Source of the DNA: a virus
Reading direction: 5' to 3' (one strand)
Virus record (IMG/VR): IMGVR_UViG_3300043823_000564
Coordinates: 1-36,354 of that record
Length of the DNA stretch: 36,354 nucleotides
Shown: positions 1-36,354 of the stretch, one piece after another
Layout of the letters: each line of letters starts with the position of its first letter
Numbering within the stretch: the stretch's first letter is position 1
Translations under genes and position numbers: made by a program
The notes under the pieces: model-generated
What the model was told of the DNA's origin: nothing
The model's database searches: none
The model's input: only the letters and a program-made list of their open reading frames with translations

Positions 1-2633
1 TTAGTTCTGGAAATATATTAATCACAGGCGGTAATTTAAGTGGCATTGGCACAATGTCTGGCACCACTGGTAACTTTGGTACAGCAACAGTTAATAATTT
101 AAATTCAAGTCATGGTAATATTACTACCGGTTACTTTGGTTCATTAAACACAGCTAATGCAGTTATTACCGGTGGCTATGTAAATAATTTAGCAAACTTA
201 ACTGTAACAACTGCACAAGCTACTAACTTTAGCGCAGGTAACGCAGTAATTGCTGGCGGATATATTAGTAGTTTAGCTAATGCTAATGTTACTACAGCAA
301 ATATTGGTACCTTATATGTTCCAACATTAAATGCAACATATGGCAATATTTTAACTGGCTACTTCAATTTAATAAACACAATTGATGCAGAAATTACTGG
401 TGGTAATGTAACTGGTTTAATAACAGCATCAGCTATTACAGCAAATGCAGTCACAATTAACACAACTAATGCAAACGTAACAACGTTAGTGGCAACCAAT
501 TTCAGCACAGGTAATGCTCAAATTAGTGGTGGTAGTATCGCGGTAACGAATAGTGCTGTGGTAACAGAAGTAGCAACCAACTTTAGTACAGCTAACGCTC
601 GAATCACCGGTGGTGTTATTTCGGGAGCACCGATTAGTGGCAGTACCGGTTACTTTACAACAGCTCAAGCTACAAACTTATCAACTGGTAATGCAGTTAT
701 CACTGGTGGTTACGTGACTGGTGTTGCTAACGTATACACAACCACTGGATATGCAACTAACTTTAGTACAGGTAATGCACAAGTAACTGGTGGGTATGCA
801 ACAGGATTAACTAACCTTAGTGCAACAATAGCTCAAGCTACAAACTTATCAACCGGTAATGCAGTTATTACTGGTGGATATATTACTGGCGTTGCTAATG
901 TATACACTACAACAGCTCAAACCACAAACTTATCAACTGGTAATGCAGTTATCACCGGCGGATATATTACTGGGGTTGCCAGTGTATATGCTACAACAGC
1001 TCAAGCTACAAACTTTAGTACAGGTAATGTTGTATTAACTGGTGGTTATGCAGATAATTTAGTAATTGGCGGTAACGTAGCAACAGCGGGTTCGTTTACA
1101 ACACTAAACGCAAACGGTATTACAAATATTACTAATAGCACAAACGCAACAGGTAGTTCAAATGGTGCATTAGTAGTTAGCGGTGGTGTTGGCATCGGTC
1201 AAGATTTATGGGTCGGCGGAACAATTTATTCATCTAATTTAGTATCGCAAACACATTCGATACTAACAGTTCAAGATCCGCTATTATATCTACAACCAGT
1301 AAACTCTTATCCATACAATTTTGATATTGGTTTCTACAGTCACTTTACTGGAGGCCCATCAAACGTATATGCTCATACTGGTTTAGTACGTAACTATGGT
1401 GATAATACATGGTACTTGTTTAGTAATATTGCAGACCCAAGCGGCAATACTGTAAACTTATCAAGTTCGAGTATTGTTTACGACACTCTGAAAGCTGGTG
1501 GATTAATACTTGCTAATACAACATCAAGTACAAGTCAGGCAACTGGTGCATTGGTTGTTGGTGGCGGCATTGGGGTTGGTGGCGCAATTTATGCTCCGTC
1601 TATTAATACAACTTCTGGTAATATTACTACATTAGTTGCACCTAACTTTAGTTCGGCTAACGCACAAGTAACTGGTGGTTATGCAACTGGCTTAACTAAT
1701 CTTAGTGCAACAACAAGTTATGCAACCAATTTCAGTACAGGTAATGCTCAAATTAGTGGCGGTAGTATTGCAGTAACAAATAGTACAGTGGTAACAGAAG
1801 TAGCAACTAACTTCAGTACATCTAACGCAGTTATTACTGGCGGATATGCAACTAACTTAGCAAACGTATATGCTACAACAGCCGAAGCTACAAACTTATC
1901 AACCGGTAATGCAGTTATTACTGGTGGTTATGTAACTGGTGTTGCTAATGTATATGCTACAACAGCTCAAGCCACAAATTTTAGTACAGCCAATGCAGTT
2001 ATTGCTGGTGGTTATATTACTGGTGTTGCTAATGTATACACAACAACCAGTTATGCTACTAACTTTAGTACAGGTAATGCGCAGATTACAGGCGGAGCAA
2101 TTAATGTTAACAGCGGTGTATTTAATAGCATTAACGTTAATAATTTGGCAACTGCTGGAGCAGCAATTACTGGAGGCACAATTACAGGAACTCCAATTTC
2201 TGGTAGCACTGGTTACTTTACAACTGCTTATGCAACTAATTTAAGTACAGCTAACGTATTAATTACTGGCGGTAGTTTAGTTGGTATTAATATTGAAAAT
2301 GCTGTTACAGCATACGCAACTAACTTTAGTACAGGTAATGCTCGTATCTCTGGCGGTGCTATTGTAACAACACCAATTTCTGGTAGCACCGGTTCGTTTA
2401 CTGCGTTATCAATTGGTGGAGTAACTACAGCATCTGGCAACATTGTAGCAGCAGCATTAGTTGATAGTACAAGTATTACTACTGGTGCTATTACTATTCC
2501 AAACGGTGGCATTGGTGTTGCTGGTAATGTTACAGTTGGAACAAGTGTAAACTTTGCAAATGCAGCAGGTGGCGGTGGTGCCCATATGCAATTTAATCCA
2601 ACTTACTCAAGTATTGATTTTATATTTGGATAA
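1..2633 (+). CDS. Giant repeat-built tail-fibre-like protein, 5'-truncated by the window edge
   Basis: The reading frame is open from base 3, so the ATG at 54 is internal and the true start lies upstream. At least 876 residues are visible. Most of the protein is a 28-residue (84-bp) repeat with the core ATNLSTGNAVITGG, about 16 copies, interrupted around nt 1230-1500 by a PYNFDIGFYSH module that recurs in the three other giant genes here. Short TGALVVSGGVGIG hairpin motifs flank that module. No signal peptide, membrane segment or enzyme motif is visible, and composition is rich in Thr, Asn, Gly, Ala and Ser. Such sequences are typical of beta-helical or beta-hairpin fibre shafts of tailed phages. 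The C-terminus ends in ordinary sequence with no chaperone domain. Fibre function is inferred from repeats and context; the exact attachment site on the virion is unknown. Confidence 0.75.
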   Translation, partial: SSGNILITGGNLSGIGTMSGTTGNFGTATVNNLNSSHGNITTGYFGSLNTANAVITGGYVNNLANLTVTTAQATNFSAGNAVIAGGYISSLANANVTTANIGTLYVPTLNATYGNILTGYFNLINTIDAEITGGNVTGLITASAITANAVTINTTNANVTTLVATNFSTGNAQISGGSIAVTNSAVVTEVATNFSTANARITGGVISGAPISGSTGYFTTAQATNLSTGNAVITGGYVTGVANVYTTTGYATNFSTGNAQVTGGYATGLTNLSATIAQATNLSTGNAVITGGYITGVANVYTTTAQTTNLSTGNAVITGGYITGVASVYATTAQATNFSTGNVVLTGGYADNLVIGGNVATAGSFTTLNANGITNITNSTNATGSSNGALVVSGGVGIGQDLWVGGTIYSSNLVSQTHSILTVQDPLLYLQPVNSYPYNFDIGFYSHFTGGPSNVYAHTGLVRNYGDNTWYLFSNIADPSGNTVNLSSSSIVYDTLKAGGLILANTTSSTSQATGALVVGGGIGVGGAIYAPSINTTSGNITTLVAPNFSSANAQVTGGYATGLTNLSATTSYATNFSTGNAQISGGSIAVTNSTVVTEVATNFSTSNAVITGGYATNLANVYATTAEATNLSTGNAVITGGYVTGVANVYATTAQATNFSTANAVIAGGYITGVANVYTTTSYATNFSTGNAQITGGAINVNSGVFNSINVNNLATAGAAITGGTITGTPISGSTGYFTTAYATNLSTANVLITGGSLVGINIENAVTAYATNFSTGNARISGGAIVTTPISGSTGSFTALSIGGVTTASGNIVAAALVDSTSITTGAITIPNGGIGVAGNVTVGTSVNFANAAGGGGAHMQFNPTYSSIDFIFG
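660..2345 (+). repeat. 84-bp (28-aa) degenerate tandem repeats in the fibre shaft
   Basis: Units carrying the core STGNAVITGG recur through this interval. Adjacent units around 841 and 925 are exactly 84 bp apart and nearly identical in DNA, while others are diverged. The array is broken at about 1060-1640 by a non-repeat module. These are coding repeats of the shaft, in frame throughout. Confidence 0.8.
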
Positions 2634-2636
2634 TAT

Positions 2637-2852
2637 ATGAGTACCATTGGCGCACGTATTACGAACACTGGAATATTATTCACTGCCGGTCAGTTTGACG
2701 AAGTGACTCAAAGTAATATTAGCATGACAGCAAATACCATTTTTGCTGGGTCATTCGACGAAGTAACAAATCCGGGAATTCCTATGCGTTACCTACCAAA
2801 CGGTACTATACAAGTTGATGGGCATTTTGATGAAGTAACAGGTTTAAATTAG
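2637..2852 (+). CDS. Small FDEVT-repeat protein, function unknown
   Basis: This 71-residue protein starts three bases after the preceding stop, so it is probably translated by coupling; no strong ribosome-binding site is visible. It contains three copies of a unit of about 25 residues, each with the identical pentapeptide FDEVT preceded by Gly and one residue (GQFDEVT, GSFDEVT, GHFDEVT). It has no signal peptide or membrane segment. Its position between two giant fibre genes on the same strand suggests a small virion or fibre-accessory component. I do not recognise a named family. The regular acidic repeat argues that it is a real gene and not a chance frame. Confidence 0.65.
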   Translation: MSTIGARITNTGILFTAGQFDEVTQSNISMTANTIFAGSFDEVTNPGIPMRYLPNGTIQVDGHFDEVTGLN

Positions 2853-2869
2853 TGGCAGAAAAAGCCACT
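2851..2869 (+). terminator. Possible weak hairpin terminator or attenuator
   Basis: A 6-bp inverted repeat AGTGGC / GCCACT surrounds an A-rich 7-base loop and overlaps the stop codon of the FDEVT gene. It lacks a real U-tract (only TATT follows), so termination would be partial at best. It sits just upstream of a late-promoter box. Confidence 0.35.
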
Positions 2870-2881
2870 TATTAGAATTAA

Positions 2882-2889
2882 GATAAATA
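2882..2889 (+). promoter_or_regulatory. T4-type late promoter box GATAAATA
   Basis: GATAAATA differs by one base from the T4 late promoter box TATAAATA and is followed by C, as in three other copies in this window. With the T4 spacing (box at -13 to -6), transcription would start about two bases before the ATG at 2897, giving an almost leaderless message. Confidence 0.55.
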
Positions 2890-2896
2890 CTACACT

Positions 2897-5800
2897 ATGG
2901 CAAAACTCTTAAGCGGAACACGAATTTATGGTAATGCGTCAATTGACAGCAATTTAGCTATCAATGGTACAAATGCTTCAACAAGTACTACAACAGGCGC
3001 ACTTGTAGTTGGAGGCGGTGCAGGAATTGCAGGAAGCATATACGCTGGCTCAATTTTGTCAACCCCCATTTCGGGCAGTACTGGTTACTTTACAACTGCA
3101 CAATCAACTAATTTAAGTTCGGCAAACGTTTTAATTGTTGGTGCCCAAAGCACAGGCAATGTTAATGGCGCACTTGTAGTCACTGGTGGTGTTGGTGTAA
3201 GTGGTAATATTTACACTGGTGGTAACATTGTAGTTACTGGTGGCATCACTGCTTCTACATTAAATGTAGCTGGTGGCGGTCTAAATGGTGTGGCAATTGG
3301 TCAAACAACTCCGGCAACTGGTTCATTTACAACATTAACAAGCACAAGCACTACAACATTAAACGGTAACTTAGTTGCCGCAAGCGGCACAGCAAGTTCA
3401 AATACAACAACTGGTGCATTGGTAGTAACCGGCGGCGCTGGTATTACTGGTGCAGTAAACGTTGGTGGTGCAATTAGTGCCGGTGGCGAAATTCTTGCAG
3501 GATCTGGTATAGCCAGTACAAGTAGTTCAAACGGTTCATTAGTTGTATTGGGCGGCGCCGGTGTTAGCGGTACCCTAAATATTGGCGGCAATTTAAACGT
3601 AGTTGGAACAGCCGCGGTACCAACATACACAAACCCATTTGTATCAAATAATGGAATAGCAACTACTGAATTTGTGCAAAACGTATCAAGCTGGTCAATG
3701 GCAACTGTGCCATTAACAAATATTACTGCCGGTCATTATAGTTTTGCATCTATCGGGTACAACGCAACAATTACATATACTGTAACTGGCGGTGTTATTA
3801 GTAGTGTATTAGTTGTTAGTGGTGGTACATCATATTATGTTGGTGACTTAATTACAATCACTGGTGGTAATTTTGACTCAGTTGTGCGTGTTACTTCAAC
3901 TAATTCTGGCGCAGTAACCGGAGTCCAAATTTTATACGGCGGATCGGGCTATGCAAATGCTGCTGCTGCAACAACATTCCCAACACAACCGGTTGCATCA
4001 ACATATACATTAGATGGTACGCTAACTGCTAACGTTATATTTATTATGCCGGTTGGAACATATATATCTGGATCAAACCAATGGTATATTGCTAATAATA
4101 CAACAAACACAGGCTCTAATACTTACGATGTTAAATTCTATTTAACTAACGGAGCAGGTGGCGCTATTGGTAACGGTACAACTGCTATCCAAGGAACGTC
4201 TAACTCTCGTATTACTATTATTGCTACAGATGGCATCAATGATTTATATTCCGTTAATGGACAAACATACATTGCATACCAGGACGTTACAGACAACGGT
4301 CCTGAAAATTCAGACGTATTAGTTGTCGACTTTGATCCACCGTTTTATCAGTTAACCGACGGTTTAACAGTTGGTTGCGGAGCAGTATATATTAATATGA
4401 CTGCAACACCGACATTAAATGTTAATGGGTTGGGCGCATACACAATCGTCAAAGGAACAAATGCTCCGTTGTTAGTCGGTGATATCGGTGGTAATAATCA
4501 CGAGATGTTAATGACTTATAATCTCGGGACACAAACTTGGGTATTACAAAATCCAATCTTTGGAGTTGGTACAACAGGCGTTCAATACCACGACATCGAC
4601 GACTATCAATACTTTACTGTTGGCACAGTAACCGGCTCAGGATTTATTACAGAAATCTCTGGTAACGTAATGTACCCAGAGGGCGAATACGTATATCAAG
4701 GTAGTAGTTGGGCCGATGCTACAGCCACTGGTACTATTCAATCTTATTTCAGCGGTAACTCAATATTAGTTATTGAAGGTAGTACATTAACCTCAAACGG
4801 TTTAACAAATTCAACTTCAATTTGGAATCTCGGACAACCTGTTTACGGCGCTAACTCTGGCTCTCATGCTACATTAGTATCGGCAAACCTTTTACAAACA
4901 ACAGATACATTATATGTAGAATTTACTAATCCGTATCGTCAATTACTTGATGGGTTAACTGTGGGTAGCGGTTTCCAATACATTAACCAAACATCTACAC
5001 CAACATTAGATGCTGACGGCTTAGGAGCTTACCCAATTGTTAAAGGAGTAAATGTTCCGTTGCTACCGGGTGATATTGGTGGTAATAATCACGAAGGTTT
5101 ATTAACTTATAATCTCGGCACACAAACTTGGGTATTACAAAACCCAATCTTTGGAGTTGCTACAACTGGCGTTCAGTATATTGATGCAGGTGGCACATCA
5201 GATGTATTAACAATGGATTTTGCTGTTCCATATCAAGTGTTACTTGATGGATTAACCGTTGGTGGCGGCGCACAATATGTTAACCAAACAACTACCCCAA
5301 CATTAAATGTTGATGGATTGGGTGCCTATACTATTGTTAAAGGTGCAAATTATCCACTATTAGTGGGTGATATCGGCGGTAATAATCACGAGATGTTATT
5401 GACATTCAACCTTGGTACAACTACCTGGGTATTACAAAATCCAATCTTTGGGGTCGGGTCAATTGGGTTATCATATCAAGACATTGACGATTATCAATAC
5501 TTTACTGCTAACATTGTTCACGGAACCTTTATTACAGCCGACAGCAATAATCCCAGTTATCCAAACGGTGAAATAGTTTACCAAGGTACAAGTTTGGCAA
5601 CAGCAACAGCATATGGTTACGCAGATTTCTTTGCAACATTTAATAATACTGCAAATACATTCTCAATTGCAGATAGTGTGTTTACTGCTAACTATAACCC
5701 AGCAACTGGTGCAGGAACTAATTTCTTTGGCATTTGGGATATTGGACAAAATATCTATGGTGCCAATTCTGGTGCTATTGCTAATTTATATGCTTTCCAG

Positions 5801-8800
5801 TTAACATCGACTACAGATAGTTTAGAAGTTGACCACACTATTCCATACCAAGCATTGCTCGACGGGTTAACCATTGGCGCAGGTGCACAATATCCAAACC
5901 AAACAACAACTCCGCAAATCTTGGTCGACGGTTTTGGACCTTATACTATTACCAAAGGCCCAAATGCTCCGTTATTACCTGGAGATATTTCTGGTGCAAA
6001 CCATGAATTAATTTTAACATTTAATTTAGGCACGTTAACTTGGGTATTACAAAATCCAACGTTCTCGCCAAGTACAGTAGGTACATTATACTCAGACGAT
6101 TACGGCACAGTTAATAATATTGTTGCCCGCTTTAATCCACCATTCCAATACCCAATTGAGGGTATGTTAATTAACGTTAACGCAAGCTATATTAACACTT
6201 CTACAAATGTTACAATGAAAATCGACGGATTGCCGGCATTCCCGGTAGTACGTGCAGGTGCAAATAGTGTGTTAATTGGCGACATTCAAGCAGCCAACTA
6301 CTACTCAATCTTTACCTGGGACGACGACGCTCAAGCCTGGCAAATTATTAATCCGTACAACTTCGGTGGTAATTCTGTAGTTGCATATGGACAAACACCG
6401 AGTACAAGTACAACAACCGGTGCATTAGTAGTAACTGGTGGCGCAGGTATTAGCGGAAACGTATACGCAGGATCAGTTCACGGTACCACTGTTTACGATA
6501 ATGGCAACAGAGTAATTACTAATTTATCAAGTAGCGGCGCCGGCAATATTAGTATTACTGGATCAATTCCATCGTTGACTATCGGATTGCCTGCTACCGG
6601 AACAGGAGCACAATCCAGTGTTGGTAGCTCTACAAGTATTCCTGTACTAAGTACAGATGCATATGGTCGTGTTATATCTTTATCAAGTGTTACACGTTCA
6701 ACTGTATTCCCAACATTAAACACAACCGGTAACACATACATTGACACTGGCCCAACTATTACTGGGGTAGCAACATTAACAAACGAAACCGACAGTACAG
6801 GTACTGGTGCTGGCGCATTGGTTGTTGCTGGTGGTATTGGTGTTGCTAAGACTGGTTATTTTGGCGGTGACTTACACGTTTTAGGTAACTTGTATACTGT
6901 TAATACAATTAGTACAGGTACTATTACAGCGTCAGTTGTTAACACATTATTATACTTGGGCGAAAGCAATCCCGCACCATATAACTTTGACGTTGGTGTG
7001 TATAGTTTATCAACTGACCCACTGGACAGCAACCGTACGCAATATTTTGGTTTAGTTCGCAATCATACAAATGACTATTGGACATTCTTTAGTAACGCCA
7101 ATACTCAACCAACTGCTAATACAACAGTTAACTTCACTGAAGGTAATATCATTTATGATACTATTAAAGCAGGTGGGGCACTATTAGTAAACACTACAGT
7201 ATCTACCAGTACTACAACAGGTGCATTAATTGTTGATGGTGGTGTTGGTATAGCCGGCAACGTTTATGCTGGTGCAGTATACACAGATCATAATTATTTT
7301 GCAAACGGCACTCCATTTGCAACTACAACATTACAGAATAGTTCTGAAATTACTTCAAGTGCTGCATCTGGATTTAATGTACAATTAAATTTAGCAACCA
7401 CAGGTGTAACACCGGGTGTATACGGTTCTAACGTTAGTATTCCTACTATTGTAGTTGATAGCAAAGGTCGTATTACCAGCTTAACAAGTAACGCAGTAAG
7501 TAGTAGTCTTGCGCTTGCAGGCACAGGTTATAGCACTGGCGCAGTTAGTTTATTAAATCAAACTTTAACCTTTGCGGGACAATATGGCGTAACAGCAGTT
7601 ACCAGTGGTAATGTTGTTACAATTAGTACATCTCAAGATTTAGAAGCATCAGCAAGTCCAACATTTGGTAACGTAACAGTAACTAATACGTTGCAAGTTG
7701 CGGCTCTTGAAGTTGGCACAAACTCTTCGGCTGGAACTACTACATTAGCTGGCGCAACTGTGTTAGGTGGCGGCTTACGTGTTTATACAGCAACTTCGGC
7801 AGACGGACAAGATACATACACAGACTTACGTTATAACCCAAGTTCGGGTGCAACATTATTAAGTACTAAGGCAAGTGCATTGTACTTACAATACGATCAC
7901 GGAACAGGCGGCGTTGTATTTGGTAACGGCGCAGGTTCGGAAGTTGGGTATGTTGATGCTTCGGGTAACGCAAACTTTGTTGGTGCTATTACACAAGCTG
8001 GTAGTCAAGTATTAACTGCTGCCAACTACAACAGTTATGCTCCAAGTAACTCGGGCCAAGGTGCAACTGGCACATGGAATATTAGTATTACTGGTACAAC
8101 CGGTAATGCATCGGCTGCATCGTTAACTGGTACATATTTGGCCACTGGCGTTACAACAAGTAGTTTAAACACACTTGGTACTTTATTATCACTAAACGTT
8201 TCTGGAACTACAACAGCCGGTGGATTAGTAAATGCATCGGCAGGATTAGTGGCAAGTTATGTATATGCTGGCACAATCGGTAACGTTGGGGCAATTTTAA
8301 ACGGTGTAATATACACAGCGGCTCAGCCAAATGTTACAAGTCTTGGCACGTTAACTGGATTAACGGTATCTGGCACAACAACATTAACTGGCACAGCAAA
8401 TATTGCTACTACCAATGTTGTTACGGCAAATGCTATTACTTCATACTCGTCTAACCTTAGCACAGGTAATGCACAAATTTCCGGCGGAGCAATTACAAGC
8501 ACTCCAATCTCTGGAAGTACTGGCTCATTTACAACATTAACTGCAAGTGGCGTATCGAAATTTAATAGTAACGTGGTAGCCGCAAGTGGTACAGCAAGCT
8601 CAAGTACAACAACTGGTGCATTGGTAGTAACAGGCGGCGCCGGTATTACTGGCGCGGTATACGCTGGATCAATTTACACAAACAATCAATATTTTGCCAA
8701 TGGTGCTCCTTATGTTAGTACAATCCTAACATCAGACCCAACTATTACAGCGATCCAAGCAAACGTAATAGCTGCTAATGCCGCTATAGTTACAGCTAAT

Positions 8801-11800
8801 ACTGGCGTAGTTAGTTATGTAAATACAATCCAATCTGGTATTAATGCAAACGTAACAGCCGCTAATGCCGCGATAGTTACAGCTAATACTGGCGTGGTAA
8901 GTTACATTAATTCCATTAATGCAACATTAAATGCGGCCATTACAGCCAACATTAATGCAACGGACGTATTAATTATTACAGCCAACACTGGTGTAGTAAG
9001 TTATGTAAACTCATTGAATACTGGAATGGCAGCTAATGTAAATGCTGCCAACGCCGCAATCGTCACTGCCAACGCAGGAGTGATAAGTTACATTACTACT
9101 CAACTTGGTGTAGTTGATGGATATATAACAGCTAACACTAATGCGGCTAATGCGGCTATTGTTACAGCCAACGCAGGAGTGATAAGTTACATTACTACTC
9201 AACTTGGTGTAGTTGATGGATATATAACAGCTAACACTAATGCGGCTAATACTGCAATCGTTACGGCTAACACCGGTGTAGTGAGTTATGTAAACTCATT
9301 GAATAGTTCAATGATTACCAACGTTAATGCGGCCAATACAGCAATCACAACAGCAAATACAGGTGTGGTATCATATGTTAACACATTAAATTCTGCACTA
9401 AACACAGCAATGATGGCAAATGTGGCCGCTGCTAATGCGGCTATAGTTACTGCTAACGCAGGTGTAGTAAGTTATGTTACTAGTCAAATTACATCATTGA
9501 TTGGTGGCGCACCTGCTGCTCTTGACACGTTGAATTTAATTGCTGCCAATTTGGCCGCTGATGCTAATAGCATCGGAACCATTATTAGTGGATTAACCGC
9601 AGTTAATGCTAACGTAGTTGCTGCTAATGCTTCTGTTGCCGCAGTTTCCGCGGCCTGGTCGGCCAATGCATCAAACCAAGAAACAGAAATGTCTGGTTTA
9701 CGTGCTAACATTAATGCTGCCAATACAGCAATCGTAACAGCCAATACTAGTGTAGTAAGTTATATTGGAACACAAGTTAGTCTAATTGATGGTTATATCA
9801 TAGCCAATGTTAATGCGGCTAATACAGCAATCGTTACAGCAAACACAGGTGTAGTAAGTTATGTTAATTCTATAGCAACAGCTACTAATGTTGCAATCGT
9901 TACAGCCAACACAGGTGTGGTAGCATACGTGAATTCATTGAATTCCGGAATGGTATCAAATCTTACTACTGCAAATTCAGCAGTGGTATCATATGTAAAT
10001 GCACAAGATACTATTATAACAAACTGGATGATTGCAAACGTTGCTGCCGCAAATGCAAATACGCTTACAACAGTTACAACCGCATATAATAATTTAACTG
10101 CTTACGTTGATGGCGAAACTGGCCCAATTAATGCAAGTATTACAGCAGCCAACGCAGCTATTGCAACATTACAAACCAATCAGGCATTACTGCAAACTGA
10201 AGTTTATTCTAATGCAAACGTTGCGGCATACTTAACTACAAATGCACAAAATATTGCCGGTGGTAATTTATACCTGTCAGGTAACATTGTTGCAAATGAA
10301 ATATATGTAAATGAATTATTTTATCCAAACGGTTACCCATATTCAACATCAACTACTGGTACAACCGGTAATTTAACATATGGTATTACGGCATCAACTG
10401 CAAATTCTGCAGTAATATTAAACACCGGAATTTACTTTAATCAAGCAAATATCAGTACATTATTGACATTAATTGATTCTGTTGAAACAACTGGCAACAC
10501 TACTATTTCGTGGGATTTGACTTCAGTTGATTATACTAATTCATATTATGAAAAAGCTCAAATTGATGCGGTTACTGATGGAGTAATAGTTCAGTATACA
10601 GAATATAATAACATTACAAATACTGCATCAACACCATTGACAACTTATCAAGTAATTTTAAGTGGTAGTGAGGGTTATGTACAGTTATGGGCATCTGGTT
10701 TAAGTAATAATGTTAATGTTGCATTCAAACGTAAATTATTAGGATCTTACACACCGTATGGTTATGTACTTTCTAGCACAAGTGGCAACGGTAGCGTGTT
10801 ACAAAATGTTGTAACAAGTCCTACAATTTATTCTGCACAGGCAACAATTAATAATATTGCAACCATAATCGATACATTCCCTGTAACAGGGATTCAATCA
10901 GTTAGTTGGAAATTATCAAGTTCGGATATTGTCAACGGAAAGTACTCAAAATCGTCAATTGATGCAGTATTAGCAGGAAGCCCAACTGATTCTGCAAACC
11001 TTGCAATAAAAACAAATGAATATGGTACTGTAGAAACTAGTTCGGGCCTTAGAGCAGCTACGTTTACAAGTAACATTACATCCGACGGTAATATTTCTTT
11101 ATGGGCCACTGGTGTTAGCTCTGTTGTTTCTGTAACATACGAGCGCACACAATTAGGAACTGCAACCCCTACTGGATATACACTTGGATATGTAAATTCA
11201 AGTAATGTTGTTACCCCAACAACTGGTATGTATTTTGGCAATGTTTCGTTTACTAGTACAAACTTACAAAATAATAACCCAAATATTCTAATCGATACAA
11301 TTCCGGTGTCGGGGAATACTTCTGTTACTTGGCAACTTGCTGGTTCTACAATAGCTAACGTTATATTACAAAGTGGTCAAGGAGCAGGCGGTACATCTAC
11401 TGGAAACGTTTACTCAAGAACAACTATTAGAGCAATTACCGATGGAACAAATGTCTATTCGACCCAAACAGATGATATTTCGAATCTTAATATAGATATT
11501 GCAAATTTTGTTGCGCTTAAAACAAACGACGGAAATATTACATTATATGCAACAGGAGTTGCATCAAATACCGACACATTTATTGCATTTGAAAGATCAG
11601 CAATCGGTTCAAATACTGTGCCAGGATATACTACTTCTAGCTTTGGTACTGTGTCGACTTCAACCGGATTAGCAATTGGTACGGGTAGTTCTGGGTTAAC
11701 CCCAGCCGATGTTGTTGCTAATACTGTTGGTTCAACTGTTATTGATACTTTAGATGCTTCTCAGTTTACAACAGCTAAATATCTGGTTCAAGCAACGTTT

Positions 11801-12121
11801 GCCGGAAACGTACACAGCACAGAAATGTTGGTTATATCAAACGGGTTAGTTGCAGGAATTTCGGAATATGCTACATTGTTTACAAGCACCGAATTGTTTA
11901 CATCGGACGCCGAAGTAACAAACACTGGTATCATTGTAGTTACAGTACAACCGACAAATCCGGGAACAGTATTTGATTATAAGAGATATGAATTAGTATC
12001 TAGAATAAATACTATAAGTCCAGTTGGAGATTTATTACTTGAAGCTGGAAATGACGATTTAATGGTAGATTATGGTGATACCGATCTATTAATATTAACA
12101 GGAGTATTGGATTTATTATAA
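2897..12121 (+). CDS. 3074-residue modular tail-fibre/structural protein
   Basis: The largest gene of the window. Layout: residues 1-250, TGALVVGGGAGI-type hairpin repeats; about 235-360, a beta module with GDLITITGG and YGGSGY; about 470-1155, five modules signed by GDIGGNNHEM and TWVLQNP; about 1335-1435, the PYNFDVGVYS module; about 1625-1730, a TSADGQDTY module ending in GSQVLTAANYNSY; about 1950-2445, Ala/Asn-rich helical-looking repeats with core AAIVTANTGVVSYVN; about 2495-3040, four related beta domains. No catalytic motif is seen. This resembles long trimeric fibres with alternating beta and coiled-coil parts. The start is set by the ATG followed by MAKLLSGTRIYGN; an upstream SD is lacking. 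Fibre assignment is inferred from architecture and neighbours, not from one diagnostic domain. Confidence 0.75.
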   Translation: MAKLLSGTRIYGNASIDSNLAINGTNASTSTTTGALVVGGGAGIAGSIYAGSILSTPISGSTGYFTTAQSTNLSSANVLIVGAQSTGNVNGALVVTGGVGVSGNIYTGGNIVVTGGITASTLNVAGGGLNGVAIGQTTPATGSFTTLTSTSTTTLNGNLVAASGTASSNTTTGALVVTGGAGITGAVNVGGAISAGGEILAGSGIASTSSSNGSLVVLGGAGVSGTLNIGGNLNVVGTAAVPTYTNPFVSNNGIATTEFVQNVSSWSMATVPLTNITAGHYSFASIGYNATITYTVTGGVISSVLVVSGGTSYYVGDLITITGGNFDSVVRVTSTNSGAVTGVQILYGGSGYANAAAATTFPTQPVASTYTLDGTLTANVIFIMPVGTYISGSNQWYIANNTTNTGSNTYDVKFYLTNGAGGAIGNGTTAIQGTSNSRITIIATDGINDLYSVNGQTYIAYQDVTDNGPENSDVLVVDFDPPFYQLTDGLTVGCGAVYINMTATPTLNVNGLGAYTIVKGTNAPLLVGDIGGNNHEMLMTYNLGTQTWVLQNPIFGVGTTGVQYHDIDDYQYFTVGTVTGSGFITEISGNVMYPEGEYVYQGSSWADATATGTIQSYFSGNSILVIEGSTLTSNGLTNSTSIWNLGQPVYGANSGSHATLVSANLLQTTDTLYVEFTNPYRQLLDGLTVGSGFQYINQTSTPTLDADGLGAYPIVKGVNVPLLPGDIGGNNHEGLLTYNLGTQTWVLQNPIFGVATTGVQYIDAGGTSDVLTMDFAVPYQVLLDGLTVGGGAQYVNQTTTPTLNVDGLGAYTIVKGANYPLLVGDIGGNNHEMLLTFNLGTTTWVLQNPIFGVGSIGLSYQDIDDYQYFTANIVHGTFITADSNNPSYPNGEIVYQGTSLATATAYGYADFFATFNNTANTFSIADSVFTANYNPATGAGTNFFGIWDIGQNIYGANSGAIANLYAFQLTSTTDSLEVDHTIPYQALLDGLTIGAGAQYPNQTTTPQILVDGFGPYTITKGPNAPLLPGDISGANHELILTFNLGTLTWVLQNPTFSPSTVGTLYSDDYGTVNNIVARFNPPFQYPIEGMLINVNASYINTSTNVTMKIDGLPAFPVVRAGANSVLIGDIQAANYYSIFTWDDDAQAWQIINPYNFGGNSVVAYGQTPSTSTTTGALVVTGGAGISGNVYAGSVHGTTVYDNGNRVITNLSSSGAGNISITGSIPSLTIGLPATGTGAQSSVGSSTSIPVLSTDAYGRVISLSSVTRSTVFPTLNTTGNTYIDTGPTITGVATLTNETDSTGTGAGALVVAGGIGVAKTGYFGGDLHVLGNLYTVNTISTGTITASVVNTLLYLGESNPAPYNFDVGVYSLSTDPLDSNRTQYFGLVRNHTNDYWTFFSNANTQPTANTTVNFTEGNIIYDTIKAGGALLVNTTVSTSTTTGALIVDGGVGIAGNVYAGAVYTDHNYFANGTPFATTTLQNSSEITSSAASGFNVQLNLATTGVTPGVYGSNVSIPTIVVDSKGRITSLTSNAVSSSLALAGTGYSTGAVSLLNQTLTFAGQYGVTAVTSGNVVTISTSQDLEASASPTFGNVTVTNTLQVAALEVGTNSSAGTTTLAGATVLGGGLRVYTATSADGQDTYTDLRYNPSSGATLLSTKASALYLQYDHGTGGVVFGNGAGSEVGYVDASGNANFVGAITQAGSQVLTAANYNSYAPSNSGQGATGTWNISITGTTGNASAASLTGTYLATGVTTSSLNTLGTLLSLNVSGTTTAGGLVNASAGLVASYVYAGTIGNVGAILNGVIYTAAQPNVTSLGTLTGLTVSGTTTLTGTANIATTNVVTANAITSYSSNLSTGNAQISGGAITSTPISGSTGSFTTLTASGVSKFNSNVVAASGTASSSTTTGALVVTGGAGITGAVYAGSIYTNNQYFANGAPYVSTILTSDPTITAIQANVIAANAAIVTANTGVVSYVNTIQSGINANVTAANAAIVTANTGVVSYINSINATLNAAITANINATDVLIITANTGVVSYVNSLNTGMAANVNAANAAIVTANAGVISYITTQLGVVDGYITANTNAANAAIVTANAGVISYITTQLGVVDGYITANTNAANTAIVTANTGVVSYVNSLNSSMITNVNAANTAITTANTGVVSYVNTLNSALNTAMMANVAAANAAIVTANAGVVSYVTSQITSLIGGAPAALDTLNLIAANLAADANSIGTIISGLTAVNANVVAANASVAAVSAAWSANASNQETEMSGLRANINAANTAIVTANTSVVSYIGTQVSLIDGYIIANVNAANTAIVTANTGVVSYVNSIATATNVAIVTANTGVVAYVNSLNSGMVSNLTTANSAVVSYVNAQDTIITNWMIANVAAANANTLTTVTTAYNNLTAYVDGETGPINASITAANAAIATLQTNQALLQTEVYSNANVAAYLTTNAQNIAGGNLYLSGNIVANEIYVNELFYPNGYPYSTSTTGTTGNLTYGITASTANSAVILNTGIYFNQANISTLLTLIDSVETTGNTTISWDLTSVDYTNSYYEKAQIDAVTDGVIVQYTEYNNITNTASTPLTTYQVILSGSEGYVQLWASGLSNNVNVAFKRKLLGSYTPYGYVLSSTSGNGSVLQNVVTSPTIYSAQATINNIATIIDTFPVTGIQSVSWKLSSSDIVNGKYSKSSIDAVLAGSPTDSANLAIKTNEYGTVETSSGLRAATFTSNITSDGNISLWATGVSSVVSVTYERTQLGTATPTGYTLGYVNSSNVVTPTTGMYFGNVSFTSTNLQNNNPNILIDTIPVSGNTSVTWQLAGSTIANVILQSGQGAGGTSTGNVYSRTTIRAITDGTNVYSTQTDDISNLNIDIANFVALKTNDGNITLYATGVASNTDTFIAFERSAIGSNTVPGYTTSSFGTVSTSTGLAIGTGSSGLTPADVVANTVGSTVIDTLDASQFTTAKYLVQATFAGNVHSTEMLVISNGLVAGISEYATLFTSTELFTSDAEVTNTGIIVVTVQPTNPGTVFDYKRYELVSRINTISPVGDLLLEAGNDDLMVDYGDTDLLILTGVLDLL
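4300..6370 (+). repeat. Five-copy NNHEM/WVLQNP module array (fibre 2)
   Basis: Five coding modules of variable length, each with a DGLTVG segment, a NVDGLGAY segment, a GDIGGNNHEM segment and TWVLQNP. The fifth is degenerate (GDIQAANYY, WQIINP). Similar arrays occur at about 14690-16735 and 20725-22790. The GDI...WVL.NP core resembles a short beta motif widespread in phage tail fibres. Confidence 0.75.
9068..9250 (+). repeat. 99-bp tandem duplication inside the helical region of fibre 2
   Basis: The 84 bases at 9068-9151 are identical to 9167-9250, a period of 99 bp or 33 residues. The unit encodes NAGVISYITTQLGVVDGYI. Surrounding copies of the same 33-residue pattern are diverged, so this pair looks like a recent duplication. 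Confidence 0.85.
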
Positions 12122-12141
12122 TCCATAATTAGGGAACAATA

Positions 12142-12723
12142 ATGAGTAAGACGCTACAACTTAGACGATATTCGACAGCAACAATAGCTACATTAACTGG
12201 CGCACCCGGGGAATTATTCGTTGATACAACACTGAACACAGTAGTTGTACAAGATGGTGCAACACAAGGGGGTTGGTATCTTGCAAAAATCCCTACCGCA
12301 GGCACAGTAATAACAACGGGTAATGCTTCGCAGATTGTAACAAGTTTTGGTAGTAGCGTGTATTCAACTGTAAAATATATTGTTCAATGTACAAACGAAA
12401 CGCTTGAATCAAAAGAATTATTAGTAACTAATAACGGAGTAAATGCTAGTGTGTTATTAGTGGCAAATACAGCATCGAGTGCCAACACAACCTGTGTATT
12501 TTCAGCAAATATCGATTCTAGTGGAAACGTTAATTTATTAGTTACTCCTACTAGATCTAATGTTATTATTGATTATACTACAGTAAATCCAATGCCGTTC
12601 AGAGCAATAAGTTTATCATTGCCACCAGATTTAAATGCGTCAATTGGTAACATAGATTTAAGCGCAGCAACATTGCCAACTGTGGATTTAATGAATAATC
12701 CACCAACAATAGTACCGTTTTAA
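12142..12723 (+). CDS. Small tail protein with Mtd-like N-terminal domain and C-terminal beta domain
   Basis: 193 residues. The N-terminal 50 residues (LQLRRYSTATI, GAPGELFVDTTLNT, VVVQDG, GGW) match the pattern of the major-tropism-determinant N-terminal domain found at the head of many phage tail and receptor-binding proteins. Residues about 55-150 form a beta domain resembling the last of the four C-terminal domains of the preceding 3074-residue protein (compare KYIVQCTNETLESKELLV here with KYLVQATFAGNVHSTEMLV there). It starts 20 bases after the fibre stop with AGGGA as ribosome-binding site, so it is probably co-transcribed with that fibre. Likely a virion or fibre-tip component; no enzyme motif is present. 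Confidence 0.7.
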   Translation: MSKTLQLRRYSTATIATLTGAPGELFVDTTLNTVVVQDGATQGGWYLAKIPTAGTVITTGNASQIVTSFGSSVYSTVKYIVQCTNETLESKELLVTNNGVNASVLLVANTASSANTTCVFSANIDSSGNVNLLVTPTRSNVIIDYTTVNPMPFRAISLSLPPDLNASIGNIDLSAATLPTVDLMNNPPTIVPF

Positions 12724-12733
12724 TTAATGCAAG

Positions 12734-12741
12734 TATAAATA
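12734..12741 (+). promoter_or_regulatory. T4-type late promoter box TATAAATA
   Basis: An exact copy of the T4 late promoter box lies in the gap after the 193-residue gene and 53 bases upstream of the next ATG at 12795. No sigma70 -35 element is needed for this class, and none is apparent. Confidence 0.65.
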
Positions 12742-12794
12742 TACTATATCGGGTTATAAAGATCCAAGTAATAAAAATTTAAGGATAGATTACA

Positions 12795-13184
12795 ATGTCA
12801 ACATCATTACAATTTCGCAGAGGTAACACATCGGCAGCTACTGCTGTTATTGGTCTTCAGGGCGAATTATACGTAAATACAGATACTAATACATTAGCGG
12901 TACACGATGGTACAAACGCTGGTGGCCACGGTGTAATGCCAAACCAAAGTTCTCTTGGTATTACATATAATACTACTAGTAACGTACTTACTCTTTCTGG
13001 AACTGTTAGCAGTCTTTTACATTTAGCAACAAATTCCGGAGCAGCAGGTTTACAAGTAGGTTTATACACACCTGCAACAAGTTCTGCAACTGGAACAGCG
13101 GGTATGATTAGTGTTGACGCTAGTTATATCTATGTATGTACTGCTACAAATACGTGGAAACGTGCAGCACTAAGTACATTCTAA
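12795..13184 (+). CDS. Small tail protein with Mtd-like N-terminal domain
   Basis: 129 residues, preceded by AAGGAT as ribosome-binding site. The N-terminal 45 residues (LQFRRGNTSAAT, GLQGELYVNTDTNTLAVHDG) match the major-tropism-determinant N-terminal pattern and are paralogous to the start of the 12142-12723 product. The remaining part is beta-rich (LGITYNTTSNVLTLSG) and ends in a TAGMISVDASYIYVCTATNTW segment of the kind seen at the end of many phage fibre proteins. The gene stands alone between an exact late-promoter box and a strong terminator, so it seems to be its own late transcription unit. A minor virion protein is the likely role, by inference. Confidence 0.7.
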   Translation: MSTSLQFRRGNTSAATAVIGLQGELYVNTDTNTLAVHDGTNAGGHGVMPNQSSLGITYNTTSNVLTLSGTVSSLLHLATNSGAAGLQVGLYTPATSSATGTAGMISVDASYIYVCTATNTWKRAALSTF

Positions 13185-13203
13185 TCGATAGAATTTTAAA
13201 TAT

Positions 13204-13228
13204 AAAAAGGGACTTTGGTCCCTTTTTT
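13204..13228 (+). terminator. Rho-independent terminator
   Basis: A perfect 10-bp stem (AAAAAGGGAC / GTCCCTTTTT) encloses a TTTG loop and ends in a run of six T. It closes the 12795-13184 transcript. The A-run on the 5' arm could also make it act on the opposite strand. Confidence 0.9.
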
Positions 13229-13245
13229 GTTGATCTAAATAAATT

Positions 13246-13253
13246 GATAAATA
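13246..13253 (+). promoter_or_regulatory. T4-type late promoter box GATAAATA
   Basis: GATAAATAC lies directly after the terminator and 33 bases before the ATG of the 1970-residue fibre, leaving room for a leader of about 28 bases that contains CTGGGGAA as probable ribosome-binding site. Confidence 0.6.
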
Positions 13254-13286
13254 CAATGCAAACGCTATTCTGGGGAACATGGAACC

Positions 13287-16200
13287 ATGGCAAATAATAA
13301 CTTCTTAGTACAAAACGGTCTTACGGCCGGACCAACAACAATTTTCGCTGCAAATGGCGACATTATATCCGGCGGTAATATTACAACCGTTGGACAAACA
13401 ACATTTTCAAATACAGTTAATATAAATGCTAACTTATTTGTTACAAATTCAGCAGTATTAAATTCTACACTAACTGTTAATGGTGCAACAACAATTAATT
13501 CTACCTTAATTGCCAATTCTGGTGTAAACAGTCAATCAACTACCTCGGGCGCATTCCAAGTTGTTGGCGGAGTTGGAGTTACACAGGATATTACTATTGG
13601 CGGAAATATAATTCAACCGGGCACAGGATTTAATTTATTACCGGTGGGTAATATTGCACAACGCCCTCAAAATCCTACTGTGGGGATGATTCGTTATAAT
13701 AGCGATATCAATGGGTATGAAGGTTATAGTTCTTCACAGATTTGGACAGGTCTTGGCGGTGTTAGATCAGTTGATGGTAAAGCGTATGTTATTTCAGAAT
13801 TGTATGCAGGCGCAGGCGATGACGTAATCCGTGTTTATTCCGGCGATAGTGGCACCAGCACACAAGTTATGTGGGCAAGTAGTTCTAATGTATCCATACT
13901 TCCTACCACAGATGCAACAAGTGCCACAACTGGTGCATTGCAAGTAGCCGGCGGTGCTGGCATCGGCGGTGACGTATTCTTGGGTCGTAATTTAACTATT
14001 GCCGGCACAGCATACGCACCAACAAATCCTAATCCGTTTGTGGTTGATAATAGCTTAATAACTACCCAGTTCTTGGCTACCTCAATGGGGTGGTCAATGG
14101 CCACGGTCCCGCTTTCCAACATATATGGCGGAACTTATAGTTTTGCATCATTGGGCTTTGGCCTCCAAATTACATATACAGCAAATAAATCTGGTGCAAT
14201 TATTTCTGTTATTTCTGTTGACAATTACGGACAAGGTTACTACAACGGTGATATATTTTCTATCCCTGCAGGTAATCAGGACGCTATCTTGCGGGTTACT
14301 TCGGAAGTTGCCAGTGGAGCAACTAGTGCAGAAATTTTATACGGTGGCACAGGTTATCCAGAATACTCTGCGCAAAGTAATACGTTTATTCCGGGCATGC
14401 CGGCATCAACTTATATATTCAACGGGGTATTAACAGACAATGCTACAGTTATTGTCCCTAACGGAACATATACTACTGGATCTAATCAATGGTATATTAG
14501 TAATAATACCACCAATGACAATGACAATGATAATTTTGATGTACTATTTAAATTAACCAATGGCACTGGTGGCACAATTGGCACGGGTGTTACAGCAATC
14601 CGTGGATCAAATAATTCTCGTATTACAGTTATTCAAACTGATGGTGTTAATGATATTTACTCTGTTACTGGGCAGACATATATTGCTTACATTGATGCTG
14701 GAGGCACAAGCGATGTACTAACAGCAAACTATGATCCACCGTTTACGCAATTAACTGATGGTTTAACTATTGGATGTGGCGCACAAGTTATTAATCTAAC
14801 GTCAACTCCTACGCTGAATGTTAACGGATTGGGCGCTTATACAATTACTAAAGGAACTAATGTTCCGTTGTTAGTCGGCGATATTGGCGGTAACAATCAT
14901 GAGATGTTGTTAACCTTTAACATGGGTACACAAAATTGGGTATTACAAAACCCAATTTACGGAGTTGCAACAACCGGCATTCAATATCACGATGCAAACG
15001 ATTATCAATATTTTACATTTACTAATTTAGTAGGAAAATTCATTGATTCGAGTAGTGGTAATCCCGATTATCCCGATGGTGAGCCAATTTTCCAAGGTGC
15101 ATCACTAACTAGTGGTTCGGCAAACGGATTTATAAACACGTTTACTCCGTCTCATAGTTCTATGATCATTGAAGGCAGTACCTTTACAGGTAATGGCGCG
15201 ACTAATTCGTTGTCTATTTGGGAACTTGGCCAGATTGTCTACGGACAGGTGTCTGGTGCTCGAGCTGTGTTATCTACAGCAAATACTTTTATGAGTACCG
15301 ATAGATTAGAAATTAATTTTGAAACTCCGTATCAACAACTACTTGACGGGTTAACAGTGGGCGGTGGTGCACAGTATGTTAATACAACCACTGCACCTTT
15401 ATTAAATGTTGATAATCACGGATTTATTCCAGTTACTAAAGGAACCGACGTTGCGTTGTTACCTGGCGATATTGGCGGTAACAATCACGAGATGTTGTTA
15501 ACTTATAACCTTGGTATAAATTCTTGGGTATTACAAAATCCGATATACGGAATAACATCAACGGGTGTGCAATATATCGATGCAGCCGGCACGTCTGATG
15601 AATTAACAATGAACTTTGCAGTACCATATCAAGCTCTGTTAGATGGTTTAACAGTAGGTGGTGGTGCACAGTATGTTAATACTACAACCACCCCGACATT
15701 AAATGTTGATGGCTTGGGCGCATTTGTTATTACCAAAGGAACTAATAGTCCACTATTAATTGGTGATATTGGTGGTAATAATCATGAGATGTTATTAACA
15801 TTTAACTTGGGCACACAAAACTGGGTATTACAAAATCCAATATTTGGCATTAGTACAACCGGTATTCAATATGCCGATTCAGATGATCTTCAATACTTTT
15901 ATGCAAATATTATTAGTGGACAATTTATTACTGAAACCGACAACAATTCAGCGTACCCCGATGGCGAAATAGTTTATCAGGGTCCCAACTTAGCGTATGC
16001 TACTGCAACCGGTACTGTAAATTCTGTTATGTCCGAGCTTGGTGCAAATACCATTGTTATTGAAAATAGTGTTTTTACAGCTAACGGTGGAAGCGGATTC
16101 TTTGGAATTTGGAATATTGGACAGCACATTCGCGGTGCAAATTCTGGCGCAACAGCAAACGTATACTCGTTCCAATCTTTACCTACAACGGATACATTGA

Positions 16201-19199
16201 ATATAGAATTTGCAATTCCGTATCAAGCATTAATTGATGGCTTAACAGTAGGTGGCGGTTCGGTATATCCGAACCAAACACCCACACCAACGTTGAATGT
16301 CGATGGTTTGGGCGCATATCCTGTTGTTAAAGGAACTAATAGACAATTATTACCAGGTGACATCGGTGGTGCTAACCACGAGATGCTGTTAACATTCAAC
16401 TTGGGTACAACCACTTGGGTACTACAAAACCCAATGTATGGTGTTGGCGGTGTAGGCACAATGTTTTCTGCAGACTCTGGTTCTATCAATGCAATGGTGG
16501 CACATTTTAGCCCACCGTTTACTAATCCAATTAATGGTAGTTTAATCAACGTTGAACCTGCTTATACTAATACCGGTAGTTCGGTTACATTACAAGTCGA
16601 CCAACTTGGGGTATTACCAGTAGTTAGAGAAGGCGGATTTCCGTTGCTACCCGGAGATATCATTGGCAACGGCAACTATTATGCTTTATTAACTTACAAT
16701 AACGGTGCCTGGGTATTAATAAATCCTCAGAATACTTTAAGCCCTAACGTTGTTATTAATAGCGGGTTTGATAGTACAACTACAACATCTGGCGCATTAC
16801 AAATTACTGGCGGCGCCGGCATTACAGGCAACGTAACTGCAAAAGCAATATATGGTAATGTGTATGATACTGGAAATCGTGTAATCAGTTCTCTGTCAAG
16901 TTCCGGTGTTGGCAATTTATCAATTGCTGGCACAGCCCCTACCTTAACAATAGCATTGCCAACCACGGGTACTGGCGCTGTTTCTGCGGGTAGTTCCACA
17001 ACTATACCGGTGCTGTCAACTGATGCATATGGTCGTGTAGTATCATTGTCGTCAACACCTATGTCAACAACATTTAGTCAGTTGGCTACCACAGGCAATA
17101 CATATTTAAATGCTCCTGTTACTGTTACTGGCGTTGCTACTATTTCTAATACTACAGAAAGTACTGGATTAGGAACAGGCGCATTGCAAGTAGCAGGTGG
17201 CGCAGGTATTAATAAAAATCTATATGTTGGTGAATCGATATATGTAGCCGGAAATATTTACGCAGCCAATCTTGTAACGCAAACCACAGTTACATTAACT
17301 GCCACAAGTTCGTTGGTATATGCTCCGCAAGCATACTATTATCCTTATAACTTTGATATTGGTTTATATGGAAAAATACAACCAACCTCAAGTGCAACAG
17401 TTCAGTATACCACATTAGCACGTAATCATGCCACAGGTTATTGGACATTTGCAAGTAACGTACAAGCTACACCAAACGGCACTACCTTTGGATTTAGTGA
17501 GTCGGACATAGTATACGATCCGGTGCAAGCTGGCCAATTAATATTGTCTAATCCAATTAGTGCAACTAATAATACTACAGGCGGCGCTCTACAAGTAGCC
17601 GGTGATGCGGCTATTGCAGGCAACGTATTTGCTGGTTCGGTGTATTCAAATAATTTTACTTTTTCTAATGGCACGCCAATATCAATTACAACCCTGTCAA
17701 GTACTTCTCAAATTAGTGTAAGTGCTACAACTGGTTATAATGTTGGCATGACGATTAATAATAGCGGCGTATTAGCTGGCACTTACGGTTCATCATTGGT
17801 TATTCCGACTATTACTGTTGGTGCCGATGGTCGTGTTACAAGTGTAACAACTAATAATATTAATACTCAGCTTAATTTAACTGGCCAAGTCGGGTCTGGA
17901 CAAGTGCCGTTATTGTCAAGTGCATTAAATTTTGTAGGCGACACACATGGCTTAACATCTTCAGTTACTGGTCAAACAGTTACATATACCCTGCCACAAA
18001 ATTTACAAACATCGGCAAGTCCAACGTTTGCTAATCTAACAATTTCAAGCGCAACGTCACTGGGATCGTTGTCAGTGTCTGGATCAAGTGCATTACTTGG
18101 ACAAACAGTAATTGCTAACGGTATTCGTGTATATTCTGCTGCATCGTCGGATGGAACAGATAATTACGGAGATATTAGATTTAACTCTGGTAATGGATCA
18201 ATGGCAATCAGCGCAAAAACTGGTGCACTTTATCTACAATATGACCATGGCACTGGTGTAGTATTTGGCAACGGATCTGGAAGCCAAGTTGGCACAGTTG
18301 ATGGCTCGGGTAATGCAAACTTTATTGGTGCTATTACACAAAATGGCAGTCAAGTATTAACAGCGGCAAACTATAATAGTTATACTCCAACATTAACAGG
18401 TGGTGGCGCCAACGGAACTTGGGCAATTAACATTTCGGGCGCAGCTGCTACTACTCCAGCAGGCAGTTTAACTGGAACAGCATTGGCTAGTGGTGTTGTT
18501 AATAGTAGTTTAACCACAGTTGGTATTTTATCTGGATTAACGGTTGGCGGAACAACTACACACACAGGTTTAACAAATGCCGCCGGCGGATTAGTTGCAA
18601 GTACAGTTTCTGCTGGCACAATCGGTAATACTGGGGCAGTTATTAACGGTACAATTAATACCGCTGCACAACCAAATATTACTAGTGTTGGAACCTTAAC
18701 CAGCTTAACAGTTAATGGCGTAACATCACATGGCGGCTCAATACTTCCGACAACAAGTAATGCGTATGCAATAGGTAGTAGTACTGCATGGTTTACTGGA
18801 ATTTATGGTACATCAATACATGCACAATACGCCGACTTAGCAGAAAACTATCAAGCTGATCAAGCATATGAAGCTGGTACGGTAGTTATGTTTGGTGGCG
18901 AAGAAGAAGTTACATTAGCAGATGCAGACACTACACGAGTAGCTGGGGTAGTTTCAACAAATCCAGCATATTTAATGAATGACTTGTTAACTGGTGCAAC
19001 TGTAGTAGCAATAGCATTACAAGGACGTGTTCCTTGCCAAGTAGTTGGACCTGTGCGAAAAGGTGATATGATGGTAAGTGCAGGCAATGGATATGCTCGA
19101 GCTAATAATACTCCAAATGTAGGACAAGTAATTGGAAAAGCATTAGAGAATTTTGATGGAACTACTGGAATTATTGAAGTAGTGGTAGGCAAGGGATAA
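13287..19199 (+). CDS. 1970-residue modular tail-fibre protein with ADLAENY C-terminal domain
   Basis: Layout: an N-terminal hairpin region; about 120-165, a RPQNPTVGMIRYNSD...YEGY segment common in phage fibres; about 175-200, GDDVIRVYSGDSG; about 240-370, a beta module ending in YGGTGYP; about 470-1150, five NNHEM/WVLQNP modules; about 1340-1440, the PYNFDIGLYG module; about 1613-1700, a SSDGTDNYGDIRFNSG module and GSQVLTAANYNSY; then a C-terminal domain from about 1845 (YADLAENY, GTVVMFGGEEEV, RVAGVVSTNPAYLMN, LQGRVPC, VIGKALE). That C-terminal domain is recurrent in phage fibre proteins; a chaperone or cap role is inferred. The second of two nearby ATGs was chosen because MANNNF matches the start of the next paralogue and the GGGGAA site is well placed. 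Confidence 0.78.
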   Translation: MANNNFLVQNGLTAGPTTIFAANGDIISGGNITTVGQTTFSNTVNINANLFVTNSAVLNSTLTVNGATTINSTLIANSGVNSQSTTSGAFQVVGGVGVTQDITIGGNIIQPGTGFNLLPVGNIAQRPQNPTVGMIRYNSDINGYEGYSSSQIWTGLGGVRSVDGKAYVISELYAGAGDDVIRVYSGDSGTSTQVMWASSSNVSILPTTDATSATTGALQVAGGAGIGGDVFLGRNLTIAGTAYAPTNPNPFVVDNSLITTQFLATSMGWSMATVPLSNIYGGTYSFASLGFGLQITYTANKSGAIISVISVDNYGQGYYNGDIFSIPAGNQDAILRVTSEVASGATSAEILYGGTGYPEYSAQSNTFIPGMPASTYIFNGVLTDNATVIVPNGTYTTGSNQWYISNNTTNDNDNDNFDVLFKLTNGTGGTIGTGVTAIRGSNNSRITVIQTDGVNDIYSVTGQTYIAYIDAGGTSDVLTANYDPPFTQLTDGLTIGCGAQVINLTSTPTLNVNGLGAYTITKGTNVPLLVGDIGGNNHEMLLTFNMGTQNWVLQNPIYGVATTGIQYHDANDYQYFTFTNLVGKFIDSSSGNPDYPDGEPIFQGASLTSGSANGFINTFTPSHSSMIIEGSTFTGNGATNSLSIWELGQIVYGQVSGARAVLSTANTFMSTDRLEINFETPYQQLLDGLTVGGGAQYVNTTTAPLLNVDNHGFIPVTKGTDVALLPGDIGGNNHEMLLTYNLGINSWVLQNPIYGITSTGVQYIDAAGTSDELTMNFAVPYQALLDGLTVGGGAQYVNTTTTPTLNVDGLGAFVITKGTNSPLLIGDIGGNNHEMLLTFNLGTQNWVLQNPIFGISTTGIQYADSDDLQYFYANIISGQFITETDNNSAYPDGEIVYQGPNLAYATATGTVNSVMSELGANTIVIENSVFTANGGSGFFGIWNIGQHIRGANSGATANVYSFQSLPTTDTLNIEFAIPYQALIDGLTVGGGSVYPNQTPTPTLNVDGLGAYPVVKGTNRQLLPGDIGGANHEMLLTFNLGTTTWVLQNPMYGVGGVGTMFSADSGSINAMVAHFSPPFTNPINGSLINVEPAYTNTGSSVTLQVDQLGVLPVVREGGFPLLPGDIIGNGNYYALLTYNNGAWVLINPQNTLSPNVVINSGFDSTTTTSGALQITGGAGITGNVTAKAIYGNVYDTGNRVISSLSSSGVGNLSIAGTAPTLTIALPTTGTGAVSAGSSTTIPVLSTDAYGRVVSLSSTPMSTTFSQLATTGNTYLNAPVTVTGVATISNTTESTGLGTGALQVAGGAGINKNLYVGESIYVAGNIYAANLVTQTTVTLTATSSLVYAPQAYYYPYNFDIGLYGKIQPTSSATVQYTTLARNHATGYWTFASNVQATPNGTTFGFSESDIVYDPVQAGQLILSNPISATNNTTGGALQVAGDAAIAGNVFAGSVYSNNFTFSNGTPISITTLSSTSQISVSATTGYNVGMTINNSGVLAGTYGSSLVIPTITVGADGRVTSVTTNNINTQLNLTGQVGSGQVPLLSSALNFVGDTHGLTSSVTGQTVTYTLPQNLQTSASPTFANLTISSATSLGSLSVSGSSALLGQTVIANGIRVYSAASSDGTDNYGDIRFNSGNGSMAISAKTGALYLQYDHGTGVVFGNGSGSQVGTVDGSGNANFIGAITQNGSQVLTAANYNSYTPTLTGGGANGTWAINISGAAATTPAGSLTGTALASGVVNSSLTTVGILSGLTVGGTTTHTGLTNAAGGLVASTVSAGTIGNTGAVINGTINTAAQPNITSVGTLTSLTVNGVTSHGGSILPTTSNAYAIGSSTAWFTGIYGTSIHAQYADLAENYQADQAYEAGTVVMFGGEEEVTLADADTTRVAGVVSTNPAYLMNDLLTGATVVAIALQGRVPCQVVGPVRKGDMMVSAGNGYARANNTPNVGQVIGKALENFDGTTGIIEVVVGKG
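13815..13883 (+). repeat. 69-bp block shared with the next fibre gene (copy 1)
   Basis: This block differs from 19810-19878 by a single synonymous base, although flanking paralogous sequence is clearly diverged. It encodes the GDDVIRVYSGDSG motif of both fibres. Confidence 0.85.
14690..16735 (+). repeat. Five-copy NNHEM/WVLQNP module array (fibre 3)
   Basis: Four well-conserved modules with GDIGGNNHEMLLTF or a close variant (GGANHEM in the fourth) and WVLQNP, followed by a degenerate fifth (GNGNYYALLTYNNG, WVLINP). Copy number and order parallel the arrays in the 2897-12121 and 19282-25329 genes, so the whole array was probably duplicated as a unit. Confidence 0.75.
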
Positions 19200-19206
19200 A
19201 AAGTGT

Positions 19207-19247
19207 TGCAATTTGCACGGATTACAAGTTTATGCAAAAATTGCATA
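19207..19247 (+). promoter_or_regulatory. Paired inverted repeats abutting a late promoter, possible operator
   Basis: Two palindromes share the half-site TGCAA: TGCAA-T-TTGCA at 19207-19217 and TATGCAA-AAA-TTGCATA at 19231-19247. Their centres are 27 bp apart, and the right arm of the second runs into the late-promoter box at 19244. There is no U-tract, so a terminator is unlikely; protein binding or an mRNA structure is possible. Confidence 0.4.
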
Positions 19248-19251
19248 AATA
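19244..19251 (+). promoter_or_regulatory. T4-type late promoter box CATAAATA
   Basis: CATAAATAC lies 30 bases before the ATG of the 2015-residue fibre. It differs by one base from TATAAATA and shares the trailing C and the position relative to the gene with the box at 13246. The leader carries GGGAATACGGAAA as ribosome-binding region. Confidence 0.5.
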
Positions 19252-19281
19252 CATTATAAGCTATTTTGGGAATACGGAAAC

Positions 19282-22200
19282 ATGGCAAACAATAATTTTG
19301 AAGTACAACAAGGGTTACAAGTAGGTAATTTAACAATTTTCGCCGGGAACGGTGATGTTACGTCTACTGGTAATATTTCAGTAGGAACTAATGCAACTAT
19401 TAGCGGAACTACTAATATTGCTGGAAGTTTAAATGTTACAAATCCAACAGTATTAAGTTCGACTTTAACAGTTTCTGGTGTAACAACCAATAATGGTAAT
19501 TTAGTAGCTAATGCTAGAATTGCAAGTACCAGCACAACAACTGGCGCATTACAAGTTATTGGTGGTGCAGGTATTACAGCAGATTTATACGTTGGCGGTA
19601 ACATACGTCAAACTGGTACAGCATACATCCAAATCCCATCTGGTACTTCATCGCAACGCCCACTTACCGCTTCCCTTGGTATGATTCGTTATAACAGTAC
19701 CATTAGCTCATATGAAGGTTTTGGCGCTGGCAGTACTTGGTCTAGTCTTGGTGGTGTTAAATCAGTAGACGGTAAGGCTTATATTACTGCCGAAGCAAGT
19801 GCAGGTGCCGGCGATGACGTAATCCGTGTTTATTCCGGCGATAGTGGCACAAGCACACAAGTTATGTGGGCAAGTAGTACAAACGTTCATGTTATCCCAA
19901 CTACTATTTCTACAAGTACATCAACAGGCGCATTGCAAGTAGCAGGTGGCGCTGGTATCGCCGGCAATATTGTTGTTGGACTAAATGCAACAATTCTTGG
20001 AAATACTTATGTCCAAGACTTTGGCAATCCGCAGACTGCAAATCTTTCTGCTGCAACAACAAATTTCGTTCAAAATGCAATAACATGGGGCGAAGCAGCA
20101 GTACCATTGATGAATGTCACTGGTTCCCATGGCGGTATGTATAACTTTGATGGTTCGGGTTCGGGATTAACTGTAACTTATGCATCTGTTGCTAATACTG
20201 TTGTTGTAGTATCATCTATTACTCACGGCGGTGTTGGATACTACACCGGCGATTTAATTACAGTACAATCAGGTAATTTTGACTCTATCTTACGTGTTAC
20301 TACACAGAGTGGTGGTAGTGTAACTGGATTAGAAGTTCTATACGGTGGTACAGGATATCCTGCACACGATACGGCTGCAATAACTGCACCAACAACATCA
20401 AGTGCGATGATGTATGAAATGTCCGGTAACTTAATTAATAACGTAACGGTTACTGTGGGTAGTGGTGGGTATATTGATGGATCGAATTTATATTTTGTTA
20501 CACAGAATTGTTTAAATCCCAATAACAACGTTGATAACGACAGTTTATCGTCGGTTTTCTATACAGTTAGATGGCAACTATCTAATGGTACTGGCGGTAC
20601 CATTGGCAATGGTGTATTAATGACACCGGGCGTAAACAATTCGTTCTACAATATTATTGTTAACGACGGTGTTAACGATGTTTACTCGGTTAACGGTCAA
20701 ACATATCTTCCATATGCTGATGGTGAAGGTATCAGTGGTGATGCTATTGTTGTAAGTTTTGAACCACCATTCCAAACATTACCAGACGGATTAACTATTG
20801 TTGTTGGTGGAGCCCCGAGTTATAACCAAACACAAACACCAACGATTACTGTAGATAGCTTACCGACTAAGAGAATTGTTAAAGGCGACATGGGCTTGTT
20901 AAACTACGGCGATATTGCTGGTGGTGAACAAGAAATGATTTTAGTATACGATCAAGATGCTGACGTATTCATTTTAACAAATCCAACATTTGGTGTTGGT
21001 ACAATCGGTGTTCAATATCACGACTTTACAGACTTCCAATGGATTCAAATTGGCACAGTATCAAATGGCCCATTCCAAATTGGTAATGGCGCTCCTACAG
21101 CTGGTGCTATGTCGGGTAACATTGGTGCCCAAGGCGAAACAGTTTACCAAGGTGCAAGTTTAGAAACTGCTACAGCAGTTGGTACATTAAGTACGATCTT
21201 TAGTTCCAACTCAATGATGGTTATTCAGAATAGTGTTGACGCACACGGTAATTCTGGTTATATTGGTATTTGGGACATTGGCCAACCAATTTATGGTGCT
21301 AATTCCGGCGCAAGTGCTAATCTTATTGTTGCAAACACATTGGCAACTACTGATACATTGTTCTTGAACATGACAGTTCCATACAAGCAACTACTTGATG
21401 GTTTAACTGTGGGCGCTGGATTTAGTTATGTTAACCAAACACCTACGCCAACTATTACAATGGACACGCTTGGAACATATCCTCTTACTAAAGGTGCATT
21501 AAACCCATTGTTCCCCGGCGACGTAGCCGGCGGCAATCATGAAGGTTTAATAACTTATAACCTTGGCGCCGAAACTTGGGTATTACAAAATCCAACATTT
21601 GGTGTTGCTACTACTGGCGTTCAGTATATTGATGCAGGTGGCACGTCTGATGAATTAACAATGAACTTCCAAGTTCCGTATCTGGCACTTATTGATGGTT
21701 TAACAGTAGGTGGTGGTGCACAATATATTAATACAACCCCTACACCAACACTAAATGTCGATGGTTTAGGTGCATATACAATTACTAAAGGTGTTAATAG
21801 TCCATTATTAGTAGGCGATATTGGTGGTAATAACCACGAGATGTTATTAACCTTTAACTTAGGTACAACTACTTGGGTACTACAAAACCCAATCTTTGGT
21901 GTTGGTACAACTGGTATTCAATACCAAGACGTTGATGACTATCAATATTTCCAAGCTAACTTAGTTAGTGGTACATTTATTACTGAAGCTTCTAACAATC
22001 CCGACTACCCAGAAGGTGAGTATGTTTATCAAGGTAATAGTTTCCAGTATGCAACAGCCTGGGGATATGCAGATAATATCGGAACTATTAACAGTTTAGC
22101 TAATGTTCTTGTTATTGAAGATAGTATATTTACAGCCAATGGCGGTTCAGGTTTCTTTGGAATCTGGAACGTCGGCCAGCATGTATATGGCGCAAACTCG

Positions 22201-25200
22201 GGTGCAGTAGCTAACTTATATGCTTTCCCAAGCACATTAACTAGTGATATATTAGAAATTGACTTTAACATTCCTTACAAAGCTCTACTCGATGGCTTAA
22301 CAGTGGGTGGTGGTTCAGTATATCCTAATCAAACATCTACTCCAACATTAAATGTTGACGGCCTTGGTGCATTCCAAATGACCAAAGGAACAAACCAACC
22401 ACTGTTAGCAGGTGATATCGGTGGTAATAACCACGAAATGTTATTAACATTTAACTTAGGTACAACTACTTGGGTACTACAAAACCCAATGTACGGCATT
22501 GGTGGCGTTGGTACAATGTTCTCAGAAGATTCAGGTACATTAAATAACCTAGTGGCGCACTTTAATCCGCCATTCCAAATTCCAATTGAAGGTTGTTTAA
22601 TTAATGTTCGTCCGGCATTTCAAAATACCAGTGGAACAGTTACATTATCAGTTGATGCCTTAGGTTCTCGTCCGGTTAAGCGTGATGGTGGGTTCCCACT
22701 ATTACCGGGTGATATTGTTGCCAACGGTAATTATTATGCATTATTAACATATAACAACGGCGATTGGGTATTACAAAACCCAGTTAATACATGGTCTCCA
22801 ACCGTAATTGCTAACTCTAACGTAGCAAGTACAAGTACCACAACTGGTGCATTACAAGTTTGGGGTGGCGCAGGCATTACCGGTAACATATTTGCTGGTA
22901 ACACATATACTGACCACAGATTCTTTGCTAACGGCACACCGGTTGCTATAACTTCATTGGCTAACACAGCACAGATTACAGCTAATGCTGCATCTGGATT
23001 TAACGTTGGTTTAAGTTTAGTTAATACTGGTGTTACAGCTGGCACTTACGGTACAACATCGGCTATCCCTGCTATAACCATTGGCGCAGATGGTCGTGTT
23101 ACAGCTGCAACTACTAACCCAGTGACAACAGTATTCCCAACATTGAATACTCAAGGTAATACATACTTGGCAGCTCCTGTAACAATTACAGGCGTAACAT
23201 CAATTACTAATGCTACTAATAGTACTGGAACTACAAACGGTGCATTAGTTATCACTGGTGGTTTAGGTGTTGGAGGAACTACATACGTTGGCGGAAACTT
23301 CTACGTATCTGGTACATTATATGCATCAAATACAGTTAGCCAAAGCACAAGTACATTAACAGCATCGAGTCCGTTGATTAGTATTGGTGAAAACTATACA
23401 TACCCGTACAACTTTGATATTGGTCTATATAGTCACATTACAGACGGTGCTGCTAATATTACACAATATACAGCTTTTGCACGTAACCACAGTAGTCAAT
23501 ATTGGTCATTTGTAAGTAACCTTAGTTCTGCACCAAACGGCACAACTGTTAACTTCGGTGATCCAAATATTATATTTGATACAATTCAAGCTGGTGGCGC
23601 ATTATTCTCTAATGCAACAACAAGTACCAGTACTTCAACTGGTGCTGTGATTGTTTCAGGCGGTGTTGGTGTATCCGGCAACGTTAATGCTGGCGCAATT
23701 TATTCAAGTAATTATCGTTACGCAAACGGTGCACCATTCTTGAGTGCTACTATTGCTAATACTGCACAAATTTCAGCCAATTTAAGTGCAGGACAAAATA
23801 TCGGTCTAACTATTAATAACAGTGGCGTGACAGCTGGTAGTTATGGTAGTGCAAGTGCTATCCCAACAATTACTGTTGGTGCAGACGGTCGTGTTACGAG
23901 TGTAACAACTAACTCTGTAAGTAGTAGTTTAAGTTTGATTGGTACGTCTGGTACAGGCTCTGTAAACTTATTATCGGGCTCAATGACTGTTACTGGTACA
24001 AATGGTTTGTATGCAACTGTTAGTGGAAGTACTATTACAATTAGTGAACCACAGAACTTGCAAACAACAGCAAGTCCAACATTCGTTACTGTAACTGGTA
24101 GTACAAGTTTAGTATCTCAAGGTTCGTTGAACGTAACTGGTGCAAGTACATTAGCCGGCACAACTATTTTAGTTTCTGGCATACGTGCATACGCTGCTGC
24201 AACTGCAGACGGCACAGATAATTACAGCGACATACGTCAAAACACATCCAGTGGTTCACTATACATTAGTTCCAAAACTGGTGCGTTGAACTTAAACTAT
24301 GACAACGGTAAAGCGGGCGTAGTATTTGGTAATGGTGCATCTGGTGTTGTTGGTACTGTTGACCAAAACGGTAATGCAAACTTTATTGGTGCTATTACAC
24401 AAAATAGTAGCCAAGTATTAACTGCAAGTAACTACAACAGCTATGCTCCAACATTGGCGGGTGTTGGCGCAAGTGGAACTTGGGGTATTAATATCTCTGG
24501 TACAGCTGCCGCAGTTGCTGGTACAAACTTAACAGGCACAACATTAGCCAGTGGTATTGTTAATAGTAGTTTAACAAGTGTTGGCACATTAACTAGTTTA
24601 ACAGTTAGTGGAACAACAACACATACAGGTTTAACAAACGCTGCTGGAAGTTTAGTAGCATCAACAATCACTGCTGGTACAATTGGTAACGTTGGTACTA
24701 TTTTAAATGGTACAGTTAATCAACCTGCACAAACAACTATTACAAGTTTAGGCACATTAACATCGTTGGGTGTTAGTGGAACATCAACATTGGGTACAGT
24801 TAATGCATCGGGTACTGTTAGTGCTCCGACAGTTACTGTTTCTGGTACAAGTTCAGCCAGTACAGGTACATTTACAACATTAAATGCAACAAATAGTACA
24901 ATAAACAGTTTAGGTGTTGGCACAGGTCCAAGTGGCACAGCCGGTCAAATTCAAGCTACAAATAGTATTACAGCATTCTACTCAGACAGACGTTTGAAAA
25001 ATGTTGTTGGTACTATTGAAAATCCGTTAGACAAGATTGATACACTAAGCGGTGTTCTGTACACTCAAAACGAGTTAGCAGAAAGTTTTGGATATAATGA
25101 TTATGCACAACAAGTTGGTGTTATTGCACAACAAGTACAAGCAGTTCAACCAGAAGCAGTTAAACCGGCTCCATTCGACTTAGCCGAAGATGGATCAAGT

Positions 25201-25329
25201 AAATCTGGCGAAAACTACTTAACTGTACAATATGAAAAACTTGTGCCATTATTAATTGAAGGTATTAAAGCTCTTAGAAAAGAAAATGCAGATTTAAGAG
25301 CATCTATAAATACTCTAAAAGGAAATTAA
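19282..25329 (+). CDS. 2015-residue modular tail fibre with C-terminal S74-type intramolecular chaperone
   Basis: A paralogue of the preceding fibre: same MANNNF start, RPLTASLGMIRYNS segment, GDDVIRVYSGDSG motif, YGGTGYP beta module, five NNHEM/WVLQNP modules (about 480-1170), PYNFDIGLYSH module (about 1374) and TADGTDNYSDIRQN module (about 1634). The last 115 residues start at Ser1901 of SDRRLKN and continue through GVIAQQVQAVQPEAV to a coiled-coil-like tail (IEGIKALRKENADLRAS). This is the Peptidase_S74 / endosialidase-type chaperone, which trimerises the fibre and then cuts itself off before the Ser, using a Ser-Lys pair (here Ser1901 and probably Lys1906). Mature fibre would end at Tyr1900. 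It heads a probable late operon with the glycine-rich genes. Confidence 0.88.
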   Translation: MANNNFEVQQGLQVGNLTIFAGNGDVTSTGNISVGTNATISGTTNIAGSLNVTNPTVLSSTLTVSGVTTNNGNLVANARIASTSTTTGALQVIGGAGITADLYVGGNIRQTGTAYIQIPSGTSSQRPLTASLGMIRYNSTISSYEGFGAGSTWSSLGGVKSVDGKAYITAEASAGAGDDVIRVYSGDSGTSTQVMWASSTNVHVIPTTISTSTSTGALQVAGGAGIAGNIVVGLNATILGNTYVQDFGNPQTANLSAATTNFVQNAITWGEAAVPLMNVTGSHGGMYNFDGSGSGLTVTYASVANTVVVVSSITHGGVGYYTGDLITVQSGNFDSILRVTTQSGGSVTGLEVLYGGTGYPAHDTAAITAPTTSSAMMYEMSGNLINNVTVTVGSGGYIDGSNLYFVTQNCLNPNNNVDNDSLSSVFYTVRWQLSNGTGGTIGNGVLMTPGVNNSFYNIIVNDGVNDVYSVNGQTYLPYADGEGISGDAIVVSFEPPFQTLPDGLTIVVGGAPSYNQTQTPTITVDSLPTKRIVKGDMGLLNYGDIAGGEQEMILVYDQDADVFILTNPTFGVGTIGVQYHDFTDFQWIQIGTVSNGPFQIGNGAPTAGAMSGNIGAQGETVYQGASLETATAVGTLSTIFSSNSMMVIQNSVDAHGNSGYIGIWDIGQPIYGANSGASANLIVANTLATTDTLFLNMTVPYKQLLDGLTVGAGFSYVNQTPTPTITMDTLGTYPLTKGALNPLFPGDVAGGNHEGLITYNLGAETWVLQNPTFGVATTGVQYIDAGGTSDELTMNFQVPYLALIDGLTVGGGAQYINTTPTPTLNVDGLGAYTITKGVNSPLLVGDIGGNNHEMLLTFNLGTTTWVLQNPIFGVGTTGIQYQDVDDYQYFQANLVSGTFITEASNNPDYPEGEYVYQGNSFQYATAWGYADNIGTINSLANVLVIEDSIFTANGGSGFFGIWNVGQHVYGANSGAVANLYAFPSTLTSDILEIDFNIPYKALLDGLTVGGGSVYPNQTSTPTLNVDGLGAFQMTKGTNQPLLAGDIGGNNHEMLLTFNLGTTTWVLQNPMYGIGGVGTMFSEDSGTLNNLVAHFNPPFQIPIEGCLINVRPAFQNTSGTVTLSVDALGSRPVKRDGGFPLLPGDIVANGNYYALLTYNNGDWVLQNPVNTWSPTVIANSNVASTSTTTGALQVWGGAGITGNIFAGNTYTDHRFFANGTPVAITSLANTAQITANAASGFNVGLSLVNTGVTAGTYGTTSAIPAITIGADGRVTAATTNPVTTVFPTLNTQGNTYLAAPVTITGVTSITNATNSTGTTNGALVITGGLGVGGTTYVGGNFYVSGTLYASNTVSQSTSTLTASSPLISIGENYTYPYNFDIGLYSHITDGAANITQYTAFARNHSSQYWSFVSNLSSAPNGTTVNFGDPNIIFDTIQAGGALFSNATTSTSTSTGAVIVSGGVGVSGNVNAGAIYSSNYRYANGAPFLSATIANTAQISANLSAGQNIGLTINNSGVTAGSYGSASAIPTITVGADGRVTSVTTNSVSSSLSLIGTSGTGSVNLLSGSMTVTGTNGLYATVSGSTITISEPQNLQTTASPTFVTVTGSTSLVSQGSLNVTGASTLAGTTILVSGIRAYAAATADGTDNYSDIRQNTSSGSLYISSKTGALNLNYDNGKAGVVFGNGASGVVGTVDQNGNANFIGAITQNSSQVLTASNYNSYAPTLAGVGASGTWGINISGTAAAVAGTNLTGTTLASGIVNSSLTSVGTLTSLTVSGTTTHTGLTNAAGSLVASTITAGTIGNVGTILNGTVNQPAQTTITSLGTLTSLGVSGTSTLGTVNASGTVSAPTVTVSGTSSASTGTFTTLNATNSTINSLGVGTGPSGTAGQIQATNSITAFYSDRRLKNVVGTIENPLDKIDTLSGVLYTQNELAESFGYNDYAQQVGVIAQQVQAVQPEAVKPAPFDLAEDGSSKSGENYLTVQYEKLVPLLIEGIKALRKENADLRASINTLKGN
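19810..19878 (+). repeat. 69-bp block shared with the previous fibre gene (copy 2)
   Basis: 68 of 69 bases match 13815-13883; the single difference is a synonymous Thr codon change. Confidence 0.85.
20725..22790 (+). repeat. Five-copy NNHEM/WVLQNP module array (fibre 4)
   Basis: The first copy is diverged (GGEQEMILVYDQD, FILTNP), the second reads GGNHEGLITYNLG, copies three and four are canonical, and the fifth is the degenerate NGNYYALLTYNNG form also found last in fibre 3. Confidence 0.75.
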
Positions 25330-25332
25330 TAA

Positions 25333-26010
25333 ATGTCAGTTTCATTAACAGCCAGCGGAATACAATTTGCAGATGGTACTACCCAGACATTACCTGCTGT
25401 AGATACTGGCGGATTAATATCAATAACTACATTTACATCATCGGGGACTTATACAGTACCATCTGGGTGCAGTAATATGTTGGTTAGATTAGTCGGCGGT
25501 GGCGGCGGTAGTTGCGGGTATTGCGAATCTGGCGGCGCCGGGGGATATTCCGAAAGTCTAGTAAACATATCAAGTGCAGGATTAACTGCTGGTTCCTCGG
25601 TTATCAATGTTACTGTTGGTGGTGGTGGTGGTGGTACTGGATATTATAGTGCTGCCGGCAATGGCGGAACAAGTAGTTTTGGCTCACTATGCAGCGCCAC
25701 TGGCGGAACTGGTGCAAATACCAGTTACGGTCATACTGGCGGATATGGGGGATCGGGATCTGGCGGACAGATTAATTTACAAGGTGGTGGCGGTTCGGGG
25801 CATGCAAACGGTTGCGGCTATGGTGGTATGGGCCGAGGTGGCGCAAGCTATTTTGGTAGTACTAAAGGTATTCAGCATCATTATGGCGGCCAAGTTGGTC
25901 CGGGAGCCCCGGGCTCAGGTTCAAGTGGTGGAAATACAGATGGCGGCCCGGGAGCAGGCAGCGGCAGTCAAGGTGCCAGTGGTGTAGTCATTGTTTATGC
26001 TTATTATTAA
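25333..26010 (+). CDS. Glycine-rich adhesin-like tail protein, copy 1 of 3
   Basis: 225 residues, three bases after the chaperone-bearing fibre. The N-terminal 20 residues carry the SLTASGIQFADGTTQ motif common in phage tail proteins. A TFTSSGTYTVPSG strand and VRLVGGGGG then lead into a Gly-dominated region of about 150 residues with motifs CGYCESGG, TSSFGSLCS, GSGSGGQINL and GGASYFGS, ending in GVVIVYAYY. Glycine-rich domains of this kind occur in phage distal-tail proteins, and the glycine-rich Gp38 adhesin of phage S16 forms polyglycine-II sandwiches that bind receptors. A similar fold and receptor-binding role is inferred from composition and position. Two paralogues follow directly. Confidence 0.75.
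   Translation: MSVSLTASGIQFADGTTQTLPAVDTGGLISITTFTSSGTYTVPSGCSNMLVRLVGGGGGSCGYCESGGAGGYSESLVNISSAGLTAGSSVINVTVGGGGGGTGYYSAAGNGGTSSFGSLCSATGGTGANTSYGHTGGYGGSGSGGQINLQGGGGSGHANGCGYGGMGRGGASYFGSTKGIQHHYGGQVGPGAPGSGSSGGNTDGGPGAGSGSQGASGVVIVYAYY
25424..25461 (+). repeat. 38-bp exact repeat shared by glycine-rich genes 1 and 2 (copy 1)
   Basis: Identical to 26114-26151. It encodes the TTFTSSGTYTVP strand just before the glycine-rich domain; the third paralogue has diverged here. Confidence 0.85.
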
Positions 26011-26022
26011 AAGAGACACAGT

Positions 26023-26676
26023 ATGACAGCAATAACACTAACAAGTACAGGTTTACAACAAGGTTCAAATACTTTAAATACTACCCCTGTTGATACGGGC
26101 GAGGCAGTATTAGTAACTACATTTACATCATCGGGGACTTATACAGTACCAAGTAATGCTACAACAATTTTAGTACAAATGGTAGGTGGTGGTGGTGGTG
26201 GTTGCGGTTATTGCGAATCTGGTGGTGGTGGTGGATATGCTGAAGGGATGTATAGTGTATCAGGCGGCGCACAATATTCAGTTACTGTAGGTGGTGGTGG
26301 TGGCGGAGCCGGGTATTATACTTCGCCATGCCCAGCGGGTGGAACAACTAGCTTTGGTTCACTCTTAAGTGCTAGTGGCGGTGGTGGAGCAAACTCTTAT
26401 ATAACCCACGCAGGTGGGCATGGGGGTTCTGGATCGGGCGGCCAAGTTAATTTAACTGGTGGGTCTGGCACAGGACATGTTAACCATGGATCGCACAATC
26501 AAAATTCAGATGGCGGTAGTTCTTATTTCGGTGGTGGCCCGGGACATATTAGAAGTCATCAAACACAGGGGTATTCATGGGCACCAGGTTCTGGCGGTTG
26601 TGGAGATATGACATACGGATACGGTAGTGGCGCATCGGGCGCATCAGGAATAGTAATCGTACACGCATTTATGTGA
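26023..26676 (+). CDS. Glycine-rich adhesin-like tail protein, copy 2 of 3
   Basis: 217 residues, 12 bases after copy 1. Same plan: TLTSTGLQQGSNT start, TFTSSGTYTVPS strand, VQMVGGGGGGCGYCESGGGGGYAEG, TTSFGSLLSASGGGGAN, GGSGSGGQVNLTGGSGTGH, a variable loop with SDGGSSYFGGG, and the hydrophobic end GIVIVHAFM. The region between about residues 140 and 195 (HGSHNQNSDGG, RSHQTQGYSWAPG) differs most from copies 1 and 3, as expected if exposed loops meet the receptor. The CGYCESGG motif is kept. Receptor-binding role is inferred. Confidence 0.72.
   Translation: MTAITLTSTGLQQGSNTLNTTPVDTGEAVLVTTFTSSGTYTVPSNATTILVQMVGGGGGGCGYCESGGGGGYAEGMYSVSGGAQYSVTVGGGGGGAGYYTSPCPAGGTTSFGSLLSASGGGGANSYITHAGGHGGSGSGGQVNLTGGSGTGHVNHGSHNQNSDGGSSYFGGGPGHIRSHQTQGYSWAPGSGGCGDMTYGYGSGASGASGIVIVHAFM
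26114..26151 (+). repeat. 38-bp exact repeat shared by glycine-rich genes 1 and 2 (copy 2)
   Basis: Identical to 25424-25461, at the same place in the paralogous gene. Confidence 0.85.
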
Positions 26677-26687
26677 GAATATAGAAT

Positions 26688-27368
26688 ATGGCAGTTACAT
26701 TAACAAGCACAGGCATAGTTTACTCAAACGGTGCAGCACAAAATACTTTAACACAAGATTTGGGATCTTTAATAAGTATTCAAACATTTTCGTCCAGTGG
26801 TACTTGGACTAACCCGGGTGCATCATTGGTTCGTGTAAAAATGGTAGGTGGTGGTGGCGGTGGCTGTGGGTATTGCGAATCCGGCGGGGCCGGTGGTTAT
26901 GCTGAGGGAATATATAGTGTATCAGGAGTTTCATCAGTTGGCGTTACTGTAGGTAGCGGTGGTGGTGGAGCTGGGTACTATCAAGGTTGCCCTGGTGGCG
27001 GCACAAGTAGTTTTGGTGGGTACTTATCGGCAAGTGGCGGCGGTGGCGCAAATACATACTCTACCCATTCGGGCGGTCATGGGGGTTCAGGATCCGGCGG
27101 CCAAATTAATTTAACAGGCTCAAGTGCCAGCGGACATTGCAATAGTAGTGGAGCCCACTCCGGTGGTCGTGGCGGCCAAAGTTATTTTGGTGGTGCAGCA
27201 TCACTGGTCAGAAATCACGGCAATAACGGTCTATACGGACCACAGCCATATGCAGGTGCTGGCGCCCCGGGATCTGGTGGCCCAGGGCAAATGACCGACG
27301 GATACTATGACGGAAACAGTAACGGATATGGCGCAAATGGCATAGTTATTGTTTACGCTTTTAAATAA
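26688..27368 (+). CDS. Glycine-rich adhesin-like tail protein, copy 3 of 3
   Basis: 226 residues, 11 bases after copy 2. It opens with TLTSTGIVYSNGAAQ, then TFSSSGTWTNPG (Trp and Asn-Pro replace Tyr and Val-Pro of the other copies), VKMVGGGGGGCGYCESGGAGGYAEG, TSSFGGYLSASGGGGAN, GGSGSGGQINLTG and GGRGGQSYFGG, ending in GIVIVYAFK. Its variable part (YDGNSNGYGANG, YGPQPYAGAGAPG) is distinct. It belongs to the same presumed late operon as the S74 fibre. Likely an alternative or additional distal adhesin; this is inference from paralogy and context. Confidence 0.72.
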   Translation: MAVTLTSTGIVYSNGAAQNTLTQDLGSLISIQTFSSSGTWTNPGASLVRVKMVGGGGGGCGYCESGGAGGYAEGIYSVSGVSSVGVTVGSGGGGAGYYQGCPGGGTSSFGGYLSASGGGGANTYSTHSGGHGGSGSGGQINLTGSSASGHCNSSGAHSGGRGGQSYFGGAASLVRNHGNNGLYGPQPYAGAGAPGSGGPGQMTDGYYDGNSNGYGANGIVIVYAFK

Positions 27369-27387
27369 ATTTCAAAAGGATATAGAA

Positions 27388-27834
27388 ATGTTATCAGCAT
27401 TAATTCACTCATTAGAACCAGGTCGCATTTGCGATATTGTTCAACCAGGACAAGAATTTGAAGTCCATAGTAATTTTTCATGGGTAAATGTACCAGATGG
27501 TACAACCACATCGGATTCTTACGATCCAACAACTAATACAGTTACTACATTTGATCCACTAAGTGATCCTGCATACGCATCTCAGGCATACAAAGTAGCA
27601 CGACAAATTGCATACGGAAGTATTGGTGATCAATTAGATATGTTGCATAAAGAATTAACCAGCACAGGGTCTATTAGTCCAACGGGGCAGTGGGCAACAC
27701 AAATTTCCAATGCAAAATCGAATATTCCAAAAGATGATCCTTCTGCAGTTCACGCATGGAACATTTCTCAAGCACAACAAAATGCTGTTAACGCAAATGT
27801 AATAACAATTAATGGTGTTGTTAGCAATACTTAA
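27388..27834 (+). CDS. Small tail-associated protein with DQLDM-type C-terminal domain
   Basis: 149 residues from the ATG at 27388, chosen because AAAAGGA stands 7 bases upstream; an in-frame ATG at 27349 would overlap the previous gene and has no such site. The N-terminal half (GQEFEVHSNFSWVNVPDG) looks like a short beta domain. The C-terminal half carries ARQIAYGSIGDQLDMLHKEL...W...I..AKSNIPK, a pattern frequent in small phage tail-fibre-associated or fibre-assembly proteins. It is the last gene before a strong terminator. The precise function is unknown; an accessory or chaperone role for the adjacent adhesins is a guess from position. Confidence 0.6.
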   Translation: MLSALIHSLEPGRICDIVQPGQEFEVHSNFSWVNVPDGTTTSDSYDPTTNTVTTFDPLSDPAYASQAYKVARQIAYGSIGDQLDMLHKELTSTGSISPTGQWATQISNAKSNIPKDDPSAVHAWNISQAQQNAVNANVITINGVVSNT

Positions 27835-27861
27835 ATTGTAATCTCTTTTGGTGTAATAATC

Positions 27862-27895
27862 TTTAGCCCGGGCTTGTCCCGGGTTAAATATTTTT
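27862..27895 (+). terminator. Rho-independent terminator ending the fibre operon
   Basis: A 6-bp CCCGGG/CCCGGG core with CTTGT loop extends by TTTAG/TTAAA (four A-T pairs and one G-U) to an 11-bp stem and is followed by TATTTTT. It separates the structural block from the enzyme cassette. Confidence 0.88.
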
Positions 27896-27918
27896 GTTAG
27901 CTAAATTAGGACAAAACA

Positions 27919-29181
27919 ATGAATTTCAATAAACGCTTTTCAGTTGCACACTTTGATAGATTTCACGGCGACTATTCGAGTATATTTTATACAATAATGA
28001 AAAATGCCAAACCGAGTTATTTGGCTAATATACACGACATTTATTTTGGAAAATTTTTCTATTATGAATATAACGGAGAACAAAAACGTTGTGGCAATCC
28101 GATGGGAGTTGAAGCCAGCGATGAGCAAGTAGATTACTTGTTTAGATTGCAAGAAGAGACCGGTGTTGAAATTAGTTTAACATTTAATACAGTTGAAGTT
28201 CCGCACGAAGTAGCGTTTGACCCAAAAATAACTGAACAATTTGTTGAATGGATTGGTAGTTACTATGATCGCGGATTGCGTAGTTGCACAATAAGCAGTG
28301 AACACATCATGCGGATGGGATGGTTGCAAGATCGTTGTCCAGATATGCGTTGGAAATCAACAGTTAATCAAATCTGCGCTGATGCACAACAATTCATTGA
28401 TATGGCATACTTAGGTTATAACACTATTAACTTAGATCGTAGCTTGAACAGAAACATTAAAGAATTAAAACGCATTAAACGTGCTCAAGATTATCTCAAC
28501 AGTAAAAATCCAAAGAAAAAAGTATTAACAGTATTGTTAGTAGCCGAAGCTTGCATTTATCATTGTCCATTTAAGAAAGAACATGATAGTGTTGGCGAAG
28601 TTATTAGCGGAAGCTATTTTAGAGATTACGCAGATTTGAGTTGTAATGCATGGCGCAATGTTCCGGAGTTTGCTGCAAGTCCTCGCTCGGGAATTAATAT
28701 TGTTGCTAATACTAAAGAAACATTTAAACAATATGGAGATTTAGTAGACATATTTAAATATTCTGGACGTTTAACAGATGCAAGTCATATTCCGTCAGAA
28801 GCAAAACATTTAAGAGCTTCGTGGTATTTTGCACAAGGCAAGAGTAAATTTAAACAAGCAACTACTGTTGGCACAACAATTTTTGCAGATGACTTTGCAG
28901 AAATCTACGAAAACAATCTTGGTCCAATACACGATTGGTTACCGGGGTGGATTGATACACGCTTGTCGGTTGATGACTGGCGCACAACGTATAAACCATA
29001 TGATACAATATGGGCAACGCCACCGGGACAAAAATTAGAAAAACTATTATTAAATTGTCGCAGTCAATGTTGGGATTGTCACGAATGTGAGAAAGTATTT
29101 GGCATGCAAGAAGTTGATTCTGCGCTACAAATGCGTAAAGTATACACACCACCAACTATGATATTGCGGGATATGCGATGA
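27919..29181 (+). CDS. U32-like Fe-S TIM-barrel protein, probable tailoring enzyme
   Basis: 420 residues, start supported by AGGAC 10 bases upstream. The first 300 residues have the alternating pattern of a TIM barrel. A Cys pair C212-x3-C216 in EACIYHCPFKKEH follows a NLDRSLNRN segment, and the C-terminus has a four-Cys cluster C380-x3-C384-x2-C387-x2-C390 (CRSQCWDCHEC). This arrangement recalls the U32 peptidase-like superfamily, whose studied members (RlhA, TrhP, UbiU/UbiV) hold 4Fe-4S clusters and take part in hydroxylation of RNA or ubiquinone precursors, not proteolysis. The canonical radical-SAM CxxxCxxC is not at the N-terminus. It overlaps the next gene by ATGA, implying translational coupling. 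Family placement is from pattern memory and moderate; substrate is unknown. Confidence 0.55.
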   Translation: MNFNKRFSVAHFDRFHGDYSSIFYTIMKNAKPSYLANIHDIYFGKFFYYEYNGEQKRCGNPMGVEASDEQVDYLFRLQEETGVEISLTFNTVEVPHEVAFDPKITEQFVEWIGSYYDRGLRSCTISSEHIMRMGWLQDRCPDMRWKSTVNQICADAQQFIDMAYLGYNTINLDRSLNRNIKELKRIKRAQDYLNSKNPKKKVLTVLLVAEACIYHCPFKKEHDSVGEVISGSYFRDYADLSCNAWRNVPEFAASPRSGINIVANTKETFKQYGDLVDIFKYSGRLTDASHIPSEAKHLRASWYFAQGKSKFKQATTVGTTIFADDFAEIYENNLGPIHDWLPGWIDTRLSVDDWRTTYKPYDTIWATPPGQKLEKLLLNCRSQCWDCHECEKVFGMQEVDSALQMRKVYTPPTMILRDMR

Positions 29182-29768
29182 ATGATATAAAAATATTTGA
29201 TAATGTATTACCTAAAGGTTATGCAGACCAAATCGAATTAGATATTTCTCGCACAGGATTTCCGTGGTTTTATATTGATGATGTTACTAATAAAAATTAT
29301 GGGAATAATGCGGGCTTAGTGCATCCGGCTTATGATTTCAATGAAGAACCGAGTCAATGGCATCCATTTATTAGACCGTTAATATATACAGTTGAAGAAT
29401 TGAATCAAGTTCCGATTACTCAATTATTAAGAATACGTGTGGGACTCTTGACAAAAAACAATGGAGATAGTAGTATATACAATACTCCGCACATAGATTT
29501 TACTGTTCCGCATTATACAGCGTGTTATTATGTTAATGACAGTGATGGAGATACTGTAATATTTGATCAAAAACTTTCGGACTTGGGTTCTGCAGAACAT
29601 AATGAACAGAATATAAAAAAATATGTAGAGCAGGCAAAATTTACAGTTGCTAAGAGATGTTCGCCTAATAAAAATAGTCTTTGTATTTTTAATGGGGAAA
29701 GATTTCATTCAAGTTCGATGCCCACAACACATAACAAACGTTTCGTAATTTCAATAAATTACCTTTAA
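29178..29768 (+). CDS. 2-oxoglutarate/Fe(II)-dependent oxygenase (prolyl-hydroxylase-like)
   Basis: 196 residues. The facial triad is visible: His105 and Asp107 in TPHIDFTVPHYTACYYVND, and His177 in FNGERFHSSSMPTTHNKR, with Arg188 eleven residues later as probable 2-oxoglutarate carboxylate ligand. Length and the ACYYVNDSDGDTVIFD strand fit the small 2OG oxygenases found in T4-like phages, which resemble prolyl 4-hydroxylases. The enzyme would couple decarboxylation of 2-oxoglutarate to hydroxylation of a protein, peptide or small molecule. The start overlaps the U32-like stop (ATGA), and the halogenase follows after 8 bases, so the three are one translational unit. Substrate unknown. Confidence 0.85.
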   Translation: MNDIKIFDNVLPKGYADQIELDISRTGFPWFYIDDVTNKNYGNNAGLVHPAYDFNEEPSQWHPFIRPLIYTVEELNQVPITQLLRIRVGLLTKNNGDSSIYNTPHIDFTVPHYTACYYVNDSDGDTVIFDQKLSDLGSAEHNEQNIKKYVEQAKFTVAKRCSPNKNSLCIFNGERFHSSSMPTTHNKRFVISINYL

Positions 29769-29776
29769 GGAAAAAA

Positions 29777-31396
29777 ATGTATCATAATATCAAATCAGTT
29801 TTAATTGTAGGCGGCGGATCAAGCGGTTGGATGACTGCTGCTGCTATTGCTAAACGTTTACCAAACATTAAATTAACATTAGTGGAAAGTCCTAATATTC
29901 CCACTATTGGTGTTGGTGAAAGTACAATTGGTCATATCAATCAATTTTTAGATTTGTTAGAATTAAAAGATGAAGATTGGATGCCACATTGTAATGCAAC
30001 CTATAAGACATCTATCAAGTTTTTAGACTTTAGAGAAAATCCTACAGAAAAACCACACACTTTTCATTATCCTTTTGGTATATTTGATTTCACTGATAAG
30101 CCGCGTAATCTTATGGATTGGTTCTTAGCCAGACTCAATGATCCAAGCATCGATTGTAGTAATTTTGCTGAATTCTATCATGACAGTATATTAATGACGG
30201 ATAAAAATAAACTTACACGCAACGAAGATTTTAAATTGCGCGGATTTGATTTTAGATATGATACAGCATACCACATGGATGCTACAGCATTTGGTATGTA
30301 TTTGCGTGATCATATTTGTTTACCGTCTGGTATGACACACATCTTAGATACAGTAACAGATGCTACATTAGATGCCAATGGATGCATTAATCAGATTTTA
30401 ACAGAAAATTCTGGGCCATTGACTGCTGACCTTTATGTTGACTGCACCGGATTCAAATCCCTATTGCTTGAACAAAAAATGGGAGTTGAATTCAAACCAT
30501 TTAAGAGTACTTTATTAAATGATAGTGCTATTGCAACAACTATTCCGTATATTGACAAACCGGCAGAAATGGAAAATTATACTAGCTGTACTGCAATTGA
30601 GTGTGGGTGGGTATGGAATATTCCACTGTGGCATCGTATTGGTACAGGATATGTGTACTCAAGTGATTTTGCTACTCAAGCAGAAGCTGAAGAACAGTTT
30701 AGACGTCATCTGGCTAGCAACCGCATGATTTTCGGTGATGCAAAACGTGCAGAAGCAGCCGAGTTAAGACATATTAAAATGAAGCACGGTGTACATGACC
30801 ATGCATGGGAGAAAAATGTTGTTGGTGTGGGATTATCCAATGGATTCATTGAACCGCTTGAATCAACAGGTTTAATGTTAACCCACGAAGCTATTGTTAA
30901 ATTAGTGTCGACGCTTACAATGCGCAACGGGCATGTTACACAGTTTGATGTTGATTTATTTAACCATGCATTTAGTGAACAAATTCTTGGATTTAAAGAT
31001 TTTATTAGCCAGCACTATGCATTAAGTATGCGTAACGATACACCATATTGGAAAAAAATTACCGGCGAGATATCATTCAGTCCACAAATGAATCATTTTG
31101 ACGCAGAATTATATAACTCATACCCGGATTTAGCATATCGCTTACACCGTTCGAGATTATTTGACACAGCAATGTCGGGGATTGTATATATAGCTGCGGG
31201 AATGGGATATAGCCCAATGGATAAAGCTAATAAAGATTTCTTAGATAAGAAATATAATGAAAATCCAGATTCGGCAACTGAAGTATATAACAAATGGTTG
31301 CAACATAGAGATGATGTGTTAGCAGAAATCGAAAAAATGCCTACGCACTATGAATTTTTAAAAACAGAAATACATATGAATAACAATCCTGATTAA
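29777..31396 (+). CDS. FAD-dependent tryptophan-halogenase-like protein
   Basis: 539 residues, usual length for flavin-dependent halogenases, with AAGGAAAAAA just before the start. Visible hallmarks: the FAD-binding GGGSSGWM at 12-19; PTIGVGEST at 42-50; the lysine of YKTSIKF (Lys77), matching PrnA Lys79 that handles hypochlorous acid; the halogenase signature W278-V-W280-N-I282-P283; and EPLES at 359-363, whose Glu362/Ser363 match PrnA Glu346/Ser347. It should oxidise halide with FADH2 and O2 and halogenate an electron-rich aromatic; cyanophage Syn10 VirX1 is a known viral relative in function. No flavin reductase lies in the window, so host FADH2 is presumably used. Its stop is shared in a hairpin loop with the convergent Nudix gene. 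True substrate and halide unknown. Confidence 0.9.
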   Translation: MYHNIKSVLIVGGGSSGWMTAAAIAKRLPNIKLTLVESPNIPTIGVGESTIGHINQFLDLLELKDEDWMPHCNATYKTSIKFLDFRENPTEKPHTFHYPFGIFDFTDKPRNLMDWFLARLNDPSIDCSNFAEFYHDSILMTDKNKLTRNEDFKLRGFDFRYDTAYHMDATAFGMYLRDHICLPSGMTHILDTVTDATLDANGCINQILTENSGPLTADLYVDCTGFKSLLLEQKMGVEFKPFKSTLLNDSAIATTIPYIDKPAEMENYTSCTAIECGWVWNIPLWHRIGTGYVYSSDFATQAEAEEQFRRHLASNRMIFGDAKRAEAAELRHIKMKHGVHDHAWEKNVVGVGLSNGFIEPLESTGLMLTHEAIVKLVSTLTMRNGHVTQFDVDLFNHAFSEQILGFKDFISQHYALSMRNDTPYWKKITGEISFSPQMNHFDAELYNSYPDLAYRLHRSRLFDTAMSGIVYIAAGMGYSPMDKANKDFLDKKYNENPDSATEVYNKWLQHRDDVLAEIEKMPTHYEFLKTEIHMNNNPD

Positions 31397-31406
31397 CTCA
31401 GGATTG
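31384..31406. terminator. Hairpin at the convergent gene junction
   Basis: A 9-bp perfect stem CAATCCTGA / TCAGGATTG encloses TTAAC. The loop's TTAA supplies the stop codon of the halogenase on the plus strand and of the Nudix gene on the minus strand. U-tracts are weak on both sides, so bidirectional termination is plausible but not certain. Confidence 0.6.
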
Positions 31407-31821
31407 ATTCTAACGTCTTAATTTTCTTTTTAACAATATCAAAATTAAAACTGCGCCATAGACCGGGATGTAACGGTCTAGGGTGATCATCCAATTCAAC
31501 CCAACAGTATCCGCGATGTTCATCGTTTAACGCAGGAACAAATTCACGATCGCAATCCACTAAGAAAGTATAGTAAACAAATTTACGATTGTCTGCTGTA
31601 AACGTTTCCAATGGAATAAATTTCTTCTTAGTAAAATCCTGTCCAATCTCTTCTTGTATCTCGCGAACTAATGCTTGTATAACAGTTTCACCGCCATCAA
31701 TCTTGCCGCCAACTATACCCCATTGACCAGCACTACGATGTTTATTACGTAACAAGAAAAGATAACGATTGGTTGATTTGGCATAGACTAATGCGCCCAC
31801 ACCTTCTGTATGGTCAGCCAT
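31393..31821 (-). CDS. Nudix hydrolase
   Basis: 142 residues with a complete Nudix box at 39-61: Gly39, Glu45, Arg53-Glu54, Glu57-Glu58 and Gly60 (GGKIDGGE...REIQEEIGQ), the Mg-binding catalytic helix. The preceding QWGIVGGK strand is also typical. Nudix enzymes hydrolyse nucleoside diphosphates linked to another moiety; in phages the roles include dNTP clean-up, ADP-ribose turnover or mRNA decapping. The substrate cannot be read from the sequence. The start overlaps the gp15 stop by one base (TAATG), so it is translated with the neck/tail genes, an unusual late-operon position for a nucleotide enzyme. It ends at the convergent hairpin. Confidence 0.9.
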   Translation of the reverse strand: MADHTEGVGALVYAKSTNRYLFLLRNKHRSAGQWGIVGGKIDGGETVIQALVREIQEEIGQDFTKKKFIPLETFTADNRKFVYYTFLVDCDREFVPALNDEHRGYCWVELDDHPRPLHPGLWRSFNFDIVKKKIKTLESILS

Positions 31822-33212
31822 TAGATTACTAAACTCCAGGATCCTGGGCGATATATACCCAATCCAGCAACTACCCAGTTACTACCTGTCCACTCATATT
31901 GTGAATTAGTGTTCATATTAGTAATGTACTGTATGCCCGGATTGTTTTCACTATCAAACGCAACTACCCAATAGCTACCATTGTATTGAATGATATCATT
32001 GGCATTAGCTACTAAATTAGTACCAGCAGGGCCATTCCATGCAGTACCGGTTACAGTATCGTTGGACCCAATTGGATTTACTATTAGATATCTTGTACCT
32101 GAACTGATACCGGTTAAGTATGTTTGTACATTTACGTTATATGGGTCAATAATAGCATTAACCGCAGGCAATGTGTTAGCTGGTGATGTTTGAGAGTCTG
32201 GGCTAAACAATAGCTGTGTGCCATTGGTTGGATTAAACGCAACAGTACCAACTAATTCATGTGGGCCATCAGGATATTCAAACGTTAAACGAACTTGACT
32301 GGTGCCATTAACTAATTTACCGTAGAGATTAATTAAATTTTCCCACGGTGCTGGAGTACCTTCTGTGCCGTCGCCGGAGATAGTTGAATATAGTGTTAAA
32401 TATCCTGTAGTACTTGGTCCCGACGGTCCGCTGTACACAACAGAGTAATTCATTGGTGTATAACGTAATTGACTTGTGCTGGCAATATCGATGATATCAC
32501 CCGAGAAGCTACCTGTATCATCATAAATGTTAGCAATAATTTGTTGCACAACTCCGCCCTTTTGTACCTTGGCTGGTGTACTAATCCAAATTGGCATTTC
32601 AAATTCAAGTGTAGCGATATCAATAGTAACATCATCGCTGGCCATTGGGATTGATCTGTTTGTATAAGTAGTGCTAACTATTTCGGCAACAGTTAAGCTG
32701 GTCCAATCGACATAATTATCTGTGCTTTGTATTTCAAAGCCGGGATTAAACAGTGGAGTAATTTGTTCAATGAGTTGCCATTTTTGATCTAAGTTGCTGG
32801 TCCAAATATCTAACTTCATTGATAGTTTATACGGAGCAGGCATATATCTACTAACAGTATATTGGCCATCTTGTGTGCCGGTATATTGTTGTGTAGTAGC
32901 ATCGTATACTTGTTCGCGAATACGCATAGTGCCTTCGTAATACGGATTTAATAAACGAGAACGATCGTAATTTAACGCAGAAACATATACAGCCATAGCA
33001 GGAACAGCACTTAGCATATTCTCACTGTTGTTTTTTAAGATAACGCTGGCTTGGCGACTTGGGTCTCCATAATAAACAGGTACAGTTTGTAGTGTTTTGG
33101 AACCATCAGAATCTTGTCCAAATTCAACTTGGAAATTTGATACCATACGAATAAACTGTATGATAAATCTACGGACTTGTCCGTCATAGTGGAATGGGAC
33201 TACATTTGCCAT
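31821..33212 (-). CDS. 15: Tail sheath stabiliser/completion protein, T4 gp15-like, with enlarged C-terminus
   Basis: 463 residues against 272 in T4 gp15. The first 240 residues follow the gp15 pattern: VRRFIIQFIRMVSNFQVEF, TVPVYYGDPSRQ, SRYMPAPYKLSMKLDIWTSN, QLIEQITPLFNPGFEI, and EFEMPIWISTPAKV, matching T4 blocks such as YNPSPIKMIYELSIFTR and VEQILPYFQPHF. Gp15 forms the hexameric ring that caps the tail tube and sheath and joins the neck. The remaining 220 residues are extra beta-rich sequence with two Y/W-rich motifs (IIQYNGSYWVV, QYEWTGSNWVV) like those in phage fibre proteins. It follows gp14 by 2 bases, the T4 order. Assignment by motif comparison from memory. Confidence 0.75.
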   Translation of the reverse strand: MANVVPFHYDGQVRRFIIQFIRMVSNFQVEFGQDSDGSKTLQTVPVYYGDPSRQASVILKNNSENMLSAVPAMAVYVSALNYDRSRLLNPYYEGTMRIREQVYDATTQQYTGTQDGQYTVSRYMPAPYKLSMKLDIWTSNLDQKWQLIEQITPLFNPGFEIQSTDNYVDWTSLTVAEIVSTTYTNRSIPMASDDVTIDIATLEFEMPIWISTPAKVQKGGVVQQIIANIYDDTGSFSGDIIDIASTSQLRYTPMNYSVVYSGPSGPSTTGYLTLYSTISGDGTEGTPAPWENLINLYGKLVNGTSQVRLTFEYPDGPHELVGTVAFNPTNGTQLLFSPDSQTSPANTLPAVNAIIDPYNVNVQTYLTGISSGTRYLIVNPIGSNDTVTGTAWNGPAGTNLVANANDIIQYNGSYWVVAFDSENNPGIQYITNMNTNSQYEWTGSNWVVAGLGIYRPGSWSLVI

Positions 33213-33214
33213 TG

Positions 33215-34597
33215 TTAACTCTCGTTATTATCTGCCTTAGGTGTTAACACACGGCTTAACGGCTGTAGCGTTGGCTGTGTTACACCTTGACTGTTTGTAT
33301 ACGTTGTAGTGTTATTTACATAACCCATACGTTGACTTAAATTATTTGTAGCACCTGGTGTTAAGTTAGTGCGAACAGCATCTTCAATCTTAACCCAGAA
33401 ATTGCCATTGTATCTAAATAATCGATTTGGTAAGTAATCCAAGCGTAAGAAGTAATCACCCTGGGTTGGGTTAGTTGGGAAAGCAACTCCGGCACCTGTT
33501 GGTAAACCATTTGGCGCAGAACCGTCGCCGGTTAAGTAACCTTCAATCTTACTTAATGGGCTACCCGGGCCTTGATCTGCTGTATCATGTGCATTGTCTG
33601 CTGTGATTAAATTATCATCAGCAGTTAAAGGATCGCTAACAGGCTCTGTAGCATCTTCGTTAGTTGGTAACGTGTATAAATCTGCGGTATTATACCCAGC
33701 TGTGGGAACATCAACTTCTGCTTGAGCAATAATACTTTGATTAATATCCAAGTAAGTATTGTAAGTAGATAATATTTGTCCAACAGTATCACTGGAACCG
33801 ACCCCGGCTTTGACATTGTTTAGAATGTCTTTGTATTCTTGTGCATCCACTAAAGGATTTAACTTAACACGCCATAAATGTGGCCACCACGTTGGACTAA
33901 AGCCTTCTGCGGCAAAACTTGCATCACCAACAACATAATAACGTTTCAATGCTGTTGGTAAGTCTGTGTCTAACCCGTCGTAATCTTTTAAGTGTTGCAA
34001 TTCTAATACGTCACCGGACATTAACTTACGTCCGATCATGTCAACCATGTCGCGTAAATGGAATGTCATAAAGATAGTGCCAGTTTGTAAGAATAAACCA
34101 AATTGGCTTAAATCAAAATCCTGATCGGCACGTTGATAATGTCCACGCATAGTATAAACTGTGGTATCATACTTGCGATCACGATTTTCTAAGAATAATA
34201 AATCTTGTATATTTTTTTCACTTTGGTTAGCGTAGCTTGGTTGTGTAGCATCATCGCTAAATCCGATATTGACGCTGGTACCAATCGGTGTGGCTACGTT
34301 AGCACTTAATGTTACTGAAGTAGTTGTCATTGCAACAACTTGTGTATTCTGTGGAATGCCGGGACCGTTTACAAAATCGCCAATATTTACACCTGTGGTA
34401 TTTGTAAACACTAATGGAGAATTTACTCCAGTTTGGGTAGCACTTGTAGATAATTGTGTGCCTTGGGCAGTTGGGCCAAGATACTTGTTTAATAATACAC
34501 CAGTGCCGCCAACAGTAAACATTTCGGATATACGACGGTCAAAAAACTTGAAGTCGTTTGTATGTTTTCCGTCTTTCCAAAGTGATAATCTTGCCAT
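33215..34597 (-). CDS. 14: Neck (head-completion) protein, T4 gp14-like, with inserted and appended domains
   Basis: 460 residues against 256 in T4 gp14. The conserved core lies at about 130-270: EKNIQDLLFLENRDRKYD, FDLSQFGLFLQTGTIF, RKLMSGDVLELQHLKDYD, RYYVVGDASFAAEGFSP and HLWRVKLNPL, paralleling the FGMQVQDEVTLSI...EGDLIYFP...LFEINWVEPY order of T4 gp14. Gp14 works with gp13 in the neck that receives the tail. Residues about 45-120 are a Thr/Val-rich beta insertion (IPQNTQVVAMTTTSVTLSAN), and the C-terminus adds a DYFLRLDYLPNRLFRYNGNFW segment. The gene is preceded by AGGATTT and a late-promoter box on this strand, and gp15 follows directly. Synteny with gp15 raises confidence. Confidence 0.65.
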   Translation of the reverse strand: MARLSLWKDGKHTNDFKFFDRRISEMFTVGGTGVLLNKYLGPTAQGTQLSTSATQTGVNSPLVFTNTTGVNIGDFVNGPGIPQNTQVVAMTTTSVTLSANVATPIGTSVNIGFSDDATQPSYANQSEKNIQDLLFLENRDRKYDTTVYTMRGHYQRADQDFDLSQFGLFLQTGTIFMTFHLRDMVDMIGRKLMSGDVLELQHLKDYDGLDTDLPTALKRYYVVGDASFAAEGFSPTWWPHLWRVKLNPLVDAQEYKDILNNVKAGVGSSDTVGQILSTYNTYLDINQSIIAQAEVDVPTAGYNTADLYTLPTNEDATEPVSDPLTADDNLITADNAHDTADQGPGSPLSKIEGYLTGDGSAPNGLPTGAGVAFPTNPTQGDYFLRLDYLPNRLFRYNGNFWVKIEDAVRTNLTPGATNNLSQRMGYVNNTTTYTNSQGVTQPTLQPLSRVLTPKADNNES

Positions 34598-34618
34598 TCT
34601 AAATCCTGTTATTTGTAG

Positions 34619-34626
34619 TATTTATC
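34619..34626 (-). promoter_or_regulatory. T4-type late promoter box GATAAATA for the gp14-gp15-Nudix operon
   Basis: On the minus strand the box reads GATAAATACTACA, sharing 13 bases with the box at 2882 on the plus strand. It lies 21 bases upstream of the gp14 ATG, leaving a leader with a good AGGA site. Confidence 0.65.
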
Positions 34627-34631
34627 GCCAC

Positions 34632-34660
34632 TTGACCCATAAATGCCAAAATAGTATAAT
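34632..34660 (+). promoter_or_regulatory. Sigma70-type promoter TTGACC-N17-TATAAT
   Basis: The -35 box matches 5 of 6, the spacer is the ideal 17 bp, and the -10 box is perfect. The predicted start site, 7 bases after the -10 box, is the A of the ATG at 34667. It probably acts early, through host RNA polymerase. Confidence 0.8.
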
Positions 34661-34666
34661 AGTAGT

Positions 34667-34927
34667 ATGGAACATAATTCTGAGCTAAAACACCGTTTAG
34701 ATAGTGCTTTTTTTCGCATTATTGAATTAGCTCGCGGAGAACAACGCAGGGATTTACAGCACATGTGGCGCCATGCCCGTAATATGTTTGATTTAATGGA
34801 CCAAGAACTCGTGCAATGCCGTAGAACCCAAAAATACTCAATACGGTATAAAGAGTTTGAAACGCAAATAATAGAGTCCTTGGATACAATTGAAAGTTAT
34901 ATTACTTTTGCTACGTTATTGACATAA
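34667..34927 (+). CDS. Small charged helical protein, function unknown
   Basis: 86 residues, rich in Arg, Glu and Gln, predicted helical throughout (HRLDSAFFRIIELARGEQ, HMWRHARNMFDLMDQEL, FETQIIESLDTIESYI). It has no membrane segment or recognised motif. No Shine-Dalgarno sequence precedes the ATG, and the sigma70 promoter would start the message at the ATG itself, so it may be read as a leaderless mRNA. An internal Met33 has AGGGA ten bases upstream but would remove a third of the protein. As first gene of the early module it could be a small host-modifying or regulatory factor, which is only a positional guess. Confidence 0.65.
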   Translation: MEHNSELKHRLDSAFFRIIELARGEQRRDLQHMWRHARNMFDLMDQELVQCRRTQKYSIRYKEFETQIIESLDTIESYITFATLLT

Positions 34928-34947
34928 AATGGTAATTATTGTATAAT
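34919..34947 (+). promoter_or_regulatory. Consensus sigma70 promoter TTGACA-N17-TATAAT
   Basis: Both hexamers are perfect and the spacer is 17 bp. The -35 box lies in the last two sense codons of the 86-residue gene, and the -10 box ends 5 bases before the exonuclease ATG, so the transcript should begin at or within a base or two of that ATG. Confidence 0.85.
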
Positions 34948-34952
34948 ACATT

Positions 34953-35447
34953 ATGAATATTTTTCTGGACACAGAGTTTACAAACTTCCCCGAATTTGAG
35001 TGCGACTTAATCTCTATTGGATTAGTTGACGAAAATGGTCGGGAATTTTATGCTGAAAGCACACAGTATAGAAAAGAAGCGTGTTCAGACTTTGTTCGAG
35101 AAGTAGTAATCCCGCTTTTGGGTAAGCACAAAGATACGGTTGTAGATATTGAATGGGGTATTGCGAAAGCACTTAACGAATGGTTAAAGTTTTATGAGAA
35201 TGATATAGTTACTATTTGTTTTGACTACAACGGAGATTGGCAACTGCTAACTAAACTGTTAGTATTAGTGCCTGAAGAAGAATTGGTAAACAATGTTCGT
35301 GGTGTAAACATCTGGGGCAACTTAGATATTATGGCATTAGAATATTATTGGGCAGAAGTAGATGCGTTTGGACATAAAGAACATCACGCATTGTATGATG
35401 CTCGTGGAAACAAATACGCATTTAAACCTAATGTAAGAGCAAGATAA
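34953..35447 (+). CDS. DEDDh-family 3'-5' exonuclease (RNase T / Rv2179c-like)
   Basis: 164 residues. The DEDDh motifs are visible: Asp6 and Glu8 in LDTEFT, Asp91 or Asp95 in FDYNGDW, and His144-x4-Asp149 in HHALYDARGNKYAF. The compact length and DTEF start are closest to Rv2179c-type exoribonuclease domains and the phage exonucleases related to them; DNA or RNA as substrate is open. The start is firm: the catalytic Asp is only five residues from Met1, so no later Met can be used. There is no Shine-Dalgarno sequence, and a consensus promoter abuts the ATG, predicting a leaderless mRNA. It overlaps the next gene by TAATG. Confidence 0.85.
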   Translation: MNIFLDTEFTNFPEFECDLISIGLVDENGREFYAESTQYRKEACSDFVREVVIPLLGKHKDTVVDIEWGIAKALNEWLKFYENDIVTICFDYNGDWQLLTKLLVLVPEEELVNNVRGVNIWGNLDIMALEYYWAEVDAFGHKEHHALYDARGNKYAFKPNVRAR

Positions 35448-35671
35448 TGTATAAAGTATATTACACAGGATCAGACAACAAACCATATGCAAATGATTTT
35501 ATGGATATGGGCGAAGCACTTAAACATACTCATTACCTACGCAACGCAGGGATGAACTTTGTTGTTATGTCCGCAGAAAATCCTAACTCTGTTGGTAAGC
35601 CTGGTGTTGACTCTGTGGTTGATGGCGTGTTGCCCGACGGCAATGTATATGAATGGAAGATGCGAAGATGA
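35447..35671 (+). CDS. Small conserved-looking protein, function unknown
   Basis: 74 residues. The start overlaps the exonuclease stop (TAATG), and the stop overlaps the next start (ATGA), so it sits in a translationally coupled chain. The sequence reads as one small alpha/beta domain: a strand YKVYYTGSD, a helix MGEALKHTHYLRNAG, a strand MNFVVMSAENPNSVG, then GVDSVVDGVLPDGNVYEWK. I recall similar small proteins (VGKxGVDxV...VLPDGxxYxWKKRR) among phage genomes but know no function. No membrane segment or catalytic motif is visible. Confidence 0.65.
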   Translation: MYKVYYTGSDNKPYANDFMDMGEALKHTHYLRNAGMNFVVMSAENPNSVGKPGVDSVVDGVLPDGNVYEWKMRR

Positions 35672-36072
35672 GATTTTATGCAGTAGGTAATATGTACCTA
35701 AGTTCAATTCAGCAAGGTATTCAAGCCGCACATTGCGTAGCGGAAATGATGGCTTCTGAAAATATCCACAGAGAGCGCACCCTTTCTATCATTGATTGGG
35801 CACACGATCACAAAACAATAATTTGTCTTAATGGCGGCAACAACAAATCATTAAATGACTTTTATGATTTAGTTAAAGTTCAATCGCGATTCCCTGTGGC
35901 CAGGTTCTTCGAGGATGAAGATAGTATGGCGGGTATGCTTACTTGTGTAGGCATTATTGTACCTGAATCAATTTATAAAGCAGATCTCGATGACCCGGAT
36001 TTGGTATACAGGATAGGACAAACTGAATTTGATATAGCAGTAGCACTTAAACGCATGCCACTGGCACGATAG
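35668..36072 (+). CDS. PTH2-like peptidyl-tRNA hydrolase family protein
   Basis: 134 residues from the ATG at 35668, chosen because it overlaps the upstream stop as ATGA; an in-frame ATG five codons earlier is less likely. The order of elements fits the PTH2 fold: first strand RFYAVGN, helix with QQGIQAAHCVAEMM (compare the Gly...Ala-Ala/Gln...His of PTH2), a strand KTIICLNGG, helix LNDFYDLVKV, a strand PVARFFEDEDS, and TCVGIIVPE. PTH2 enzymes free tRNA from stalled peptidyl-tRNA; phage versions may do so or bind RNA differently. With the exonuclease upstream it suggests an RNA-metabolism module. Catalysis cannot be confirmed from the sequence alone. Confidence 0.6.
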   Translation: MRFYAVGNMYLSSIQQGIQAAHCVAEMMASENIHRERTLSIIDWAHDHKTIICLNGGNNKSLNDFYDLVKVQSRFPVARFFEDEDSMAGMLTCVGIIVPESIYKADLDDPDLVYRIGQTEFDIAVALKRMPLAR

Positions 36073-36080
36073 GAAAAAGA

Positions 36081-36354
36081 ATGGCAAAAATTAAAGTAAA
36101 TGGCGCATCAATTAAAGCTAAGGTAAAGGCAACACGTAACGCATTATTTGGCGATGAAAAGTACACAGGCACAGAACCTGCATGGGACACCGAACGTGCC
36201 AAGACTATGTCGGGTGAGGAATTCGACCACCACATGCGTAAGAGTTTAAACTACTACAATTATTTCTTCAGCCAAAAGGATTTAAAGAAATATGTAGTGC
36301 AATGGATGAAAGAAGTTAAGGACTTTGAACCAGAAGAAATTAAAAAGTTTGAAC
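36081..36354 (+). CDS. Unknown protein, 3'-truncated by the window edge
   Basis: An open frame of 91 codons starts at the ATG 8 bases after the PTH2-like stop, with TAGGAAAAAG as a good ribosome-binding site, and runs off the window. The visible part begins MAKIKVNGASIKAKVKA and continues with a Lys/Tyr-rich helical segment (HHMRKSLNYYNYFFSQKDLKKYVVQWM). It is basic and looks cytoplasmic. I do not recognise the family. It continues the early operon. Confidence 0.75.
   Translation, partial: MAKIKVNGASIKAKVKATRNALFGDEKYTGTEPAWDTERAKTMSGEEFDHHMRKSLNYYNYFFSQKDLKKYVVQWMKEVKDFEPEEIKKFE

Follow-up and report, generated by a model that had tools for sequence, protein, structure and literature searches.

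The closest described relative of the phage enzymes considered here is VirX1 of cyanophage Syn10, a halogenase whose large open active site accepts bulky substrates and which halogenates many small aromatics (PMC8407142); its natural substrate is not stated in the literature searched. Halogenases of this kind have been treated as auxiliary metabolic or antibiotic-protection genes (PMC10452541, PMC9964418, PMC2984593). Cyanophage 2OG oxygenase genes are scattered, and published interpretations assign them to nitrogen metabolism or DNA repair (PMC3037559, PMC9146016). Both the phage halogenases and the numerous cyanophage 2OG oxygenases are thus classed as auxiliary metabolic genes without a known substrate.

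Two further systems bear on the locus. Characterised U32 proteins carry [4Fe-4S] clusters and have a role in hydroxylation reactions that do not need O2 (PMC6747719, PMC10470549), and prephenate has been named as a possible oxygen donor for one of them, RlhA (PMC10470549). In the fibre of phage Pam3, the glycine-rich domain is built of six loops; their stems are rich in glycine and their tips variable, the tips being the proposed receptor contacts. This domain is bound by a chaperone composed of a beta-sandwich and a helical portion (PMC9608196). The enzyme families are already known; their combination with fibre genes was not found in the literature searched, nor was any proposal of a fibre substrate, the primary VirX1 paper lying outside that search.

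The window analysed here is the whole of IMG/VR record IMGVR_UViG_3300043823_000564 (36,354 bases), from a phage described as aquatic. From left to right, its relevant part contains large fibre-like open reading frames (ORFs), three glycine-rich fibre tips, a small gene termed X161, three enzyme genes, a Nudix gene and T4-type tail genes (Table 1). The enzyme genes lie on the plus strand at the coordinates given by a first-pass annotation, with an ATGA overlap between the U32 and 2OG genes (29178-29181) and an 8-base gap between the 2OG and halogenase genes (29769-29776). The fibre genes which that annotation placed beside them are three glycine-rich fibre-tip paralogues just upstream, recognised by PHROG (tail fibre) and Pfam (Gly_rich_2). 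X161 begins at an invariant Met at 27388, where the ORF list instead has a TTG start at 27349. The Nudix hydrolase keeps its position in part of the clade and is probably not part of the module. The photosystem genes psbA and psbD are absent from 11 records that carry the cassette or a closely related one, two of them as long as 321 and 354 kb, and the host is therefore not called a cyanobacterium.

Table 1. Features of the fibre-enzyme region in the window.
Feature	Position	Strand	Basis
Glycine-rich fibre tip 1, 225 aa	25333-26010	+	Gly_rich_2 E 7e-9, PHROG 863 tail fibre, alignment
Glycine-rich fibre tip 2, 217 aa	26023-26676	+	Paralogue, 61% identity to fibre tip 3
Glycine-rich fibre tip 3, 226 aa	26688-27368	+	ORF list, alignment
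X161, small fibre-linked protein, 148 aa	27388-27834	+	PHROG 1787, place in relatives
Terminator-like hairpin in the spacer before the enzyme genes	27862-27888	+	Folding of spacer
U32-like TIM-barrel protein, 420 aa	27919-29181	+	AF2 model, PDB fold match, transitive PF01136 link
2OG-Fe(II) oxygenase, 196 aa, optional member	29178-29768	+	HxD...H triad, PHROG 274
FAD-dependent halogenase, VirX1 clade, 539 aa	29777-31396	+	PF04820, PHROG 2928, 6qgm
Nudix hydrolase, convergent neighbour	31393-31821	-	Profile match, position in relatives

The spacer between X161 and the U32-like gene folds at -25.5 kcal/mol into a strong terminator-like hairpin, on which the first-pass annotation was silent. At the X161/enzyme junction the gap is only 2-39 bases in 45 of 46 relatives, and the hairpin is peculiar to the studied record among those compared. 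Here it parts the fibres from the enzymes, which counts against joining them into one tailoring module.

The halogenase is clearly a PF04820 enzyme (Trp_halogenase; 350 bits where the cut-off is 21, E 2e-104), with a predicted activity to match, and it also matches PHROG 2928 (E 2e-146). Its closest solved relative is VirX1 (PDB 6qgm, E 1e-146), and a comparison with the Syn10 genome gave 45.6% identity over 98%. It has the motifs GGGSSG (12), WVWNIP (278) and PLEST (360) in addition to Lys77; when 15 diverse relatives were aligned, Lys77 was invariant and the other catalytic motifs were intact and largely invariant. In the 2OG oxygenase, the HxD...H iron triad consists of HID at 105-107 (His105, Asp107) and His177. 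The first-pass annotation had named this triad together with Lys77 and WVWNIP, and all are present in the translations. The oxygenase scores 19.8 bits with PF13640, below the cut-off of 27, and matches PHROG 274 at E 3e-39. The name attached to PHROG 274, DNA endonuclease V (DenV), which would imply a role in DNA repair, was rejected as a misannotation: the Pfam matches are to 2OG families only, with none to the pyrimidine-dimer glycosylase or endonuclease V family. As a query in viral contigs, using exact peptide patterns, the 2OG gene returned one distant match.

The U32-like protein is matched by no Pfam or NCBIfam model, direct PF01136 matches were found in none of 40 family members, and hhalign of its profile (a thin one) against E. 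coli UbiU, UbiV, TrhP and RlhA gave a probability of 2%. Its AlphaFold (AF2) model (pLDDT 80.6, pTM 0.83) found its best match among 350,542 PDB chains in the U32 peptidase Mk0906 (5d88; E 1.4e-6, TM (target) 0.68), and a phage 'peptidase' was among the best viral fold matches. The family profile also picks up bacterial proteins of about 360 aa, in 15 of 395 genomes from the phylum of one hit. Several of these homologues score above the PF01136 threshold of 22.4 bits (best 52) and share Glu210, His222 and seven Cys with the phage protein. The seven Cys (212, 216, 242, 380, 384, 387 and 390, out of 11 in the protein) are invariant among 40 homologues, down to 25% identity. Their pattern, C-x3-C-x25-C plus C-x3-C-x2-C-x2-C, differs in spacing from the classical U32 motif CX6CX15CX3/4C (PMC6747719). 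Because of the Mk0906 fold match, the bacterial intermediates that pass PF01136 and the shared Cys, the protein is assigned by predicted fold and transitive profile link to the U32 family, as a branch with its own Cys pattern. The redox Fe-S fold family suspected in the first-pass annotation is thus retained, and the structure prediction that it recommended recovered the U32 fold. By analogy with characterised members, the protein is probably a [4Fe-4S] redox enzyme, hydroxylase-like in its chemistry.

The stretch CIYHCPFK recalls the radical SAM motif CxxxCxxC minus the third Cys. A radical SAM assignment was rejected; the stretch follows a late barrel strand, as in U32 proteins, and there is no family match. 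The gene contexts of the cellular homologues vary (next to a classical U32 gene, or near molybdenum-hydroxylase-like genes, as judged by eye), so that only 'redox' could be assigned from them and their contexts were dropped as a guide to function.

When IMG/VR was scanned with the U32-like protein, 54 loci of 58-78% identity were found, and the arrangement U32-(2OG)-halogenase occurs in all 54, which form 24 clusters at 90% identity. The halogenase gene follows directly 3' of the U32 gene or after the 2OG gene, and neighbouring genes overlap or lie only a few bases apart; 15 clusters have the 2OG gene and 9 lack it. The reverse scan, with the halogenase, recovered the same clade and more distant members. 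Wherever a contig extends far enough, glycine-rich paralogues and X161 lie upstream of the cassette, X161 standing between the glycine-rich genes and the enzymes. The core is therefore two genes, U32 and halogenase, with the 2OG gene as an optional third, and the wider unit is a glycine-rich fibre-tip array, X161, then the enzymes.

The first-pass annotation had proposed a coupled system of three enzymes, to be abandoned should the genes lie mostly apart in relatives. For U32 and halogenase, coupling proved tight and persistent in every cluster, whereas the 2OG gene accompanies them in only part. An obligate three-enzyme system is not borne out, given the nine clusters lacking the 2OG gene, the lack of a U32 gene in all 13 genomes of halogenase-carrying cyanophage isolates, and the lack of a halogenase near the methyltransferase-fused U32 homologue in 83 of 83 loci, within the contig stretches covered. 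In the marine cyanophage isolates syn9, S-CREM1, Sf-FP1, S-WAM1, S-SZBM1, P-RSM6 and P-TIM40, fibres and a small gene in the place of X161 are followed by one or two halogenases, with 2OG genes after them. In other cyanophages, P-SSM4, Syn19 and Syn33, a U32-methyltransferase fusion adjoins the fibres, and in 56 of 75 loci of this type the next gene encodes a 2OG oxygenase; a whole-genome search of these three phages found no halogenase. Thus, the enzymes look like interchangeable tailoring modules attached to fibre genes.

Fibre regions are hot spots for accessory genes, and this counts against reading the enzymes as tailoring modules. The U32, 2OG and halogenase genes might simply have gathered there, each with an unrelated substrate in host metabolism or DNA repair, as the scattered cyanophage 2OG genes have been interpreted. 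We consider such hitch-hiking quite unlikely, since the U32-halogenase pair is so constant, with tight junctions, and is kept even where the order differs: two loci (L316/L317) have the order fibres-halogenase-X161-U32 with the set intact. In another (L330) the fibres are inverted, and in L315/L318 and L334 the halogenase is paired with other glycine-rich proteins. Adjacency is missing in S-B64, whose halogenase is far from its fibre gene (a fibre with an NDN tip), and in L335, whose halogenase is away from any glycine-rich fibre; both cases favour hitch-hiking and count against a tailoring module.

The link between halogenase and fibre can be put in figures, although loci share descent and the counts are therefore not independent. 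A glycine-rich fibre ORF lies within 4 kb of the VirX1-clade halogenase at 44 of 46 dereplicated loci, these 46 being the clusters, out of 55 at 90% identity, whose upstream sequence reaches about 2.2 kb or beyond; the tally was made by hand, and 3 of the 44 were scored by the fibre profile, not by the 20% glycine rule. As background, 6.2% and 6.5% of positions are near a glycine-rich ORF in S-WAM1 and syn9, respectively. No such fibre was found near any of four more distant phage halogenases; the association was seen in the VirX1 clade and not in these four, which again argues against hitch-hiking. Among 25 isolate genomes, the fibre family is present in 8 of the 9 that encode a VirX1-clade halogenase and in 1 of the 16 others (Fisher p = 7e-5), figures that serve as guides since the isolates were chosen on halogenase hits and related genomes are not independent. 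The result was unchanged with a fibre profile built from metagenome contigs alone.

The persistence of this link through rearrangements and in different phage types also bears on a second alternative, in which the enzymes act in the synthesis or modification of a small metabolite, such as a halogenated indole or peptide-like compound, that helps the infected cell or poisons competitors, the fibre adjacency being historical. Such a role would suit the characterised relatives, which as a rule act on free small aromatics (many in the case of VirX1), and the cyanophage literature, where protection of the host from antibiotics is proposed (PMC9964418, PMC2984593). Nevertheless, the ORF list and Pfam revealed no further biosynthetic gene in the cassette, nor a reductase, a transporter or a carrier protein, and we regard a small-molecule product as unlikely.

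The fibres themselves carry a possible target. Their first glycine-rich stretch reads GGGGGG-CGYCES-GGAGG, a pattern by which it may be equated with loop 1 of the Pam3 fold, and the tip motif CGYCES is present in all three (25513-25530, 26203-26220 and 26865-26882). Among 97 halogenase-linked fibres, dereplicated at 85% identity, 94 have [YHFV]-x-E at the loop-1 tip (in short, [Tyr/His]-x-Glu), which is unusual conservation, and Tyr62 and Glu64 are invariant in 18 aligned fibres. At the same place halogenase-free phages show RxNDNxYRG or WSYGAE, in few independent cases: only three halogenase-free or unlinked fibre clusters passed the same fibre profile. The tip is conserved where variability would be expected, and the motif therefore suggests an enzyme recognition or modification site; it could instead be structural. 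X161 has a predicted N-terminal beta part and C-terminal helices (AF2 model, pLDDT 85.6), and the model has no fold match in the PDB. With that search empty, X161 is not upheld as a proven fibre chaperone; a chaperone role is possible and is kept as a guess.

We suggest, with somewhat better than even confidence, that the cassette works as a tailoring module by which the tip of the receptor-binding fibre is oxidatively modified. The distal adhesin of the tail fibre would consist of the glycine-rich proteins, and X161 would probably aid their folding. With hypohalous acid (HOX) made by flavin chemistry and passed via Lys77, the halogenase might halogenate an exposed aromatic residue, for which the conserved Tyr/His of the loop-1 tip is the likeliest candidate. 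The U32-like Fe-S protein, and the 2OG oxygenase where present, might place hydroxyl groups or similar oxidative modifications there as well. Such marks could harden the tip, or could make its contact with the receptor either fixed or more diverse. The first-pass annotation had supposed one shared substrate, which could be a virion protein, a host metabolite or a small-molecule weapon. Of these, the virion protein has gained strong support from context, in the form of the glycine-rich fibre tip. Gene order, conservation, families, folds and the tip motif are what the sequences show; what we infer is a single common substrate, its identity with the fibre, the choice of modified residues, hydroxylation by the U32-like protein and the gain to the phage. 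More tentatively, and with rather less than even confidence, we propose that the natural role of VirX1-type enzymes is to halogenate (I, Br or Cl) the tip of a receptor-binding protein that is also oxidised by adjoining dedicated enzymes, U32 acting here on a protein substrate.

Proximity to receptor-binding genes would also be expected if, late in infection, the enzymes modified a molecule of the host surface (a glycan or a component of the outer membrane) so as to exclude superinfecting phages or to aid release. Some relatives indeed add MptE-like/FkbM methyltransferase genes and a weak sialyltransferase-like match. By eye, however, no membrane or export part was recognised in the three proteins, and their flavin, O2 and Fe-S chemistry would point to the cytoplasm; this explanation thus seems highly improbable.

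Tailoring of the fibre tip would explain the purpose of phage halogenases. If it occurs, phages chemically edit their own adhesins, and the literature searched describes no such class of post-translational modification by viruses. This would matter for host range, for the enzymology of protein halogenation and for the view of U32 proteins as enzymes that modify other proteins. The fibre-tip link and a tip motif that tracks the halogenase make a concrete, cheap test possible, namely mass spectrometry of existing isolates.

Compared with known systems, the U32-like protein is predicted to share the barrel of UbiU/UbiV, RlhA and TrhP, with Cys clustered after a late barrel strand and a redox Fe-S role expected; it differs in lacking a direct Pfam match, in Cys spacing and in its phage context. 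The fusion protein of P-SSM4, Syn19 and Syn33 (T4-GC 354, PHROG 1458 type) has a homologous barrel (25-29% identity), fibres beside it and a 2OG gene after it, but carries a methyltransferase-like domain and has no halogenase nearby. Pam3 gp24/gp25 and the S16 gp38 tip likewise have glycine-rich loops between GGGGxGG stretches and a small helper protein nearby; tailoring enzymes are not described for Pam3 (PMC9608196), and X161 has no fold match to a solved chaperone. With VirX1 of Syn10 the halogenase shares its clade and catalytic motifs. Its U32-like partner is missing from syn9 and 12 other halogenase isolates, but in syn9, too, the halogenase comes after glycine-rich fibre genes and an X161 homologue.

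The cassette (a U32-like Fe-S gene, an optional 2OG oxygenase gene and an FAD halogenase gene) is also present in jumbo-size phage contigs, namely IMGVR_UViG_3300043418_000072 (354 kb) and IMGVR_UViG_3300046092_000062 (321 kb). Since psbA and psbD are absent from both, the hosts of cassette-bearing phages may be other than cyanobacteria.

The spacer between the gene for X161, a small fibre-linked protein, and the U32-like gene is 84 bases long in the window, compared with 2-39 bases in 45 of 46 relatives, and contains a terminator-like hairpin of 11 pairs followed by a T run. At the other end, many relatives carry an additional gene (228-246 aa; PHROG 30607, unknown) between the halogenase and the convergent Nudix gene, which is absent from the window. 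In the relative L009 the halogenase is followed by further tailoring genes at this position, which encode a 709-aa MptE-like/FkbM methyltransferase protein and a second 2OG oxygenase.

In P-SSM4-type phages (L003, L098-L177) a C-terminal methyltransferase-like domain is fused to the U32-like barrel. This fusion abounds in marine contigs, with 476 matches, and a 2OG gene follows it in 56 of 75 cases. Cyanophage records widely label 2OG-Fe(II) oxygenases (PHROG 274) as “DNA endonuclease V (DenV)”, apparently in error; examples include NC_008296.2 gp51/gp53 and many more. Cellular relatives of the U32-like protein occur in Deltaproteobacteria/Proteobacteria MAGs (L199, L200) and in L257-L262; that of L259 lies directly 3' of a gene resembling a classical U32 gene, while others have molybdenum-hydroxylase-like genes nearby.

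Broken or recombined glycine-rich fibre paralogues adjoin intact ones in S-CREM1 and syn9, suggesting cassette exchange among fibre tips. In L315, L318 and L334, halogenases of the VirX1 clade (related to VirX1 of cyanophage Syn10) adjoin other glycine-rich proteins (29-36% Gly); the L334 contig looks podovirus-like. The tail sheath stabiliser of the window has a long C-terminal extension past the T4 gp15 domain, the Pfam match covering residues 8-237 of 463.

Coordinates of features in the window and in compared sequences
Feature	Sequence	Position	Strand
Terminator-like hairpin	window	27862-27888	
Tail sheath stabiliser	window	31821-33212	-
PHROG 30607 gene	L006	4493-5230	
PHROG 30607 gene	L010	13463-14197	
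Genes 3' of halogenase	L009	13490-16328	
U32-methyltransferase-like fusion	L003	12592-14157	
Cellular U32-like relative	L259	5300-6373	
2OG oxygenase named DenV	NC_006884.2	36153-36662	
Glycine-rich fibre paralogues	S-CREM1	54647-55291	
Glycine-rich fibre paralogues	syn9	31149-32327	
Glycine-rich protein by halogenase	L315	7944-9047	
Glycine-rich protein by halogenase	L318	7918-9270	
Glycine-rich protein by halogenase	L334	1178-1984

Follow-up and report, generated by a model that had tools for sequence, protein, structure and literature searches.

What does a U32-like protein do among the tail genes of a phage? The question is raised by U32L (U32-like protein), which is encoded in a 36-kb virus record with T4-type tail genes; the whole stretch analysed here, 36 354 nt, is referred to as the window. 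In the first-pass annotation U32L was read as a U32-like Fe-S barrel, and a viral member of this kind beside an O2-dependent oxygenase and a halogenase was considered unexpected. Here we assign U32L to an unnamed sister branch of U32 and propose, as a tentative reading to which we give a little less than even weight, that it is an Fe-S oxidase or hydroxylase in a modification cassette linked to tail-fibre genes. A literature search with incomplete journal coverage returned no account of U32-like proteins in phages or of tail fibres modified by oxygenases.

The U32L gene and its invariant cysteines

The U32L start is preceded by an AGGA Shine–Dalgarno-like stretch, and the features of the region are collected in Table 1. 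No Pfam or NCBIfam model matched the protein, and its PHROG assignment was limited to 1458 and 36869, both of unknown function, the profile of PHROG 1458 matching residues 74–284 (E 3e-23). Sequence searches of the PDB with U32L, singly or as profiles, gave no relevant match, and no relative was found in the plasmid collection searched.

Table 1. Features of the window around U32L
Feature	Position	Strand	Remarks
Long tail fibre/baseplate-like protein, 2015 aa	19282..25329	+	PHROGs tail fibre and baseplate families; upstream part of tail module
Glycine-rich adhesin-like protein 1	25333..26010	+	PF21722; GYCESGGAGGY motif at 25516–25548
Glycine-rich adhesin-like protein 2	26023..26676	+	PF21722; motif at 26206–26238
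Glycine-rich adhesin-like protein 3	26688..27368	+	PF21722; motif at 26868–26900
Small gene, phrog_1787	27349..27834	+	Immediately upstream of U32L; true start uncertain
Terminator-like hairpin, gap between small gene and U32L	27862..27888	+	Strong; fold z -4.1
U32L (U32-like protein)	27919..29181	+	420 aa; ATG ORF; stop codon included in span
Codons C212-x3-C216	28552..28566	+	Translation; invariant; just past barrel strand 203–209
Codon C242	28642..28644	+	Alignments; third invariant Cys
Codons C380-x3-C384-x2-C387-x2-C390	29056..29088	+	Translation; invariant
2OG-Fe(II) oxygenase-like protein, 196 aa	29178..29768	+	H105-x-D107 ... H177; Pfam 2OG-FeII_Oxy_3/5 E 0.002, below cut-off; phrog_274
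Flavin-dependent halogenase, VirX1 type, 539 aa	29777..31396	+	PF04820 E 2e-104; GxGxxG, GWxWxIP

The 420-residue ORF and the two cysteine groups named earlier, C212-x3-C216 (within CIYHCPFKKEH) and C380-x3-C384-x2-C387-x2-C390, are present as described and invariant in relatives, but that inventory of six had overlooked a seventh invariant cysteine, C242. All seven are invariant in 25 freshwater-phage relatives and in 26 sequences reaching down to 25% identity, both sets being gathered by tblastn without a motif filter, and also in 40 diverse sequences chosen partly with the motif. A larger set of 163 distinct sequences agrees; it was collected partly by a motif in which six of the cysteines are fixed and E210 nearly so, so that it is non-independent for those positions and its unbiased invariants are only C242, R174, R178, H222, K280 and R284. 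Together with E210, the latter five are the invariant non-cysteine residues of the family, and cysteines 58, 123 and 140 of U32L lack family-wide conservation. Because all seven cysteines persist across relatives down to 25% identity, the pattern, as judged from the alignments, is not due to chance.

Four closely spaced cysteines may also look like a zinc site, and the only PDB profile match of U32L was a zinc finger over residues 378–400 (E 0.48). Since U32L adjoins fibre genes, its cysteines might bind zinc in a non-catalytic folding or assembly factor for fibres. The invariant charged residues across the barrel, the enzymes encoded next door and the bacterial homologues beside U32 enzymes all favour catalysis instead, and we consider the zinc explanation very unlikely.

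Fold and kinship with the U32 family

In a first AlphaFold run on 26 sequences the cysteine loops of U32L stayed below pLDDT 50; with 40 diverse relatives they rose to pLDDT 76–80, and the whole model reached pLDDT 88.6 and pTM 0.89. The Foldseek comparison suggested in the first-pass annotation was carried out on this model, and its best PDB match was a U32 structure, 5D88 (E 5.4e-8), and not a member of another family. The runner-up was about 1000-fold worse (E 5.5e-5), and the following matches were generic barrels. The TM-score with 5D88 was 0.66 over the target but 0.41 over the whole query, and the first, weaker model likewise had 5D88 as its top match. In a viral structure library, the second-best match was the ‘Peptidase’ of Escherichia phage OLB35 (BFVD A0A3G3MCS7), which is possibly a phage protein nearer to classical U32.

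Moreover, a broad profile of the U32L family matched Desulfobacterota U32 proteins at 92.6% across the barrel (E 4.5e-7, a pairwise value without calibration against a database), as against 1.5% for MTHFR and 3.2% for radical SAM, the two control families being drawn from the same genomes as the U32 proteins. In the profile alignment, the NLDR strand of the U32L family falls on NLAREL of U32, its K-x-x-G-R on K-x-E-G-R, and its first cysteine near that of GALC. Narrow sub-profiles scored less: the freshwater group reached 0.2–2%, the cyanophage group 22% and the cellular group 89.5%; the case for kinship accordingly depends on the fold together with the broad alignment and the cellular relatives, and on these we regard it as highly probable.

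The earlier reading of a U32-like barrel thus stands as to fold and profile but not as to membership. PF01136 matched none of 25 U32L-family members at E up to 10 and no cellular member at E up to 1. The U32 cluster motif CX6CX15CX3C (PMC6747719) is absent from U32L, which has C-x3-C, C242 and C-x3-C-x2-C-x2-C instead. The essential Glu of U32 enzymes, E162 in TrhP (PMC6599085), stands eight residues before the first cysteine; the corresponding position of U32L, 204, is L, T or I, and the invariant Glu of its family, E210, is found at -2. Because U32L lacks the Pfam match, the U32 cysteine motif and the catalytic Glu but is related in fold and profile, it belongs to an unnamed sister branch of U32 and is not a PF01136 member.

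The spacing of C380-x3-C384-x2-C387 is the same as that of CX3CX2C, so a radical SAM enzyme using these three cysteines was also considered. In U32L, however, the motif is C-terminal, past the barrel, instead of after strand 1; no radical SAM structure was among the 50 best Foldseek matches, and there was no PF04055 match. With the profile comparison at only 3.2%, this extremely improbable reading was rejected.

Viral relatives and bacterial copies

Relatives of U32L were found on more than 450 viral contigs. Close relatives occupy 54 viral loci, full-length copies being 64–78% identical, and contigs of 354 and 321 kb are among those carrying them. Cyanophages often carry a second phage group of the family, 25–29% identical (123 records, 476 viral stretches), whose members are annotated as unnamed or hypothetical T4-GC_354 proteins. 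The cyanophage forms have an extra C-terminal domain, which in one homologue gave a sub-threshold methyltransferase match, and forms with the methyltransferase-like domain on a separate gene also exist. psbA was sought in 14 related virus records, possibly fragments, and found in none; a cyanobacterial host is therefore unsupported for the window's group.

A full-length copy with 47–48% identity is present in two Desulfobacterota-class genomes. As both copies nest inside the phage clade (tree, 98/96), transfer from phage to bacterium is probable. The surroundings of both are chromosomal, with no phage genes recognised. Cyanophage-type copies also occur in short contigs of an archaeal MAG and a Dehalococcoidia MAG, which are probably misbinned phage contigs.

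Cellular relatives beside U32 genes

Many Desulfobacterota carry a further relative of ∼360 aa, a separate clade and unnamed family with the same seven-cysteine pattern. In 41 of 62 Desulfobacterota-class genomes its gene immediately follows a PF01136 U32 gene, in the same orientation and within 2.5 kb, for which we estimate a chance adjacency of ∼1% or less, given one to six U32 genes per genome of 1.6–5.8 Mb. Adjacency to genuine U32 genes is an independent sign that supports kinship with U32. U32 proteins are known to work in pairs, as UbiU–UbiV (PMC6747719) and YrrN–YrrO (PMC6599085), which this arrangement resembles, and the ∼360-aa protein probably partners a U32 enzyme. Tail genes are absent around the cellular relatives.

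These neighbours bear on whether U32L, by itself or together with a U32 protein of the host, hydroxylates tRNA or rRNA and so tunes translation during infection. The best characterised U32 relatives, TrhP, YrrN/YrrO and RlhA, do hydroxylate RNA (PMC6599085). Both of the U32 neighbours that were scanned carry PF16325, the C-terminal domain type of TrhP, one scoring above the cut-off and the other narrowly missing it, and the methyltransferase-like domain of the cyanophage forms recalls that mo5U requires a methyltransferase. However, no RNA-binding domain was recognised in U32L and no RNA-modification gene near it, the window contains no tRNA gene, and in three phage groups the context is tail fibres with oxygenase or halogenase. 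An RNA target therefore appears unlikely.

Conserved gene order around U32L

In the window's group the order is glycine-rich genes, a small gene, U32L, in part of the loci a 2OG oxygenase gene, and a VirX1-type halogenase. The halogenase lies at most three genes from U32L in 53/53 loci, a count that measures conservation, as the loci share ancestry, and not 53 independent events. U32L and halogenase are adjacent in 28 of these and separated by the 2OG gene in the other 25. A small phrog_1787-type gene directly precedes U32L in all 46 testable loci, and glycine-rich genes lie upstream in 39 of 44. In the cyanophage group, fibre genes are upstream in 61/66 loci and a phrog_274-type 2OG gene comes next in 67/80; in the stand-alone group, fibre genes are upstream in 69/74 and a different 2OG oxygenase, a 2OG-FeII_Oxy_5 protein, comes next in 40/80. 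T4-like phages generally vary in their tail-fibre region. The neighbours that had made a viral U32-like protein seem unexpected are thus real, but their linkage to it is conserved, and cyanophages carry the family widely.

The same enzymes might instead make or alter a metabolite of indole, tyrosine, quinone or pigment origin, with an effect on the host or its competitors. VirX1 iodinates diverse substrates, according to the title of a study cited in PMC10452541, and UbiU–UbiV act on a quinone precursor (PMC6747719). Nevertheless, no biosynthetic genes were recognised next to the cassette; 28/53 loci have no 2OG gene and most cyanophage forms lack an adjacent halogenase, and this variable presence argues against a fixed pathway. 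The placement after fibre genes would also be left unexplained, and we judge a metabolite as product quite unlikely.

Neighbouring enzymes and glycine-rich proteins

Both enzymes named earlier as neighbours are indeed encoded downstream, the oxygenase-like protein with its HxD...H intact. The U32L stop overlaps the oxygenase start as ATGA and the halogenase begins eight bases past the oxygenase, because of which the three genes look co-translated. The best solved-structure match of the halogenase is VirX1 (6qgm, E 1e-146), and it is 46% identical to a Syn10 halogenase.

The label of PHROG 274 reads ‘DNA endonuclease V’, and the P-SSM4 copy (8602–9111 of the retrieved stretch) is named denV. 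Proteins of this PHROG resemble 2OG-Fe(II) oxygenases, with HxD...H and weak Pfam matches, and denV was described in a review as absent from cyanophages (PMC2984593). The label is probably a propagated misannotation.

GYCESGG[AG]GGY is common to the three adjacent glycine-rich proteins encoded in the window, which are rich in Tyr and also contain some Cys and His. Among 2.9 million viral contigs searched, the motif GYCExGG was found in 42. U32L is present on 41 of these, and for the remaining one the retrieved piece stops short of the U32L position. This co-occurrence could also reflect a module inherited from a common ancestor.

Proposed role

Fold, kinship, conserved residues and gene linkage were established computationally; from these we infer Fe-S binding, oxidative chemistry and a target. 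That U32L, a single-chain protein, binds one or more Fe-S clusters, as its seven invariant cysteines suggest, is very probable. At the barrel's open end, C212, C216 and C242 would hold a three-cysteine, site-differentiated [4Fe-4S] catalytic cluster surrounded by E210, H222, K280, R284 and R174/R178, and the C-terminal C-x3-C-x2-C-x2-C may hold a second, auxiliary cluster for electron transfer, which amounts to a putative three-plus-four division of the cysteines. Oxidative modification by U32L is fairly probable: like U32 enzymes, it would oxidise, and most likely hydroxylate, an aromatic or otherwise unreactive position without O2. U32 enzymes are thought to draw the oxygen from prephenate, direct proof of which is missing, and a single U32 structure, of an uncharacterised member, was covered in the same review (PMC11574389).

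The gene would be laid out for translation with the 2OG oxygenase and the VirX1-type halogenase, as a modification cassette. Because U32L is kept beside tail-fibre genes and, in the window's group, always with a halogenase, the data suggest that the cassette chemically modifies the host-binding proteins of the phage. A tail protein as target is possible, at somewhat short of an even chance, and the most likely candidates would be the virion's own glycine-rich adhesin-like proteins, encoded just upstream. The most specific version, in which the three enzymes hydroxylate and halogenate these adhesins and thereby set host binding, we consider doubtful.

The role of phage halogenases has been a guess since their discovery; here the halogenase is tied, without exception in the window's group, to U32L, and to adhesin-like genes. 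An antibiotic role for them was called speculative (PMC2984593). If tail proteins are indeed decorated in this way, the natural substrate of phage halogenases would thereby be identified. U32L also adds to the U32 enzymes a branch whose cysteine pattern is its own.

Comparison with known systems

With U32 (PF01136; TrhP, RlhA, UbiU, UbiV; 5D88, Mk0906), U32L has in common the TIM-barrel fold, a first cysteine that closely follows a late barrel strand, a K-x-x-G-R in the strand after it, a conserved cysteine set, and bacterial relatives linked to a second U32 protein. Unlike U32, it has C-x3-C-P in place of C-x6-C, a third cysteine 25 residues further on, an additional C-terminal C-x3-C-x2-C-x2-C, and its Glu at a distance of two residues, not eight, ahead of the first cysteine. 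With radical SAM enzymes it shares a barrel and the cysteine spacing, but the motif lies at the opposite end of the fold, and profile and structural support are absent.

PHROG 1458/T4-GC_354 proteins, such as PSSM4_035 of P-SSM4, are of the same family and have the same seven cysteines, and their genes likewise lie downstream of fibre genes and are followed by the phrog_274 2OG gene. In contrast to U32L, their barrel part is shorter, a methyltransferase-like domain is fused at the C-terminus, and in the annotated records read the halogenase is not adjacent.

In S-CREM1, the stretch 49669–65237 holds eight annotated 2OG-Fe(II) oxygenases and one JmjC protein, the oxygenase run coming after a fibre-region gene, a collagen-like protein and the halogenase; it is a hot spot of modification enzymes by tail genes. 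More generally, in the VirX1-type halogenase loci of the cyanophages syn9, S-CREM1 and Sf-CH11, halogenase and 2OG oxygenases lie just downstream of fibre genes, as in the window, whereas in the stretches of these three phages that were read no U32-like gene is annotated or was recognised.
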